A DNA stretch of 64,000 nt from Bradyrhizobium sp. CCBAU 53351 (GTDB lineage: Bacteria; Pseudomonadota; Alphaproteobacteria; Rhizobiales; Xanthobacteraceae). The notes under the pieces were generated by a model that saw only the letters and a program-made list of their open reading frames with translations, was not told the DNA's origin and searched no databases. Shown here in pieces: positions 1 to 64,000 of this stretch. The stretch is from positions 4,181,501 through 4,245,500 of the forward strand of contig NZ_CP030059.1 in assembly GCF_015291745.1 (NCBI RefSeq), written 5' to 3'. How positions within the stretch are numbered: position 1 is the first letter of the stretch; each line of letters begins with the position of its first letter. The translations under genes were made by a program, and so were the position numbers.

Positions 1-1178
1 TTGGCCGTGTGCGGCACGAGGTCGATTGCGGTCTCCACCGACGGATTGTCGAGGTTGATCGTCGGCGGCACGACATTATCGCGAATCGCGAGAATGGCGA
101 AGATCGCTTCGATCGCACCGGCCGCGCCGAGCAGATGACCCGTCGACGATTTGGTCGACGACATCGCGACCTTGGAGGCGGCATTGCCGAGCAGGCGCTC
201 GACGGCACCGAGCTCGATCTCGTCGCCGAGCGGTGTCGAGGTGCCGTGCGCGTTGATGTAGTCGAGATCGGATGCCGTCAGGCCGGCGCGCCGGAGCGCG
301 GCCGACATGCTGCGGAAGCCGCCATCGCCATCGGGCGACGGCGACGTAATGTGATAGGCGTCACCCGACAGACCGTAGCCGATCACCTCGGCGTAGATCT
401 TCGCGCCGCGGCGCCGGGCGTGATCGAGCTCTTCCAGCACGAGGACGCCGGCGCCCTCGCCCATGACAAAACCGTCGCGGTCCTTGTCGTAGGGACGCGA
501 AGCCTTCTCGGGCGTCTCATTGAAGCCGGTCGAGAGCGCGCGCGCGGCGTTGAAGCCGGCGATACCGATGCGGCTGATCGGCGACTCGGCGCCGCCTGCG
601 ACCATCACGTCGGCATCCCCCAGCGCGATCAGGCGGGCGGCATCGCCGACCGCATGCGCGCCGGTCGAGCAGGCCGTGACCACCGAATGGTTCGGGCCCT
701 TCAGCCCGTGCTTGATCGACACATATCCGGAGGCGAGATTGATCAGGCGGCCCGGAATGAAGAACGGCGATACCTTGCGGGGTCCCCGTTCCTTCAGGAG
801 CAGCGCGGTCTCGGCAATGCCGCTAAGGCCGCCGATGCCGGAACCGATCATGGTGCCGGTCGCGCACTTGTCCTCCTCGGTCTCGGGATGCCAGTTGGCG
901 TCGTCGAGCGCCTGGCCGGCTGCGGCCATGCCGAAGATGATGAAGTCGTCGACCTTGCGCTGGTCCTTCGGCTCCATCCACTTGTCGGGATTGAAGGTGC
1001 CGTTGCTGCCGTCGCCGCGCACGACGGTGCAGGCGTATTTTGTCTGAAGATCGGAGACATCGAAGCTCTCGATCGGGCGCGCGCCGCTTTCGCCGTTGAG
1101 GATGCGTTTCCAGGTCGGTTCGACGCCGCAGCCGAGCGGCGACACCATGCCGAGACCAGTGACGACAACCCGCCTCAT
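1..1178 (-). CDS. fabF: 3-oxoacyl-ACP synthase II (partial, C-terminus outside window)
   Basis: Condenses malonyl-ACP with acyl-ACP in cytosolic type II fatty-acid elongation. The translation starts MRRVVVTGLGMVSPLG, typical of FabF. It carries the active-site cysteine in TACSTGAH (about residue 170) and the first catalytic histidine in NAHGTSTPLGD. A GHLLGAAG segment with the second histidine also falls inside the window. About 392 codons are present, against a usual length near 420, so roughly 28 C-terminal residues lie beyond the left edge. The ATG at 1178 matches the family's usual N-terminus. It follows acpP on the same strand after about 110 bases, the standard acpP-fabF order, so co-transcription is likely. 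Confidence 0.96.
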   Translation of the reverse strand, partial: MRRVVVTGLGMVSPLGCGVEPTWKRILNGESGARPIESFDVSDLQTKYACTVVRGDGSNGTFNPDKWMEPKDQRKVDDFIIFGMAAAGQALDDANWHPETEEDKCATGTMIGSGIGGLSGIAETALLLKERGPRKVSPFFIPGRLINLASGYVSIKHGLKGPNHSVVTACSTGAHAVGDAARLIALGDADVMVAGGAESPISRIGIAGFNAARALSTGFNETPEKASRPYDKDRDGFVMGEGAGVLVLEELDHARRRGAKIYAEVIGYGLSGDAYHITSPSPDGDGGFRSMSAALRRAGLTASDLDYINAHGTSTPLGDEIELGAVERLLGNAASKVAMSSTKSSTGHLLGAAGAIEAIFAILAIRDNVVPPTINLDNPSVETAIDLVPHTA

Positions 1179-1286
1179 GTCAGAAAACTCCGCATCGAAA
1201 GATTCACGGCCAATAACAAGAAACCGGCTGACCGCTGCGAAGCGGCCCGTCCGGTTTCAATGTTGTCCCCGCGAAAATGAAGAGCC

Positions 1287-1526
1287 TTAGCTCTTCGCGT
1301 TCTTCTCGAGAAACTTCGTGGCATCGCCGACGGTGAGAATCGTTTCCGCGGCGTCGTCCGGAATCTCGCAACCGAATTCCTCTTCGAACGCCATCACCAG
1401 TTCGACGGTGTCCAGACTGTCGGCGCCGAGGTCGTCGATGAAGCTCGCAGCGTCGACAACCTTCTCGGGTTCAACACCAAGGTGTTCGACCACGATCTTC
1501 TTAACCCGCTCGCCAATGTCACTCAT
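1287..1526 (-). CDS. acpP: acyl carrier protein
   Basis: A 79-residue acidic protein that carries growing acyl chains on a phosphopantetheine arm. The attachment serine lies in the canonical motif [18 protein letters not shown]. Length and sequence match the housekeeping AcpP of rhizobia rather than a specialised nodulation or lipid-A carrier. It sits between fabG and fabF in the conserved fab order. The 312-base gap upstream towards fabG suggests that it has its own promoter, as expected for a very highly expressed gene. Confidence 0.97.
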
Positions 1527-1838
1527 TGCATAACCTCGTGTTGTTCCCTGTAGACCCGACCCCCCGGGACGATACGAGCCGTCGTGGTCGTGTTACTTGC
1601 CTTCGCTTACGAACTTGATTTGGCCCCATCCTAACCGATACAGGGCCCGGCGAACGACGGCCAAGGCTCCGCATCGCCAATATACAGGGTTTCAAAAACC
1701 TGCAATGGCGTTCTTTGCCCATCCGTTGAAGGTCCGGTTATCACACTTCAATTGCCTTGACTACAAGCCTCATTTCGCTCCGGAAACGGCCGTTTGCCAC
1801 ATCCGCGCCGCCGATCTGGGCGGTGCGGAACGAGGGCT
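1527..1838. other. intergenic region between acpP and fabG
   Basis: This 312-base stretch holds no convincing gene. It should contain the leftward promoter and leader of acpP and the 3' end of the fabG transcript. I could not pick out a convincing -35/-10 pair or a hairpin followed by a T-run. Confidence 0.5.
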
Positions 1839-2576
1839 TCAGATCATGGCCATGCCGCCGTTGACGTGGATGGTCTGGCCGGTGACGTAGGCTGCTTCGT
1901 TCGAACTCAGGTACACGGCGGCCGCGGCGATGTCCTCGGGCGTTCCCAGACGGGCGGCCGGAACCTTGGTCAGAATCGTTTCGCGCTGCTTGTCGTTGAG
2001 CGCGTCGGTCATCGGCGTCTTGATGAAGCCGGGCGCGATGCAGTTCGCGGTCACGCCGCGCTTGGCGTATTCGGCCCCGAGCGTCTTGATCATGCCGATC
2101 AGGCCCGCCTTCGAGGCGGTGTAGTTGCCTTGTCCGGGATTGCCGGTGACACCGACCACCGAGGTGATGGCGATGATGCGGCCGAAGCGCTTGCGCATCA
2201 TCAGCTTGGTCGCGGCGCGCGCGAGGCGGAAGGTCGCGGTCAGATTGACGTTGATGACCTCCTCCCAATCCTCGTCGCGGAGCTGCACGAAGAGATTGTC
2301 GCGCGTGATGCCGGCATTGGCGATGAGGATGTCGACCTGGCCCATCGCGGCTTCCGCAGCCGGCACCAGCGCCTCGACCTCGTCGGCCTTGGAGAGATTG
2401 CAGGGCAGCACGTGGGTGCGCTCGCCGAGCTTGCCGGCAAGCTCATCCAGCACTTCCTTGCGTGTCCCTGAGATCGCGACGGTGGCGCCCTGCGCGTGCA
2501 GCGCCTGCGCGATCGCGCCGCCGATGCCGCCGGTGGCGCCGGTGACGAGCGCCTTTTTGCCAGTCAGATCGAACAT
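1839..2576 (-). CDS. fabG: 3-oxoacyl-ACP reductase
   Basis: NADPH-dependent reductase of the fatty-acid elongation cycle, 245 residues, in the short-chain dehydrogenase fold. The N-terminal nucleotide-binding motif TGATGGIG, the NAG segment (LIANAG), and the catalytic Ser and YxxxK (GNYTASKAG) are all present. The C-terminus ends in the usual FabG pattern VTGQTIHVNGGMAMI. The start MFDLTGKKALVTG at 2576 is preferred over a longer in-frame extension. It follows a purine-rich GGAG and matches family length. It lies downstream of fabD, so fabD-fabG are probably co-transcribed. Confidence 0.96.
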   Translation of the reverse strand: MFDLTGKKALVTGATGGIGGAIAQALHAQGATVAISGTRKEVLDELAGKLGERTHVLPCNLSKADEVEALVPAAEAAMGQVDILIANAGITRDNLFVQLRDEDWEEVINVNLTATFRLARAATKLMMRKRFGRIIAITSVVGVTGNPGQGNYTASKAGLIGMIKTLGAEYAKRGVTANCIAPGFIKTPMTDALNDKQRETILTKVPAARLGTPEDIAAAAVYLSSNEAAYVTGQTIHVNGGMAMI

Positions 2577-2643
2577 CGATAACTCCTCCAATGCACGATC
2601 CGGAAAAGTGTGCAGCGGTTTTCCGGAATGATCGTGCGTAAAC

Positions 2644-3603
2644 TCAAGCCTGCTTCGCGGCGGCCAATGCATCCTTGGCGGCGGCAATGTCGTTGGGGCC
2701 GCCGACCGCAACGCCGACGGCACCGTCTGCGATGCGCTTGACGAGACCGGTCAGCACCTTGCCGGCGCCGATCTCGAAGAAGCGGGTGACGCCCTGTCCT
2801 GCCATATAGGCAACCGACTCGCGCCAACGCACCGTGCCCGTGACCTGCTCGACCAGGCGGCGGCGGATCTCGTCGGGGTCGGTGATTGCGCTCGCCAGCA
2901 CGTTGGACACCAGCGGGGCGGCCGGCGCCTTGATCGTGACCTTCGAGAGCGCCTCCGCCATGGCGTCGGCGGCGGGCTGCATCAGCCTGCAATGGAACGG
3001 TGCGGACACCGGCAGCAGCATCGCGCGCTTGGCACCCTTGGTCTTGGCGATCTCGACGGCGCGATCAACCGCGGCCTTGTCGCCCGAGACGACCACCTGC
3101 CCGCCGCCATTGTCGTTGGCGGCCTGGCAGACCTGCCCCTGGGCCGCCTCATTGGCGACCTCCATGGCGGCCTCGTAGTCGAGACCGAGCAGCGCGGCCA
3201 TTGCGCCGGCGCCGACCGGGACAGCCTTTTGCATTGCGAGACCGCGGGTGCGAAGCAGACGGGCGGTATCGGAAAGCGTCAGGCTGCCCGCCGCAGCCAG
3301 TGCCGAATATTCACCGAGCGAATGACCGGCGACGAAGGCCGCGTCTCGTCCCACGGAAACTCCGGCCTCGGCCTCTAGCACGCGCAGGGTGGCGACAGAG
3401 ACCGCCATCAGCGCCGGCTGGGCGTTTTCGGTGAGCTGGAGGGTTTCGGCCGGACCATCCCAGATGATCGCCGTCAGCTTCTCGGACAGCGCGGCATCGA
3501 CCTCGTCGAACACGGCGCGCGCCACCGGAAAGGCGTCAGCCAGGGCCTTGCCCATGCCAACCGCCTGGGACCCCTGCCCCGGAAATGTGAATGCTGCCGT
3601 CAT
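2644..3603 (-). CDS. fabD: malonyl-CoA:ACP transacylase
   Basis: Transfers malonyl from CoA to ACP, loading the elongation cycle. The 319-residue protein begins MTAAFTFPGQGSQAVGMGKAL, carries the nucleophile motif GHSLGEYSAL, and has the AMQKAVPVGAGAMAA segment typical of FabD. A longer upstream extension is open but has no family counterpart, so the ATG at 3603 is chosen. First gene of the fabD-fabG unit, with acpP and fabF following on the same strand. Confidence 0.96.
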   Translation of the reverse strand: MTAAFTFPGQGSQAVGMGKALADAFPVARAVFDEVDAALSEKLTAIIWDGPAETLQLTENAQPALMAVSVATLRVLEAEAGVSVGRDAAFVAGHSLGEYSALAAAGSLTLSDTARLLRTRGLAMQKAVPVGAGAMAALLGLDYEAAMEVANEAAQGQVCQAANDNGGGQVVVSGDKAAVDRAVEIAKTKGAKRAMLLPVSAPFHCRLMQPAADAMAEALSKVTIKAPAAPLVSNVLASAITDPDEIRRRLVEQVTGTVRWRESVAYMAGQGVTRFFEIGAGKVLTGLVKRIADGAVGVAVGGPNDIAAAKDALAAAKQA

Positions 3604-3804
3604 CGGCGCTCCCTGCTTGTCGGGCACGATCCCTCGTAAGAACCAGCAGCCGATTACGCGCGGCCTTGATATCTGGTTCCCTGGCCATAGCTCCCTCGGC
3701 CATGGTTCCGGATCACGCTCCAAAGGGGGCCGTAGACACTGTCCGGGGCCGGACTGTCAAGCCGAGATGGGAACCCGCCCCGGCATTCAACTGGGGATCG
3801 CCGG

Positions 3805-4830
3805 TCAAAACCCGCCGGCGGTCTGGTTGGCATCGACCTTCGCCCCCGCCTGGGCACGGCGCGCGCTGTTCACCAGCTGCCCCGGCCGGTCGTCCCCGTC
3901 AGGCTTCGCCGTCGCCAGCCACAGCACGGCGGCATAGCCCGGCTGCACCTCCATGCGGTCCGCATGCCGGCTTGCGCTCAGCAGCCGGTGCACCTTCGGC
4001 AGATTGTAGCAGGGCACATAGAACAGCAGATGATGCTCGAGGTGATAGTTCACGTAGTACGGCGCGATGAACAGGCGCTCGAGAACATTGGCATGCGTGG
4101 TGCGGGTGTTGCGCAAGGGATCGCGGCTGTCGGGGACGACGGCGTGCTCGGCGATGTTGCGAATGCGGGTGATGACCATCATCCAGGTCAACAGCGGCAC
4201 CAGCCAGAGCAGCGGATAGGCCCACCACACGCCGGCCGCCACGCACGCGGCGAACATCGCGGCATTGACGATGCATTGCGGACCGAGCTTGTCCCAGAAA
4301 TGCGAAAGGCGCTGACGCCACGGCCAGTCCTTCGCACCGAGCGCGTTGAGCAGTTGCGCCTTGCGCTGCTGGTAGCCGGTCTGTCCGGTGATGTCGCGAA
4401 TGAACTTGCGACGATAGCTCAGCTTCGTGATCGGAAACGGCGCCGACAGAACGAGGTCGGGATCATCCTCCTGCTGGGTGCGCGCATGATGCTGCAGGTG
4501 GTAGCGCCGGTAGCTGCGCGTCTCCGCGAACAGCGGATAGGCGCAGAACCACTGGCTCAGGGTCAGATTGGTTTTCTCGTCCGCGGACAGGCAGCCATGT
4601 GCGCCGTCATGCATCAGGATCGCAAGACCGAGCTGGCGCGAGCCGATGATGGCGACGGCGAGAACATAGGTGACGGGATTTGGCCACCAGGCGACCAGCG
4701 CAACCGCCCCAACGATCAGCGCCCAGGCGTGCGCGATCAGCGCAACGCCTTTCCAGGTCACGCGCTGGCGCACGTCGGCGAGCTGGTCGTCGGTCAGGAA
4801 ATCGCGGGCACGCATGCGAAGCGCGGTCAT
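3805..4830 (-). CDS. membrane fatty-acid desaturase family protein
   Basis: A 341-residue integral membrane protein with the three histidine boxes of di-iron fatty-acid desaturases/hydroxylases: HDGAHG (about residues 74-79), HLQHH (around 110) and NYHLEHH near 265. Hydrophobic segments lie at about residues 30-70 and 190-220. This supports an O2-dependent desaturase or hydroxylase acting on a lipid or acyl chain. The exact substrate cannot be read from sequence. It begins 3 bases after the stop of a TetR-family gene and is almost certainly in one operon with it, hence probably controlled by that regulator through the palindrome at 5542-5564. Confidence 0.85.
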   Translation of the reverse strand: MTALRMRARDFLTDDQLADVRQRVTWKGVALIAHAWALIVGAVALVAWWPNPVTYVLAVAIIGSRQLGLAILMHDGAHGCLSADEKTNLTLSQWFCAYPLFAETRSYRRYHLQHHARTQQEDDPDLVLSAPFPITKLSYRRKFIRDITGQTGYQQRKAQLLNALGAKDWPWRQRLSHFWDKLGPQCIVNAAMFAACVAAGVWWAYPLLWLVPLLTWMMVITRIRNIAEHAVVPDSRDPLRNTRTTHANVLERLFIAPYYVNYHLEHHLLFYVPCYNLPKVHRLLSASRHADRMEVQPGYAAVLWLATAKPDGDDRPGQLVNSARRAQAGAKVDANQTAGGF

Positions 4831-4833
4831 GGC

Positions 4834-5523
4834 CTACCCCTCTTCATTCGAATGTGACGCGTCGTCGACGAGGCGCAGGCGCGCCGTGTCGGTGGATTTC
4901 GCCTGCTCACCGAGCACCCGCAGCATCTCGGCGCAAAGCGCCTCGGGCGAACGGCCCATCGCGTAGCCTTCGAGAATGACGCCGATGGCGACGGCCCAGA
5001 AACGCCGCGAGCTTTCGTCGGGCGCCCGCAGCGAGCGCCAGCCGTGCCGCGCCACCTGGCTCGCATAGGCGCGTGCGCCTTCACCGTGCAGGCGCTCAAT
5101 CGTGCGCTCGACCAGAGGCGCCAGATCCTGGCGCCGGCGCGTCAATGTCAGGGCTTCGGCGAAGAAGGCGACGGAATCGCTTGCCGTCACGGTCTGCGCC
5201 AGCGCATGCGTGTAGTCCCGCGGTGTGCGCGCCTGCAGCGCCGCCTGCTCGGTCGCGCGCGCCAGATACAGCAAATCGCGGCAGGCGCATTCGACGAACA
5301 GCGCCTCCTTGGTGCGGAAGTAATAGGTGATCTGGCTCGGGAAGGCGTCGGCGGCAGCCGCGATGTCGGCGATCGCCGTGCCCGAGAGCCCCCGCTCGCG
5401 GAACAGCGGGCTCGCCGCATCCAGCAGCAGCGAGCGCATCTTGCGGCCGGCGGAGCGCGTCGCCCGCGCGGCGTGCTTGGGATCGCCCGCCTCAACCGCT
5501 TCATGGACCGACTTTTCCGCCAT
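4834..5523 (-). CDS. TetR/AcrR-family regulator of the adjacent desaturase
   Basis: A 229-residue protein with an N-terminal TetR helix-turn-helix at about residues 28-75 (FRERGLSGTAIADIAAAADAF, then QITYYFRTKEALF). The C-terminal ligand-binding half is helical and variable. It is the first gene of a two-gene unit with a fatty-acid desaturase. A 23-bp perfect inverted repeat lies 18 bases upstream of its ATG. By analogy with TetR regulators of membrane-lipid desaturases (for example DesT of Pseudomonas), it may sense acyl-CoA or a lipid and repress its own operon. The ligand is inferred. Confidence 0.85.
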   Translation of the reverse strand: MAEKSVHEAVEAGDPKHAARATRSAGRKMRSLLLDAASPLFRERGLSGTAIADIAAAADAFPSQITYYFRTKEALFVECACRDLLYLARATEQAALQARTPRDYTHALAQTVTASDSVAFFAEALTLTRRRQDLAPLVERTIERLHGEGARAYASQVARHGWRSLRAPDESSRRFWAVAIGVILEGYAMGRSPEALCAEMLRVLGEQAKSTDTARLRLVDDASHSNEEG

Positions 5524-5541
5524 TGGGATCTCTCCGCCGAG

Positions 5542-5564
5542 TTGTTTGTATGATATACAAACAA
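5542..5564. promoter_or_regulatory. 23-bp perfect inverted repeat, candidate TetR operator
   Basis: Arms TTGTTTGTAT and ATACAAACAA are exactly complementary around the 3-base centre GAT. It lies 18 bases before the start codon of the TetR-family gene at 5523 and in AT-rich sequence unlike its surroundings. Position, length and symmetry suit a TetR dimer site that would autoregulate the regulator-desaturase operon. Confidence 0.75.
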
Positions 5565-5859
5565 AGAAATCAAGATGGGTTGGTATTGGAGGACGGCGCC
5601 GGCCATCTGGGCGATCCGAGCCGAAATCCAGCCCTCAACCTTGCAAAGCCGGTCAAAATCCGTATAAGGCGCGCATCCGCAGACCCCGGCCGGGAGCTGA
5701 ACGGACGGTCTCAGCAAATCATTCGTGATTTTGGTGTGGCAGGGCCAGTCGGCCCGTCGTCCCGTGTTTCCGCCTTCTGAGCTTAATCCCAGAGTCCTTT
5801 CCGAAGGCCTCTTAAGGGCTTGACGCCGGGCGATGCGCCAACATGAGGAAAGGACCACC
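5565..5859. other. divergent intergenic region between the TetR gene and rpsF
   Basis: About 295 bases without a supported gene. It must contain the rightward promoter of the ribosomal-protein operon and the leftward promoter of the TetR-desaturase operon. I found no unambiguous ribosomal-protein leader structure and no clear -35/-10 pair. Confidence 0.4.
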
Positions 5860-6363
5860 ATGGCTCTTTATGAGCATGTCTTTCTCGCGCGTCAGGACGC
5901 GAGCACGCAGCAGGTCGAAGAGCTGACTGCGCAGATGACCGGTATCGTCGAGGGGCTCGGCGGCAAGGTCACCAAGACCGAGAATTGGGGCGTGCGCTCC
6001 CTCACCTATCGCATGAACAAGAACCGCAAGGCGCACTTCGTGCTGCTCAACATCGACGCGCCGTCCGCGGCGATCGCCGAGATCGAGCGCCAGGAGCGCA
6101 TCAGCGAAGACGTGATCCGCTATCTCAGCGTCCGCGTCGAGGAGCTTGAGGAAGGCCCGTCCGCGATGATGCGCAAGGCCGATCGCGACCGCGAGCGTGA
6201 CGACCGTGGCGGCGGCTTCCGCGATCGTGAAGGCGGCGGTTTCCGTGGCGACCGTGAAGGCGGTTTCCGCGGTGGCGATCGCGACGGTGGTGGCTTCCGC
6301 GGTGATCGCGGCCCGCGCCGTCCGCGCGAAGACGCTGAAACCACCACGACGGATGGGGAGTAA
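5860..6363 (+). CDS. rpsF: 30S ribosomal protein bS6 with RG-rich tail
   Basis: Small-subunit protein that binds 16S rRNA together with bS18. The first 100 or so residues (start [15 protein letters not shown]) are a standard bS6 domain. They are followed by about 60 residues of low-complexity sequence with repeats of the type GGFRDRE and GGFRGDR, ending in an acidic and Thr-rich tail. Total length is 167, against about 95-135 in many bacteria. The start is set by AGGAAAGG a few bases before the ATG at 5860; a longer in-frame start lacks family support. First gene of rpsF-rpsR-DUF2232-rplI. Confidence 0.97.
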
Positions 6364-6368
6364 GACCA

Positions 6369-6608
6369 ATGGCTGAAGCTGGTGCACGCCGTCCGTTTTT
6401 CCGTCGTCGCAAGAGCTGCCCGTTCACGGGCGCCAACGCTCCGAAGATCGACTACAAGGACTCCAAGCTGCTGATGCGTTACGTCTCCGAGCGCGGCAAG
6501 ATCGTGCCGAGCCGCATCACCGCGGTGTCCGCGAAGAAGCAGCGTGAGCTCGCCCGCGCCATCAAGCGCGCGCGGTTCCTGGGCCTGCTGCCCTACGTCA
6601 TTCGTTAA
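6369..6608 (+). CDS. rpsR: 30S ribosomal protein bS18
   Basis: 79 residues, beginning with a basic N-terminus and the family segment RRKSCPFTG. It then has the rRNA-binding core with [24 protein letters not shown] and ends in [12 protein letters not shown]. It binds next to bS6 on the platform of the small subunit. Only 5 bases separate it from rpsF, so the two are co-transcribed, as in almost all bacteria. Confidence 0.98.
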
Positions 6609-6620
6609 CACGACCAATTC

Positions 6621-6655
6621 GGCCGGCGGCCCTGAGCCGCCGGTCGCAACTTTTT
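6621..6655 (+). terminator. hairpin plus T-run between rpsR and the DUF2232 gene
   Basis: Positions 6621-6630 pair with 6636-6645 (10 bp, one G-T wobble, 5-base loop), followed after five bases by TTTTT. This resembles an intrinsic terminator. As rplI lies further downstream in the same direction, it may act as a partial terminator reducing expression of the membrane protein and bL9. Confidence 0.5.
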
Positions 6656-6739
6656 CGAACTCATAAGGCTTCCGGGTCGTCCGGTCGCCGATGGTTGGGG
6701 CAAGTGGCCTCTAACCGCTCGAAGGGAGCGGGACAGCTG

Positions 6740-7717
6740 ATGATGGCTTTTGCACTGATTGGCCTGATCGCCGGCGCAGCGTCGGCCCTGATGTTCGCCT
6801 CGATCATTTCGGGCGCGCTGATCTCGCTCGTCCTGTTCTATCTCGCCCCGCTGCCGCTGATGGTCGCCGCGATCGGCTGGGGACCGCTTTGCGCGAGCCT
6901 TGGCGGCATCGCCGCCGCGGTCTGCCTCGGCGCCCTGTTCGGCCTGCCCTATTGCATCGCCTTCGCCGTCACCGTCGCGCTGCCCGCGTGGTGGCTCGGC
7001 CATCTCGTCCTGCTCAGCCGTCCTGTGGGACCGGTCACGCCAGACGCGACTACCCAGCCTCCCGCCGCGCCTGAACTCGAATGGTATCCGGTCGGCCGCA
7101 TCCTGCTATGGCTCGCGGGCTTCGCCACGCTGACCACGATGGCCGCCCTGCTCACGCTCGGGACCGATGCCGAAACCATCCTCGGCACGTTGCGGCGCGG
7201 CCTGATGCGCCTCCTCCGCGCCACCGACCCGCAGAGCTCCGGCGAAGCCGGTCAGTTCGTCGACGCGCTGGTGCGCATCGCGCCGGCCGGGGCCACTGTC
7301 ATCGCGATGATGACGCTGACCCTCAACCTCTGGCTCAGCGCCAAGATCACCGCGACGTCGGGCCGGCTGCGGCGCCCGTGGCCGGACATGAAGACGGCGG
7401 AGCTGCCGCCGATGACGCTGGTGGGGCTCTGCATCGCGCTCGCCTTCTGCTTCACCGGCGGGCTGCTCGCGATCGCCGCCCAGATCGCCGCGGCCGCGCT
7501 GATGATGGGCTATGCGCTGACCGGCTTCGCCGTGCTGCATACGCTGACGCTGGCGCTGAAGAGCCGCACGTTCTGGCTCGGCTCGACCTACGCCGTCGTG
7601 GTCGTGTTCGGATGGCCCGTGATCGCGATGGTGATCCTCGGCCTTGCGGACGCCATGTTCGGCTTCCGCGAGCGCTTCCTGCGCAGCCGGCAGCCGCCGC
7701 CACTGCCGACCCCTTAA
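6740..7717 (+). CDS. DUF2232 polytopic membrane protein
   Basis: About 325 residues with some eight hydrophobic segments, starting with [19 protein letters not shown]. Proteins of this DUF2232 (YybS-like) type are commonly encoded between rpsR and rplI in alphaproteobacteria. Their biochemical role is not established. The start at 6740 is preferred because it follows the purine-rich AAGGGAGCGGGA. A longer TTG start at 6695 is possible. No catalytic motif is visible. Its embedded position in a ribosomal operon suggests a conserved but non-ribosomal envelope function. Confidence 0.8.
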
Positions 7718-7767
7718 GTCAACCACCGGAACTGAAACCTACAAACCACTTCAAAAGGAGAACGAAT

Positions 7768-8364
7768 ATGGAAGTCATTTTGCTGGAACGCGTCAACAAG
7801 CTCGGCCAGATGGGCGAAGTCGTGAAGGTTCGCGACGGCTATGCCCGCAATTTCCTGCTCAAGCGTGGCAAGGCGCTGCGCGCCACCGCCGACAACCGTT
7901 CCAAGTATGACGGCATGAAGGCCGAGCTCGAGGCCCGCAACCTGCAGGCCAAGGGCGAGGCGTCCAAGGTCGCCGAGAAGATCAAGGACAAGAACATCAT
8001 CGTGATCCGTCAGGCCTCGGAAGCCGGCCAGCTGTTCGGCTCGGTCACGGTGCGCGACATCGTCATGGCGTTCGAGGCCGACGGCGTCCACCTCGACCGT
8101 CCGCAGGTGCAGCTCGACGCGCCGATCAAGACCATCGGCAAGCACACGGTCATCGTCGCAGTTCACCCCGAGGTCGAGGTCGAGATCACCGTGACCGTCG
8201 CGCGCAGCCAGGACGAGGCCGAGCGCATCAACCGTGGCGAGGACATCTCGACCCGCAACGAGGACCGCGACGCGGCCGCCGAGGCGATCGCCGCCGCCGG
8301 CGAGTTCTTCGATCCGGAAGCCGAGCCCGACGTCGAGCCGGCGCCGGCCGCGGAAGAGAAGTAA
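7768..8364 (+). CDS. rplI: 50S ribosomal protein bL9
   Basis: 198 residues. The N-terminal domain [21 protein letters not shown] with GYARNFLL is diagnostic, followed by the long connecting helix (about residues 45-75) and a C-terminal domain. About 45 extra acidic and Ala/Pro-rich residues end the protein, an extension seen in rhizobial bL9. The AAAAGGAG eight bases upstream supports the ATG at 7768. Last gene of the ribosomal operon; a hairpin with T-rich tail follows. Confidence 0.97.
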
Positions 8365-8389
8365 GCCTCGCATTCGCGCGAGACCGCGA

Positions 8390-8420
8390 AGCCCGGCTGC
8401 CTCAGGCGGCCGGGCTTTTC
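8390..8420 (+). terminator. intrinsic terminator after rplI
   Basis: AGCCCGGC at 8390-8397 pairs with GCCGGGCT at 8409-8416, then TTTTC. It lies 25 bases after the rplI stop and overlaps the end of the convergent thioesterase gene. The T-run is on the rightward strand only. Confidence 0.8.
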
Positions 8421-8866
8421 GTTTTCGCAGCGACGTCCTCGCTCAACATCGCGATCGAGGCCAGCGCCGTTGCCGTGTGCTTCTCGACACCGTCGCTGAC
8501 GCAGAACACGTCGGCGGCAACCACCGAGACCTGACGGCCCGGCTTGATCACGCGGGCCCGGCAGATCAGCTTCTCGCCGACCGCGGGCGAGAGCAGATTG
8601 AGCTTGTATTCCGCCGTGAGCGCCGGCTGGCCGCGCGAGGTGGCGGCTGCGATCGTCGTGGCGTTGTCGACCAGGAAGGCGGTGACGCCCCCGTGGAAGA
8701 AGCCGTGCTGCTGCAGCAGCTCCGGCCGGCGATCCACGGCAATCGTGCAGGTGCCGCGCGTCAACTCCGAGAGCTCGGCGCCGACCAGGTTCATGAAGCC
8801 CTGGCGGCCGACATTGGCATGGATGTGCTTGGCAATCGGCGCAAATTCCGGATCCGCTTCGCGCAT
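8402..8866 (-). CDS. PaaI-type hotdog-fold thioesterase
   Basis: 154-residue hotdog-fold protein of the PaaI family, which hydrolyses aryl- or acyl-CoA thioesters. The hallmark HGGV (in HGFFHGGVTAFLVDNA) with the following aspartate lies around residues 56-68. The C-terminal strand pattern (EKLICRARVIKPGRQ, VSVVAADVF) fits. It starts 12 bases after the end of a TetR-family gene, suggesting a regulator-enzyme operon in which the thioesterase may remove the regulator's acyl-CoA ligand. That link is inferred. Confidence 0.85.
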   Translation of the reverse strand: MREADPEFAPIAKHIHANVGRQGFMNLVGAELSELTRGTCTIAVDRRPELLQQHGFFHGGVTAFLVDNATTIAAATSRGQPALTAEYKLNLLSPAVGEKLICRARVIKPGRQVSVVAADVFCVSDGVEKHTATALASIAMLSEDVAAKTKSPAA

Positions 8867-8877
8867 GCAGTCTCTCC

Positions 8878-9474
8878 TTATTGCTTGTTGATGCGATCGT
8901 ATGGCCGCAGCGCGCGGATGGCGCAGGCGATCAGCGTGTCGGCCTCGGCGCGCGGATCGGCGCGGTCGCGTCCCGACAGAAAGGCGCGGCAGAAAATCTG
9001 CGCCGGACCGATGAGCTGGCTGACGAACATCGCCGGCGTCATCGGCAAGAGCTCACCGCTTGCAATCAGCGGCGCGCGCCAGCGCTCGATGCCTTCGGCG
9101 AGGCGCCCATTCTGCGCGCGCTGGGCGTCGCGGATGTCCTCGCCCCACTCGCTGCGCGAAATCTCGAAGAGATAGCGCGCCTCGCGCCGGCTGGTCACCA
9201 CCCAGTCGAGATGGGCCCGGATCAGCCGATCGATGCCCTGTTCCGCACCGGGCACGGGATCGAGCGCGGCCAGCACCGCGGCGTGATAGTGCCGCAAGAC
9301 CTCCAGGAACAGCGCACCGGCAAGCTCCTTCTTCGAGCCGAAGGCGTGAAAGAAGCTGCCATTGGAGGCCCGCGCTTTGCTGCGGATCGCGGCGACCGTC
9401 GCGGCTTCAAAGCCGACGCGGTCGAACACGACGAGACCCGCTGCCAACAAATCGTCCCGCACGCTCGCCGTCAT
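8878..9474 (-). CDS. TetR-family regulator, paired with thioesterase
   Basis: 198 residues with a TetR DNA-binding domain at about residues 8-55 (GFEAATVAAIRSKARASNGSFFHAFGSKKEL). It is followed by the PaaI-type thioesterase on the same strand. The AGGAGG just upstream of the ATG at 9474 supports the start. Two tandem copies of a 15-bp imperfect palindrome at 9485-9512 overlap the promoter-proximal region, so autoregulation is likely. The effector is unknown; a CoA ester is a reasonable guess from the neighbour. Confidence 0.85.
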   Translation of the reverse strand: MTASVRDDLLAAGLVVFDRVGFEAATVAAIRSKARASNGSFFHAFGSKKELAGALFLEVLRHYHAAVLAALDPVPGAEQGIDRLIRAHLDWVVTSRREARYLFEISRSEWGEDIRDAQRAQNGRLAEGIERWRAPLIASGELLPMTPAMFVSQLIGPAQIFCRAFLSGRDRADPRAEADTLIACAIRALRPYDRINKQ

Positions 9475-9484
9475 CGGAGCCTCC

Positions 9485-9512
9485 TAGAGCATTACTCTAG
9501 AGCACTACTCTA
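9485..9512. promoter_or_regulatory. two tandem 15-bp operator-like palindromes
   Basis: TAGAGCATTACTCTA (9485-9499) and TAGAGCACTACTCTA (9498-9512) overlap by two bases and differ at one position. Each has TAGAG/CTCTA arms. They begin 11 bases before the TetR start codon. Tandem operators spaced by 13 bp suggest cooperative binding of two dimers. Confidence 0.75.
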
Positions 9513-9581
9513 GCGCCGGTCAATACAATGGGGAGGCCGCGACGAATGCGGCCTCCGCAGGTCGATCAAAAACGGGCTGGC

Positions 9582-10541
9582 TTAGCGCGAGATCGGCGGC
9601 GTCGGGGGGCCGGAAGATTCGGCCGGCGCTGCAGGCGGAGCTGCAGCGGTCGCGGGCGGTGCCGGCTCCTGCGGCTTGGCCGCCGGTTCAGAGCTGGCAG
9701 CCGGCGCGGCAGGCTTGGGAGCCGCCTCTTCCGCCGGTTTGGTGGGCTCGGCCGGCTTCGCGGCGGGCGTGACCGGAGGGACCGGATCGGACCGCAGCGC
9801 CGGCGTCTCATTGCCGCGGGGTTCGACCTTGGCGCTGTCAGGCTTGGACTCAGCCGGTTTCTCGTCGGGCTTGGTCTCAGGCTTGACGATCTCAGGCTTG
9901 ACGATCTCAGGCTTGACGATCTCAGGCTTGGCAGTCTCCGTCTTGGGCTCGCTCTTCTTTTCTTCGGTGGCCGGCGCGGCGGCATCGACCTTCGGGGCTT
10001 CCTCATGCCCGGGCTTGGCGCGGCGCTTGCCCTTGCGTCCTTCGGGCGCAGCCTGGCCCTCGGGCTTCGCGCCTTCCTCGGCCGGACGCGCGGCACGCTT
10101 CTGGCGCGCCCCTTCCGCGGCGGGAGCAGCGGCCTCGCCCTCCGGCTTGGCGTCTTGGGCACGCGGACGGCGGCCCTGATGCTCGGGATTGGTGCTCGCG
10201 TCCTTTTCCTTGGCGCCGTCCTTCTTGCCGTCCTTGGCCTGGTAGCGGGTGTCGGTGGCACCGTTGGAGACGAGATAGGAGGCGAGAATGCCCGCCATGT
10301 CCGAGCTCGTGGTGTAGTGCTGGCGCAGGAAGCCCGGCAGCGAACCCGGCGCGACGGACTTCAGAAGTCCGCGCGGGCTCTTGTGGCACGCAGTGCAGGT
10401 CTGCGAGAAAATCTGGGACGGGCTTTTGCCGGCCTCGAGGTTGGTCGCCTGCGCAAAAACGGTATCGGCCGCGCCGAAGCCCATCAGAAGCAGTACCGTC
10501 GCGAGGCTGAGCGCTCGGCTCGACATTCCCATCATCTCCAT
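9582..10541 (-). CDS. secreted cytochrome-c-like protein with long low-complexity tail
   Basis: About 319 residues. A signal peptide (hydrophobic stretch to about residue 30, ending DTVFA) is followed by one haem-c motif CTACH at residues 49-53 and a possible axial Met near residue 82. After about residue 100 the protein is Lys/Pro/Glu/Ala-rich, including three perfect repeats of PEIVK (about 206-220), and ends in a Pro/Ala tail. A periplasmic monohaem electron carrier or a haem protein tethered by a flexible tail is likely. The start among several nearby in-frame ATGs (10541, 10535, 10526) is uncertain. No partner gene identifies its pathway. Confidence 0.65.
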   Translation of the reverse strand: MEMMGMSSRALSLATVLLLMGFGAADTVFAQATNLEAGKSPSQIFSQTCTACHKSPRGLLKSVAPGSLPGFLRQHYTTSSDMAGILASYLVSNGATDTRYQAKDGKKDGAKEKDASTNPEHQGRRPRAQDAKPEGEAAAPAAEGARQKRAARPAEEGAKPEGQAAPEGRKGKRRAKPGHEEAPKVDAAAPATEEKKSEPKTETAKPEIVKPEIVKPEIVKPETKPDEKPAESKPDSAKVEPRGNETPALRSDPVPPVTPAAKPAEPTKPAEEAAPKPAAPAASSEPAAKPQEPAPPATAAAPPAAPAESSGPPTPPISR

Positions 10542-10724
10542 TGAATTCCGAGAGGTGCAGCCGGCCTCCGGCACGGCGGCGGGTCACCTTTTATCCGATT
10601 GAGCCGCGAATGGAAGCAGCCTCCACGCGCAAGGATGTGATTAAGCGCTTTTGGAATATCGGCTGTGAACTCAGCGCAATAGCGCAGCCGTCCCGCCGTC
10701 CCCAGATTTGGATGCAAACGCATA

Positions 10725-10749
10725 GGAACCAGAGCGGGACCTGAGCGTC
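10725..10749 (+). promoter_or_regulatory. possible SigEcfG promoter upstream of cfa
   Basis: GGAAC at 10725-10729 is followed, after 16 bases, by CGTC, close to the alphaproteobacterial general-stress consensus GGAAC-N16/17-cGTT. One base differs in the second box. It lies about 70 bases upstream of the cfa start. Confidence 0.35.
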
Positions 10750-10816
10750 CGACGTGAAGGCCGGGTTAGTCGCATCTAGTCGCATCTCTTGGGGTTCGCT
10801 CGAGAGGAAGGTGGCG

Positions 10817-12067
10817 ATGGACCGATTGTTGCGTAGATTCCTGACTCAATTCATCCGCCGCGGGTCAATGACGGTGACCGGCTCCAGCGGATCGAAATTC
10901 ACCGTCGGCGACGGCGCCGGCGAGCCGGTCGCGGTGCGCTTCGTCACTGCGGAGGCGGAACGCAAGGTCCTGGTCAATCCCGAGCTCGGGCTTGGAGAGG
11001 CCTATATGGACGGCGAGTTCGTCGTCGAACGCGGCACCATCGCCGATGCCCTCGCGATCCTGCTCGATCAACCCGACCTCTTGCCGCACTGGGCAAGACC
11101 CTGGTGGCATCTGCGCTATCTGACGCGGCACCTGAAGCAGTTCAATCCGCGTTCGCGCTCCCGCCGGAACGTCGCACATCATTATGATCTCGACGCCCGG
11201 CTCTATTCGCTCTTCCTGGACGCCGACAAGCAGTACAGCTGCGCCTATTTCGAGACGCAGGACGCGACCCTCGACGACGCGCAGCTCGCCAAGAAGCGGC
11301 ACGTCGCCGCCAAGCTGTTCGTCAAGCCGAGTCAACGCGTGCTCGACATCGGCTCCGGCTGGGGTGGGCTCGGGCTCTATCTCGCCGAGATCGCCGGCGC
11401 CGACGTCACCGGCATCACGCTCTCCACCGAGCAGTTGCAGATCGCCAATGCACGCGCGGCCGAAAAGGGCCTGACCGGCTCGGCCAGATTCCTGCTCCAG
11501 GACTATCGCGACATCGACGGTCCGTTCGACCGCATCGTTTCGGTCGGCATGTTCGAGCATGTCGGCGCCCATTTCTACGACACCTATTTCCAGCGCTGTG
11601 CCGAGCTGCTCAGCGAGAACGGCATCATGCTGCTGCATTCGATCGGCCGTTCGCAGGGCCCGGACTCGACCAACCCCTGGATAGCCAAATACATCTTCCC
11701 CGGCGGCTACATCCCGGCCTTGTCGGAAGTGCTGCCGGCGATCGAGCGCGCCGGCCTCTTGGTCTGCGATATCGAGATCCTGCGCCTGCACTACGCGGAA
11801 ACGCTCAAAGCCTGGAGGGAACGTTTCATGGCGCGGCGCGAGGAGGCCGTGCAACTCTACGACGAGCGCTTCGCCTTGATGTGGGAATTTTATCTGGCGG
11901 CCTGCGAGATGACGTTCCGCAAGCAGGCCATGATGAACTTCCAGATCCAGCTCACGCGCCGTCAGGGCGTGGTGCCGATCACCCGCGACTACTTGCCGCG
12001 CGAAGAAACCCGGCTGCGGGCTCGCGAGGCTGCGGCCAGGCCGAGGCTACAGCTGGCGAGTGAATAG
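10817..12067 (+). CDS. cfa: cyclopropane-fatty-acyl-phospholipid synthase
   Basis: 416-residue SAM-dependent enzyme that adds a methylene group across the double bond of unsaturated acyl chains in membrane phospholipids. The SAM site VLDIGSGWGGLGLYLAE lies near residue 177. The family segments YDLDARLYSLFLDADKQYSCAYF, GMFEHVGAHFYDTYF and YIFPGGYIPALSEVLPAIE are all present. The start MDRLLRRFLTQF at 10817 follows AGAGGAAGG. Longer in-frame starts have no support. Such enzymes respond to acid and stationary-phase stress, which fits the nearby SigEcfG-like motif. Confidence 0.95.
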   Translation: MDRLLRRFLTQFIRRGSMTVTGSSGSKFTVGDGAGEPVAVRFVTAEAERKVLVNPELGLGEAYMDGEFVVERGTIADALAILLDQPDLLPHWARPWWHLRYLTRHLKQFNPRSRSRRNVAHHYDLDARLYSLFLDADKQYSCAYFETQDATLDDAQLAKKRHVAAKLFVKPSQRVLDIGSGWGGLGLYLAEIAGADVTGITLSTEQLQIANARAAEKGLTGSARFLLQDYRDIDGPFDRIVSVGMFEHVGAHFYDTYFQRCAELLSENGIMLLHSIGRSQGPDSTNPWIAKYIFPGGYIPALSEVLPAIERAGLLVCDIEILRLHYAETLKAWRERFMARREEAVQLYDERFALMWEFYLAACEMTFRKQAMMNFQIQLTRRQGVVPITRDYLPREETRLRAREAAARPRLQLASE

Positions 12068-12417
12068 ATCCTAGTGACGCAGGGTCGAAAGCGGGGAGAA
12101 CCGGGCGAGGGCCGTTAACGCCAGCTGGGCCCGCAGTTCCACCAGGATTGCGGGTGCCACGGGCTCGCGACGCACTTCGGGGCGTTCAGCGTGCTCCATG
12201 GCCGCAATCAGTCCCGACAGCCAAAGCCGGCTACCTGCCTCGCTTCGCCAAATCTGGTGCTGCCGTTCTGGCCGCATCGCTTGCCTCGTTCCCTGTTGGC
12301 GGACCGTGGGAGACAATTCCCCTCCCGTCCGCCTGTTCCGGTCATACCCCCGAAAGAATCCGGGGAGATGTGATCCACTTCACATAAGTCTGGTCGGGCC
12401 TGGCTTAGACCGTCGCC
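12068..12417. other. intergenic region after cfa
   Basis: 350 bases. The only well-supported element is the CRP-type site at 12368-12385. A leftward open frame ending at 12071 is possible but unsupported. No clear terminator was found behind cfa. Confidence 0.4.
12368..12385. promoter_or_regulatory. CRP/FNR-family binding site
   Basis: ATGTGATCCACTTCACAT is a symmetrical match to the CRP consensus TGTGA-N6-TCACA, with one extra paired base on each side. Its right end is 32 bases before the ATG of the small membrane-protein gene at 12418. It is not a FixK/Anr-type TTGAT-N4-ATCAA box. Confidence 0.65.
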
Positions 12418-12537
12418 ATGAGCAAAGAGACCCAAACCTCGTTTGACGTGCAGGACGACCTCCGCACCGATTACGCCCTGATCGTTACCGGCGTCGGGGC
12501 GGCTCTGGTTGCGCTGGTCTACCTCCTGCTGGTCTGA
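12418..12537 (+). CDS. 39-residue single-pass membrane protein
   Basis: Short gene with a charged N-terminal half (MSKETQTSFDVQDDLRTDYA). One transmembrane helix reaches almost to the C-terminus (ALIVTGVGAALVALVYLLLV), so the product looks tail-anchored with its N-terminus in the cytoplasm. No strong ribosome-binding site is visible. Support comes from the amphipathic-then-hydrophobic organisation and the CRP-type palindrome directly upstream. Function is unknown; proteins of this size often regulate or stabilise membrane complexes. Confidence 0.55.
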   Translation: MSKETQTSFDVQDDLRTDYALIVTGVGAALVALVYLLLV

Positions 12538-12834
12538 AGCCGCGCCGAAAGCGGTTCGCCGAGCGCCCATTTTCGCACGCTTCTTGATACGTCTGCGCGC
12601 AAACCCATAAAGTTCATGGTTTCCGGATTTTTCCATGGCACGGTCGCGGCCGTTTCCAGCGCTGGAGCAGGTTCCGCAAAAATCCGTCAAGCGCGGCGCG
12701 TGCTGCGACTGCTAATCATCCACCATTTTCACTGAGCGGTTGATAGCGGTCAGCTTTCGCTTTCGCTTTGACCTGCGGCGGCGCTTTATCCCGGCCCCGC
12801 ATCCGCCCAAGAAAATTGCTAAGTACGTCCAACC

Positions 12835-14343
12835 ATGGCCCTGACTGATTCGAACGTTCTCAAACTCGCGCCCGACGCCGGAACGCCCGCCTATCGGAGC
12901 GCTCCGCATAATATCGAGGCGGAACAGAGCCTTCTGGGCGCGATCCTGGTCAACAACGACGCCTTCTACCGCGTCTCCGACTTCCTGGAGGCGAAGCATT
13001 TCTTCGAGCCGCTGCACCAGACCATCTTCGAGACCGCCGGCAGCCTGATCCGAATGGGCAAGATCGCGACGCCCGTCACGCTGAAGACGTTCCTGCCCGC
13101 CGACACCGATGTCGGCGGCATGACCATCGGGCAATATCTTGCGCGGCTCGCCGCCGAAGCGACCACCATCATCAACGCCCAGGATTACGGCCGCACGGTC
13201 TACGACCTGTCGCTCAGGCGCGACCTGATCGGCATCGGCGAGGACATGGTCAATGTCGCCTATGACGCGCCGGTCGACTTCCAGCCGCGGGCGCAGATCG
13301 AGGACGCCGAGCGCAAGCTCTACGAGCTCGCCGAATCCGGCCGCTATGACGGCGGCTTCCAGAAATTCTCGCAGGCACTGGCGGTCGCGGTCGATCTCGC
13401 GGCCAAGGCGTTCCAGCGCGACGGCAAGCTGTCCGGCATCTCGACGGGCATGCGCGACCTCGACACCAAGATGGGCGGCCTGCAGCACTCCGACCTCATC
13501 ATCGTCGCGGGCCGTCCCGGCATGGGCAAGACCTCTCTTGCGACCAACATCGCCTACAACGTCGCACGAGCCTACGTTCCTGAGCTCCAGGCCGACGGGA
13601 CCACGAAGGCCGCCAATGGCGGCGTGATCGGGTTCTTCTCCTGCGAAATGTCGGCCGACCAGCTCGCCACGCGTATCGTGGCCGAGCGCACCGGCGTCCC
13701 CTCCTCCCACATCCGCCGCGGCGGCATCTCGGAAGCCGATTTCGACAAGATCCGAGAGGTCTCGATCGAGCTGCAGTCGCTGCCCTTCTACGTGGACGCC
13801 ACCGGCGGCCTTTCGATCGCGCAGCTGATGGCGCGGGCGCGCCGGCTGAAGCGCCAGAAGGGCCTCGACCTGCTCGTGATCGACTACATCCAGCTGCTCT
13901 CGGGCTCCGGCAAGCGGAGCGACAATCGCGTGCAGGAAATCACGGAGATCACGACCAGCCTGAAGGCGCTGGCCAAAGAGCTCAACGTTCCCGTGATCGC
14001 GCTGTCGCAGCTCTCGCGTCAGGTGGAATCGCGCGACGACAAGCGGCCGCAGCTCTCCGACTTGCGTGAATCCGGATCGATCGAGCAGGACGCCGACGTC
14101 GTGCTGTTCGTTTACCGCGAGGAATATTACCTCGCGATGAAGGAGCCCCGCCCGGGCACGCCTGAACACGAGAAGTGGCAGCTCGACATGAGCCTTGCGC
14201 ACGGCAAGGCCGAAGTCATCATCGGCAAGCAGCGCCACGGCCCGACCGGCACCGTCGATCTGGCTTTCGAAGCCTCGGTCACGCGGTTCGGCGACCTCGC
14301 GCCTGACAGTCAGTTGCCGGTTCGTAGCGGCAACGACTACTGA
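12835..14343 (+). CDS. dnaB: replicative DNA helicase
   Basis: 502-residue hexameric helicase that unwinds DNA at the replication fork and recruits primase. The N-terminal domain (about residues 23-125) begins with PHNIEAEQSLLGAIL. The RecA-like core carries Walker A GRPGMGKTS at about 226-234, the DnaB segment GVIGFFSCEMSADQLATR, and Walker B LLVIDYIQLL. It also has the Q/R-finger region LSQLSRQVESRDDKRPQLSDL. No intein is present. In related genomes it follows rplI directly; here 4.4 kb separate them. alr follows 40 bases downstream. Confidence 0.98.
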   Translation: MALTDSNVLKLAPDAGTPAYRSAPHNIEAEQSLLGAILVNNDAFYRVSDFLEAKHFFEPLHQTIFETAGSLIRMGKIATPVTLKTFLPADTDVGGMTIGQYLARLAAEATTIINAQDYGRTVYDLSLRRDLIGIGEDMVNVAYDAPVDFQPRAQIEDAERKLYELAESGRYDGGFQKFSQALAVAVDLAAKAFQRDGKLSGISTGMRDLDTKMGGLQHSDLIIVAGRPGMGKTSLATNIAYNVARAYVPELQADGTTKAANGGVIGFFSCEMSADQLATRIVAERTGVPSSHIRRGGISEADFDKIREVSIELQSLPFYVDATGGLSIAQLMARARRLKRQKGLDLLVIDYIQLLSGSGKRSDNRVQEITEITTSLKALAKELNVPVIALSQLSRQVESRDDKRPQLSDLRESGSIEQDADVVLFVYREEYYLAMKEPRPGTPEHEKWQLDMSLAHGKAEVIIGKQRHGPTGTVDLAFEASVTRFGDLAPDSQLPVRSGNDY

Positions 14344-14383
14344 GTTCCTTGAACAGCAACTTCCTCTTGCGTAAAACGGCGCC

Positions 14384-15667
14384 ATGACAATGGCGTCCGA
14401 CCCGAAAATAAACCCGCAATCCGGCCTTCTCTCCGCGGAGGCCAATCAGGCCGCCGCGCTCGCCTCCTATGGCGGCGTGCTGACCGTCGATCTCGACGCC
14501 GTCATCGCCAATTGGCGCAAGCTCGAGAAGACGGCGGTGCCCGCCGAATGCTCGGCGGTGATCAAGGCCGACGCCTATGGCTGCGGCGCTGCCGAGGTCG
14601 CGCGTGCCCTGAGCAAGGCCGGCTGCAAGACCTTCTTCGTCGCCACTATCGAGGAAGCGCGCAAGGTGCGCGCGGCCGTCCCGGAGCCCACGATCTACGT
14701 GCTCGGCGGCTATTTCCAGAACACCGGCGAGCACTACGCCAAGATCAATTGCCGCCCGGTGATCGGCGACCTCAACGAGCTCGCCGAATGGGACGTGTTC
14801 TGCCGTCGGACGGGGTGGAACGGCGGCGCCGCCATCCACATCGACACCGGCATGAACCGGCTCGGGCTGACGCTCCAGGAGGCGCAGGCCATCATCCCCC
14901 GCATCAATGCCGGCGATCACGGCATCACGCTGGTGATGAGCCATCTGGTCTCGGCCGAGCAGCTCAACAGCCCTGTCAACGCCAGGCAGCTCGCCGCCTT
15001 CCGCAGCATCGCCAGCGAATTCTCCGGCGTGCCGGCCGCGCTCGCCAATTCCTCCGGCATCTTCCTCGGCGCGCCGTTCCAGTTCGACCTGGTGCGGCCG
15101 GGCGCGGCCCTCTACGGCGTCAACCCGACGCCGGAGGCCGACAATCCGATGCAGCAGGTGGTCGACCTCAAGGCGCGCATCGTGCAGACCCGCACCATCG
15201 AGCGCGGCGAGAGCGTCGGCTATGGCGGCACCTGGACCGCGCGGCGGCCGACGAAGCTCGCGATCATCGCAGTCGGTTATGCCGACGGCTATTTCCGCGC
15301 CGCCAGCTCCAATGACGGCACCCGCGGCGCCGAAGTCATCGTCGCCGGCAAACGCTGCCCGGTAGCCGGACGTATTTCAATGGACCTCATCGCGATCGAC
15401 ATCACCGATCTGCCGCCGAATGCGGCGCGGCGTGGCCACATGGTGACGCTGCTCGGCGAGGGCATCACCGTCGACGAGCTCGCACATCATTTCGGCACCA
15501 TCGGCTATGAGGTGCTGACCAGCCTCGGCCACCGCTATGCCCGCATCTACAAGGGCGGCCATGTGGAGGAGCCGCTGGCAAGGCCGGAGCCGGCGCAAGC
15601 GACCGTTCAGCCGCCCTCCCCGCCGCCGATCGAGCCACCCACGGCCCCACCGCCGGTGCCGGGCTGA
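14384..15667 (+). CDS. alr: alanine racemase with proline-rich tail
   Basis: 427-residue PLP enzyme producing D-alanine for peptidoglycan. The PLP lysine lies in VIKADAYGCG (Lys61), the catalytic tyrosine in GESVGYGGTW, and the family motif SMDLIAIDITDLP is present. The N-terminus has about 30 extra residues. The C-terminus ends in a 25-residue Pro-rich tail after the normal domain. A second ATG lies two codons inside the first. Located just after dnaB, as in relatives. Confidence 0.95.
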   Translation: MTMASDPKINPQSGLLSAEANQAAALASYGGVLTVDLDAVIANWRKLEKTAVPAECSAVIKADAYGCGAAEVARALSKAGCKTFFVATIEEARKVRAAVPEPTIYVLGGYFQNTGEHYAKINCRPVIGDLNELAEWDVFCRRTGWNGGAAIHIDTGMNRLGLTLQEAQAIIPRINAGDHGITLVMSHLVSAEQLNSPVNARQLAAFRSIASEFSGVPAALANSSGIFLGAPFQFDLVRPGAALYGVNPTPEADNPMQQVVDLKARIVQTRTIERGESVGYGGTWTARRPTKLAIIAVGYADGYFRAASSNDGTRGAEVIVAGKRCPVAGRISMDLIAIDITDLPPNAARRGHMVTLLGEGITVDELAHHFGTIGYEVLTSLGHRYARIYKGGHVEEPLARPEPAQATVQPPSPPPIEPPTAPPPVPG

Positions 15668-15677
15668 GCAACGCTCG

Positions 15678-15820
15678 CGTGCCCCGGACGCTGCGCAGCG
15701 CTGTCTAGGCGATGCGAAGCATCGTCCGGGAGCGGTGCGCTGCAGAGCCGGGGCCCATCTCTCCGAATTATGTTGTGCCGCCTTCCGGGTCCCGGCTCGC
15801 GCGACGCGCGTCCGGGACAC
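15678..15820. repeat. Bradyrhizobium-type intergenic palindromic repeat
   Basis: The ends are inverted copies: GTGCCCCGGACGC near 15680 and GCGTCCGGGACAC at 15808-15820. Internal inverted pairs include AGCCGGGGCCCA against GGGTCCCGGCT and GATGCGAAGCATC. The pattern matches the GC-rich palindromic elements widespread between genes in Bradyrhizobium. It lies between two convergent genes. Confidence 0.65.
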
Positions 15821-15832
15821 AAGAGTGTCGAC

Positions 15833-16054
15833 TTACTTCTTCTTTCTGTTGTCCAGCACCGACTTGCAGGTCGCGCTGAGCTGGTCGCGCTTCTCGGTGA
15901 GGCAGGCGACGATGCGGCCGCCGCCGGGCGCGATGCCGGCGCAGAATTTGTCGTAGTCTGCCTTGCACGCGCCGCGCGGGTCGGGCGATTGTGCCGACGC
16001 GGGCCCGGAGAGCGCGACAGCGACGACGATAGCGGCAAAGTTCAACTTGGACAT
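15833..16054 (-). CDS. small secreted cysteine-rich-repeat protein
   Basis: 73 residues with a clear signal peptide (MSKLNFAAIVVAVALSGPASA, cleavage near residue 21). The mature part contains a Cys-rich repeat (CKADYDKFCAG, then VACLTEKRDQLSATCKSVL) as in GLG1-like Cys-rich proteins. Four cysteines are spaced for two disulfides. It ends in a Lys/Arg tail. Likely periplasmic; function unknown. Divergent from the xthA-like gene with only 39 bases between start codons. Confidence 0.8.
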   Translation of the reverse strand: MSKLNFAAIVVAVALSGPASAQSPDPRGACKADYDKFCAGIAPGGGRIVACLTEKRDQLSATCKSVLDNRKKK

Positions 16055-16093
16055 TGTATCTCCGGGACGGAAGGCAGGAGCCGGTAGCTCTAC

Positions 16094-16873
16094 ATGAAGA
16101 TCGCGACATTCAACATCAACAACATCAACCGCCGCCTGCCCAATCTCCTGGCATGGCTGCGTGCGGCAAAGCCCGATGTCGTCGCCCTTCAGGAATTGAA
16201 GGCAAGTGATGGCGAATTTCCGGCGACCGCGATCGAAAAGGCAGGTTACGGCGCGGTGTGGCACGGACAAAAGACCTGGAACGGGGTCGCCATCCTCGCC
16301 CGCAAGGCCGAGCCGATTCTCACGCGCGACCGTTTGCCTGGAAGACCCAACGATCACGAAGCCCGCTACATCGAGGCCGCCGTGCGCGGCATCATCGTCA
16401 CCAGCATCTATCTGCCCAACGGCAATCCGCAGCCGGGACCGAAATTCGACTACAAGCTCGACTGGTTCGCGCGCCTCAGGCGCCACGCCTGCAGTTTCAT
16501 CAAGCAGGATCTGCCCGTCGTGCTCGCCGGCGATTACAACGTCGCGCCAACGGAGATCGACATCTATCCGACGCGCTCATGGGACAAGGATGCGCTGGTC
16601 CAGCCGAAGAGCCGCGCGGCCTATGCCTCGCTCGTCTCGCAGGGCTGGTGCGATGCGATCCGCGAGCAGCATCCGGACAAACGCATCTACACGTTCTGGG
16701 ACTACAAGCGGAACCGCTGGCCGCGCGACGCGGGCCTCAGGCTGGATCATCTCCTGCTCAGCCCTGCCCTCACCCCGCGGCTCGTCAAGGTCGGCGTCGA
16801 CAGAGACGTCCGCGGCGAGGAAGGCGCCAGCGATCACGCGCCGGCATGGGTGGTGTTGAAAGAGCCACGATGA
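16094..16873 (+). CDS. xthA: exodeoxyribonuclease III / AP endonuclease family
   Basis: 259-residue Mg-dependent endonuclease/exonuclease/phosphatase-fold protein that incises abasic DNA and removes blocked 3' ends. Family motifs are seen in order: ATFNINNI, VALQELK (metal Glu), YLPNGN, LAGDYNVAPTEID, and C-terminal GLRLDHLLLS and SDHAPAWV. Rhizobia usually carry more than one xth paralogue, so this may not be the only AP endonuclease. Confidence 0.9.
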   Translation: MKIATFNINNINRRLPNLLAWLRAAKPDVVALQELKASDGEFPATAIEKAGYGAVWHGQKTWNGVAILARKAEPILTRDRLPGRPNDHEARYIEAAVRGIIVTSIYLPNGNPQPGPKFDYKLDWFARLRRHACSFIKQDLPVVLAGDYNVAPTEIDIYPTRSWDKDALVQPKSRAAYASLVSQGWCDAIREQHPDKRIYTFWDYKRNRWPRDAGLRLDHLLLSPALTPRLVKVGVDRDVRGEEGASDHAPAWVVLKEPR

Positions 16874-16880
16874 CGGTGCC

Positions 16881-16967
16881 GTAGGGTGGATTAGCTGAAG
16901 GCGTAATCCACCACTTCTCTTCCGCCGTGACCAAGTTGGTGGATTGCGCTGCGCTAATCCACCCTAC
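16881..16967. repeat. nested inverted repeat, family A copy 1
   Basis: Outer arms GTAGGGTGGATTAG (16881-16894) and CTAATCCACCCTAC (16954-16967) are exactly complementary. Inside, AATCCACCA and TGGTGGATT form a second nested stem. A second copy of the same design is at 36241-36322. It lies at the 3' ends of two convergent genes. Confidence 0.8.
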
Positions 16968-16983
16968 AAGATCGCGTCGTTGA

Positions 16984-17799
16984 TCACCGCCCGTAATAGT
17001 CCTGCACCGTGTCCCACGCCGCCTTTTGCAGCAGCTCGACCGTCGGCGCATCCAGCCCCATCACGTACGAATTTCCGACCGGCGAGCGTCCCGTCACCGC
17101 AGCGAATGTCACGCAGGCCGCAAGATACGTGCCCGCCGGACTCGGATGCCGCTTGTCCGGCGCGTAGAGATTGAGCTCCGGCTGCAACTTACGCACGCGC
17201 GCGAAGGCAAGACCCGCGGGAATGACCAGCGCGTCGTTGGCATTGCCGGCGGTCGTATAGGCTTCGGCCAGTTGCTCCGTCATCTCAGGCTTGTCCGCAT
17301 AGGCCCAGGACATAAAAAACACCGGCCGCATGCCGTGGGCGCGAACGATGTCGCTGTCCTTCTTCGCGAACGTCACGAAGGCGTCCTTCAATTGCGGATG
17401 GATCGGGCACTGGCTGCAATCCATCATCACGACGGCGTCGTATTGCCGGCCCGGCTTGTTGAAGATGACGTTGTTCTGCTCGTCGAAGGAATAGGCGCCG
17501 AGGCCGCCCGGCCGCAGCAGATTGTCCATGTCGTGCCAGTCGAGGCCGGAGCCGCCGATCGTGGCCATGGTGTTGCGATAGGCCATCTTGTTGGCGGGAT
17601 CGGCAGCCCGCTCCATGAAGGTGAGATGCCCGGGCATGCCGTTGTTGTAGTAGAAGAAGCTGTTGCCGACGAACAGCACGGCCTTTGGGAAGTCCGGCCC
17701 GAGCGAGGTGACCTTCGGCTTGGTCTGCGCCTGTGCATTGAGGCCGACTGCAACGGCCAGACACATTGCGAGCATCACTCGCGCAAAAAGACGCATCAT
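16984..17799 (-). CDS. secreted SGNH/GDSL-like hydrolase family protein
   Basis: 271 residues with a signal peptide ending near AQA. It has an SGNH-like first block VLFVGNSFFYYNNG, with Ser in the GNSF motif. A C-terminal DKRHPSPAGTYLAA follows the usual D-x-x-H arrangement of SGNH esterases. This suggests a periplasmic or secreted esterase or acetyl-hydrolase. The substrate is not predictable from sequence. Convergent with the xthA-like gene; a family A repeat lies between them. Confidence 0.65.
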   Translation of the reverse strand: MMRLFARVMLAMCLAVAVGLNAQAQTKPKVTSLGPDFPKAVLFVGNSFFYYNNGMPGHLTFMERAADPANKMAYRNTMATIGGSGLDWHDMDNLLRPGGLGAYSFDEQNNVIFNKPGRQYDAVVMMDCSQCPIHPQLKDAFVTFAKKDSDIVRAHGMRPVFFMSWAYADKPEMTEQLAEAYTTAGNANDALVIPAGLAFARVRKLQPELNLYAPDKRHPSPAGTYLAACVTFAAVTGRSPVGNSYVMGLDAPTVELLQKAAWDTVQDYYGR

Positions 17800-17905
17800 G
17801 GCTTCCTCCCTATTTTTCCAGGGCCGAAACCAAATCAGCTTTTCAAAACGGCCTCAAGAGCACGAACGCGCGGAGGACATGCGCCGCGATTCACCACAGA
17901 TTGGT

Positions 17906-18274
17906 TCACCACAGATTCCTGCCGTCGATCATGTTCACAGGCACAGCGTCGAGATCGAAATCGTCAAACAGACGCGCGTTCACTGCGACCTTGGGATTGT
18001 CGAAATCGGGCTTGCCGGTCGACCAGTCCGGCGACTCCGAATAGGTGCCGCAACCGCAACTCGCGCAGAAATGGTGTTTGACCGTGCGGCTGCCCCACAG
18101 ATAGGTCGCGACATTGTCCGGCGGTGACAGCAGGCGAAACTGCGCCGGCGTGTAATAGGCCCACAACGCCCCGCGCTTGGCACAGAGCGAACACGTGCAG
18201 CGCGTCACGTTCGAGGGCGCCTCCGTCACCTCGAACACCGTCTCACCACAATGACAGCTTGCCTCGATCGGCAT
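17906..18274 (-). CDS. GFA-family zinc protein
   Basis: 122 residues with the cysteine clusters of the glutathione-dependent formaldehyde-activating (GFA) family: CHCG at residues 7-10, CTCSLCAKRG near 26-35, and CASCGCGTY near 70-78. These bind zinc. Many members have no proven formaldehyde role, so only the family is assigned. It stands alone on this strand between the SGNH gene and treZ. Confidence 0.88.
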   Translation of the reverse strand: MPIEASCHCGETVFEVTEAPSNVTRCTCSLCAKRGALWAYYTPAQFRLLSPPDNVATYLWGSRTVKHHFCASCGCGTYSESPDWSTGKPDFDNPKVAVNARLFDDFDLDAVPVNMIDGRNLW

Positions 18275-18409
18275 GATCCGCTCCCCGCTTTGTCAGGAGC
18301 TGGTCGTAGCCTGCCCCTGCTGCCAACATGCTGTCAGCAGCGCAGTGCATGGGCAAAAAACGCGAAAACAACCCCATGCACAGTAGCCGGCTCTAGTCGA
18401 ATCAATGGT

Positions 18410-20236
18410 TTAGGCATGGCCCAATCGTACGATGATGTTGCCGGGCAGGAGCGCTTGCTCGTCCGAGGGCCCGCTCCGCCAGAGGCATTCGCCTGCGACC
18501 AATTCCGGCGTTGAGAGCCGATGGTCGGCAAAGTTCGCGACGATCTGCAAAGTGTCCCCTTTCTCGGTCCGCCAGCGCACGTCCACGCCGCCCCGGCGAG
18601 GATCATCGCCAAGCAGCTCACGCTGCGCCGAGACGAAGCCTTGTTCGATCAGCGGCAGGATCTTTTCGCGCCGGATCGTCAACAACTGCGTCGTCAAGGC
18701 CCGAAAGCGCACGCAGCCGGGAGAATGATCCATGCTGGCCCAGTCGAGTTTCGAGGCCTGAAAGGTGCTCTCGTCGCACGGGTCCGGAATCCTGGCGCGC
18801 ATTTCAGGTGTCGAGAAGGCCTTGAAGTGCGAAAACTCCTTGCGGCGCCCTTCCCGCGTCAGTTCGGCCGCTTCTCCGGTCCAGTCTGCAAAGAACAGGA
18901 ACGGCGTTTCGACAGCCGCTTCCTCACCCATGAACAGCATGGGAATGTGCGGATTGAGCAGGACCAGCGCCATCGCCTGCTCCAGCTTTTCCGGGCTGAC
19001 CAATGTCGACAATCGCTCACCCAAGGCGCGGTTGCCGATCTGATCGTGGTTTTGCGCGAAGAAGATCGTGGCTTCCGGCGGCAGATGGGCACTCGGCTCG
19101 CCGCGTGGCGCATCATGCAGTGCAAAGACCTCGCCCTGGTACGCAAAGCCTTCCGTGAGCGATCGCGCAAGGTGTTCGAGCGGCTTGTCCGCGAACGCGC
19201 GGTAATACCCCTCGTCTTCTCCCGTCAGCAGGACGTGAAGCGCATTATGGAAATCGTCGCCCCATTGCGCATCGAAATATCTCGGCCGTCCGTCTTTGCG
19301 CTCTAGCAGGTGCGCCTGATTGGCCTCATTCTCCAGCATCAGATGCACGCGCCGGCCGGGCAATTCGTGCCGGATGATCTCGGCAAGCTCGATGAGGAAA
19401 TGCCGCTCGGAATGGTCTTTCAAGGCGTGGACGGCATCGAAGCGCAGGCCGTCGAAGCCGTAGTCACCCAGCCACATCAGCGCATTCTCAATCAAGAACT
19501 CGCGCACGAAGGCGCCGTCGGATCCCTCCAAATTGACGGCAGGCCCCCAGCCGGTCGTGTGACGGTTGTTGAAGAAGTTCTCCGCGTAAGCGTGCAGGTA
19601 ATTCAGCTGCGGGCCGAAGTGGTTATAGACCACGTCGAGATAGACCATGATGTCGAGGGCGTGTGCGGCCCGCAACAGCCGCTTGAGATCCTGCGGCCTG
19701 CCGTAGCGCGCGTTGGGCGCGTTCAGCAGCACGCCGTCATAGCCCCAATTGTGCCGGCCGGGGACATCGTTGATCGGCATCAGCTCGATGGCGGTGATGC
19801 CGAGATCGCGCAGATACGGGAGCCGCTTCTCGACGCCGGCATAGGTCCCCTCCTCGCTGAAGGTGCCGACGTGCAGCTCGTAGATGACGGCTTCCGCCCA
19901 GGGACGGCCCGGGTAAGGGACAGGATCCCGAAGCGCCGCAATATCGACCACCTCGCTCGGCGCGCCGACGTCATCCGGCTGAAAGAACGAGGCAGGGTCC
20001 GGCACGATCAGGTCCTCGTTGATCCTGAACTGATAGCGCGTGCCGGCATGCGCGGTTGGACTGAGCATCTGATACCAGCCATCGTCGTCGCGTGACATCC
20101 GCTGCGGCGGCCGGCCGGTCTCCAGCAACTCCACCGATCGGGCCGTCGGTGCCCACAGGTTGAAGCTGACCCCATGATCGACGATCTCAGCGCCGCGGCG
20201 CCGGGCATGCCCTGCTAATCCCAGTCTTTGAATCAA
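18410..20236 (-). CDS. treZ: malto-oligosyltrehalose trehalohydrolase
   Basis: 608-residue GH13 enzyme that releases trehalose from maltooligosyl-trehalose made by TreY. An N-terminal carbohydrate-binding-like domain (VSFNLWAPTARSVELL) is followed by the (beta/alpha)8 barrel. The barrel carries the catalytic nucleophile in DGLRFDAVHAL, the acid/base region MLENEANQAHLLER and FFAQNHDQIGNRALGERLS. The treY gene is not in this window. Divergent from glgA with a 315-base intergenic region. Trehalose made this way supports osmotic and desiccation tolerance. Confidence 0.93.
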   Translation of the reverse strand: MIQRLGLAGHARRRGAEIVDHGVSFNLWAPTARSVELLETGRPPQRMSRDDDGWYQMLSPTAHAGTRYQFRINEDLIVPDPASFFQPDDVGAPSEVVDIAALRDPVPYPGRPWAEAVIYELHVGTFSEEGTYAGVEKRLPYLRDLGITAIELMPINDVPGRHNWGYDGVLLNAPNARYGRPQDLKRLLRAAHALDIMVYLDVVYNHFGPQLNYLHAYAENFFNNRHTTGWGPAVNLEGSDGAFVREFLIENALMWLGDYGFDGLRFDAVHALKDHSERHFLIELAEIIRHELPGRRVHLMLENEANQAHLLERKDGRPRYFDAQWGDDFHNALHVLLTGEDEGYYRAFADKPLEHLARSLTEGFAYQGEVFALHDAPRGEPSAHLPPEATIFFAQNHDQIGNRALGERLSTLVSPEKLEQAMALVLLNPHIPMLFMGEEAAVETPFLFFADWTGEAAELTREGRRKEFSHFKAFSTPEMRARIPDPCDESTFQASKLDWASMDHSPGCVRFRALTTQLLTIRREKILPLIEQGFVSAQRELLGDDPRRGGVDVRWRTEKGDTLQIVANFADHRLSTPELVAGECLWRSGPSDEQALLPGNIIVRLGHA

Positions 20237-20551
20237 TCTGTTCGCCTTTCGCGCCGCATGCTCGCATTGGCATGCCTTGGGCGGAGCGCGATGCGCGCGC
20301 CGTTACGATCGCTTGAGGGATGCCTGTGGACGAGAAAGCTGACCTGCCGACATTCGTTCCTCCGGCCCCCAGCGCCGCCCGCTTGTGTACACTTTTGGAC
20401 CCATCTCCAAGAAAAGCTCAGTCGCTCGTTGAGCTTAGGAACTTTTGTTGCGCCGCAGAATTTGAGCCACAACGCTTCACTGACGAAGCGTCGTTGGAAT
20501 TCAAAGATGGTTGGCAAAGACCACTATTGCCCCGGTTGGTGGGCATAGCGA
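20237..20551. other. divergent intergenic region treZ-glgA
   Basis: 315 bases carrying promoters for both directions. It is slightly lower in GC than the flanking genes. A GGAAC is present in each direction, but neither has a convincing cGTT at the correct spacing. No gene is supported. Confidence 0.4.
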
Positions 20552-21961
20552 ATGCGGATCCTGTTCGCGACGCCCGAAGTATCAGACTTCATTCAAGTCG
20601 GCGGCCTCGCCGCCGTCTCCGCGGCTCTGCCGCGCGCCTTACGCGATCTTGCTGACGTACGCGTCATCATCCCAGGCTATCCGGCGGTTCTGCGCGGCTT
20701 GAGCGATCTCAAGACCGTGGGTCGATGCCAGCCCTACGCCGCCCTGCCCGCCTTCGAGGTCGATCTCGGACATACCGCGGATGGCCTGACATATTACGTC
20801 GTGCGCTGTCCCGCGCTGTACGATCGGGACGGCACGCCCTATGCCGACGGCCGCGGGGCGGATTGGTCCGACAACAATGTGCGGTTCGCCACTTTCTCCT
20901 ATGCCGCCGCTCAGATCGCCAGAGGATTGGTCGACAAGGACTGGTCCGCCGACCTGGTTCACGCCAACGACTGGCAATGCGCGCTGATCCCCGGCTATCT
21001 GGAATGGCACTACGCGCACATTCCGACCGTCTTCACGATCCACAATCTGGCCTATCAGGGGGTCTTCGACCGGAGCTCGCTGGCCCCGCTCGGAATTCCC
21101 GAGGCGAGCTTCAACATCGACGGTGTCGAATTCTACAATCGCCTGTCCTTCATCAAGGCGGGTCTGGTCTATGCATCGCACCTGACGACCGTCAGCCAGA
21201 CCTATGCGCGGGAGATCACGACGGCCGAGTTCGGCTGCGGTCTCGAAGGACTTCTGAAGCAAAGAGCTGATCGCAACCAGCTGTCCGGCATCCTCAACGG
21301 CATCGACGAGAGCTGGGACCCGCGCACCTGTTCGTCACTGCTGCAACCGTTCGGGGCCGGTGACTGGACCGAGCGTTCCCTGAACGCCGAAGATGTCAGG
21401 GACCAGTTCGGCCTGGCAATCTCACGTGGACCCCTGTTCGCCCTCGTGGCGCGCCTCGTTCATCAAAAGGGCGTCGACCTCGTGATCGAGAGCGCTCAAG
21501 CGATCGTCGATGCGGGCGGCCAGATCGTCGTCACCGGCAAGGGCGAGCCGCGGTTCGAAGAGGCCCTGCTCCAGGCGCAGGCGCGCGCGCCGCGATCGAT
21601 TGCCGTCAAGATCGGCTTCGACGACGCCGAAGCGCGGAAGATCTTCGCGGGCAGCGACTTCACGCTGATGCCGTCGCGCTTCGAGCCATGCGGGCTGAGC
21701 CAGATGTACGCCCAGCGCTTCGGCTCGCTGCCGATTGGCCACCGCACCGGCGGCCTCGCCGAGACCATCGTCGACGGCGAGACGGGATTTTTGTTCGACC
21801 GGGCATCGGCGCCCGGCTTCCTCGGGAGCCTCTGCCGGGCCTTTTCGACCTTCGGCATGAAGGATCGCCTCGATCATATGCGCAGGGCCGCCATGGCGCA
21901 GGCCTTCAGCTGGAGCCAGTCGGCCAAATCCTACGCGGCGCTCTACAAATCTTCGATCTAA
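20552..21961 (+). CDS. glgA: glycogen synthase
   Basis: 469-residue GT5 glucosyltransferase that extends alpha-1,4-glucan from ADP-glucose. The N-terminal sugar-nucleotide motif is a KxGGL variant (MRILFATPEVSDFIQVGGL). The HANDWQ, TIHNLAYQG and NGID segments and the C-terminal PSRFEPCGLSQMYAQRFGSLPI motif are typical. The family lysine of KxGGL is replaced by glutamine, which may alter activity or specificity. First gene on this strand of a glgA, DUF3606, glgX series. Confidence 0.88.
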   Translation: MRILFATPEVSDFIQVGGLAAVSAALPRALRDLADVRVIIPGYPAVLRGLSDLKTVGRCQPYAALPAFEVDLGHTADGLTYYVVRCPALYDRDGTPYADGRGADWSDNNVRFATFSYAAAQIARGLVDKDWSADLVHANDWQCALIPGYLEWHYAHIPTVFTIHNLAYQGVFDRSSLAPLGIPEASFNIDGVEFYNRLSFIKAGLVYASHLTTVSQTYAREITTAEFGCGLEGLLKQRADRNQLSGILNGIDESWDPRTCSSLLQPFGAGDWTERSLNAEDVRDQFGLAISRGPLFALVARLVHQKGVDLVIESAQAIVDAGGQIVVTGKGEPRFEEALLQAQARAPRSIAVKIGFDDAEARKIFAGSDFTLMPSRFEPCGLSQMYAQRFGSLPIGHRTGGLAETIVDGETGFLFDRASAPGFLGSLCRAFSTFGMKDRLDHMRRAAMAQAFSWSQSAKSYAALYKSSI

Positions 21962-22082
21962 CAGTATCGCGATACTCTGCAGCTCGATCCCTCGCCAGGA
22001 AGATGACGCCCCGTCGCATGAGGATGCTCGTTCGAATTACGCAGCGCGATGAACGCCAGCAGACGCCATTCTCCGGGCAACT

Positions 22083-22107
22083 GGAACGGAAACATCCGGC
22101 GACTGTT
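22083..22107 (+). promoter_or_regulatory. SigEcfG-like promoter before DUF3606-glgX
   Basis: GGAAC at 22083-22087, 16 bases, then TGTT at 22104-22107. This is close to the alphaproteobacterial general stress sigma consensus GGAAC-N16/17-cGTT. It lies 26 bases before the ATG at 22133, a plausible leader length. Confidence 0.5.
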
Positions 22108-22132
22108 ACGACCACACACAGGAGTTGCCGCC

Positions 22133-22414
22133 ATGCGCCGTTCGACACCGAAGCCCATCCGCAACAAGCTCGACCTGACCGACCGCGCGCAGATGCGCCT
22201 CGTCAGGAAACGCTTGGGTCTGTCAGATGCCGAGTTGACTGCCATCGCCGGGCGGATCGGCAATTCGATCTCCGCGATCAGCAAGGAAGCGGCCCAGCAG
22301 CGCGCCAGCGTCCTGCCCAAGCCGGCCGATGTGCCGCCGGCCGCCGTGATCGCCTCGGCAACGGCTGCTGAACAGGCCGCGACCGAACTACCGGCAACAG
22401 CGCCGACATCCTGA
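22133..22414 (+). CDS. DUF3606-family small protein
   Basis: 93 residues. The central part (LDLTDRAQMRLVRKRLGLSD, then a helix with VGN-like IGNSISAISKEA) matches the short helical DUF3606 family, small proteins of unknown function found in proteobacteria. The tail is Ala/Pro/Thr-rich. CAGGAG just before the ATG sets the start. It is 24 bases upstream of glgX and likely co-transcribed from a SigEcfG-like promoter. Confidence 0.7.
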   Translation: MRRSTPKPIRNKLDLTDRAQMRLVRKRLGLSDAELTAIAGRIGNSISAISKEAAQQRASVLPKPADVPPAAVIASATAAEQAATELPATAPTS

Positions 22415-22438
22415 CCCGATCGTCATTGGGGGGCAGAC

Positions 22439-24676
<2,238 letters not shown>

Positions 24677-24772
24677 AGTTCCGGCCTCGCGGAAAGCACA
24701 CCCAGGCTGCAGCCGGTATCGCCCTCGCCGGCCCGCGCAGCTACACTGCTCCGATTCCCGGAGCTTCTCCTC

Positions 24773-25498
24773 TTGGCCTTCCTCTTCGTCCTCATCGTCG
24801 GCCTCGTCGCCGGCACCATCTCAGGCATCGTCGGCACCGGCTCGTCGATCATGCTGATGCCGGTGCTGGTCTATGCCTATGGGCCGAAGGAAGCCGTGCC
24901 GATCATGGCGGTGGCGTCCGTGATGGCGAATTTCTCGCGCATCCTGGCCTGGTGGCGCGAGGTCGACTGGCGGGCCTGCGCGGCCTATTCGGTCACGGGC
25001 ATTCCGGCCGCCGTGCTCGGCGCGCGGACGTTGCTGGCGCTGCCCTCGCATGCCGTCGATCTCGCCATCGGCCTGTTCCTGATCGCGATGGTGCCGGTGC
25101 GGCACTGGCTGGCGCGGCACGATTTGAAGGCCAATCTCTGGCACCTCGCCATCGGCGGAGCGGTCATCGGCTATCTCACCGGCATCGTGGTCTCGACCGG
25201 CCCGCTCAGCGTGCCGCTGTTCCTGTTCTACGGCCTCTCGAAGGGCGCCTTCCTCGCCACCGAGGCCGCAAGCTCGCTCGGCCTCTATTTCGCGAAATCA
25301 GTGACCTTCGAGCGCTTCGGCGCGCTGACCGGCGATGTCTTCGTGAAGGGCTTGATTGCAGGCGCCTCGCTGATGTCGGGCGCCTTCATCGCAAAACGCT
25401 TCGTCCTGCACCTGAAGCCGGACATGTTCCGCCTGCTGATGGACGCGATCATGATCGCGGCCGGGCTCTCGATGCTGTGGAACGCGACGCAGCCCTGA
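24773..25498 (+). CDS. TauE/SafE-family membrane transporter
   Basis: 241 residues with about eight hydrophobic helices and the repeated family signature GxxSGxxGxGss near residues 14-27 (GTISGIVGTGSSIMLMPVL) and in the second half. These permeases are often associated with sulfur-anion or organosulfonate export, but the substrate is not visible here. The start appears to be TTG at 24773, 13 bases after GGAG. Convergent with the GGDEF-EAL gene, 6 bases apart. Confidence 0.85.
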   Translation: MAFLFVLIVGLVAGTISGIVGTGSSIMLMPVLVYAYGPKEAVPIMAVASVMANFSRILAWWREVDWRACAAYSVTGIPAAVLGARTLLALPSHAVDLAIGLFLIAMVPVRHWLARHDLKANLWHLAIGGAVIGYLTGIVVSTGPLSVPLFLFYGLSKGAFLATEAASSLGLYFAKSVTFERFGALTGDVFVKGLIAGASLMSGAFIAKRFVLHLKPDMFRLLMDAIMIAAGLSMLWNATQP

Positions 25499-25504
25499 TC
25501 GCGC

Positions 25505-27574
25505 TCAGGCGGCGAATTCGGGCGCGATCGAGGGGCTGTCGGCGAGGACGCGGCTTTCGACCGCCGGCCGCGTCTCGAGCCATTGCAGCACGGCGTCGAG
25601 CGGCTGCGGCCGCTGATAGAAGTAGCCCTGCCCGAACCTCACGCCCATCTCGCGCATGGCCGCGGCCTGCTCGGCGCGCTCGATGCCTTCAGCGACCAAA
25701 GTGAGCCCCAGCGTGCCGGCGAGCGATGCGATCACGCCGACGATCGCCTTGTCTTCCGCGCTATCGGGAATCTCGTTGATGAACGCCTTGTCGATCTTGA
25801 CCTTGTCGAGCGGGAAACGCCGGAGATGCGCGAGCGAGCTGTAACCGGTGCCGAAATCGTCGAGCGCGATCGTGGCGCCCAGGCGGCGCAGGCGATGCAG
25901 CGTCTCGGAGGCGCTGGCGATGTTGTTGATCAGCGAGCCCTCGGTGATCTCGAGCTCCAGCAGTGAGGCCGCAACGTCGAAACGCGCGCAGGTCGCGCGC
26001 AGCTCGGCGGCGAGCGAATGGTCGGCAAGCTCGGACGGCGGCAGATTGATCGCGATCCGTATCTGCGGCCTGCCGGCGGCGGCGAGCCGCTGCAGCGCCC
26101 AGCAGGCGTCGGTCAGCACGTAGCGGGTCAGCCGCGCGTTGTTGCCGCTGCGCTCGATCAGCGGCAGGAATTCAGCCGGACCGATCACGCCATGTTCGGG
26201 ATGCCGCCAGCGGATCAGCGCTTCCAGGCCGACGACATCGTGGCTCTCGAGGTCGACCTGGCTCTGGTACCAGACCTCGAACTGTCCCTCGGCAAAGCCC
26301 GTGGGGATGGCAAGCTCGAGATCCCTGCGGCGGCGATAGTCGCGCTGCAGCGCTTCGTCGAGCACGGCGACCGTGCCGGGCGCCTTGCTCTTGGCATGAT
26401 AGAGCGCGATATCGGCCAGCGTCGGCAGGTGCGACAGCTCCGGATCGTCGGCGCGGCGCACGGCAAGGCCGATGCTGGCGCGCGGCACGACCTGCTTGTC
26501 GTGGAGCCGGATCGGTTCGGAAATGGCGGCCAGCACCTGCTGCGCGAAGGCGTGCGCCGACGCCTCGTTGCTCACCTCGGGGCGAATGACGACGAATTCA
26601 TCGCCGCCGAGCCGGGCGACCCAATCCTCCGCCTCGACTGCACGACGAAGACGCTGGGAAATATGCACCAGGAGCTGGTCGCCGGCCTCGTGGCCGAAGG
26701 TGTCGTTGATGCCCTTGAAGTCGTCGAGATCGATGAAGCAGAACGCGACCAGCGCGTCCGGCCTGCCGCCATCGCGGCTCGCGACGGCAAGCCGCTCGGT
26801 CAGCGAGCGCCGGTTGGGCAGCCCCGTGAGCGGATCGTGCGCGGCCATGTGTCCGAGCCGGTCGAGCGCGCCCGACGTCGTGTGCTGCATGGCGTTGAAG
26901 GCGCGCGCGAGCTGGCCGAATTCGTTCGCGGATGTGACGTCCGCCGGATAGGCGCGGCCGTCCTGCTTGCTGCGCTGGATCGCCGACATCATGGCCGCCA
27001 GCGGCCTGCCGATGAAGATGTTGGCGGAGATCCGCATGGCGATCAGGGTCGCAAACGTCGCGAGCAGGCCGACGACCAGCAGCAGCACCATCCGGCTGCC
27101 GGTGTCCGCATACAACGTCGCATGGGAATAGGCGATGGCGATGCGGCCGGCCTGAACGGCCATGTTGCCGTTGCTGTACTGGATCGGACGCGAGACCTCC
27201 GCGACCGTCTGTCCTTCGGGGCGCGCCACCACGCGGGCAATCGCAGCGCCCGTGTCGTCATAGACGGCCGCCGCAGCGATGGTCTCGTCGTGCATGATCT
27301 CGTTGAGCACGCCCGTGACCTGGTCGTAGCGCATCTTCCAGAGCGGCTCGGCGATCAGCTCGGCGCGGCTCTCGGCAACACGGGCCATGCGGGCGTCGAG
27401 CTGCCTGATCTGCGACCAGAAGCTCGAAGCCTCGACGCCGGCGGAGGCCAGCAATTGCACCAGCAGCAGAACGGGCACGGTGGCCCAGATCATGGCGCGA
27501 ACGACCGAGCGCAGGCGCGGCGGCGCGGCCTCGTCGTTGCCTTCAGGCTCGTTCATCGCCTCATCCTCGCGCAT
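25505..27574 (-). CDS. membrane GGDEF-EAL cyclic-di-GMP protein
   Basis: 689 residues. An N-terminal transmembrane helix, a periplasmic region of about 120 residues, a second helix and a HAMP-like segment (SANEFGQLARAFNAMQ) precede a GGDEF domain with intact RLGGDEFVV and an EAL domain with GLEALIRWRHP and DDFGTGYSSL. Both catalytic signatures are complete, so synthesis and hydrolysis of c-di-GMP are both possible. The ATG at 27574 overlaps the stop of the upstream binding-protein gene by one base (TGATG), implying coupled translation. The periplasmic region probably contacts that binding protein. Confidence 0.93.
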   Translation of the reverse strand: MREDEAMNEPEGNDEAAPPRLRSVVRAMIWATVPVLLLVQLLASAGVEASSFWSQIRQLDARMARVAESRAELIAEPLWKMRYDQVTGVLNEIMHDETIAAAAVYDDTGAAIARVVARPEGQTVAEVSRPIQYSNGNMAVQAGRIAIAYSHATLYADTGSRMVLLLVVGLLATFATLIAMRISANIFIGRPLAAMMSAIQRSKQDGRAYPADVTSANEFGQLARAFNAMQHTTSGALDRLGHMAAHDPLTGLPNRRSLTERLAVASRDGGRPDALVAFCFIDLDDFKGINDTFGHEAGDQLLVHISQRLRRAVEAEDWVARLGGDEFVVIRPEVSNEASAHAFAQQVLAAISEPIRLHDKQVVPRASIGLAVRRADDPELSHLPTLADIALYHAKSKAPGTVAVLDEALQRDYRRRRDLELAIPTGFAEGQFEVWYQSQVDLESHDVVGLEALIRWRHPEHGVIGPAEFLPLIERSGNNARLTRYVLTDACWALQRLAAAGRPQIRIAINLPPSELADHSLAAELRATCARFDVAASLLELEITEGSLINNIASASETLHRLRRLGATIALDDFGTGYSSLAHLRRFPLDKVKIDKAFINEIPDSAEDKAIVGVIASLAGTLGLTLVAEGIERAEQAAAMREMGVRFGQGYFYQRPQPLDAVLQWLETRPAVESRVLADSPSIAPEFAA

Positions 27575-28722
27575 CAATCGGCGGCGCCTTCGGGAAGCGG
27601 CAGCGACGAAATCAACGCATCGAGCGAGAAGTCGTAATGGCCGCAGCGTCCCGGCTTCGCCCTGAAGCGCGCGAAGTCGATCCGGTCGAACGCACGTGTC
27701 TTGATGAGGTCGCCGACCGAGGCGAGATTCTGGCGGGTGATCGCAGACGTCTTGACCTCGACGCGGGGCGAGGCCGCCGCGAAATCGCAGCCGTCGGCAT
27801 AATCGCGCAGCAGGACGATCGACCAGCCGCCAAGCAGGAAATGCCCGCCGTCGGTCAGCAGCAGGCGGCCTGCCCTGATCTCGCGCAGCGCGTCCTCCGA
27901 CCAGTTGAGGCCGACCAGCTGAATGTCGCGGCCGGGCACGAGTCCGGCGGCGACCACCGCGCGCAGCGCGCCGAGCGCCATCGGATCGTTTCCGGCCCAG
28001 ATGCCGGCGGGCCGAATCTCCTTGCGCGAGGCCCAGCTCAGATAATTCGTGGTGACCTGCTCGGCCTCCGACTGCGTCCAGTTGGCGAACAGCAGCCGGT
28101 CCACCACGACGTCAGGCGCGGCATCCACCGCAAGCTTGAGACCGGCGTTGCGCGCGATCGAGGCGGGTGTGATCTCGTCGCCGCCGATGCCGAGAAGATG
28201 GATCTTGCCGTCCGGGCTCTGCCATTTCTCGGCACGAGCGGCCGCAATCAGGGCGTTGGCCATCCGTGCGCCCGCGGTCTGAAGATCGGTCGTGATGTCG
28301 CCGAGCCAGGTCCTGAGCTTTTGCCGGGGCGGTCCAAGACGCACCGCATCCTCGCCGATCAGCGTGTTCGAGAGCAGCAGCGTCTTGACGCCTGCAGCCT
28401 CGGCCGCTTCCAGGATCGGAACGGCGGCGGATTCCTCGTTCGACAGGATGAGGAAATCGGGCTTGTCACGGCGTGCGACCACGCCGAAGCCGAGCTCCTG
28501 CATGGTGCGGTAGTTGCGTTCGCTGGTCAGCACCTCGACATGCGCATCGAGCTTGCGGCCGGCGGCCTGCATGGTTTGCGCCACCATGTCCCAGTAGACC
28601 TCGCCGGTCTTGCCGGGATTGACGAACACGATGTCGAGGGGCTTGGCATAGCTGGGGCTGGCGGACGCGAAAACGCCGCCGGCCATGCCCACAGCGAGCA
28701 ATATTCGCAGGAATCTCGTCAT
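27574..28722 (-). CDS. periplasmic sugar-type binding protein linked to GGDEF-EAL
   Basis: 382 residues with a signal peptide (to about residue 26) and a type I periplasmic-binding fold starting DIVFVNPGKTGEVYWDMV, as in sugar- or autoinducer-binding proteins. No ABC permease or ATPase adjoins it. Instead its stop codon overlaps the start of a membrane GGDEF-EAL protein. The pair looks like a sensory module in which ligand-loaded binding protein signals through the periplasmic part of the enzyme. Ligand unknown. Confidence 0.8.
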   Translation of the reverse strand: MTRFLRILLAVGMAGGVFASASPSYAKPLDIVFVNPGKTGEVYWDMVAQTMQAAGRKLDAHVEVLTSERNYRTMQELGFGVVARRDKPDFLILSNEESAAVPILEAAEAAGVKTLLLSNTLIGEDAVRLGPPRQKLRTWLGDITTDLQTAGARMANALIAAARAEKWQSPDGKIHLLGIGGDEITPASIARNAGLKLAVDAAPDVVVDRLLFANWTQSEAEQVTTNYLSWASRKEIRPAGIWAGNDPMALGALRAVVAAGLVPGRDIQLVGLNWSEDALREIRAGRLLLTDGGHFLLGGWSIVLLRDYADGCDFAAASPRVEVKTSAITRQNLASVGDLIKTRAFDRIDFARFRAKPGRCGHYDFSLDALISSLPLPEGAAD

Positions 28723-28915
28723 TTCTCTTCGCCGCCCCCGATGGTTCCGAGGTTGGACCCGCGTCCGCTAACACTTCGCAAAATCCACCCGGCCACGGCG
28801 ACACAGGGCTAATGAAAGGTATATCTGGCCTGCCGAATTGAGATAATCGAAGCGCCGGCGATCACCCTGCCATTCCGTGCTATCAGCAAGCTGAAACCTC
28901 GACTCATCTATCCCC

Positions 28916-30361
<1,446 letters not shown>

Positions 30362-30528
30362 GTGGAGGTGACGCCGGAGGCCCCCGCCGCTATACAGCCG
30401 TCACAAAAGCAGCATGGGATTGCGTGGTTGCGGCCTTGCCGGGAACGCCGTCTGCCCCTCTTTTAGGGCAGCGGCCAAACACCGATTCGCTAGAGCACCT
30501 TCGAAGTACGAGCGGACCAGACCAGCCG

Positions 30529-31158
30529 ATGCCAGTAACACTCCTCGACCTGATCCTGCTCGGTGTGATGCTGATCTCGGGCCTGCTCGCCATGGTGCGC
30601 GGCTTCATGCGCGAAATCCTGTCGATCGCGGCCTGGGGCGCGGCGGCGATCGTGACGCTGTACTCGTTCTCGAAGCTGCTGCCGACCGCCAAGACCTATT
30701 TCAACAACGACACGGTGGCGAGCGTCGTGGTCGTCGCGGGCGTGTTCGTGGGCACCCTGGTCGTGGTCTCCGTGATCACGGTCCGAATCTCCGACATGAT
30801 CCTGGATTCGCGCATCGGCGCGCTGGACCGCACGCTGGGGTTCCTGTTTGGCCTGGCTCGCGGGCTTTTGATCGTCGTCGTCGCGTTCCTGTTCTTCACC
30901 TGGCTGGTGCCGGACAAGCAGCGCCCGGACTGGGTCACGGGCGCGAAGTCCCGCGTGGTGCTGCAGGGAACCGGGGATTGGCTGATGGCCCTCTTGCCTG
31001 ACGACCCCGAGAACACCATCTTGAAGAGATTCAAGAAAAACAAACCAGATGATGATCAAGCTGATTCCGAGCAGCAGCCTTCGGGCAGTGGCGACGGATA
31101 CAGTAAACCTGCTCGTGACAGTTTGAAGAAACTGATCGAGAAACCTGCGGCGCGTTGA
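30529..31158 (+). CDS. cvpA: CvpA-family membrane protein
   Basis: 209 residues with four predicted helices in the first 135 residues (MPVTLLDLILLGVMLISGLLAM onward) and a hydrophilic Asp/Lys-rich tail. This matches the CvpA family, named for colicin V production and commonly next to purF. Its molecular role is unclear. The ATG at 30529 is preferred; an in-frame upstream extension is not hydrophobic or conserved-looking. purF begins 27 bases downstream. Confidence 0.88.
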   Translation: MPVTLLDLILLGVMLISGLLAMVRGFMREILSIAAWGAAAIVTLYSFSKLLPTAKTYFNNDTVASVVVVAGVFVGTLVVVSVITVRISDMILDSRIGALDRTLGFLFGLARGLLIVVVAFLFFTWLVPDKQRPDWVTGAKSRVVLQGTGDWLMALLPDDPENTILKRFKKNKPDDDQADSEQQPSGSGDGYSKPARDSLKKLIEKPAAR

Positions 31159-31185
31159 TTGCCCCGAAAGAGAGGCGTGGACGAG

Positions 31186-32709
31186 ATGCGACACCCTGAC
31201 CAGGACGCCCAATTCGATCTCGATCCACACGCCGGCCCGGGTCCGGCCGCGCTAGAGGTCCAGGACGATCTGGAGGGGGATACGCTGCGCGAGGAATGCG
31301 GCGTCTTCGGCATCTACGGCCACCCCGACGCCGCCGCCATCACCGCGCTCGGCCTGCACGCCCTTCAACACCGCGGCCAGGAAGCTGCCGGCATCGTCTC
31401 CTATGACGGCAGCCGTTTCCACAGTGAACGTCGGCTCGGTCTCGTCGGCGACACCTTCTCCCGCCGCGAGGTGATCGACCGCCTGCCCGGCAACATGGCC
31501 GTCGGCCATGTCCGCTATTCCACCACCGGCGCCACCATCCTGCGCAACGTGCAGCCGCTGTTCGCCGAGCTCAATGCCGGCGGCCTCGCCGTCGCCCACA
31601 ACGGCAACCTCACCAACGGCCTGACGCTGCGCCGCGAGCTCGTGAAGAACGGCGCGATGATGCAGTCGACCACCGACACCGAGGTGATCCTGCACCTGGT
31701 CGCGCGCTCCAAGCGCAGCCGCTTCATCGAGCGCTATATCGACGCGCTGCGCGAGATCGAGGGCGCCTATGCGCTGGTCTCGCTGACCAACAAGAAGCTG
31801 GTCGGCGCGCGCGATCCGCGGGGCATCCGCCCGCTGGTGCTGGGCGAGCTCGACGGCTGCCCGATCCTGACCTCGGAGACCTGCGCGCTCGACATCATCG
31901 GCGCGCGCTTCATCCGCGACATCGAGCCGGGTGAGGTCATCGTGTTCGACGAGAACGGCCAGGACATCCACAAGCCGTTCCCGCCGATGGCGCCGCGTCC
32001 CTGCATCTTCGAATACATCTATTTCTCCCGTCCGGATTCCGTCGTGCACGGCCGCTCGGTCTACGAGGTGCGCAAGGCCTTCGGCGCCCAGCTTGCGCGC
32101 GAGAGCCACGTGCCGATCGACGTCGTCGTGCCGGTGCCGGATTCCGGCGTGCCCGCCGCGGTCGGCTACAGCCAGCATTCCGGCGTTCCGTTCGAGCTCG
32201 GCATCATCCGCAACCATTATGTCGGCCGCACGTTCATTCAGCCGACACAGGCGATCCGCGAATCCGGCGTGCGCATGAAGCATTCGGCCAACCGCGCCGC
32301 GATCGAAGGCAAGCGCATCATCCTGATCGACGACTCGCTGGTGCGCGGCACCACCTCGAAGAAGATCGTGCGCATGATGCGCGATGCCGGTGCCAAGGAA
32401 GTGCACTTCCGCCTCGCCTCGCCGCCGATCCTGTATCCCGATTATTACGGCATCGACCTGCCGGATCGCGGCGGCCTGCTGGCGGCGACGCACTCGCTGG
32501 AGGAGATGCGCGAGATCATCGGCGCCGACTCGCTCGCCTTCCTCTCGATCGACGGCATGTACCGCGCCATGGGCGAGCCCGGCCGCGACCCCGCCAATCC
32601 CAAGTTCTCGGATCACTGCTTTACCGGTGCCTACCCGACCCACCTCACCGACCAGACCCAGACCGAGCAGCAGCCGCGGCAGCTGTCGCTGCTGGCGGAG
32701 GCGAGCTGA
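31186..32709 (+). CDS. purF: amidophosphoribosyltransferase
   Basis: First committed enzyme of purine synthesis, converting PRPP and glutamine to phosphoribosylamine. The glutaminase nucleophile is Cys38 in REECGVFGIYG, preceded by a propeptide of about 37 residues that would be removed. Glutaminase motifs VRYSTTGA and HNGNLTNG and the PRPP loop IILIDDSLVRGTTS are all present. AGAGAGG upstream favours the ATG at 31186. GTG at 31177 is an alternative. Confidence 0.97.
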   Translation: MRHPDQDAQFDLDPHAGPGPAALEVQDDLEGDTLREECGVFGIYGHPDAAAITALGLHALQHRGQEAAGIVSYDGSRFHSERRLGLVGDTFSRREVIDRLPGNMAVGHVRYSTTGATILRNVQPLFAELNAGGLAVAHNGNLTNGLTLRRELVKNGAMMQSTTDTEVILHLVARSKRSRFIERYIDALREIEGAYALVSLTNKKLVGARDPRGIRPLVLGELDGCPILTSETCALDIIGARFIRDIEPGEVIVFDENGQDIHKPFPPMAPRPCIFEYIYFSRPDSVVHGRSVYEVRKAFGAQLARESHVPIDVVVPVPDSGVPAAVGYSQHSGVPFELGIIRNHYVGRTFIQPTQAIRESGVRMKHSANRAAIEGKRIILIDDSLVRGTTSKKIVRMMRDAGAKEVHFRLASPPILYPDYYGIDLPDRGGLLAATHSLEEMREIIGADSLAFLSIDGMYRAMGEPGRDPANPKFSDHCFTGAYPTHLTDQTQTEQQPRQLSLLAEAS

Positions 32710-32830
32710 CGGCGAAGCCGTCATCCCGTGGCGGTGCCTAAGCGCCGAACTCGGGATCTCGATGTGTTGCCTCGAACTTCTAGATTTCGGGTTCGGTCCT
32801 GCGGACCGCCCCGGAATGACGACCACGCGG
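32703..32830. repeat. palindromic intergenic repeat after purF
   Basis: The region contains inverted pairs such as CGGGATCTCGA against the matching AGATTTCGGG further right, and GGTCCTGCGGACC. It resembles a common Bradyrhizobium non-coding repeat family that begins GTCATTCCGGGGCGG on the opposite strand. It fills nearly all of the space between purF and the SDR gene. Confidence 0.5.
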
Positions 32831-32868
32831 GGGCTTGTCCGGGCCGTCCACGCCTGTAAAACCCCGCC

Positions 32869-33609
32869 ATGACAAAACCTCTCGCTGACCGCATCGCTCT
32901 CGTCACCGGCGCCTCGCGCGGCATCGGCTACGCCACCGCCCTCGCCCTGGCGAAGGCCGGCGCGCATATCGTGGCCACCGCGCGCACGCAGGGCGGGCTG
33001 GAAGAGCTCGACGACGAGATCCGCAAACTCGGCGGCAGCGCCACCCTGGTGCCGCTCAACCTCACCGATTCCGACGGCATCGCGCGGCTGGGCGCCGGCC
33101 TGCATGAGCGCTATGGCAAGCTCGACATCCTCGTCGGCAATGCCGGCGTGCTCGGCCCCTCCTCGCCGATCGGCCATATCGAGCTGAAGGCCTTCACCGA
33201 CGTGATGGCGGTCAACGTCTCCGCGAACTTTCAGCTGATCCGCTGCATGGAGCCGCTGCTGAAGCAGTCCGACGCGGGGCGCGCCGTGTTCATCACCTCG
33301 GGCGCTGCCAACAAGGCAACCGCCTATGTCAGCCCCTACGCGGCGTCCAAGGCCGCGCTGGAGACGCTGGCGCGCGCCTGGGCGCAGGAGACCGCGAACA
33401 CCAAGCTGCGCGTCAATCTGTTCAACCCGGGGCCGGTCCGTACCCGCATGCGCGCCACGCTGATGCCGGGCGAGGATCCGGCGACGCTCGACACGCCCGA
33501 GCAAGTCGCCGAACGCATCGTGCCGATGTGCGCGCCCGACTGGACCGAGACCGGCAAGTTCTACGATTACAAGACGCGCACGCTGATGAGCTTCCGTTCG
33601 CCCGCCTGA
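32869..33609 (+). CDS. short-chain dehydrogenase/reductase
   Basis: 246 residues with the NAD(P) motif TGASRGIGYATALALA, NAG (LVGNAGVLG) and the catalytic YxxxK (PYAASKAALE). Family only; substrate not predictable. It follows purF after a repeat and may be expressed from its own promoter. Confidence 0.9.
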   Translation: MTKPLADRIALVTGASRGIGYATALALAKAGAHIVATARTQGGLEELDDEIRKLGGSATLVPLNLTDSDGIARLGAGLHERYGKLDILVGNAGVLGPSSPIGHIELKAFTDVMAVNVSANFQLIRCMEPLLKQSDAGRAVFITSGAANKATAYVSPYAASKAALETLARAWAQETANTKLRVNLFNPGPVRTRMRATLMPGEDPATLDTPEQVAERIVPMCAPDWTETGKFYDYKTRTLMSFRSPA

Positions 33610-33685
33610 TTGACTCGCATGCCTCCCCGCGATTGACTGCCGCCGCTCAAGCGGCAGCAAGCCGCAAGCCAAAAGGGAGGTCACC

Positions 33686-34834
33686 ATGACGCAATGGCAT
33701 GGTCGCGCAGGTTTTGCGCGTGCGCTCGCGAATGTCTCTCACGCCGTCTCGATCCTGGTCGTCGCGGTGGCATTCGTGCTTCCGGGCACAGCGCGGGCCG
33801 GCGATATCCCGACCTTCGCGGTCGATGCCTCCTGGCCGAAGCAGCTGCCCAACAACTGGATCCTCGGTCAGGTCGGCGGCATCACGGTCGATTGGCAGGG
33901 CCACATCTGGGTGATCCATCGCCCGCGCTCGCTCACCGACGACGAGAAGGGCGCGAGCCTCACCCCGCCCCGCTCGAAATGCTGCGTGTCGGCGCCGCCC
34001 GTGCTCGAGTTCGACGCCGAGGGCAATCTGCTGCGGTCCTGGGGCGGGCCAGGCCAGGGCTACGAATGGGTCGGCCGCGAGCACGGCATCGAGGTCGACG
34101 AGCGCGGCTTCGTCTGGGTCGGCGGCAATGCCGACAACGACAACGCCATTTTGAAATTCACGCTCGACGGCAAGTTCGTCGCCCAGATCGGCAAGTTCGC
34201 GCCGAGCCTCGGCAGCAACGACACGACGCAGCTTGGCAAGCCTGCCGAGACCGCGATCGACAAGGAGGCCAACGAGATCTACATCGCCGACGGCTACGGC
34301 AACCGCCGCGTCATCGTGTTCGACGCGACGACGCTGGCCTATAAGCGTCACTGGGGCGCCTACGGCAACAAGCCCGACGACGCCAAGCAGGCGCCCTACG
34401 ATCCCAAGGCGCCGGCCGCGCAGCAATTCGGCAATCCGGTTCACTGTGTGAAGCTCGCCAATGACGGCCTCGTCTATGTCTGCGACCGCATCAACAACCG
34501 CATCCAGGTGTTCAAAAAGGACGGGAGCTTCGTGAAGGAGTTCTTCTTCGAGAAGAACACGCTCGGCAACGGCGCGGTGTGGGACATCGCGATCTGGCCG
34601 GATCCGAAGCAAACCTGGCTGCTCAGCGCCGACGGCGAGAACAACGAGATCAGGGTGATCAAGCGCGAGGACGGCAGCGTGGTCGGCAGTTTCGGGCACA
34701 GCGGCCGCAACGCCGGTCAATTCCACTGGGTGCACGCCATGGCGATCGACGCCAAGGGTAATGTCTATACCGCCGAGGTCGACACCGGAAAGCGCATCCA
34801 GAAATTCAAGCTGACATCGGACGCACTCAAATAG
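33686..34834 (+). CDS. secreted NHL-repeat beta-propeller protein
   Basis: 382 residues with a signal peptide of about 40 residues, then at least five NHL-like blades (for example HGIEVDERGFVWVGG, ETAIDKEANEIYIADGYGNRRVIVFD and LVYVCDRINNRIQVF). Such six-bladed propellers resemble the catalytic part of peptidylglycine amidating lyase, but bacterial members mostly have unknown function. A periplasmic binding or scaffold role is equally possible. A strong hairpin follows. Confidence 0.82.
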   Translation: MTQWHGRAGFARALANVSHAVSILVVAVAFVLPGTARAGDIPTFAVDASWPKQLPNNWILGQVGGITVDWQGHIWVIHRPRSLTDDEKGASLTPPRSKCCVSAPPVLEFDAEGNLLRSWGGPGQGYEWVGREHGIEVDERGFVWVGGNADNDNAILKFTLDGKFVAQIGKFAPSLGSNDTTQLGKPAETAIDKEANEIYIADGYGNRRVIVFDATTLAYKRHWGAYGNKPDDAKQAPYDPKAPAAQQFGNPVHCVKLANDGLVYVCDRINNRIQVFKKDGSFVKEFFFEKNTLGNGAVWDIAIWPDPKQTWLLSADGENNEIRVIKREDGSVVGSFGHSGRNAGQFHWVHAMAIDAKGNVYTAEVDTGKRIQKFKLTSDALK

Positions 34835-34868
34835 CGTCTCAACGCATTTTGTCCAAAAAGTTAACCTG

Positions 34869-34905
34869 CGGATGACGCTGCGACGAAAGCGTCATCCGGC
34901 TTTAG
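34869..34905 (+). terminator. hairpin after the NHL gene
   Basis: CGGATGACGCT at 34869-34879 pairs exactly with AGCGTCATCCG at 34888-34898 (11 bp, 8-base loop), followed by GCTTTA. The T-run is short, so termination may be partial or need Rho. Confidence 0.5.
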
Positions 34906-35003
34906 GCGCATTGCCGCCGGGCCTCGGACAGGCTAGAGCCATCAGCCGGAACGAGGCTCCGGAAGAGAGCCGTCCGCATATTTGACAATGGAGGAAACCT
35001 TTT

Positions 35004-36230
35004 ATGACGACGACGTTCGCGCGCCGCTCTGCGGCCCTTCTGGCCTGTGCCGCCTTCGGTTTTGCAACATCCGCTTTCGCGCAGGACAAGACCGTCAAGA
35101 TCGGCGTGCTCAATGACATGTCGAGCCTCTATGCCGACATCGGCGGCCCGAACTCCGTGGTCGCGATCAAGATGGCTGTCGAGGATTCCGGCCTGCTCAA
35201 GAAGGGCTGGAAGATCGACGTCATCAGCGGCGACCATCAGAACAAGCCCGACGTCGGCGTCAACATCGCCCGGCAGTGGATCGACAACGAGAAGGTAGAC
35301 GCGATCGCGGACACGCCGAACTCAGGCGTCGCCCTCGCGGTCAGCAACCTCGTCAAGGAAAAGAACGCGGTGCTGCTGAATTCCGGCGCCGCCTCCGCCG
35401 ACCTGACCGGCAAGGCTTGCACCCCGAATACAATCTCGTTCACCTACGATACCTACATGCTTGCCAACGGCACCGGCAAGGCGCTGACCAAGGCGGGCGG
35501 CGACAGCTGGTTCTTCCTGACTTCCGATTATGCCTTCGGCCACGCGCTGGAGCGCGACACTTCGGCGGTCGTGACAGCGAACGGCGGCAAGGTGCTCGGC
35601 AGCGTCAAGCATCCGATCAACACCGCGGACTTCTCCTCCTTCCTGCTGCAGGCGCAATCGTCCAAGGCCAAGGTCGTGGGCCTCGCCAATGCCGGCGGCG
35701 ACACCACGAACTCGATCAAGCAAGCGGCAGAATTCGGCATCGTCTCCGCCGGCCAGAAGCTCGCCGCGCTGCTGCTGTTCATCAACGACGTGCATTCGCT
35801 GGGCCTGAAGACCGCGCAGGGCCTGACCTTCACCGAATCGTTCTACTGGGACCTGAACGACAAGACCCGCGAATGGTCCAAGCGCTTCTCGGCGCTCGCC
35901 AGCAAGAACGCGATGCCGTCGATGACCCAGGCCGGCAATTACGCGATGGTGCTGCACTATCTCAAGGCGATGGACGCGCTCGGCGGCAATCCGCATGACG
36001 GCGCCAAGGTCGTCGCCAAGATGAAGGAGCTGCCGACCGACGATCCGCTGTTCGGCAACGGCCCGCTGCGCCAGGACGGCCGCCGCCTCATCCCGGCCTA
36101 TCTGTTCGAGGTGAAGAAGCCCGAGGAGTCGAAGGGACCGTGGGACTATTACAAGCAGATCGCCACGATCTCGGCGGAAGACGCCGCCAAGCCGCTCAAG
36201 GACAGCGATTGCCCGCTGGTGAAGAAATAG
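35004..36230 (+). CDS. Liv-type ABC substrate-binding protein (orphan)
   Basis: 408-residue periplasmic binding protein with a signal peptide ending SAFAQ and the Leu/Ile/Val-binding family start DKTVKIGVLNDMSSLYAD. It is very similar throughout to the LivK-like protein at 49278-50501. Shared segments include KGWKIDVISGDHQNKPD (differing at one position) and GGDSWFFLT. No permease or ATPase adjoins it, so it may deliver substrate to the transporter encoded around 47-52 kb or to another. Substrate unknown. Confidence 0.9.
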   Translation: MTTTFARRSAALLACAAFGFATSAFAQDKTVKIGVLNDMSSLYADIGGPNSVVAIKMAVEDSGLLKKGWKIDVISGDHQNKPDVGVNIARQWIDNEKVDAIADTPNSGVALAVSNLVKEKNAVLLNSGAASADLTGKACTPNTISFTYDTYMLANGTGKALTKAGGDSWFFLTSDYAFGHALERDTSAVVTANGGKVLGSVKHPINTADFSSFLLQAQSSKAKVVGLANAGGDTTNSIKQAAEFGIVSAGQKLAALLLFINDVHSLGLKTAQGLTFTESFYWDLNDKTREWSKRFSALASKNAMPSMTQAGNYAMVLHYLKAMDALGGNPHDGAKVVAKMKELPTDDPLFGNGPLRQDGRRLIPAYLFEVKKPEESKGPWDYYKQIATISAEDAAKPLKDSDCPLVKK

Positions 36231-36240
36231 GCGAGAGGTC

Positions 36241-36322
36241 GTAGGGCGGGTTAGCCACAGGCGTAACCCGCCTCTTCTCTCATCTGGAAGACGGCGGATT
36301 GCGCTTCGCTAATCCGCCCTAC
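36241..36322. repeat. nested inverted repeat, family A copy 2
   Basis: Outer arms GTAGGGCGGGTTAG (36241-36254) and CTAATCCGCCCTAC (36309-36322) pair with one G-T-type difference. An inner pair AACCCGCC / GGCGGATT is nested inside. Compared with the copy at 16881 the arm sequences differ but pairing is kept. Confidence 0.8.
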
Positions 36323-36336
36323 TTCTAGTGCCCACC

Positions 36337-37593
36337 CTACGAGACCGTCCTCGGTCCACCCAGCGTCCGCACCGCAATCGCGACGCACACCACCATCAGC
36401 GCCGCCGCCAGCAGGAACGGCGCGCCGGGCAGATGCAGCGGCGCGTTGGCGCCGATGAAATAGGAAAAGGTCAGCGTGAACAGGAACGGGCCGACGAGCT
36501 GCGAGACGCTCTGCACGCTCGCGGTCGCGCCCTGCAGCTGACCCTGCTGCTCGGGCGCCACCAGCCGTGTCATCAACGCTTGCGACGCCGCACCCGAAAT
36601 GCCCCACAACGCCAGAATGGGAATTCCGATCCAGGACAGCGGCCCGGTCGGCGCCGCGCCCAGGACCACGAAGCCGAGCGCGCCACAGCACAGGCCGAGC
36701 AGCAACGCGTTCCGCTCGCCCAGCACACGCACGATGGGACCGATCGCGAGCCCCTGCACCACCATGGCGCAGATGCCGACCATCGCCAGCGTCAATCCCA
36801 CGGTCTTGGAATCCCAGCCGTAGCGATAGGTGGCATAGAGCACGAAAGTCGAGGGCAGCACGACATGCGCGACCTGCGCGATGAAATTGACGACGGACAA
36901 TCCGGCCAGCGCCGCGTTTGAGCGCAGCAAGTGGAGCGCTCCGAGCGGACTGGCGGTTCGCCAGCGAAACGGTGCGCGCTTGTCGGGCGCCAGCGATTCC
37001 GGCAGGACGAACAGCCCGTAGAGCGCATTGGCGAGGCTCAATCCCGCCGAGGCCCAGAACGGCAGGCGCGGATCGATGTCGCCGAGCAGGCCGCCCAGCG
37101 CCGGACCGAGCACGAAGCCGGCGCCGAAGGCTGCGCCGATCCGGCCGAAGACCGCCGCACGCCGCTCCGGCGGCGTGATGTCCGCGATATAGGCAAAGGC
37201 CGTCGAGATGCTGGCCGACGTAATGCCGGAGACGACGCGGCCGACGAACAGCCAGGCCAGCGACGGCGCCAGCGCCATCAGCACGTAGTCGGCGGCAAGC
37301 CCGAAATTCGACAGCAGCACCACCGGCCGCCGCCCGAAACGATCCGACAGTGCCCCTAACAGCGGCGAGAACACGAATTGCATCAGGGCCCAGGCGGTGC
37401 CGAACAGGCCGAAGATGCGAGCCGCGTGCGCGGTGTCGTTGTCGACGAAGCTCTCGATCAGCTTCGGCAGGATCGGCATGATGACGCCGAGCGCGAGCAT
37501 GTCGAGCAGGATGGTGACGAAGATGAAGGCAACCGCGCCGCCCCTCGCTGGCACAGCGCCCGGCGCCGTCACCTCTCCGGCGCCATCGCTCAC
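36337..37593 (-). CDS. MFS transporter, TetA-like drug efflux type
   Basis: 418 residues, 12 hydrophobic helices, with the loop 2-3 motif [16 protein letters not shown] of the tetracycline-resistance-like DHA1 subfamily. Likely a proton antiporter for a small molecule; tetracycline resistance is not implied. The GTG start at 37593 overlaps the stop of der (GTGA), so translation is probably coupled to der. Confidence 0.88.
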
Positions 37594-38975
37594 GACGGCC
37601 GCTTGCGCTTGTGCGCGAAGGGATTGGCCTTCTCGCGCAGGGTGATGCGCACAGGCGTACCCGGCAGATCGAAGGTCTCGCGCATGGAGTTGGTGAGGTA
37701 GCGCAAATAGGACTGCGGCACCGCGTCCGCACGCGAGCAGAACAGCACGAAGCTCGGCGGGCGCGCCTTGTTCTGCGTGATGTAGTTCAGCTTCAGCCTG
37801 CGGCCGGACACCGCCGGCGGCGGATTGGCCTGGACCGCCTGCTCGAACCAGCGATTGAGCGCCGAGGTCGGCACGCGCCTGTTCCAGACCGCATAGGCGT
37901 CCTGGACCGCCTGCATCAGGCGGTCGATGCCCTCGCCCATCAGGCCCGACACCGCGACGATCGGCACGCCCTTGACCTGCGGCAGCCAGTGATCGGCATC
38001 ACGGCGCAAACCCGAGATCGCGCCGCCGCCCTTGGTCTCCATCAGGTCCCATTTGTTGACGGCGAGCACGATGGCGCGGCCCTCGCGCTCGATCAGATCG
38101 GCGATGCGCAGATCCTGCTCCTCGAAGCGGTTCTGCGTGTCCATCATCAGCACGACGACTTCGGCAAAGCGCACCGCACGCAGCGCGTCGGCGACCGAGA
38201 GCTTCTCCAGCTTCTCCTCGATGCGCGAGCGACGGCGGAGACCCGCGGTGTCGAACACACGAAAATCACGGCCCTTCCAGTTGATCTCGACCGCGATGGA
38301 ATCGCGCGTGGTGCCGGCCTCCGGGCTCGTCAGCAGGCGCTCCTCGCCGAGCAGATGGTTGATCAGCGTCGACTTGCCGGCATTGGGCCGGCCGACGATG
38401 GCGACGCGGATCGGGCGGGTCGCGGCCTCCTCCTCCGTGAGCGGCACGCCGTCGTCCTCGTCCTCGTCCTCATCGACGGGCTCCGGCATCAGCTTGGCGA
38501 GCTCATCATAGAGCTCGCCCATGCCCTCGCCGTGCTCGGCCGAGATCTGGATGGGATCGCCAAGCCCGAGCGCGAAGGCCTCCATCGCGCCGGCATCACC
38601 GTGCTTGCCCTCGCTCTTGTTGGCGACCAACAGCACCGGCTTGTTGGCCTTGCGGGCGAAATCGGCGAAAGCGCGATCGGTGGGCGTGAGGCCGATGCGG
38701 GCATCGATCACGAAGAACAGCGCGTCGGCCTGCGCGATCGCGGCTTCGGTCTGCTCCTGCATCCGCGCGGTCAGCGAGCCCTTGGCGCCCTCGTCGAGGC
38801 CGGCGGTGTCGATGATGGTGAATTCGAGATCGCCGAGCCTGGCCTCGCCCTCGCGGCGGTCGCGGGTGACACCCGGCAAATCATCGACGAGCGCGAGCTT
38901 CTGCCCGACCAGACGGTTGAACAGCGTCGATTTGCCGACATTGGGCCGGCCGATAATGGCGATCGTGAAGGACAT
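37590..38975 (-). CDS. der: ribosome-associated GTPase Der (EngA)
   Basis: 461-residue protein with two GTPase domains in tandem. G1 motifs GRPNVGKS (residues 8-15) and GRPNAGKS near 195 are followed by DTAG in each half. A C-terminal KH-like domain follows. It is essential for 50S subunit maturation. It has the normal length plus an acidic linker between domains. It lies downstream of a lipoprotein and a TPR protein on the same strand. Confidence 0.97.
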
Positions 38976-39023
38976 CGGTCATTCGTGCGCTGCCGGGGCT
39001 GCGCGTGTCAATGAAATGAATGA

Positions 39024-39575
39024 TCAGCGCGAGAAGCTGCCGCTCGGCAGCGGCGCCGGGAAAGCTCCCTGCGATTGCTGCTGCGTGGTCTGGGTCGGTT
39101 GCGCCTGCTGGACCGGCTGATCCGGCGGCGGTGCGGTGGTGCGCTTGCGGACGATCTTGTGCTTGGGCGGCGGGGCGGCCGTGGGCGGCGCGGCCTCCGG
39201 CTGGGCCTCGCCGTCAACCTCGCCGGCAGGCGCCTCAGCCGGCGCCACCGCTGCGGCGGCCGGCTGCCTCGTCTTCTTAGCCTTGGCGCCCTTCGCCGGC
39301 TTGGCCGGCTCGGGCGGCGGCTCCGCGGGCAAGGCCGCGACGGCGGGCGCGTTCGGATCGGGCTGCTGCTGAGCGCCCTTGTACAGCTCCTTCGGCACGC
39401 CCTGTTCGAGGCCCGGCACGCCTTCCGGGAAGACCGGCTTGCGGTCGCCCGGCAGCTTCTTCTTGGTGTCGAGGAAGTCGAGCATGTCGCTTGGATCGAA
39501 GCTGGAGCAGCCGCCCAGGACGCCCGTGAAGGCGATCAGGACGGCGGCTGCGATCAAGCGTGGCATACGGCGCAT
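39024..39575 (-). CDS. proline/alanine-rich lipoprotein
   Basis: 183 residues with a lipoprotein signal and lipobox LGGC at about residues 20-23. The remainder is low-complexity, Pro/Ala/Lys/Gln-rich with no recognisable domain. It is probably a flexible outer- or inner-membrane-anchored protein. Located between a YfgM-like TPR protein and der. In other bacteria bamB occupies this position, but no propeller repeats are seen here. Confidence 0.7.
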   Translation of the reverse strand: MRRMPRLIAAAVLIAFTGVLGGCSSFDPSDMLDFLDTKKKLPGDRKPVFPEGVPGLEQGVPKELYKGAQQQPDPNAPAVAALPAEPPPEPAKPAKGAKAKKTRQPAAAAVAPAEAPAGEVDGEAQPEAAPPTAAPPPKHKIVRKRTTAPPPDQPVQQAQPTQTTQQQSQGAFPAPLPSGSFSR

Positions 39576-39619
39576 CGTGTGTCTCGTTTACGTCAGAGGG
39601 CCCGTCAGTGAGCTCTTGG

Positions 39620-40279
39620 TCAGCTTTTGGCGACGGGCGGCAGCAGGGCCTGGAGCGCCTCGGCGCGCGAGCGCAGCCCGGGCGGCGTCTCGCCGTCCTC
39701 AGCGATCGCCTCGAGCCATTTGCGGGCCGCGGTCATGTCGTTGTTGCGCCAGGCCGACAACGCCAGCATCTCGCGAGCACTATGGCGGAAGGTCGCTGTC
39801 GATTTGGGCGCAGCGGAGGACTCCAGGCGCTGCTGCATGTCGGCATAGCTGGCGCTATCGAGCACGAGGCCGGCGGCGCGGATCTTCGCCAGATCCTGCC
39901 ACTCACCGCCCACGCTGCGGTCGGCAGCAAGGTCGTCATACATCTTCGCGGCGGCCTTGGGGTCGCGCGCGGCAGCCTCGGCCGCGGCGCGCAGCCGCGC
40001 CAGGGTGCGATAGCCCGACGGCGCCTTGGCGGCGAGCTCTGTGAAGGCCTTCTCCGCGTCGGCGTGCTTGTCCTGCTCCGACAGCTCGACGGCCTTCTCG
40101 AAGGCAGCGCCGGCCTCGGCGGCCTTCTTGGTCTCCAGATATTGGTAACCACGCCAGCCGGCGACGCCCGCGACGATCAGCACCATCAGGGCGATGAAGT
40201 AGATCGAATATTTATCCCACAGCTTCTTGAGCTGTTCGCGACGTACTTCCTCGTCGACTTCGTCAAATAATTCAGACAC
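39620..40279 (-). CDS. YfgM-like TPR membrane protein
   Basis: 219 residues. A short cytoplasmic N-terminus (MSELFDEVDEEVRREQLKKLW) precedes one transmembrane helix (about residues 28-46). A periplasmic region of TPR-like helices follows. This matches YfgM/TPR_21 proteins, ancillary to the SecYEG translocon and periplasmic chaperones. First gene of the operon leading to der. Confidence 0.82.
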   Translation of the reverse strand: MSELFDEVDEEVRREQLKKLWDKYSIYFIALMVLIVAGVAGWRGYQYLETKKAAEAGAAFEKAVELSEQDKHADAEKAFTELAAKAPSGYRTLARLRAAAEAAARDPKAAAKMYDDLAADRSVGGEWQDLAKIRAAGLVLDSASYADMQQRLESSAAPKSTATFRHSAREMLALSAWRNNDMTAARKWLEAIAEDGETPPGLRSRAEALQALLPPVAKS

Positions 40280-40444
40280 TTATGCTAATCCCATGCCCGT
40301 CCGGGTGCGCGCGCCGAAGCGTCCGCGTCAGGAATCCCGTCCCCCACGTGGCGGCGAGGTACCCTAACGATATGGCGCTGGCAAGGCAAAGCGAGCCCGA
40401 TCAAGGCGTTAACCACCCGGGAGAGCCCGGATGGCCTGCCCGAC

Positions 40445-42037
40445 TCAGGCTCCCAGGAGCTCGCGCAACTGCCGTTTCAGCACCTTGCCGTTGGCATTGC
40501 GTGGCAAGGGATCGGCTGTGATCGCCAGGGTCTCGGGAACCTTGTAGTCAGACAGCCGCTCGGCGCACCAGGTCCGCAGGACCTCATGGGTGACCGGCTC
40601 TCGCGTCACCACCACGGCGTGGACGCGCTCGCCCAGCACCGGGCACGCCTTGGCGATGATCGCACTCTCGACCACGGCGGGATGGCCGGCCAGCACGGAT
40701 TCGACCTCGGCCGAATAGATCTTCAGGCCGCCGCGGTTGATCATGTCCTTCTGCCGGTCGAACACGCGGACAAATTCCTCCGCATCGACCGAGCCGAGAT
40801 CGCCCGAGTGCCAAAATCCGCTCGTGAAGCTTTCGGCGGTGGCCTTCGGGTTGTTCCAATAGCCCTTGATGACAGAGGCGCTCTGGATCCAGAGCTCACC
40901 GATCTCGCCGCGGGGCAGCTCGCGCCCATCCGAGCCCATCGCCACGATGCGCGCGCCCGGGCAAGGCAGGCCGACGCTGTCGATATGGCTCTCGGTCAGC
41001 TCGCCCGGCATGATCGTCGAAGGTGACGTCGTCTCGGTCGCGCCGTAGCAATTCATCAGCTTGAGGCCCGGAATTTTCGCCTTGAGCTTCTCGATGGTCG
41101 CGACCGGCATCGGCGCCCCGCCAAAGCCGCCGATGCGCCAGCTCGACAGATCGTAAGCATCGAAATCGGGCTGGAGCAGGCAGAGATTATACATCGCCGG
41201 CACCATCACCGTGTAGGTGACGCGCTCGCGGGCAGCGAGCTTGAGGTAATCGGCGGCCTTGAATTCGGGCATGATGATCAGCGCGCCGCCACAGCGGATC
41301 ATGGTCGTGATGTTGGCGACGATTCCGGTGACATGGCCGAGCGGCACCGCCGCGATAGAGCGATCCGCCTCCGTCAATTGCAGGCAGGACACGAACACCA
41401 TCGAGGAATGCACGATGTTGCAATGGGCCAGCATCGCGCCCTTCGGCTTGCCCGTGGTGCCCGAGGTGTAGAGGATCATCGCGGTGTCCTCTTCGCTCAC
41501 CTCGACCGGCGCCGAGGCCGGCGCGCTGTCGGCGAGCGCCGCGAAGCGCGATCGGGCCGGATCGTCTTCCATGGCGATGCGATGGATCAGATCAGGCACA
41601 TCCTGCGCCTCGGGCAGCCGCTCGGCGAGCGAGCCCTCGTGGATCAGGATCTTGGCGCCGCAATCGGCGAGCACATAGGCGATCTCCGGCTTCTGCTGAC
41701 GCGTGCTGAGCAGCACCGTCACCAGCCCCTCATGCGCGGCGGCAAACAGCAGCAGCGGAAATTCGATACGGTTGCCGAGCAGGATCGCGACACGGTCGCC
41801 GCGCTGCAGGCCGAGCTTGCGCAAGCCCGCGGCGATCCGGGTCGCCTGCTCCACCGCCTGCCGCCAGCTCAGCCGGACATTGCCTGCGATCAGTGCCTCG
41901 CCATCCGGATAACGAGCGCAGGCGTCCGCGATCATCGCCCACAGGTCTGCCGGCCGGTCGCAAAAGGAAGGCACCACCCGATCGCCAAACCGCGTCTCGA
42001 GCCGCATCGGCGGGATCTGAGATTGCGACCAGTCCAT
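40445..42037 (-). CDS. acyl-CoA synthetase (AMP-dependent ligase)
   Basis: 530-residue ANL-superfamily adenylating enzyme. The AMP-binding P-loop TILYTSGTTGKPKGAM-like motif appears as ILYTSGTTGKPKGAM. Other motifs are NCYGATETTS, GDLGSVDAEEFVRVFDRQKDMI and the C-terminal lysine in LPRNANGKVLKRQLREL. It forms acyl-CoA from a carboxylic acid; chain length and ring type cannot be read. It stands apart from fatty-acid genes. Confidence 0.92.
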   Translation of the reverse strand: MDWSQSQIPPMRLETRFGDRVVPSFCDRPADLWAMIADACARYPDGEALIAGNVRLSWRQAVEQATRIAAGLRKLGLQRGDRVAILLGNRIEFPLLLFAAAHEGLVTVLLSTRQQKPEIAYVLADCGAKILIHEGSLAERLPEAQDVPDLIHRIAMEDDPARSRFAALADSAPASAPVEVSEEDTAMILYTSGTTGKPKGAMLAHCNIVHSSMVFVSCLQLTEADRSIAAVPLGHVTGIVANITTMIRCGGALIIMPEFKAADYLKLAARERVTYTVMVPAMYNLCLLQPDFDAYDLSSWRIGGFGGAPMPVATIEKLKAKIPGLKLMNCYGATETTSPSTIMPGELTESHIDSVGLPCPGARIVAMGSDGRELPRGEIGELWIQSASVIKGYWNNPKATAESFTSGFWHSGDLGSVDAEEFVRVFDRQKDMINRGGLKIYSAEVESVLAGHPAVVESAIIAKACPVLGERVHAVVVTREPVTHEVLRTWCAERLSDYKVPETLAITADPLPRNANGKVLKRQLRELLGA

Positions 42038-42112
42038 CGAACGCCCTCGGCTTGTTGCTTTGTCACCTTCCGCGCACGGCTGCGCGGAAGGGTCTTGCGC
42101 TGATCCGCTGTG

Positions 42113-42697
42113 TCAGACCCCCACGACCGGCACGCCGATCACGACCGGATGGAACGCGAACGCCAGCGCCAGATAGGCGACGACGCCGACCGCGACGGCG
42201 ATCAGATCGTTGGTGACACCGCCGACCGGAATCGGCGGCCCGCCGGTATCGGTGCGACGCTTCAGCGAGATGCGGTCATAGACCGCCCAGCCCAGGAACG
42301 AGCCGAACAGAATGATGGAGCCGAGATCGCCGTTGGCCAACAGATGCGCCGCGGCCCACAGCTTGACGCCGGCCAGCATCGGGTGCTTTAGCGCGGCATA
42401 GATGCGACCGCGCAAGTACGAGGCGACCACCATAATGACCGCGGGCAGCATCAAGGCGACCGTGATGTGCTTCATCGCCTTCGGCGGATACCAGACGTCG
42501 ATCCAGCCGGAGCTGCGGTAATGGGCAAAACCCCAGATGATCAGCGCGAGCCCCGCGAGCGAGACGACGGTGTAGAGGATCTTGTAGGTCCCCTCGCCCA
42601 GCCTGGCGATCGCCTGCGCGCGCGCCTCACGTTTCGTGGTGAAAACATGGGTGGCGAAGAACAGCACCAGCCCCAGGATCATGACCAGCAGACCCAC
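42113..42697 (-). CDS. NnrU-family membrane protein
   Basis: About 194 residues with five or six hydrophobic helices and the family segments FFATHVFTTKREARAQ, HPMLAGVKLWAAAHLLANGDL and SFLGWAVYDRISLKRR. NnrU proteins were named from nitric-oxide-related clusters, but many are not linked to denitrification. AAAGGGGAGG at 42704-42713 fits a GTG start at 42697 better than the ATG at 42718, which would place the Shine-Dalgarno inside the gene. Confidence 0.85.
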   Translation of the reverse strand: MGLLVMILGLVLFFATHVFTTKREARAQAIARLGEGTYKILYTVVSLAGLALIIWGFAHYRSSGWIDVWYPPKAMKHITVALMLPAVIMVVASYLRGRIYAALKHPMLAGVKLWAAAHLLANGDLGSIILFGSFLGWAVYDRISLKRRTDTGGPPIPVGGVTNDLIAVAVGVVAYLALAFAFHPVVIGVPVVGV

Positions 42698-42769
42698 GAC
42701 ATCCTCCCCTTTAGCCAACGCCCCAGCGTCTGAGGTATCATCGATTGGATGCGGGTCGCAACTGATGCG

Positions 42770-43351
42770 CTACTTGCCGAGCTCGCGATTGTCGACATAA
42801 CGGATCGCGATCGGCCGGCCGGCCAGCGCGCCGCCGAGACCGCCCGTGAGTTTCAGCGGCAGGCAGGCATTCAGCGATGAATTGATCGCGTTGAGATAGG
42901 TGGTTCGCGTCTCTGCTGGCACGCCCGCAGTCGCATATGTGAGGCGCGGCGGGCCGATCAGGCCGCCCGCCTTGTTGAAGCTGAAACGCACCGCCATCTG
43001 CATGCCCGCGCGCGCATTGTCCGTCGGCGGCGGCGACCAGCAGCTGCGCAGCTCGGCAAAGAGGTCGCCGATCGTGTCGAGATCGTGATCGGGCTTCTGA
43101 TATTTGGCGCGATCGGCCTCCGATGGAACGCTCTGGATGGTGAGCTGGAGGTTCTGGCCATAGGGGTAGTCGATCTCGGGAATGCAGGGGCCGGGCTCGA
43201 GCGGGCTGCAATAGGACGGCGTGCAGGGCCTGTTGTCGAGCACGCTGCACGGCTCATGCGCGAACGGGATCGGATTGATCTGTCGGGGCCGCGCGTCGGC
43301 GGCGGCGGTCGAGACCGACAGCGGGAGAAGAACGAGAATGCCGCGCCACAT
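42770..43351 (-). CDS. secreted protein of unknown function
   Basis: About 193 residues. The start MWRGILVLLPLSVSTAAA gives a clean signal peptide. An upstream in-frame extension adds a non-signal segment and is rejected. The mature protein has a Cys- and Pro-rich N-terminal part (EPCSVLDNRPCTPSYCSP) and a C-terminal domain resembling TonB/TolA-type C-terminal folds (FSFNKAGGLIGPPRLTY). Function not assigned. Confidence 0.65.
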   Translation of the reverse strand: MWRGILVLLPLSVSTAAADARPRQINPIPFAHEPCSVLDNRPCTPSYCSPLEPGPCIPEIDYPYGQNLQLTIQSVPSEADRAKYQKPDHDLDTIGDLFAELRSCWSPPPTDNARAGMQMAVRFSFNKAGGLIGPPRLTYATAGVPAETRTTYLNAINSSLNACLPLKLTGGLGGALAGRPIAIRYVDNRELGK

Positions 43352-43448
43352 GGTGTGAACTCGCAAGGCCACGAGCAAAAATGGCATTGTCCATGAACGC
43401 GTCATGCCGGCGCGCAATCACAGACTCGCGCGCAAAAGTCCGCCCGCC

Positions 43449-45071
43449 CTACCCCTTCTTCTTCACGTCCTTGACGTTGGTGAACTCGATGCCCTCGGCG
43501 CGCTCCTTGGTGTAGCCGAGATAGAACTCGTTCCGGGCGAGGTACACGGGATCGCCGTCGACGTCGTCGGCGATGCTGGAGGTGTTGGCGGCGATGAAGG
43601 TGTCGAGCTTCTTGCGGTCGTCCGAGGAGACCCAGCGCGCCAGCTGGAACTCGCTGACCTCGAACTCGACCGGCAAGGAATATTCAGCTTCCAGCCGCGC
43701 CTTCAGCACGTCGAGCTGCAGCGCGCCGACGACGCCGACCAGCGCCGGCGCACCGTCGCGCGGCCGGAACACCTGCACCACGCCCTCTTCCGACATCTGC
43801 TGCAGCGCTTCCTTCAGCTTCTTCGCCTTCATCGCGTCGGTGAGCCGCACGCGGCGGACGATTTCCGGCGCGAAGCTCGGCACGCCCACAAAATTGAAAT
43901 CCTCGCCCTCGGTCAGCGTGTCGCCGATGCGTAGCGTGCCGTGATTGGGAATGCCGACGACGTCGCCGGCGAAGGCTTCATCCGCGACCGAGCGGTCCTG
44001 CGCGAAGAAGAATTGCGGGCTCGACAGTGGCATGCTCTTGCCGGTGCGCACCAGCTTCGCCTTCATGCCGCGGCTGAGCTTGCCCGAGCAGAGGCGCGCA
44101 AACGCGATGCGGTCGCGGTGGTTTGGATCCATGTTGGCCTGGATCTTGAACACAAAGGCGCTCATGCGGGGATCGGTGGCCTCGACCTTGCGCTGATCGC
44201 TGTCCTGCGCGCGCGGCTCGGGCGCGAACTTGCCGAGGCCTTCCAGGAGATCGCCGACGCCGAAATTGCGCAGCGCGCTGCCGAAATAGACCGGCGTCAG
44301 ATGGCCCTCGCGGAACGCTTCCAGCTCGAACGGCTTCGAGGCCTCGGTGACGAGCTCGAGCTCGTCCTTCACGGCGGAGACGTCGAGATTGGCGTTGAGC
44401 TTGGCGAGTTCCTCGATCTCGATCTGCTGCGCCGCGCCGGTCTTGGCGCCGCCGCCTTCAAGCAGGCGCACGCCGCCATTGACGACGTCGTAGGTGCCGA
44501 GGAAGTCACGGCCGCGTCCGACCGGCCAGGTCATCGGCGTGGTGTCGAGCGCCAGGGTCTTCTCGATCTCGTCGAGCAGCTCGAAGACGTCGCGGCTCTC
44601 GCGGTCCATCTTGTTGATGAAGGTGATGATCGGGATGTCGCGCAGGCGACACACCTCGAATAGTTTCCGGGTGCGCGCCTCGATGCCCTTGGCGGCGTCG
44701 ATCACCATCACGGCGGAATCGACCGCGGTCAACGTGCGATAGGTGTCTTCCGAAAAGTCCTCGTGGCCCGGCGTGTCCAGCAGGTTGAAGACGAGGCCCT
44801 CGAACTCGAAGGTCATGACCGAGGTCACGACGGAGATGCCGCGCTCGCGCTCGATCTTCATCCAGTCCGAGCGCGTATTGCGCCGCTCGCCCTTGGCCTT
44901 GACCTGGCCTGCGAGGTTGATCGCGCCTCCGAACAGCAGCAGCTTCTCGGTCAGCGTGGTCTTGCCGGCGTCAGGATGGGAGATGATCGCAAAGGTCCGC
45001 CGCCGCGCCACTTCAGCGGCAAGCGGTGAACGGGCCGGCGATTCGGCGGAGGTGATGGCGATGTCGGACAT
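43449..45071 (-). CDS. prfC: peptide chain release factor 3
   Basis: 540-residue translational GTPase that recycles RF1 and RF2. G-domain motifs are SHPDAGKTTLTEKLL (G1), GISVVTSVM, DTPGHEDFSEDTYRT (G3) and INKMDRE (G4), followed by EF-Tu-like domain 2 and the RF3 C-terminal domain. Length is normal. The riboswitch and SMR gene lie divergently upstream. Confidence 0.97.
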   Translation of the reverse strand: MSDIAITSAESPARSPLAAEVARRRTFAIISHPDAGKTTLTEKLLLFGGAINLAGQVKAKGERRNTRSDWMKIERERGISVVTSVMTFEFEGLVFNLLDTPGHEDFSEDTYRTLTAVDSAVMVIDAAKGIEARTRKLFEVCRLRDIPIITFINKMDRESRDVFELLDEIEKTLALDTTPMTWPVGRGRDFLGTYDVVNGGVRLLEGGGAKTGAAQQIEIEELAKLNANLDVSAVKDELELVTEASKPFELEAFREGHLTPVYFGSALRNFGVGDLLEGLGKFAPEPRAQDSDQRKVEATDPRMSAFVFKIQANMDPNHRDRIAFARLCSGKLSRGMKAKLVRTGKSMPLSSPQFFFAQDRSVADEAFAGDVVGIPNHGTLRIGDTLTEGEDFNFVGVPSFAPEIVRRVRLTDAMKAKKLKEALQQMSEEGVVQVFRPRDGAPALVGVVGALQLDVLKARLEAEYSLPVEFEVSEFQLARWVSSDDRKKLDTFIAANTSSIADDVDGDPVYLARNEFYLGYTKERAEGIEFTNVKDVKKKG

Positions 45072-45170
45072 GGCGGCAGCGTTTGACAGGGAAAATGGGC
45101 CTGATCAAGCCTCAATTGGCGATTGCGGAGCCCTTCGGCCAGCCCCATATCGGCTTGACGATCAATCCTG

Positions 45171-45224
45171 GGGAAGGACGACCTTCCCGCTCATCAACAC
45201 ATCAGCCCGCGGGGACGACCCTGC
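45171..45224 (+). promoter_or_regulatory. guanidine-II (mini-ykkC) riboswitch
   Basis: Two hairpins with ACGA loops. P1 is GGGAAGG-ACGA-CCTTCCC (45171-45188, perfect 7 bp). P2 is GCGGGG-ACGA-CCCTGC (45209-45224, 6 bp with one wobble), 20 bases apart. GGAGGG begins 8 bases after P2, followed by the ATG at 45243 of an SMR gene. Paired ACGR-loop hairpins next to sugE/gdx are the definition of this riboswitch class. Ligand binding is expected to free the ribosome-binding site. Confidence 0.9.
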
Positions 45225-45242
45225 CTTGAACGGAGGGTCGTC

Positions 45243-45557
45243 ATGGCCTGGAGCATCCTGTTCGTCGCCGGACTTCTCGAGATTACCTGGGCGATCGGCC
45301 TGAAATACACGGAAGGCTTCAGCAAGCTAGTTCCGTCCGTCGTCACGCTCGCGGCCATGGCCGGCAGCGTCATCCTGCTCGGCCTCGCCCTCAAATCGCT
45401 GCCCGTCGGAACCGCCTATGCGGTATGGACCGGGATCGGTGCGGTCGGCACCGCGACCCTCGGCATCATCCTGTTCGGCGAGCCGGCCACGGCCCTGCGT
45501 CTTGCCAGCATCGGCCTGATCGTCGCCGGGATCGTCGGGCTGAAGCTCGTTACTTGA
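45243..45557 (+). CDS. gdx: SMR guanidinium exporter (SugE/Gdx)
   Basis: 104 residues, four helices, small multidrug resistance fold. The coupling glutamate is Glu13, followed by Trp16 ([17 protein letters not shown]), the arrangement of the Gdx subgroup that exchanges guanidinium for two protons. The upstream guanidine-II riboswitch strongly supports guanidinium as substrate. The end overlaps the convergent phosphate transporter by 8 bases. Confidence 0.93.
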
Positions 45558-46557
45558 CGAAGATCTTGACCGCCCACCAGGTCAGCGCCGCGACGATGGC
45601 AGACGCCGGCATCGTGATGACCCAGGCATAGACGATCGAGCTGGCGACGTTCCAGCGCACCGCCGAGAGGCGGCGGGCGGCGCCGACGCCGACGATCGCG
45701 CCGGTGATGGTGTGGGTGGTCGAGACGGGAACCCCGAGGAAGGTCGCCATGAACAGGGTCGCGGCCCCCCCCGTCTCGGCGCAAAAGCCCTGCATCGGCG
45801 TCAGTTTGGTAATGCGCAGGCCCATTGTGCGGACGATGCGCCAGCCGCCCATCAAGGTGCCCATCGCCATCGCCGCCTGGCACGACAGCACCACCCAGAA
45901 GGGAACAAAGAATTCGCCGCCGAGATGGCCCTGCGAATAGAGCAGCACGGCGATGATGCCCATGGTCTTCTGCGCGTCGTTGCCGCCATGGCCGAGCGAA
46001 TAGAGCGAGGCCGAGGCGAATTGCAGGATGCGGAAGGCGCGATCGACTGCGAATGGCGTCGAGCGCACCGACGCCCAGGACACGATTGCAACCAGCACCA
46101 TCGCAAGCACGAAGCCGACGAGCGGAGACAGCACGATCGCAATGACCGTCTTGGACAATCCGCTCCAGACCGCCGCGGAGATCCCGGCTTTGGCCACGCC
46201 CGCACCGAATAACCCGCCGATCAGCGCATGCGACGACGAGGATGGGATGCCGAGCGCCCAGGTCACGAGGTTCCAGACGATGGCGCCGACCAGTGCCGCG
46301 AAGATCACCTGGGCGTCGACGATCGCGGGATCGATGATGCCCGTGCCGATGGTCTGGGCGACGTGCAGCCCGAACACCATGAAGGCGACGAAATTGAAGA
46401 ACGCGGCCCAGAACACCGCGAATTGCGGCCGCAACACGCGGGTCGAGACGATGGTCGCGATCGAATTGGCGGCATCGTGCAGGCCGTTCAGGAAGTCGAA
46501 CAGCAGCGCGACGGCGATCAAGCCGACCAGGATGGGAAGACCCAACGCGGCGTCCAC
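45550..46557 (-). CDS. pit: PiT-family inorganic phosphate transporter
   Basis: 335 residues, about ten helices, with the repeated PiT signatures [23 protein letters not shown] and [16 protein letters not shown] [19 protein letters not shown] low-affinity, metal-phosphate symporter. It follows the DUF47 gene by 12 bases on the same strand, the orfA-pit arrangement of rhizobia, which in Sinorhizobium meliloti is repressed by PhoB. Confidence 0.95.
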
Positions 46558-46569
46558 AGCAATCCTGCC

Positions 46570-47214
46570 TTACACTTGCTCGATGACGATGCTGTTGATC
46601 TCGTTCGCAACGTCGTCGAAACGGTCGGCCACCTTCTCCAAATGATCATAGATCTCGACGCCGACGATGAAGTCCATCGCATTGCCGTCGCGATGCTTGA
46701 GAAACAGCTCCTTCAGCCCGATGTCGTGGAGATCGTCGACACGGCCTTCCAGCTTGCCCAGCTCTTCCGTGATCGCGGTCAGCATCGCCACGTTCGGGCC
46801 GATCGATTGCATCAGCGGCAGCGCACGGCCGACCAGATTGGCGCATTCGATCAGAAGTCCGCCGATCTCACGCATCGGCGGCTCGAAGCTGCGGACCTCG
46901 AACAGCATCACGGCCTTGGCGGTCTGCTGCATCTGGTCGATGGCGTCGTCCAGCGAGGTAATGAGGTTCTTGATGTCACCCCGGTCGAACGGGGTGATGA
47001 AGGTGCGGCGCACCGCCGTCAGCACCTCGCGGGTGATGTTGTCGGCGTCGTTCTCGAACTGGTTGACGCGCTGGCAGTAGACCGGCGTTTCCTCGCCCCC
47101 GTTGAGCATGCCCTGAAGCGCGATCGAACCCTGGATCACCGTCTGGGCATGTCGGTCGAACAGGTCGAAGAACCGTTCTTCCTTGGGCAGGAAAGCGCGA
47201 AACCATCGCATCAT
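46570..47214 (-). CDS. DUF47 (PhoU-like) phosphate transporter accessory protein
   Basis: 214-residue all-helical cytoplasmic protein of the DUF47/YkaA family, related in fold to PhoU. It is upstream of and co-transcribed with pit (OrfA in S. meliloti). Acidic residues at helix boundaries (ENDADNITREV, SLDDAIDQM) are typical metal ligands. It probably modulates Pit activity. A Pho-box-like direct repeat lies 42 bases upstream. Confidence 0.92.
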   Translation of the reverse strand: MMRWFRAFLPKEERFFDLFDRHAQTVIQGSIALQGMLNGGEETPVYCQRVNQFENDADNITREVLTAVRRTFITPFDRGDIKNLITSLDDAIDQMQQTAKAVMLFEVRSFEPPMREIGGLLIECANLVGRALPLMQSIGPNVAMLTAITEELGKLEGRVDDLHDIGLKELFLKHRDGNAMDFIVGVEIYDHLEKVADRFDDVANEINSIVIEQV

Positions 47215-47255
47215 GGGGATAGGCTACCGGTTGGAAATGGCCCGGCCCGAGGGGG

Positions 47256-47273
47256 CCGTCATGAAACTGTCAT
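47256..47273. promoter_or_regulatory. Pho box upstream of the DUF47-pit operon
   Basis: CCGTCAT-GAAA-CTGTCAT is a two-repeat match, with one mismatch, to the PhoB consensus CTGTCAT-N4-CTGTCAT. On the strand shown it points away from the operon. An opposite orientation would suit a repressing site. Confidence 0.6.
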
Positions 47274-47370
47274 AGACCATTTTCGATCCGCGCGCGTGTC
47301 ATCTCACGCCCGCGGAGCCGGATCATCCACCGCTTTCACGCGACAAGTAAATTGACTTTAAATCAATGAC

Positions 47371-48339
47371 TTAGAGCGATCGCCGGAAGTAATGCGCGAT
47401 TTCACCGATCACGCCGCGGCGGAAGGTAAGCACGCAGATCACGAAGATCGAGCCCTGGATCACCGTCACCCATTGGCCGAAACCCGCCAGATATTGCTGC
47501 ATGGCAATGATCACGAAGGCGCCGACCACGGGGCCGAAGATTGTGCCGAGGCCGCCGACCAGCGTCATCAGCACGACCTCACCGGACATCGTCCAATGGA
47601 CGTCGGTGAGCGAGGCGTTCTGCGCCACGAATACCTTCAGCGCACCGGCAAAACCGGCCAGCGTGCCTGACAGCACGAAGGCCAGGAACTTGTACTGGTC
47701 GGTCCGGTAGCCGAGCGAGATCGCCCGCGGCTCGTTCTCGCGGATCGCCTTCAGGACCTCGCCGAACGGCGAGTTGATGATGCGGAAGATCAGGAGGAAG
47801 CCGGCGAGGAACCCGACCAGCACGACGTAATACAGCACCGTCGGCTTGGACAGATCGAAGATGCCGAACATGCGCCCCTGCGGGATGCCCTGGATGCCGT
47901 CCTCGCCGTGGGTGAAGGGGGCCTGGAGGTAGATGAAGTACAAGAGCTGCGACAGCGCCAGCGTGATCATCGAGAAGTAGATGCCCTGGCGGCGGATCGA
48001 GATGAAGCCCGTGATGAGCGAGAGCACGAAAGCCGCGGCGATGCCGACGAGGATGCCGAGCTCGGGCGGCAGCGCCCACACCTTCAGCGCATGCGCGCTG
48101 CAATAGCCGGCGGTCCCCATGAACATCGCGTGGCCGAACGACAGCAGGCCGCCGTAGCCGATCAAGAGGTTGAAGGCGCAGGCGAGCAACGCAAAGCACA
48201 GCGCCTGCATCACGAAGAACGGGTAGACGCCCGTGAATGGCACCGATGCCAGCAGCAGCGCCATCACCACGAAAACAATCATCTCGTCGCGCATCGCGCG
48301 CGGGGTTGCCTGCAGCGTGTCGTCCGTCAGGGTTGTCAT
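47371..48339 (-). CDS. livM: branched-chain amino-acid ABC permease LivM
   Basis: 322 residues, about nine helices, with the family segment NLLIGYGGLLSFGHAMFMGTAGY and the EAA-like loop KAIRENEPRAISLGYRTDQYK. It forms the inner-membrane channel with LivH. Last gene of the livG-livF-livK-livH-livM operon. Confidence 0.94.
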   Translation of the reverse strand: MTTLTDDTLQATPRAMRDEMIVFVVMALLLASVPFTGVYPFFVMQALCFALLACAFNLLIGYGGLLSFGHAMFMGTAGYCSAHALKVWALPPELGILVGIAAAFVLSLITGFISIRRQGIYFSMITLALSQLLYFIYLQAPFTHGEDGIQGIPQGRMFGIFDLSKPTVLYYVVLVGFLAGFLLIFRIINSPFGEVLKAIRENEPRAISLGYRTDQYKFLAFVLSGTLAGFAGALKVFVAQNASLTDVHWTMSGEVVLMTLVGGLGTIFGPVVGAFVIIAMQQYLAGFGQWVTVIQGSIFVICVLTFRRGVIGEIAHYFRRSL

Positions 48340-48340
48340 A

Positions 48341-49204
48341 TCAGGCCGCCCTTCCCGTCAATCCCGTTGGCTTCACCAGGAGCACCAGCACCATCAGCAC
48401 GAACACGACGGTGTTGGAGGCCTCAGGGTAGAAATATTTGGTCAGCCCCTCGATCACCCCGAGCGCGAAGCCGGTGATGATGGAGCCCATGATCGATCCC
48501 ATGCCGCCGATCACCACCACCGCGAACACGACGATGATGAGGTCGGCGCCCATCAGCGGCCGCACCTGGTTGATCGGCGCCGAAAGAACGCCGGCCAGCG
48601 CGGCGAGACCGACGCCGAGGCCGTAAGTGAGCGTGATCATGCGCGGCACGTTGACGCCGAAGGCGCGGACCAGCGTCGGATTCTCGGTGGCGGCGCGCAA
48701 ATAGGCGCCGAGCCGCGTCTTCTCGATCAAGAACCAGGTCGCGATGCAGACCACCAGCGAGAACACGACCACCCAGCCGCGATAGATCGGCAGGAACATG
48801 AAGCCGAGATTCATGCCGCCCTTGAGCTGATCCGGAATGGCGTAAGGCAGGCCCGACGATCCAAAGTAGTTCTGGAACACGCCCTGCACGATCAGCGCGA
48901 TGCCGAAGGTCAGCAGCAGGCCGTAGAGATGGTCGAGCCCGGTAAGCCATTGCAGCATGGTCCGTTCCAGGATCATGCCGAAGATGCCGACGATGATGGG
49001 GGCCAGCAACAGCGCCCACCAATAGTTGATGCCGCCGAGGTTGAGCAGGAAATAGGCGACGAAGGCGCCCATCATGTAGAGCGCGCCATGGGCGAAATTG
49101 ATGATGTTGAGCATGCCGAAGATCACGGCAAGCCCGAGACTGAGCAGCGCGTAGAACGAGCCGTTGATCAGTCCCACCAGTAGCTGAGCGTATAGAGCCT
49201 GCAT
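48341..49204 (-). CDS. livH: branched-chain amino-acid ABC permease LivH
   Basis: 287 residues, about eight helices. It starts MQALYAQLLVGLINGSFYALLSLGLAVIFG with the Liv-family motif NFAHGALYMMGAF. A Liv-type EAA loop (RAFGVNVPRMITLTYGLG) is present. It directly precedes livM (one base between stop and start) and follows the binding-protein gene. Confidence 0.94.
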   Translation of the reverse strand: MQALYAQLLVGLINGSFYALLSLGLAVIFGMLNIINFAHGALYMMGAFVAYFLLNLGGINYWWALLLAPIIVGIFGMILERTMLQWLTGLDHLYGLLLTFGIALIVQGVFQNYFGSSGLPYAIPDQLKGGMNLGFMFLPIYRGWVVVFSLVVCIATWFLIEKTRLGAYLRAATENPTLVRAFGVNVPRMITLTYGLGVGLAALAGVLSAPINQVRPLMGADLIIVVFAVVVIGGMGSIMGSIITGFALGVIEGLTKYFYPEASNTVVFVLMVLVLLVKPTGLTGRAA

Positions 49205-49277
49205 CGATCCCGCACCCGGTCCTTCGGCGTTCCCTTGAAAGTCGCCCGCAAGCCTTCAAGGCCTGCGGGCGGTCATC

Positions 49278-50501
49278 TTACTTCTTGAGCAGCGCGCACT
49301 TGCTCTCGGACAGCGGCGTGAAAGCCTGGTCGCCCGGCACCGTGCCGACCAGCTTGTAGAAGTCCCACGGCCCCTTGGACTCCGAGGGCTTCTTCACTTC
49401 GAACAGATAGGCATTGTGGATAGTGCGGCCGTTGGGCTGGATCTCACCCTTGCCGAACAGATCGTCCTCCGTCGGCATCGACTTCATCTTCTCGACGATC
49501 TTGACGCCGTCGTGGGGATTTCCGCCGAGCGCTTCGAGCGCCTTGAGATAGTGGCGCACGCCCGCATAGACGCCGGCCTGCACCATGGTGGGCGGCGCGT
49601 TGTTCTTCATCTTTGCGGCGAAGCGCTTCGAGAACGCCCGGGTCTGGTCGTTCATGTCCCAGTAGAACGTCTCGGTGAAGTTGAGGCCCTGCGCCGTCTC
49701 CAGGCCGATCGCCTTGATGTCGGTGAGGAAGAGCAGGAGCGCCGCGAGCTTCTGGCCACCCTTGCCGATGCCGAACTCGGCCGCCTGCTTGATGGTGTTG
49801 GTGGTGTCGCCGCCGGCATTGGCAAGTCCGATGATCTTGGCCTTGGACGACTGCGCCTGCAGCAGGAAGGACGAGAAGTCCGGCGTGTTCAAGGGATGCT
49901 TGACGCCGCCGACCACCTTGCCGCCGTTGGCGGTGACGACCGCCGTGGTGTCGCGCTCGAGCGCAGCACCGAAGGCGTAGTCGGCGGTCAGGAAGAACCA
50001 GCTGTCGCCCCCCGCCTTGACCAGCGCCTGCCCGGTGGTGTGGGCCAGCATGTAGGTGTCGTAAGTCCAGTGCACGGTGTTGGGCGAGCACTGCGCGTTG
50101 CTGAGGTCGGACGTCGCCGCACCTGAGTTGATATAGACGCCGTTCTTTTCCTTGATGACGTTGTTGACGGCGAGCGCCACGCCGGAATTCGGCACGTCGA
50201 CGATGATGTCGACCTTGTCGACGTCGAACCATTGCCGCGCGATCGCGGTGCCGATGTCGGGCTTGTTCTGGTGATCACCGGAGATGATGTCGATCTTCCA
50301 GCCCTTCGCAGCGAGGCCGGAATCCTCGACGGCCATCTGCGCCGCGAGCGTCGAGCCGGGACCGCCGAGGTCGGCATAGAGCCCGGACTGATCGGACAAT
50401 GCGCCGATCTTGACGGTCTTGTCCTGCGCAGAGGCGACGCCTACTGCGGCGAATGTCAGCGCGGTGGTCAGCAGCAATGACGCAATCGACCTGGTCTTCA
50501 T
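49278..50501 (-). CDS. livK: branched-chain amino-acid-type binding protein LivK
   Basis: 407-residue periplasmic binding protein with a signal peptide ending GVASA. The mature start DKTVKIGALSDQSGLYADLGG and the remainder closely parallel the orphan protein at 35004-36230. It lies inside the transporter operon, so it is the cognate receptor. True ligand (amino acid, aromatic acid or urea-like amide) cannot be read from sequence. Confidence 0.92.
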   Translation of the reverse strand: MKTRSIASLLLTTALTFAAVGVASAQDKTVKIGALSDQSGLYADLGGPGSTLAAQMAVEDSGLAAKGWKIDIISGDHQNKPDIGTAIARQWFDVDKVDIIVDVPNSGVALAVNNVIKEKNGVYINSGAATSDLSNAQCSPNTVHWTYDTYMLAHTTGQALVKAGGDSWFFLTADYAFGAALERDTTAVVTANGGKVVGGVKHPLNTPDFSSFLLQAQSSKAKIIGLANAGGDTTNTIKQAAEFGIGKGGQKLAALLLFLTDIKAIGLETAQGLNFTETFYWDMNDQTRAFSKRFAAKMKNNAPPTMVQAGVYAGVRHYLKALEALGGNPHDGVKIVEKMKSMPTEDDLFGKGEIQPNGRTIHNAYLFEVKKPSESKGPWDFYKLVGTVPGDQAFTPLSESKCALLKK

Positions 50502-50537
50502 GCAACTTTCCTTTTTGAATTTTTCTCGTTGGCAGTA

Positions 50538-51296
50538 CTAGACACCAAGATAGGTGTGGAGCTTGTCCATGTTGGCGGCCAGCTCGGCATTGGAAAATCC
50601 GTCAATGATCTTGCCATGCTCGACCACGTAATAGCGGTCGGCGACGGTCGACGCGAAGCGGAAATTCTGCTCGACCAGGAGGATCGTGAAGCCCTCCTTC
50701 TTGAGCCGCGCAATGGTGTGGCCGATCTGCTGAATGATGACGGGCGCGAGGCCCTCGGTCGGCTCGTCCAGCATCAGGAAACTCGCGCCGGTGCGCAGGA
50801 TGCGCGCGATCGCGAGCATCTGCTGCTCGCCCCCGGACAGCTTGGTGCCCTGGCTGTAGAGCCGTTCCTTCAGGTTCGGGAACAGTTCGAAGATCTGCTC
50901 GAGCGGCAATCCGCCTGCACGGACCACCGGCGGCAGCATCAGATTCTCGCGCACGTCGAGACTGGAGAATATGCCGCGCTCTTCCGGACAGAAGGCGATG
51001 CCCATGCGCGCGATCTTGTCGGAGGTCGCGCGGATGATCTCCTGGTTGTTGAACTTCACCGAGCCGGTCCGCTTGCCGATGATGCCCATGATCGACTTCA
51101 GCGTGGTCGTCTTGCCGGCGCCGTTACGCCCGAGCAGGGTGACGACCTCGCCCGCGTTCACGTCGAAGTTGATCCCGTGCAGGATGTGGGACTCGCCGTA
51201 CCAGGCTTCGAGGTTGCGGATTTGAAGGACGTTTCCGCCGGTCGCAGTCCCGGTCGCAGACTTGGCCGGAGCCTCGGCGATCGCAGTGTCAGGCAT
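50538..51296 (-). CDS. livF: branched-chain amino-acid ABC ATPase LivF
   Basis: 252 residues. Walker A GRNGAGKTT, the LivF-type signature KLSGGEQQMLAIARILRTGASFLMLDEPTEGLAP and the switch histidine region are present. The N-terminus has a 20-residue Ala/Thr-rich extension. The first 8 bases overlap the end of livG, suggesting coupled translation. Confidence 0.95.
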   Translation of the reverse strand: MPDTAIAEAPAKSATGTATGGNVLQIRNLEAWYGESHILHGINFDVNAGEVVTLLGRNGAGKTTTLKSIMGIIGKRTGSVKFNNQEIIRATSDKIARMGIAFCPEERGIFSSLDVRENLMLPPVVRAGGLPLEQIFELFPNLKERLYSQGTKLSGGEQQMLAIARILRTGASFLMLDEPTEGLAPVIIQQIGHTIARLKKEGFTILLVEQNFRFASTVADRYYVVEHGKIIDGFSNAELAANMDKLHTYLGV

Positions 51297-52044
51297 GACC
51301 GGCTCCCAGATAAGCTTCCTTGACGCGCTCGTCCTTGGTGAGCTCGCTGTAATGACCTTGCGCGAGCACCTGCCCGCGCGTCAGCACGGTGATGATGTCG
51401 GAGAGGTTGGCCACGACGCTCAGATTATGCTCGACCATCAGGATGGTATATTTCGCGGAGATGCGCTTGATCAGCGCCGCGATCTTGTCGATGTCCTCGT
51501 GGCCCATGCCGGCCATCGGCTCGTCCAGCAGCATCATCTCCGGGTCGAGCGCGAGCGTAGTTGCGATCTCCAGTGCACGCTTGCGTCCATAGGGCATCTC
51601 GACGGCGGGCGTGTTGGCGAATTCGTTGAGGCCGACATCGTTGAGCAGTTCGCGCGCGCGATCGTTGAACTGGTTGAGAACCGACTTGGAGCGCCAGAAA
51701 TCGAACGAAGAGCCGTGCTGGCGCTGAAGCGCGACACGGACGTTCTCCAGCGCGGTGAGATGCGGAAATACCGCCGAAATCTGGAACGAGCGAACAAGCC
51801 CCAGGCGGGCCACGTCGGCCGGCGCCATCGCGGTGATGTCCTGTCCCTTGTACAGGATTTTTCCGGCGGACGGTTTGAGGAACTTGGTCAGAAGATTGAA
51901 GCAGGTCGTCTTGCCGGCCCCGTTCGGACCGATCAACGCATGAATGCTGCCGCGGCGAACCTTGAGCGCAACGTCGCGGACGGCGAAGAAGCCCGCGAAC
52001 TCCTTGGTCAAGCCTTCCGTTTCGAGAATGAACTCATCGGCCAA
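51289..52044 (-). CDS. livG: branched-chain amino-acid ABC ATPase LivG
   Basis: 251 residues. Walker A GPNGAGKTTCFN is followed by the long LivG insertion and LDEPMAGMGHEDIDKI (Walker B region). First gene of the operon, so the promoter must lie in 52045-52200. Confidence 0.95.
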   Translation of the reverse strand: MADEFILETEGLTKEFAGFFAVRDVALKVRRGSIHALIGPNGAGKTTCFNLLTKFLKPSAGKILYKGQDITAMAPADVARLGLVRSFQISAVFPHLTALENVRVALQRQHGSSFDFWRSKSVLNQFNDRARELLNDVGLNEFANTPAVEMPYGRKRALEIATTLALDPEMMLLDEPMAGMGHEDIDKIAALIKRISAKYTILMVEHNLSVVANLSDIITVLTRGQVLAQGHYSELTKDERVKEAYLGAGHA

Positions 52045-52411
52045 ACAGATTTCCCCCTGCCCGCGCGCCGCGCGTGGCTATCCTTGTTGCTTCGGCTTTC
52101 CGGAGGCCTTGTTGCCTATCCTTGGAGCCACTCCTTGGAGCCTATCCGGAACACCGTCTCCGGGCGCGGAATATGCCGGAGGTGACGGGGGTTAGGCAAG
52201 GTGGAAAGCTGAGCAGATCAGGTCTCCGGCTGGGATACAAATGCTCCCTTAGTCGGAGGCGAGTGACGTCGCGCCTGCCCGGCCTCCCGGTTCGCAAGGC
52301 ACCGGTCGTCAAGCCGTCGTTAACGGTCTTTCGTTCCGCGCGCCAGCCTTCATCAAAAATTTTCCCGCAAGGGTTATGATGCGCGGGTTTTGACGCTCCG
52401 GGAATATTGTC
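52045..52411. other. divergent intergenic region livG / PAS-like gene
   Basis: 367 bases. It holds a tandem direct repeat TCCTTGGAGCC at 52119-52129 and 52132-52142. A CCCGC/GCGGG hairpin followed by TTTT sits at 52364-52391. The repeats are in the likely control region of the liv operon. No gene is supported. Confidence 0.45.
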
Positions 52412-53059
52412 TTGGATTTCGCAAGCGCCGCTCCGTCCGTCGTCAAGTCGATCAGGCAGCGTGATCTCCTGAACACGTGGCTGCGACTTTATGCGCGCGA
52501 GCAGATCGCGCCGGCGATCTCGGAGTATCAGCCTGCGCGGCTCGAGGAAGAGCTGTCCGATCTCATCTATTATACGGTGGACAGTTCGGCGCCGGCGCCG
52601 CGCCTCACCATCCAGAGCGAAAACACGCGCATCTCGCGCGCCTATGGACATACCGGCAAAGGCGTTCCGCTCGACGAGTATCTCGGGCCTAAAATCGCGC
52701 CTTTCGTGATGCCGATCTATTACGAATGCGTCGCGCGTGGGCTGCCGGTCTACAGCGTTGCTGACGTCGACGACATCTACGGACGCATCGTTGCTTATGA
52801 GCGGCTGCTGCTGCCTTTCCAGTCCGACGGCAAGGTCTGTCACGTCATCGCATCGGTCAAGACCTTCTGCGAGGACGGCGGCTTCGAGATCAAGAATCTG
52901 ATGCGCGGAAACGACGCACTGCCGCGGCCGAAACTGCGCGCCGTGATCGATCACGAGCTTTTCCATCGCGCGCCTGGCCGCATCGCGACGGCCGACGTGG
53001 TCGAGTTCGCCGACCAGCCGGGTCCCGGCATCCCCAACGAGATCATCGAGCTGAACTAG
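52412..53059 (+). CDS. PAS-fold (PAS_5-like) protein
   Basis: 215 residues, starting at TTG. The sequence pattern (SIRQRDLLNTWLRLYAREQ, SDLIYYTVD, IYGRIVAYERLLLPF) resembles single-domain PAS_5 proteins common in alphaproteobacteria, usually of unknown signal. No enzymatic domain or DNA-binding domain is attached. Family call is moderate. Confidence 0.6.
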   Translation: MDFASAAPSVVKSIRQRDLLNTWLRLYAREQIAPAISEYQPARLEEELSDLIYYTVDSSAPAPRLTIQSENTRISRAYGHTGKGVPLDEYLGPKIAPFVMPIYYECVARGLPVYSVADVDDIYGRIVAYERLLLPFQSDGKVCHVIASVKTFCEDGGFEIKNLMRGNDALPRPKLRAVIDHELFHRAPGRIATADVVEFADQPGPGIPNEIIELN

Positions 53060-53062
53060 CGC

Positions 53063-53419
53063 TCAGCGCTTTCCGCCGACTTCCTTGGCATAGATATCCG
53101 GCTTGAAGCCGACCAGCAGCTTGTCGCCGATCTCCAGCACCGGCCGCTTGATCATCGATGGTTGCGCTAGCATCAGCGCCAGCGCCTTCTTCTCGGTGAG
53201 GCTTTCCTTGTCGGACTCGGGCAGCTTCTTGAACGTCGTCCCAGCGCGATTGAGCAGCGTCTCCCAGCCGACCTTGTCGCTCCATTGCTCGAGCTTGTCC
53301 TTCTCCACGCCCGCCGACTTGTAGTCGTGAAACGCGTAAGGCACGCCATGAGTGTCGAGCCAGGCGCGCGCCTTCTTCATGGTGTCGCAGTTCTTGATGC
53401 CGTAAATGATGTTGGGCAA
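53063..53419 (-). CDS. ArsC/Spx-family thioredoxin-fold protein (YffB-like)
   Basis: 118 residues beginning MPNIIYGIKNCDTMKKARAWLD, with the conserved cysteine at residue 11 and the late segment SMIKRPVLEIGDKLLVGF with the family arginine. The YffB/Spx group has arsenate-reductase fold but often lacks arsenate reductase activity, so the role is left open. It is convergent with the PAS-like gene. Confidence 0.85.
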   Translation of the reverse strand: MPNIIYGIKNCDTMKKARAWLDTHGVPYAFHDYKSAGVEKDKLEQWSDKVGWETLLNRAGTTFKKLPESDKESLTEKKALALMLAQPSMIKRPVLEIGDKLLVGFKPDIYAKEVGGKR

Positions 53420-53518
53420 GACGTTCCTCGCGCATGACGGATCGTGATGGACGTGGCGTTGTACGAAACTCCGCTTCGCGCGACAATATTGCGAACGATG
53501 CTACCGAACGGACATCCC

Positions 53519-53890
53519 ATGCACGTCACCCACGATCCTGCAGCCGCCGCCACGGCGATCATCGACTTCAACAGCTTCCTCGCCGTCGATATCCGCGTCG
53601 GCACCATCGTCGACGCAAAACCGTTCCCAGAGGCGCGCAAGCCGGCGTTTCGGCTGTGGATCGACTTCGGGCCCACGATCGGCGTGCGCAAGAGCTCGGC
53701 CCAGATCACCGAAAACCATCCGCTCGAGACCTTGGTGGGACAACAGGTCGCGGCCGTCGTCAATTTCCCGCCGCGCCAGATCGGACCTGTCATCTCGGAG
53801 GTGCTGACGCTGGGCTTCCCCGATGCCAACGGCAAGGTCGTGCTGGTCCAGCCCAGCCAGCCGGTACCGAACGGCGGACGGCTGTTCTAG
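53519..53890 (+). CDS. csaA: CsaA-like tRNA-binding-domain protein
   Basis: About 123 residues. A single tRNA-binding/EMAPII-like OB fold (DFNSFLAVDIRVGTIVDAK, then NFPPRQIGPVISEVLTLGF) is typical of CsaA, a proposed secretion chaperone. Start is uncertain: the ATG at 53519 matches family length, while in-frame ATGs at 53444 and 53498 would add residues not expected in CsaA. Confidence 0.85.
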   Translation: MHVTHDPAAAATAIIDFNSFLAVDIRVGTIVDAKPFPEARKPAFRLWIDFGPTIGVRKSSAQITENHPLETLVGQQVAAVVNFPPRQIGPVISEVLTLGFPDANGKVVLVQPSQPVPNGGRLF

Positions 53891-53999
53891 CCGCGATCCG
53901 GTGCCGCGGCGCCGCGTCCGCCGGCGCAGTCGCAGAGAATCCTTCTGTTTTCCGCCTTCGGCCGGCCGGGCTTGACCCTATCCGCTTTCAAGATTAAAA

Positions 54000-54052
54000 T
54001 GACTGACTGATCGTTTTTTATTTAGTCCGGCCGACTTTGCGCTAAAGCGCAA
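54000..54052. promoter_or_regulatory. TetR-type repeats upstream of the TetR-TauE pair
   Basis: TGACTGACTGATCG at 54000-54013 resembles the tandem TGACTGA motifs often found before TetR genes. TTGCGC-TAAA-GCGCAA at 54037-54052 is a perfect 6-bp inverted repeat. Both lie between csaA and the TetR gene. Confidence 0.35.
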
Positions 54053-54096
54053 TCCTTTGGAAAACGATCAACCTGTCAGTTATTTGAGGCGGCTGA

Positions 54097-54729
54097 ATGC
54101 CCAAGATCAGCGACAAGCAACGCGAAAGCCGGCGGCAGCAGATTCTCGAAGCGGCCCTCGCCTGCTTCTCGGACAACGGTTTTCACCAGACCGGCATGGC
54201 CGACATCGTGAAGCGGTCCGGATTGAGCCATGGCGCGGTCTATCTCTACTTCCAGAGCAAGGACGATCTGATCGAGGCGCTTGCCGACGACCGGCATCGC
54301 CGTGAAGCCGTGCTCAATTCGGTCGCGCAGGGATCCGGCGACCCGATCGAAGGACTTCACGCGCTGATCCGCGTCTACGCGCAATGGCTGGCCGATCCTG
54401 CCGGCGAAGCCCGCCGCCGCGTCGGCATCCACGGCTGGGCCGAAGCCCTGCGCAACCGCCGCGTCCGCAGCAGCGTCGTCGAAGGCATCGACATGCCGCG
54501 CGCGCTGATCGTGGCGCTGGTCGAGCGCGGCCAGCATGACGGTCTCATCCGGCGCGACCTCGGCGCCGACGCGATCGCGCGCGTCCTGATCGCAATCTTC
54601 CAGGGGTTTGTGCTGCAAAAATCTTGGGGCGATGCATTTGACGTCGAAGCCTGCATGGCGGCCGTGGCCGGCGTGATCGACGGCCTGTGCACGACGAAGC
54701 CTGACGTCAGGCGGCGAGCCCGGACGTAA
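54097..54729 (+). CDS. TetR-family regulator, paired with TauE-type transporter
   Basis: 210 residues with an N-terminal HTH (SDNGFHQTGMADIVKRSGLSHGAVYLYFQSKDDL) and a variable C-terminal half. Its stop and the start of the TauE/SafE gene are 3 bases apart, so the two form an operon and the regulator probably controls the transporter. Effector unknown. Confidence 0.85.
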   Translation: MPKISDKQRESRRQQILEAALACFSDNGFHQTGMADIVKRSGLSHGAVYLYFQSKDDLIEALADDRHRREAVLNSVAQGSGDPIEGLHALIRVYAQWLADPAGEARRRVGIHGWAEALRNRRVRSSVVEGIDMPRALIVALVERGQHDGLIRRDLGADAIARVLIAIFQGFVLQKSWGDAFDVEACMAAVAGVIDGLCTTKPDVRRRART

Positions 54730-54732
54730 GCG

Positions 54733-55515
54733 ATGTCCTGGCTTCACGACATCCTCGCCGGTGGTGGTGTCGGTCTGGTCGCCGGGCTGGCATCGGGCTT
54801 CACGGGGACGAGCCCGGGCGGCGGCCTCGTGATCTTCTCCGTGCTGCTGCTCGGGGCCGAGCAACACGTCGCCCAGGGCACCTCGCTGATCACCCAACTT
54901 CCGCCGACCGGTCTTGCCGGCATCCGCCGTTATTGGCAGAGCGGCAATCGCAGCCCCTTGCGGTGGATCGTCTGGATCGGCCTCGGGTTTCTGATCGGTG
55001 GCGCCGGCGGCGGTTATGCCGCGACCGCGGTCTCCGATTCCGTCCTGCAATGGACCTATGTCGTGTATCTCGTCGCGCTGGTCGCCCTGTTGATCCTGCG
55101 CCGCGACCGCAAGGACAGCCACCTTGAAGCCGGCGAGCGCGATCACCTTCACTGGCTGCCCCTGCTCCTGATCGGCACGCTTGCGGGCTTTTCCTCCGGC
55201 TTCATGGGCATCGGCGGCGGTCTTGCGATCACCGTCGGCCTCGCCGCCGGATTTCGCGTGCCACAGCATCAGGCGCAGCTCGTCAGCCTCGTCTTCTCGG
55301 TGATCCCGACCAACCTCCCGGCAGCCTGGATCTACTGGAGCAAGGGGCTGATGGTCGGCTGGCCGGCCATCATCGGCATTCTCGCCGGCCTCTGGGGTGG
55401 GACCGACCTCGGCGCACGCATGGCCAACGGCGTCAGCCGATCGGCGCTCCGCCAGGCCATGATCGCCCTCGTCTCGCTGATGGCGCTCTACATGACTTAC
55501 AAGGCGCTGAGCTAG
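54733..55515 (+). CDS. TauE/SafE-family membrane transporter
   Basis: 260 residues, about eight helices, with Gly-rich repeats SGFTGTSPGGGL and SGFMGIGGGLAITVGLAAGF. Distinct from the TauE/SafE protein at 24773 in length and sequence. Probably exports an anion or sulfur compound under control of the adjoining TetR protein. Convergent with the GST gene, 2 bases apart. Confidence 0.86.
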   Translation: MSWLHDILAGGGVGLVAGLASGFTGTSPGGGLVIFSVLLLGAEQHVAQGTSLITQLPPTGLAGIRRYWQSGNRSPLRWIVWIGLGFLIGGAGGGYAATAVSDSVLQWTYVVYLVALVALLILRRDRKDSHLEAGERDHLHWLPLLLIGTLAGFSSGFMGIGGGLAITVGLAAGFRVPQHQAQLVSLVFSVIPTNLPAAWIYWSKGLMVGWPAIIGILAGLWGGTDLGARMANGVSRSALRQAMIALVSLMALYMTYKALS

Positions 55516-55517
55516 CC

Positions 55518-56222
55518 TTACGGCCGCTGCGGAATGTTCAGCCCGTGCTGCACCGCCGGACGCGCAAGGCCACGCTCGAGCCAGGCTCCGACCGATTTGA
55601 ACTGGGTGAATTCGACGAGATCGCCGGCGCCGTAGAAGCCGATGAGATTGCGCACCCAGCCGAGCATCGAGATGTCGGCGATGGTGTAGTCGTCATCCAT
55701 GAACCATTGCCGGCCGGAAAGATGCGTGTCCATGACGCCGAGCAGGCGCCTGGCTTCGGCGACGTAGCGGTCGCGCGGCCGCTTGTCCTCAAAGTCCTTG
55801 CCGGCGAATTTGTGGAAGAAGCCGACCTGGCCGAACATCGGCCCGACGCCGCCCATCTGGAAATGCAGCCATTGAAGCGTCTGGTAGCGGCGCGCCGCGT
55901 CCTGCGGCAGCAGCTTGCCGGTTTTCTCCGCGAGGTATTGCAGGATTGCTCCTGACTCGAACAGCGGCAGCGGCCTGCCGCCGGGACCGTTGGGGTCCAG
56001 GATCGCCGGGATCTTGCCGTTCGGATTGAGCGAGAGGAATTCGGCCGTCTTCTGGTCGTCCTTGCCGAAATCGACGAGATGGACTTCGTAGGGAAGTCCG
56101 GTCTCCTCCAGCATGATCGAGACCTTCACGCCGTTCGGCGTCGGCAGGGAATAGAGCTGGAGCAGCTCGGGATGCTTGGCCGGCCAGCGCTTGGTGATGG
56201 GAAAGGCGGACAGATCAGACAT
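55518..56222 (-). CDS. glutathione S-transferase, YfcG/YghU type
   Basis: 234 residues. The N-terminal thioredoxin-like domain has LQLYSLPTPNGVKVSIMLEETGLPYE, the conserved Asn in SLNPNGKIPAI, and the SNAIL/SGAIL-type FESGAILQYLAEKTG. The helical C-domain follows. This matches nu-class disulfide-bond oxidoreductase-like GSTs. CGGAG before the ATG at 56222 favours it over a GTG two codons upstream. Confidence 0.9.
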   Translation of the reverse strand: MSDLSAFPITKRWPAKHPELLQLYSLPTPNGVKVSIMLEETGLPYEVHLVDFGKDDQKTAEFLSLNPNGKIPAILDPNGPGGRPLPLFESGAILQYLAEKTGKLLPQDAARRYQTLQWLHFQMGGVGPMFGQVGFFHKFAGKDFEDKRPRDRYVAEARRLLGVMDTHLSGRQWFMDDDYTIADISMLGWVRNLIGFYGAGDLVEFTQFKSVGAWLERGLARPAVQHGLNIPQRP

Positions 56223-56305
56223 CGGCACTCCGGCTGCGTTCGTGAGATGCCGCCTAATCTAGGCGGGCCGGCGAACGACGCAAGGCCGACACATCGACTG
56301 GACAA

Positions 56306-56506
56306 TCAGTCAGAAAGATTGCGTGGAAGGACGTTGGACCACAAGGGCCTTGAGGCGGCTGGAGGCGTCAGCGTTGCGATCTTGACGACCGGGGTGATGG
56401 TTTCGTGCTGCAATCGGTACTGGATGAACCATTGACCGGTGATCAGCAGCGCGGCCGTGAAGACAACCGCGAGCGTCGCGGTCGCCCATTGACAGACGTC
56501 GTACAT
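56306..56506 (-). CDS. 66-residue single-pass membrane protein
   Basis: N-terminal half contains one transmembrane helix (ATATLAVVFTAALLITGQWF), the rest is short and mostly polar. A purine-rich AAGGAGTTGAGGGACAAAGG precedes the ATG. A match to the SigEcfG promoter consensus lies 30 bases upstream. Function unknown; likely a general-stress membrane protein. Confidence 0.7.
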   Translation of the reverse strand: MYDVCQWATATLAVVFTAALLITGQWFIQYRLQHETITPVVKIATLTPPAASRPLWSNVLPRNLSD

Positions 56507-56535
56507 AGCCTTTGTCCCTCAACTCCTTTTGCCTA

Positions 56536-56561
56536 AACGCCCGCTCACGGGGCCGTGTTCC
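56536..56561 (-). promoter_or_regulatory. SigEcfG promoter for the 66-residue membrane protein
   Basis: On the leftward strand, GGAAC (56557-56561), 17 bases, then CGTT (56536-56539), an exact match to GGAAC-N16/17-CGTT. It would start transcription about 25 bases before the ATG at 56506. Confidence 0.7.
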
Positions 56562-56649
56562 CAACTTGCATGAATATTTTGCCGGTTTTTCCCGACCCCG
56601 CCAGAACCTTAATTCAGAGACCATCGAGCACTTGGCGCGTTGTAACGGG

Positions 56650-56862
56650 ATGAACATCGAAAAGCGCGCCTTGCTCGACCACGCCCAACGCTGTCGCCGC
56701 GTCGCGGACGATCTCGCCCACCGCGAAGCCGCAGGACGGCTGCGCGCGATGGCCGAGGCGTATGAAGCGAGAGCGGCAAGACTGGACGACGGGGATGAGT
56801 ACTCGAAGCCGGACCATCGCGGTCATGGCCATCTTGCCGGTGCAGGCGATCGGCAGAATTGA
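56650..56862 (+). CDS. small helical protein of a rhizobial family
   Basis: 70 residues, mostly helical, with Cys in a segment HAQRCRRVADDLAHREAAGRLRAMAEAYEARAARLDD. This matches a very common short pattern in rhizobia of the form A-x-x-CRR-x-A...AMAEDYEARA. No known function. Ends 5 bases before the convergent DUF429 stop. Confidence 0.6.
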   Translation: MNIEKRALLDHAQRCRRVADDLAHREAAGRLRAMAEAYEARAARLDDGDEYSKPDHRGHGHLAGAGDRQN

Positions 56863-56867
56863 GCGAT

Positions 56868-57533
56868 TCAATAGTTGATCTCCATCCGCAGTCCGCGCGG
56901 ATCGATCTCCTCGCCGCCGACACGCTGCGTGCTGTCGCGCGCTGCGACCGCACAGCCACAGGCGTCGATGAGATCGTCACGGCCGATGCCGGTGCTGTGA
57001 CGAAGCGTCAGCCATCTCTCGATCTTGGTGAAGCCGCGGTCTTCCAGCAGCGCATTGCGCTGCTGGCGGCCCCGCGGCGAGGTCTTCGGTTCAAGCCGCA
57101 CTCGCCCCGCCAGATTCCAGAAGATCAATTCCGGATGCGCTTCGCCGATCGTTGCCTGCCGCGCCGGCGTCATGATGTCGTCGACCTCCCTGATCTTGTC
57201 CCGGATATTCCAGAGCTGCGCCGACACGCCTCTGCCCTTGCCCTCGTGCGTCCAATAGTGGCGATTGGCCGCGGCCATGTCGGGGAATGTCCAGAGGTCG
57301 CGGCGCGCACCGAGAAACACCGCTGAACCAATCAGTTCGCGGGCGCGCAGATCGCAAGCGCGATAGCCGCTCGGATTCAATCCGATCGGCATGTCGATCA
57401 TCGCACGCGCATGCGGCAGCGCGAGCAGGCGCGTCAGGCCCGGCGAATAATCGAAGCCATGATCGCCGCGCTCGTCGATCCAGGCTGCGACCCAGCCGAA
57501 GCGAAATCCGTCGAGGCCGAGATAGTTCGGCAC
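56868..57533 (-). CDS. DUF429 protein
   Basis: 221 residues with the family segments GLDGFRFGWVAAWID, MIDMPIGL, and HPELIFWNLAG. DUF429 proteins have an RNase H-like fold and are predicted nucleases, but no activity is proven. Its location next to an RNA-repair locus is suggestive only. Confidence 0.82.
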   Translation of the reverse strand: MPNYLGLDGFRFGWVAAWIDERGDHGFDYSPGLTRLLALPHARAMIDMPIGLNPSGYRACDLRARELIGSAVFLGARRDLWTFPDMAAANRHYWTHEGKGRGVSAQLWNIRDKIREVDDIMTPARQATIGEAHPELIFWNLAGRVRLEPKTSPRGRQQRNALLEDRGFTKIERWLTLRHSTGIGRDDLIDACGCAVAARDSTQRVGGEEIDPRGLRMEINY

Positions 57534-57573
57534 GTCATGCGTCCGTCATTTTCAATTTCACCGCGCGCGTCGC

Positions 57574-57602
57574 TTGACATCCGCAAGTTGCGGGCGTATG
57601 TC
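57574..57602 (+). promoter_or_regulatory. sigma-70-type promoter of a small transcription unit
   Basis: TTGACA (57574-57579), 17-base spacer, TATGTC (57597-57602). The -35 is perfect; the -10 keeps the first TAT only. It reads rightward towards the small unit and terminator that follow. Confidence 0.5.
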
Positions 57603-57608
57603 CCGCGC

Positions 57609-57805
57609 CCTCGCAAGCACTTCCGTTTGCGACAGACACCATGAACCGAGCGATGCTGAACCGCTACGAAAGAATTGTCCGCATGCCGAATAGCCCAAAG
57701 CTGTTCGACCTCGCATGCCCGGCTCATGGGAGCGAACTTGCCTGACCGCAAGATCGACAGTCCACTTCTGGACCCTCCCGAGCCTGCCGCTCCGGAGGGT
57801 TTTTT
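57609..57805 (+). ncRNA. candidate small RNA or 34-codon gene with strong terminator
   Basis: Transcription from the promoter above would start near 57609 and stop at the terminator ending at 57805, giving an RNA of about 197 bases. It contains an open frame 57641-57745 (MNRAMLNRYERIV..., 34 codons) without a Shine-Dalgarno. Either a regulatory RNA or a small protein. Function unknown. It lies between DUF429 and the Y RNA array, on the same strand as that array. Confidence 0.45.
57773..57805 (+). terminator. strong intrinsic terminator
   Basis: CCCTCC (57773-57778) pairs with GGAGGG (57794-57799), extended by GAG/CTC after one mismatch, then six T bases. No annotated rightward gene precedes it except the small unit above. 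Confidence 0.85.
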
Positions 57806-58046
57806 GTTGCCCGCCGCGCGGCCCGATCGAACATCCCGGCAATCGCCGGAACGAGAGACCCGGATCTCGGGGCTAGCGCTGAGAACGCGCGTGCCCAAGC
57901 GCGCGGGGCCTGCCGGAGGGAACGAGGCGATGAGCCGGACACCGATGGCAGAGCGAACCCGTAGGGTTCGCAACATGCGGCGCGTCGACAGCGCCGCGAT
58001 AGAATTTTCTTAAGATTGGTTTGCCGCTGTCATCGCGGCTCAAACG

Positions 58047-58231
58047 ACGCTGGTGGTGAAGATGTCGGATACTTCTTCCACACGGCACAGCGGGCATGCC
58101 TCCCGCCTTTGACGCACGCACCGGGATGCGGCCTCGGAAAAGGTTCGCACGCGGCCCGGCGCAGGATCCGTCCGTAAGGACGGCGACTGTGTTGTCGTCA
58201 CTGAAAGCCGATATCGCCCGTTCCCCAGCGT
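58047..58231 (+). ncRNA. Y RNA-like element, copy 1 (divergent)
   Basis: Terminal stem ACGCTGG / CCAGCGT (58047-58053 with 58225-58231). Then TGGTGAAG and an 8-bp stem GATGTCGG / CCGATATC with one wobble. On the 3' side GCCCGTTCC precedes the closing strand. An internal hairpin CCGTCC-GTAA-GGACGG (58168-58183) is followed by a CGAC/GTCG arm, the acceptor-mimic and D-arm positions. No clear T-arm is present, so this copy has diverged most. It is the longest (185 bases). Confidence 0.7.
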
Positions 58232-58263
58232 ACCCATCAACGACCGATGCGACAGCATCGGCC

Positions 58264-58388
58264 TGGCGGTGGTGAAGATGCCTGTTACTTCGTGGTAAAG
58301 GCGCGAAAGCGCCGAGCAGGTTCGAGCCCTGCACGCCGAAAGGCGGTTCGCCCGGAAGGGCAGCAACAGCATCGATCGTTCCCCGCCA
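58264..58388 (+). ncRNA. Y RNA-like element, copy 2
   Basis: 125 bases. Terminal stem TGGCGG / CCGCCA (58264-58269 with 58383-58388). TGGTGAA, then GATG, bulged C, CTGTT pairing with AACAG-CATC at 58365-58373. Within: a hairpin GGCGC-GAAA-GCGCC (58300-58313) in the variable-arm position. The T-arm is GCAGG-TTCGAGC-CCTGC (58316-58332). The acceptor mimic is CGCC-GAAA-GGCG (58334-58345). The D-arm-like hairpin is GCCC-GGAA-GGGC (58350-58361). Confidence 0.85.
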
Positions 58389-58395
58389 ACCCCAT

Positions 58396-58555
58396 CACGA
58401 TCCGTGGTGAAGATGTCTGTTACTTCGCCTGCCACGCGAGAGGTCGCGGGTTCGAATCCCGCCCGGTGTTCCATGCACCGGTAGCTCAGAGGATAGAGCG
58501 CTTTCCGGCAAGCTCACGCTTGCCGGGTCACAGCATCGCCCGTTCCCGGATCGTG
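58396..58555 (+). ncRNA. Y RNA-like element, copy 3 (best tRNA mimic)
   Basis: 160 bases. Terminal stem CACGATCCG / CGGATCGTG, 9 bp perfect (58396-58404 with 58547-58555). GATG-T-CTGT pairs with ACAG-CATC. The T-arm is GCGGG-TTCGAAT-CCCGC (58446-58462). The acceptor stem CCGGTG/CACCGG is closed by a 7-base loop (58463-58481). TA is followed by the D-arm GCTC-AGAGGATA-GAGC (58484-58499). A 9-bp hairpin CCGGCAAGC-TCAC-GCTTGCCGG (58505-58526) forms an extra arm. Every tRNA elbow signature base is kept while the acceptor ends are joined. Confidence 0.9.
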
Positions 58556-58569
58556 TCCTCTCAACCACC

Positions 58570-58704
58570 GCCGGTGGTGAAGGGCGCTGTTATTTCGTGA
58601 ATCACACTGTCGAAGGTTCGACTCCTTCCGGACGAAAGTCCGTAGCTCAGCGGTAGAGCATGTGGAGCCCCTCGCGGGCAGGACAGCCTCGCTTGTTCCC
58701 CGGC
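58570..58704 (+). ncRNA. Y RNA-like element, copy 4
   Basis: 135 bases, ending 40 bases before the rsr start. Terminal stem GCCGG / CCGGC (58570-58574 with 58700-58704). The T-arm is GAAGG-TTCGACT-CCTTC (58612-58628). The acceptor mimic is CGGAC-GAAA-GTCCG (58629-58642). Then TA and the D-arm GCTC-AGCGGTA-GAGC (58645-58659). A GCCC/GGGC hairpin (58667-58679) follows. The inner stem is weaker than in copies 2 and 3. Confidence 0.88.
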
Positions 58705-58744
58705 ACCCGCTTCCATGTCCCCATCAACCCAAGAGGAGGCCGTC

Positions 58745-60070
58745 ATGGTCAGGCTCAACAAGATCGTTCGCGCCTTCACGCGGGAGGGCGCACGCGCAAT
58801 CCGCTTCACGCCCGAGATGGAGCTGAAGCGCGCGCTGATGAACTGCCTCCTGTGGGAGGACCAGTTCTACGAGGACGGCGTCGCGATCGCCGACCGCATC
58901 AAGACCCTGGTGCCCAAGGTCGCGCCTGCGCGCGTCGCCCAGCTCGCGATCGAGGCGCGCGAGGTGATGAAGCTGCGGCATGCGCCGCTGCTCGTCATCC
59001 GCGAGATGGCGCGCAGCGAAAAGCACCGTGCTCTCGTGGCCGACACGCTCGCTCAGGTGATCCAGCGGCCCGACGAGATGACGGAGCTGCTCGCGATCTA
59101 CTGGGCGGATGCGCTGGGGCCGATGCAGCAGCGCAAGCGTCAGCCGGTCTCCGCACAGGTCAAGAAGGGTCTTGCCCGCGCGCTGACCAAGTTCGACGCC
59201 TACCAGCTCGCCAAGTGGGACCGCGACGGCGCGGTGCGGATCAGGGACGTGCTGTTCCTGGTGCACGCCAAGCCGAAGGACGCCGAGCAGGCAAAGGTCT
59301 GGAAGCAGCTCGTCGACGGCGAGCTCGCCTCCCCCGACACCTGGGAGGTCTCGCTCTCGGCCGGCAAGAGCAAGCGCGAGACCTTCGAGCGGCTGATCGA
59401 CGAGCGAAAGCTCGGCGGCCTGGCGCTGCTGCGCAATCTGCGGCTGATGCAGACGGCGCAGGTCCCGCGCGAGACCATCGCAGGCGCGATCGAGGCGATG
59501 CGGACGGATCGTATCCTTCCCTATCGCTTCATCACGGCGGCGCGCTATGCGCCGGACTTCGAGCCCGAGCTCGAGGCTGCGATGCTCAAGTCGGTCAAGG
59601 ACCATGTGCGGCTGCCCGGCCGGACGCGGCTCCTGATCGACGTGTCGGGCTCGATGTTCGCGACCCTCTCCGCGCAGTCGGAAATGACGCGCGCGGAGGC
59701 GGCGTGCGGTCTTGCGATCCTCGCCCGCGAGATCTGCGACGAGGTCGAGATCTTCACCTTCAGCAATGATGTCGTGAAGGTCCCGCCCCGCCGCGGCTTC
59801 GCGCTGCGGGACGCGATCATCAACTCGCAGTCCCACGGCGGGACCTATCTCGGCAAGGCCGTGACGGAGATCGACCGCAAGGGCGATCGCCTCATCGTCT
59901 TCACCGACGAGCAGAGTCACGACCGGGTGCCGGAGCCCAAGGCGCGCGGCACCATCGTGAACGTGGCCTCGTATCAGCACGGTGTCGGTCACGGCGCCTG
60001 GACGCGCGTCAACGGCTTCTCCGAGGCCGTGGTCGCGTGGATCGCAGCGTCGGAGACGGCGTTGCACTGA
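58745..60070 (+). CDS. rsr: Ro60/TROVE protein Rsr
   Basis: 441-residue orthologue of the Ro autoantigen. The N-terminal TROVE region (about residues 15-285) forms a HEAT-repeat ring that binds misfolded RNA ends and Y RNA. The C-terminal VWA domain (about 294-440) keeps an intact MIDAS: DVSGS at 299-303, Thr367 in SHGGTYLG and Asp388 in FTDEQ. AGAGGAGG before the ATG at 58745 sets the start. Bacterial Rsr works with Y RNAs and the exonuclease PNPase in RNA degradation. Here it is preceded by four Y RNA-like copies and followed by rtcB. Confidence 0.93.
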   Translation: MVRLNKIVRAFTREGARAIRFTPEMELKRALMNCLLWEDQFYEDGVAIADRIKTLVPKVAPARVAQLAIEAREVMKLRHAPLLVIREMARSEKHRALVADTLAQVIQRPDEMTELLAIYWADALGPMQQRKRQPVSAQVKKGLARALTKFDAYQLAKWDRDGAVRIRDVLFLVHAKPKDAEQAKVWKQLVDGELASPDTWEVSLSAGKSKRETFERLIDERKLGGLALLRNLRLMQTAQVPRETIAGAIEAMRTDRILPYRFITAARYAPDFEPELEAAMLKSVKDHVRLPGRTRLLIDVSGSMFATLSAQSEMTRAEAACGLAILAREICDEVEIFTFSNDVVKVPPRRGFALRDAIINSQSHGGTYLGKAVTEIDRKGDRLIVFTDEQSHDRVPEPKARGTIVNVASYQHGVGHGAWTRVNGFSEAVVAWIAASETALH

Positions 60071-60178
60071 TGCGCGACGACAACGACCCCGGACGCAGGA
60101 TGCTGCGCCCGGTGTCGGCAAATTCTCTGAAATGATTTGCCCGCACCTTCTATAGTGCGCGCGGAATGACAAGGACCT

Positions 60179-61525
60179 ATGACCATGCGACGACCCGATC
60201 CCTACATGGAACGCGCCCGCGAGCTCTGCCTCGCCGCCGGTGTCGATCCCGACTCGCGCGTCGGCGAAGGACGCGGCCAGCCGGCCTGGTGCCTGTACAA
60301 GGATGCCGCGCGCAAGGAACATCTGGCCCGCGAGGCCAATGCGACCGCGAGCTCGATCGCCGAGTTCCGGATGCAGGACGCCCGCTTCCAGAATGCGCCG
60401 CTGAAGGTGTTCGGCCCGCACGAGGACGCGACGATCGCCCAGATGCGCAACTGCATGGCGGTCGGCAACGTCGTGTCCGGCGTGATCTGCGCCGACGGCC
60501 ATCTCGGTTACGCCCAGCCGGTCGGCGGGGTCATCGCCTATGAGAAGCAGATCAGCATCTCCGGCGTCGGCTTCGACATCGGCTGCGGCAACATGGCGGC
60601 AAAGCTCGACACGCGCTTCGACGACATCGCGGGCCGCGTCCCCACGATCATCCGCGACGTCGCCAAGACGATCTCGTTCGGCGTCGGCCGGGCCAATGCC
60701 GAGCGGGCCGAGCACGACCTGTTCGACGACGGCGATGCCTGGCGCGAGAGCGACATGGAGGACTACCGCAAGAAAGCGGTGAGCCAGCTCGGCACGGTCG
60801 GATCGGGCAACCATTATGTCGACCTCATGCGCGACGAGGAGGGCTTCGTCTGGATCGGCGTCCACTTCGGAAGCCGCGGTCTCGGGCACACTTCCGCGAC
60901 GCGCTACCTCAAGGCCGCCGGCGGCAAGGACGGCATGAACGTTCCGCCCGCCGTGGTCGACGAGGACTCAGAGCTCGGCCGCCGCTACATTGCGGCGATG
61001 CAGCTCGCCGGGCGTTATGCCTATGCGGGCCGCGAGTGGGTCGTCGAGCGCGTCCGCCAGATCATCGGCGGCTGCGTGACCGAGAGCGTGCACAACCACC
61101 ACAATTACGCCTGGCGTGAGACCCACGACGGGCGCGATCTGTGGGTGGTGCGCAAGGGCGCGACGCCGGCGTTTCCCGGCCAGAAGGGATTCGTTGGCGG
61201 CTCGATGGGCGACGACGCCGTCATCCTCGAAGGCGTCGACAGCCCGGACGCCAAGGCCTCGCTCTATTCGACCGTGCATGGCGCCGGCCGCCTGTTCGGA
61301 CGACGGGAGGCGAAGCGGCGCTTCTCGCGCGAGCAGATGGGCCAGTGGCTCAACGAGCGCGGCGTGACCTTGATCGGCGCCGACCTCGACGAAAGCCCGA
61401 TGGCCTATCGCCGCCTGCCGGACGTGCTGGCGCAGCACGCCGGCACCGTGCGCGTGCTGCACACGCTGCGGCCGTTCGCCGTCGCCATGGCCGGTGAAGG
61501 TGAGTTCGATCCGTGGAAGGACTGA
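60179..61525 (+). CDS. rtcB: RNA 3'-phosphate ligase RtcB
   Basis: 448-residue GTP- and Mn-dependent ligase that seals RNA 2',3'-cyclic or 3'-phosphate ends to 5'-OH ends. Metal ligands are seen as Asp133 and Cys136 (FDIGCG), His212 (GSGNHYVDL), His229 (VHFGSRGLGH) and the His305-308 cluster (HNHHN). The guanylated histidine is His367 in VHGAGR. All are present, so it should be active. It follows rsr by 108 bases on the same strand. rtcA (cyclase) and rtcR (activator) are not nearby. Confidence 0.95.
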   Translation: MTMRRPDPYMERARELCLAAGVDPDSRVGEGRGQPAWCLYKDAARKEHLAREANATASSIAEFRMQDARFQNAPLKVFGPHEDATIAQMRNCMAVGNVVSGVICADGHLGYAQPVGGVIAYEKQISISGVGFDIGCGNMAAKLDTRFDDIAGRVPTIIRDVAKTISFGVGRANAERAEHDLFDDGDAWRESDMEDYRKKAVSQLGTVGSGNHYVDLMRDEEGFVWIGVHFGSRGLGHTSATRYLKAAGGKDGMNVPPAVVDEDSELGRRYIAAMQLAGRYAYAGREWVVERVRQIIGGCVTESVHNHHNYAWRETHDGRDLWVVRKGATPAFPGQKGFVGGSMGDDAVILEGVDSPDAKASLYSTVHGAGRLFGRREAKRRFSREQMGQWLNERGVTLIGADLDESPMAYRRLPDVLAQHAGTVRVLHTLRPFAVAMAGEGEFDPWKD

Positions 61526-61567
61526 CACAAACAGGGAGTGGGAGGCACCGCCCCCCGCTCCCAAGAT

Positions 61568-61912
61568 CTATTCCGCCTCGTCGCGATGGCGCTCGAATAG
61601 ACGCTGCGCCAGCAGCGCATGGCCGAGCGTGCCGCCGGCACGGACCGCCGCCGCGATCAGGGCAGCTTCCGCGACCTCCTCCCGCGAGGCGCCGGCCCTC
61701 GCCGCCTGCGCTGTATGCACGTCGAGGCAATAGGCGCATTGCGTCGTGAGGGCGACCGCGAGCGAGATCAGCTCGCGGTATTTCGGCGGGATCAATCCGT
61801 CCTTGCGCTCGACCGCATGGTTGAACGCCAGGAACGCGTTGGCCTCGACCGGGGCCAGCGCCACGAAGGCCGGAACAGATTTCAGATCGTCAGGGCTTTG
61901 ATAATTGCTCAT
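61568..61912 (-). CDS. carboxymuconolactone decarboxylase / AhpD-like protein
   Basis: 114 residues with the redox motif CAYCLDVH (Cys59, Cys62, His66), as in AhpD-type alkylhydroperoxidase proteins. Probable peroxide or electrophile defence. It is third in an operon after a DUF2892 gene and an ECF sigma factor, an association known for several ECF groups. Its expression is likely driven by that sigma factor. Confidence 0.9.
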   Translation of the reverse strand: MSNYQSPDDLKSVPAFVALAPVEANAFLAFNHAVERKDGLIPPKYRELISLAVALTTQCAYCLDVHTAQAARAGASREEVAEAALIAAAVRAGGTLGHALLAQRLFERHRDEAE

Positions 61913-61915
61913 GTC

Positions 61916-62437
61916 TCATCTCGTCAGATATTCGCGCATCAGGGCGCGGGCGCGATGCAGGCGGGCCTTCACGGTCTGCCTGGTCGCACCGAGCGCGGCG
62001 GCAATGTCGTCGATCGTCATTTCCTTGACGTCGCGCATCAGCGCAACATCGCGATAATGCGGCGGCAGCGCCTCAAACGCCGCAGCCACGTCGAGTCGCA
62101 GATCGGCCTCGGGGCGCGACAGCAGCAGCGCCTCCGCCTCGCTCTCATCGACCGCGAGCACGAGGCCCGCCTTGCGGGCCAATCGAAGACATTCGCGGCG
62201 GACCACGCTGAACAGCCAGGCCGAAAACGCCAGCAGCGAGCGGATCGTGCCGACATGCCGGAACAGGATCCACAGCGCCTCCTGCGCCGCGTCCTCGGCA
62301 TCGGCCGAGCTGCGGCAGGTCGCGCGGGCATAGCGGCGGATGTCCGGCTGCGCCGTCTCGAGCAGGCGCGCGATCGCATCGGGATCGCCGAGCCGAGCGG
62401 CCTCGAACAGGTTCGGCGAGATCGCAGCCGCGCTCAC
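61916..62437 (-). CDS. ECF-type RNA polymerase sigma factor
   Basis: 173 residues. Region 2 (SPNLFEAARLGDPDAIARLLE... DAEDAAQEALWILFRHV) and region 4 with the HTH MTIDDIAAALGATRQTVKARLHRA are clear. No anti-sigma gene adjoins. The GTG start at 62437 overlaps the stop of the upstream DUF2892 gene (GTGA). A longer in-frame start gives an unlikely N-terminus. It probably activates the downstream AhpD-like gene. Confidence 0.88.
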   Translation of the reverse strand: MSAAAISPNLFEAARLGDPDAIARLLETAQPDIRRYARATCRSSADAEDAAQEALWILFRHVGTIRSLLAFSAWLFSVVRRECLRLARKAGLVLAVDESEAEALLLSRPEADLRLDVAAAFEALPPHYRDVALMRDVKEMTIDDIAAALGATRQTVKARLHRARALMREYLTR

Positions 62438-62643
62438 GACACGCCCCCTCGCCCGATCCCGGCCATCGCGCACATCGGGCAATAGCCGACGAGCCCCGTC
62501 AGTGCGAAGCCGGCGCCGGCCAGCGCAACCAGCCACGCCGTCGCACCCGCCAGATAAATGAATGCCGCGACCGCCACCGCGACGCCCAGGGCGATCCGCA
62601 CCGCCTGATGCAGGCCGCCGATGTTCTTCCTGTAAAATGCCAT
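62434..62643 (-). CDS. DUF2892 (YgaP-like) membrane protein
   Basis: 69 residues, two helices, with CPMCAM near the C-terminus (VGYCPMCAMAGIG). DUF2892 segments are often linked to rhodanese or sulfur metabolism and may have redox-active cysteines. GGAGGACGC before the ATG at 62643 defines the start. It is upstream of and overlaps the sigma factor. Confidence 0.85.
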   Translation of the reverse strand: MAFYRKNIGGLHQAVRIALGVAVAVAAFIYLAGATAWLVALAGAGFALTGLVGYCPMCAMAGIGRGGVS

Positions 62644-62662
62644 TGCGTCCTCCGAGATGAGC

Positions 62663-62702
62663 CGAGGCTGACTGCCTCGACTACCAAGAGGGCGCGCGCG
62701 CC
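62663..62702. promoter_or_regulatory. hairpin and palindrome upstream of the ECF operon
   Basis: CGAGGC-TGACT-GCCTCG (62663-62679) can form a hairpin in the leader of the DUF2892 gene. GGCGCGCGCGCC (62691-62702) is a 12-bp self-complementary site that overlaps the probable promoter. The actual ECF promoter could not be identified. Confidence 0.35.
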
Positions 62703-62739
62703 AAAAAGGATTCGCGGCGGGCGACAATTTTTCCGGAGG

Positions 62740-63924
62740 TCAGCCTCCGGCGGCCTGATAGGCCAGGCGCTTGAATTCGAAGAAGAACGGATTCCAGAAC
62801 CCCATGTAGCGCTGGGCCATCAGCACGCCTGCGGTATTGGCCTTCGGGCAGATCCACCAATGGGTGCCGGCGAGACCGCCCCACTGGAATTCGCCGGTCG
62901 AATTCTCGGGATCGAACGGCGTCGGCGCGAAGGTGACGGCGCCGCCGAGGCCAAAGCCCTTGCCGGGGATCGGGCCGAGATTGGCAAAGCGGATGGTCTG
63001 ACCTGCCGGCAGCTGGTTCGTCATCATCTGCCGCAACGTCTCCGGCTTCAACAGCGCGTCCGACCCCGGCAGCAGCGCGCGGACCAGCGCGAGCATGTCA
63101 GGCAAGGTCGAGACCAGACCGCCGCCGCCCGAGAGCCGCGGGAACGGCCGCCGATAGGCTTGCGGAAACGGCAGATTGTCGGCGCGGGTCAGGCCCGGCT
63201 TCATGGGATCGAGCACGTCGGCGCCATTGTAGAGGGCGACCAGCCTGCCCTGCTGCGCTTCCGGAACGTAGAAGCCGGTGTCGGTCATGCCGAGGGGATC
63301 GAAGATGCGCGCCTTGAGGAAGGCATCGAGGGATTTGCCCGAGACAACCTCCACGACGCGGCCGAGCACGTCGGTGGCAACAGAATATTCCCAGCCCTCG
63401 CCGGGATGATAGGACAGCGGCAGATTGGCGAGGCTGTCGATCATGTCGGAGAGTGGCGTCAGCGGATTGAGCACGCGCGCTTCGTTGTAGCCTTTGAACA
63501 GCACCGTGCCGGGATCGAAGATGCCGTAGCTGAGGCCCGCGGTATGGGTCAGGAGGTGGCGGATCGTGATCGGGCTCTTTGCCGGCTCGACATCGGCAAG
63601 GCTCGCAGCGCCCTGCTTCAGCACCTTGCGATTGCCGAGCTGCGGCAGGAGTGTCTCGATCGCGTCATCGAGGCCGATGCGCCCTTCCTCGACCAGCAGC
63701 ATGATCGCGCAAGTCACGAAGATCTTGGTGTTGGAAAACGCGCGGAAGATATGATCGGGCCGAAGCGCGGCGTTCGCCTCGCGGTCGGCAAAGCCGACGC
63801 ATTGCTGGTCGACCACCTCCCGCCCGCGCAGCACGGCCCAGGATGCGCCCGGAATGATCTCCTGATCGACGTAGCGCTGCATCGCCGTCCGTACGGCGGA
63901 AAAATCGGTCGTTCTGGCGTTCAT
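62740..63924 (-). CDS. serine hydrolase, class-C beta-lactamase-like
   Basis: About 394 residues of the penicillin-binding/esterase-like family. The nucleophile motif SxxK is SNTK (FRAFSNTKIF). The second motif, usually YxN, is YSV (WEYSVATDV). A likely third motif is HWW-type near the C-terminus. No signal peptide is visible, so it is probably a cytosolic esterase. GGGGA before the ATG at 63924 supports that start over TTG at 63936. Confidence 0.88.
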   Translation of the reverse strand: MNARTTDFSAVRTAMQRYVDQEIIPGASWAVLRGREVVDQQCVGFADREANAALRPDHIFRAFSNTKIFVTCAIMLLVEEGRIGLDDAIETLLPQLGNRKVLKQGAASLADVEPAKSPITIRHLLTHTAGLSYGIFDPGTVLFKGYNEARVLNPLTPLSDMIDSLANLPLSYHPGEGWEYSVATDVLGRVVEVVSGKSLDAFLKARIFDPLGMTDTGFYVPEAQQGRLVALYNGADVLDPMKPGLTRADNLPFPQAYRRPFPRLSGGGGLVSTLPDMLALVRALLPGSDALLKPETLRQMMTNQLPAGQTIRFANLGPIPGKGFGLGGAVTFAPTPFDPENSTGEFQWGGLAGTHWWICPKANTAGVLMAQRYMGFWNPFFFEFKRLAYQAAGG

Positions 63925-64000
63925 GCGTTTCCCCAATCTTGGTTGGGTTGGATATAGCGGAAATTCGCAGGAAATGAAGGGCGCCCCGTGGAGCGCCTAT
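63925..64000. other. right end of window
   Basis: Upstream region of the leftward serine hydrolase gene. Nothing else can be supported before the window ends. Confidence 0.5.

Follow-up and report, generated by a model that had tools for sequence, protein, structure and literature searches.

The window analyzed here, a stretch of 64,000 nt from Bradyrhizobium sp. CCBAU 53351, contains four Y RNA-like elements (Y1–Y4) in tandem, followed by a gene for a Ro60 ortholog (rsr) and a gene for the RNA ligase RtcB. The first-pass annotation of this region recognized the Y array, and this part stands, but it overlooked what lies upstream of the array, namely a predicted leader peptide with an attenuator and a structured RNA element, which we denote U. 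The features of the locus are as follows:

57574..57602, + strand: presumed operon promoter, TTGACA, 17 nt, TATGTC (motif in 55 of 56 loci, from the alignment)
57653..57745, + strand: leader ORF, 30 codons plus TGA (ATG frame in 55 of 56 loci)
57721..57732, + strand: 5' strand of the predicted antiterminator, GGCUC(AU)GGGAG (complementarity to the 5' arm of the terminator)
57734..57755, + strand: hairpin a (86.3% of cells paired)
57760..57773, + strand: hairpin b, within the antiterminator fold (fold of the window; 78.3% of cells paired)
57773..57805, + strand: predicted intrinsic terminator, CCCTCCCGAGCC .. GCTCCGGAGGG TTTTTT (98.5% of cells paired, 23 loci)
57836..57998, + strand: U RNA, a structured element without an Rfam match (96.1% paired)
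58047..58230, + strand: Y1, Y RNA-like (model R1, 35.8 bits; alignments and fold)
58262..58389, + strand: Y2, Y RNA-like (model R1, 58.6 bits)
58395..58555, + strand: Y3, with a full permuted tRNA-like module (YrlA, 42.3 bits; pair counts)
58569..58705, + strand: Y4, with a full permuted tRNA-like module (YrlA, 36.5 bits; pair counts; helix)
58745..60070, + strand: rsr, Ro60 ortholog with TROVE and vWA domains (PF05731; fold ranking)
60179..61525, + strand: rtcB, RNA ligase (PF01139, 227.5 bits)

The product of rsr matches PF05731 at 49.5 bits (cut-off 23), and the gene lies directly downstream of Y4 and is followed by rtcB, so that the first-pass placement of the array immediately before a Ro60 gene was correct. 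The start of rsr is most probably at 58745, not at 58715, with AAGAGGAGG at 58731–58739. The vWA models scored below their own cut-offs (23.2 vs 27.7 bits and 22.6 vs 27 bits), and the DxSxS motif of the vWA domain is present as DVSGS at residues 299–303 of Rsr. By sequence, Rsr matches the TROVE protein 9l5y (E 1.1e-42) and the Deinococcus Rsr (E 4.5e-8) in the PDB and, by fold, the 13 best-ranked PDB chains are all Ro60/TROVE. The ring geometry of the predicted Rsr is poor (TM 0.37–0.47).

Each of the four elements carries GTGGTGAAG on its 5' side (at 58053, 58269, 58404 and 58574) and GTTCCC on its 3' side (at 58220, 58378, 58542 and 58695); these common motifs, from which four copies had been proposed in the first pass, indeed lie inside all of the elements. 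For a quantitative comparison, a covariance model, R1, was built from alignment A2, a chosen subset of 19 third- and last-element sequences from the window and related rsr loci, with first and second elements excluded from training. R1 matched the untrained Y2 at 58.6 bits (E 2.6e-14) and the untrained Y1 at 35.8 bits (E 3.4e-8), the E-values being rough, and the next-best match within the window reached only 11.8 bits. Across the 8.34-Mb genome, Y1–Y4 occupied the top four ranks, and the best non-Y match, at 30.9 bits, covered two adjacent tRNA genes (953340–953522). Because this tRNA look-alike is only 5 bits lower, Y1 stands only modestly above the background by score alone. The Rfam model of YrlA (RF02553) matched Y3 at 42.3 bits and Y4 at 36.5 bits, both below the gathering score of 69, and gave no match to Y1 or Y2 at E ≤ 1.

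The structure written for A2 comprises an outer helix with a bulged U, a second helix, a T-arm, an acceptor and a D-arm. In this structure, 99.0% of the cells are paired, compared to 35–54% when the partners are slid by 1–3 columns, and 69 cells are doubly changed, compared to 28.5 in shuffles. Of the five measures, two were not clearly above the shuffled values (9 vs 7.8 pairs with double changes and 18 vs 18.9 pair types). Because two types of element are combined in A2, and many of the changes separate one type from the other, the number of independent changes is lower than the cell counts. Taken together, the YrlA matches, the pair counts and the R1 matches to untrained elements support the Y RNA-like identity that had been assigned to these elements, and the alignments and covariance-model scores support a diverged four-copy array. 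Judged from their sequences, the four elements are very probably genuine paralogous bacterial Y RNAs.

All four elements share a basal stem of 5–9 bp with one bulged U, a GG/CC, an internal loop and a second helix. Helix 1, which contains the bulged U, is paired in 99.2% of the cells of the 19 Y3/Y4-type sequences; the vertebrate Ro60 site is described as having a bulged cytidine (PMC4726728). In the alignment, the ends are near-constant across the Y elements and the middles differ. Y3 contains a T-arm, an acceptor and a D-arm in permuted order, and its fused acceptor end, CCGGTGTTCCATGCACCGG, resembles a tRNA in which the CCA end is joined to the 5' end. Y4 carries the same permuted arms plus a 5-bp helix at the position of the anticodon stem. 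The arms could be parsed by pattern in 120 of 291 Y sequences, and all five anticodon-stem-like pairs were present in 30 of these 120 sequences, compared to 4.0 with shuffled partners; Y3 of the window is not among the 30. Y2 has a T-arm and an acceptor-like hairpin, without a D-arm in this genome, that is, a partial tRNA-like module, and Y1 has a T-arm-like hairpin only, plus a long non-tRNA stem. As regards a single parent tRNA for the Y3 and Y4 modules, several of the 31 host tRNAs compared (from 30 loci, out of 46 tRNA matches in the genome) were tied, and none is claimed.

The array could alternatively be a set of tRNA genes that have decayed or been rearranged: T-arm and D-arm motifs occur in it, ARAGORN predicts three 'tRNAs' in this region, and adjacent real tRNA genes score up to 30.9 bits with the model. 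However, the order in Y3 and Y4 is T-arm, acceptor, D-arm and not the linear order of acceptor, D, anticodon, T and acceptor, the acceptor strands co-change across a short loop, and the same Ro-type ends frame each copy, with the order of the four copies kept in 17 of 17 loci. Derelict tRNA genes are thus an extremely improbable explanation of the array, and Y RNAs are by far the better one.

The second element occurs in several sizes. Among 42 labelled loci (two of the 42 labels were set by hand), 15 have a full, 19 a mid-sized, 2 a short and 6 a mini Y2; the second element of two loci, L058 and L119, was missed by the covariance model. On a quickly built and weak rsr tree, in which 12 of the 40 inner branches are well supported, the length class changed at least 13 times, compared to 18.9 changes with shuffled labels. 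In the 37 four-match loci, the 5' motif of Y2 is intact in all 37 and the 3' motif in 33. Since the upper modules were shortened many times and the Ro-type ends were kept, the species comparison amounts to a natural deletion series. Fixed ends with varying modules are the pattern that a Ro60-bound scaffold would show, and the upper modules may confer partner specificity. If several Y RNAs share a ring, or several partners are served, this would predict constant Ro-type ends combined with different, repeatedly shortened modules.

To assess the conservation of the array, rsr was searched for in 100 relatives. The protein was detected in 20 of them, that is, 17 same-genus genomes with a (nearly) full gene, including the window, two same-genus genomes in which the match is distant or fragmentary, and one genome of another family. 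Four Y elements in the same order are present at all 17 (nearly) full same-genus loci when one motif base is relaxed, and at 15 of the 17 with the exact motif GGTGAAG; L007 and L008 contain additional motif matches, which were not counted. The covariance-model search of other Bradyrhizobium genomes, which had been proposed as a check in the first pass, gave a concordant result: at E ≤ 0.01, four matches were found in 36 of 42 named Bradyrhizobium-group rsr loci, three in 5 and two in 1 (this set overlaps with the 17 loci). In the five photosynthetic-type Bradyrhizobium loci (L100–L104), which were counted apart, there were four matches in 3 loci and three matches in 2. Multi-element Y arrays are not special to Bradyrhizobium. 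Elsewhere, 1–5 elements per locus were found in 16 other alphaproteobacterial loci, 0–7 in 17 mostly acidobacterial loci and 0–5 in 80 viral-contig loci, the numbers for distant loci being upper estimates because matches of 20–31 bits fall in the range of tRNA look-alikes.

Several individual loci deviate in their own ways. The rsr genes of three genomes (G017, G019 and G047; loci L015, L021 and L014) have an internal stop or break, with the Y arrays still present. An Acidobacteriaceae bin (L128, 367–2217) has seven Y-model matches before rsr, two of them below 31 bits. The rsr leader of a genome from another family of the order (L022, 1–901) looks, by eye, like a mixture of tRNA genes together with two Y-like matches. 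In L108 (1472–2719), an ORF that by eye resembles an ammonium transporter lies between the U/Y elements and a Y element adjoining rsr.

The first-pass annotation had also noted that no terminators separate the copies, and a consensus scan for terminators from 57530 to 60200 agrees with this; the only site lies inside the 5' part of Y4, with 1.5 sites expected by chance. A consensus scan for sigma-70 sites on the + strand found none before Y1. Neither the presumed promoter at 57574 nor the predicted terminator at 57773 was listed by the consensus scan, and both come from the alignment, in which the promoter motif TTGAC-N-GCGTA is conserved in 55 of 56 loci, including other Alphaproteobacteria. 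The leader, U, Y1–Y4, rsr and rtcB probably form one operon that begins at 57574. Y1–Y4 would then be transcribed together with rsr and rtcB from this single promoter and would be cut out of the common transcript; such processing would fit the tight packing of the elements and the single conserved promoter far upstream. Within the 109-base gap between rsr and rtcB, the consensus scan found a sigma-70-like site with 9 of 12 matches (60127–60156), which could be a second start for rtcB that bypasses the attenuator.

Since the elements are located toward the 5' end of the presumed transcript and are not separated by any clear terminator, they could instead serve the rsr mRNA only as a structured leader with a regulatory function, without ever being released as Y RNAs. 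However, the ends of the elements match the Ro-type basal stem, the modules display the tRNA mimicry that is described as a hallmark of known Y RNAs (PMC8394870), and Y elements are found behind another ORF in L108 and between rsr and rtcB on a Rhizobium plasmid (L262). A purely regulatory mRNA leader is therefore improbable compared to Y RNAs that are released from the transcript.

Upstream of U, 55 of 56 loci have an ATG frame of 29–31 codons, counted from the inner ATG, and in 49 of these 55 the frame has exactly 30 codons. The search covered ATG frames of 24–45 codons that end 15–80 bases upstream of the terminator and, for ORFs with several possible starts, the start giving 29–31 codons was taken; most loci have an additional in-frame ATG four codons earlier, which in the window is at 57641. 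Among the 48 distinct 30-codon leader ORFs, the alternative frames contain stops in 21 and 36, respectively. Codons 2–18 are under hardly any amino-acid constraint (dS/dN roughly 1.2), as would suit a leader in which translation, not the product, matters. For the same reason, no stalling codon was identified in the predicted leader peptide.

The end of the ORF overlaps with the elements of a predicted attenuator. In the window, the stop codon (57743–57745) is in the loop of hairpin a, and in the other rows shown in the alignment it is in or next to this loop; 6 of the 8 pairs of hairpin a have changes on both sides. The terminator arm strand 57773–57784 can pair with either 57721–57732 or 57789–57799, resulting in mutually exclusive folds, and the 5' strand of the antiterminator lies inside the last codons of the ORF. 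When the leader of the window is folded up to the 5' arm of the terminator, it forms the antiterminator enclosing hairpins a and b, and when the 3' arm is added, the minimum switches to the terminator. The antiterminator duplex has a mean of −18.1 kcal/mol, compared to −10.9 kcal/mol in shuffles, and the complementarity has p ≤ 0.05 against shuffles in 48 of 55 loci, which are related to each other. A column-wise count found zero pairs with both-side changes in the antiterminator helix; as the helix is mostly invariant, such counts add no covariation for it, and the evidence for it, from related sequences, consists of complementarity that is retained, registers that are shifted and a single variant, L115, with compensatory changes. 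For the leader structure as a whole, aligned in A9 (23 of 24 prepared rows), 88.4% of the cells are paired, compared to 38.9% after a slide of +2, and the +2-slid partners equal the structure in the numbers of doubly changed pairs (7) and cells (17). Because this control equals the structure in double changes, we rate ribosome-set attenuation slightly lower, and consider a leader-peptide attenuator that is set by the position of the ribosome to be moderately probable.

In such an attenuator, ribosomes finishing the 30-codon ORF would cover the antiterminator strand, and the terminator would form. When translation is stalled or fails, the antiterminator would form instead, and U, Y1–Y4, rsr and rtcB would be made. 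The operon would thus be turned on by translation failure, which could result, for example, from damaged tRNAs.

Since an intrinsic terminator is present after the ORF and small independent genes exist, the ORF could alternatively constitute a small gene in its own right that ends at this terminator, with U, the Y elements, rsr and rtcB expressed from another promoter behind it. However, inspection by eye revealed no conserved promoter in the variable sequence that separates the terminator from U, the complementarity of the antiterminator is conserved, the leader is located directly before rtcB even where the elements in between are absent, and there is little amino-acid constraint in the ORF; an independent gene is thus unlikely. 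Only slightly less unlikely is a real attenuator that responds to an input other than the ribosome, such as a leader-binding protein or damaged tRNA. The conservation of hairpin a with double changes, and in part of hairpin b, is beyond the needs of the simplest ribosome model, and RNAs are the likely substrates of the operon, but the ORF with a stop near the loop of hairpin a recurs in 55 of 56 loci, which argues for the ribosome as the input.

Ribosome-mediated attenuators of the trp type consist of a leader ORF and alternative antiterminator and terminator structures. The predicted attenuator resembles these in both components but differs in that no regulatory codon run was seen and that the stop codon is located in the loop of a hairpin that is enclosed by the antiterminator.

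Between the attenuator and Y1, the U element (57836–57998) is composed of invariant blocks and five helices. In 17 sequences (alignment A6; the parent alignment A5 has 22, and the five omitted include L097, whose last helix is disrupted), 96.1% of the cells are paired, compared to 35–49% with slid partners, and 15 of 30 pairs have changes on both sides, compared to 6.6 in shuffles. Rfam gave no match to U or the leader region at E ≤ 10. By DNA search, U was found in 41 of 146 genus genomes, one copy (G134) being partial, and all 17 genomes with a (nearly) full rsr are among these 41. In the survey of 100 relatives, U was absent from the same-genus genomes without a (nearly) full rsr. In a class-wide sample, rsr, U and the attenuator were each detected in the same 2 of 337 genomes, the filters for the U RNA model being stricter than those for the Rsr protein. 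The second of these genomes belongs to another family and encodes an Rsr that is 81% identical, with five Y matches beside U. When 163 rsr loci (80 from named genomes, 80 from viral contigs and 3 others) were searched with a profile, U was matched in 55, none of them acidobacterial or viral, and the U covariance model, applied to 90 sources including 52 of the 80 viral loci, yielded 11 matches, consisting of the window itself and ten loci from the same groups. U represents a structured RNA without an Rfam match that is tied to the Ro60-RtcB system.

Two further observations concern the neighborhood of U and of the attenuator. A hairpin, GTTTGCCGC..GCGGCTCAAAC, is located at 58019–58045, immediately 5' of Y1, and its pairing strands are similar in the Bradyrhizobium relatives shown. 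In the second genome of the class-wide sample, a further weak attenuator match (28.5 bits; G189:C14:261724-261818) lies downstream of rsr.

By DNA search, the leader was found in 46 of 146 genus genomes, that is, in the 41 genomes with U and in five without it. Altogether, eight leader copies lack the full U-Y-rsr block: those five, the copy in G134 and second copies in G044 and G117. At all eight of these rsr-less loci, rtcB follows directly behind the leader (446 of 446 residues aligned, 87–94% identity), and the leader ORF is intact in seven, the exception being L252. L252 and L253 retain the 3' end of rsr, and L253 additionally a piece of U; these remnants indicate that the block was lost and the leader was kept with rtcB. 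The same probably happened in L251, which retains a short piece of the rsr-rtcB spacer. The other five loci contain no remnant of the block and do not fix the direction of the change. The U-Y1–4-rsr block, located between the attenuator and rtcB, behaves like a cassette.

Bacterial Y RNAs are reported to bind Rsr by their basal stem and to tether PNPase, and YrlA to carry D, T and acceptor arms (PMC8394870). Like YrlA and the bacterial Y RNAs described in Salmonella, Deinococcus and Mycobacterium, the elements have a basal stem formed from both ends and a module of T-arm, acceptor and D-arm, and they are encoded beside rsr, in Salmonella also beside rtcB (PMC8394870, PMC7790460). Unlike for YrlA, there are four orthologous paralogs per locus upstream of rsr, two of which have full tRNA-like modules in this genome, and the elements of the window score below the cut-off of Rfam RF02553.

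The operon organization can likewise be compared to that of Salmonella, where the rsr-yrlBA-rtcBA operon is described as activated by RtcR, which binds tRNA fragments (PMC7790460). As in this RtcR- and sigma-54-dependent system (PMC7790460), Rsr, Y RNAs and RtcB would be encoded in one operon in Bradyrhizobium. In contrast to Salmonella, neither RtcR (PF06956) nor RtcA (PF01137) has a match genome-wide at E ≤ 0.001, and the predicted leader-peptide attenuator is found in the place of RtcR. The RtcR type is kept on the Rhizobium plasmid CP050516 (L262), which encodes RtcR (264 bits), rsr, a Y-like module and rtcB; the module is located between rsr and rtcB and matches at 54.6 bits, over the module part only. 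Behind this gene set, at 6378–6782 of L262, a barnase inhibitor gene is annotated, hinting at a link to an RNase toxin. Among the matches listed, eight Rhizobium/Shinella plasmid rows match solely positions 58441–58500 of the window, the tRNA-like module of Y3; in L262, which is one of these eight, the matching sequence is the Y-like module behind rsr.

Another system with a leader ORF is found in P. aeruginosa, for which a 13-residue leader, PA5471.1, has been proposed to attenuate the RtcB-like gene armZ, with impaired ribosomes as the inducing condition (PMC12057347, PMC3516279). Both systems combine a leader ORF with a proposed transcription attenuation before a gene of the RtcB family, but the ORF has 30 codons here compared to 13 residues, and the passages on armZ consulted do not mention Ro60 or Y RNAs (PMC12057347, PMC3516279). 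RtcB of the window reaches only 115 of the required 407 bits with NF007153, the model of PRK09588, a cluster described as named for PA5471 (PMC3516279). The proposed mechanism would thus work like a known one, but in another lineage and in combination with a Ro60-Y RNA cassette.

A prior description of the arrangement leader-U-Y1–4-rsr-rtcB was not found in the literature searched, with Chen et al. 2014 outside its scope. That study reportedly states that each species has one or more Y RNAs with a tRNA-like domain, and the multiplicity of Y RNAs itself therefore seems to be known.

The locus bears on the question of which function Ro60 and Y RNAs have in bacteria and why RNA ligases are encoded next to them. 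By analogy to Deinococcus and Salmonella, Rsr with alternative Y RNAs might provide several scaffolds for RNA decay or repair upon tRNA damage. We assign a probability of about 0.75 to the account as a whole, that is, paralogous Y RNAs, a common operon, a leader-peptide attenuator, a cassette and scaffolds, with sequence analysis as its basis. The attenuator suggests a testable inducing signal, namely translation failure, which, if true, would link Ro60 and RtcB to tRNA damage without RtcR. A more far-reaching interpretation, which we put forward tentatively and at somewhat less than even odds, is that of an RNA-centred damage-response operon, in which a ribosome-watching attenuator replaces RtcR and senses broken or missing tRNAs. 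It would release interchangeable tRNA-mimicking Y RNAs and the new RNA class U, so that, alongside RtcB, a single Ro60 ring could work with several partners in decay or repair, and the U-Y-Rsr cassette could be gained or lost as a unit at its place between sensor and rtcB. The finding makes the role of bacterial Ro60 testable in a soil and plant-symbiotic genus. In a phage collection, 83 of 50,697 records encode a relative of Rsr, and the 12 that were listed are annotated as hypothetical or RNA-binding.
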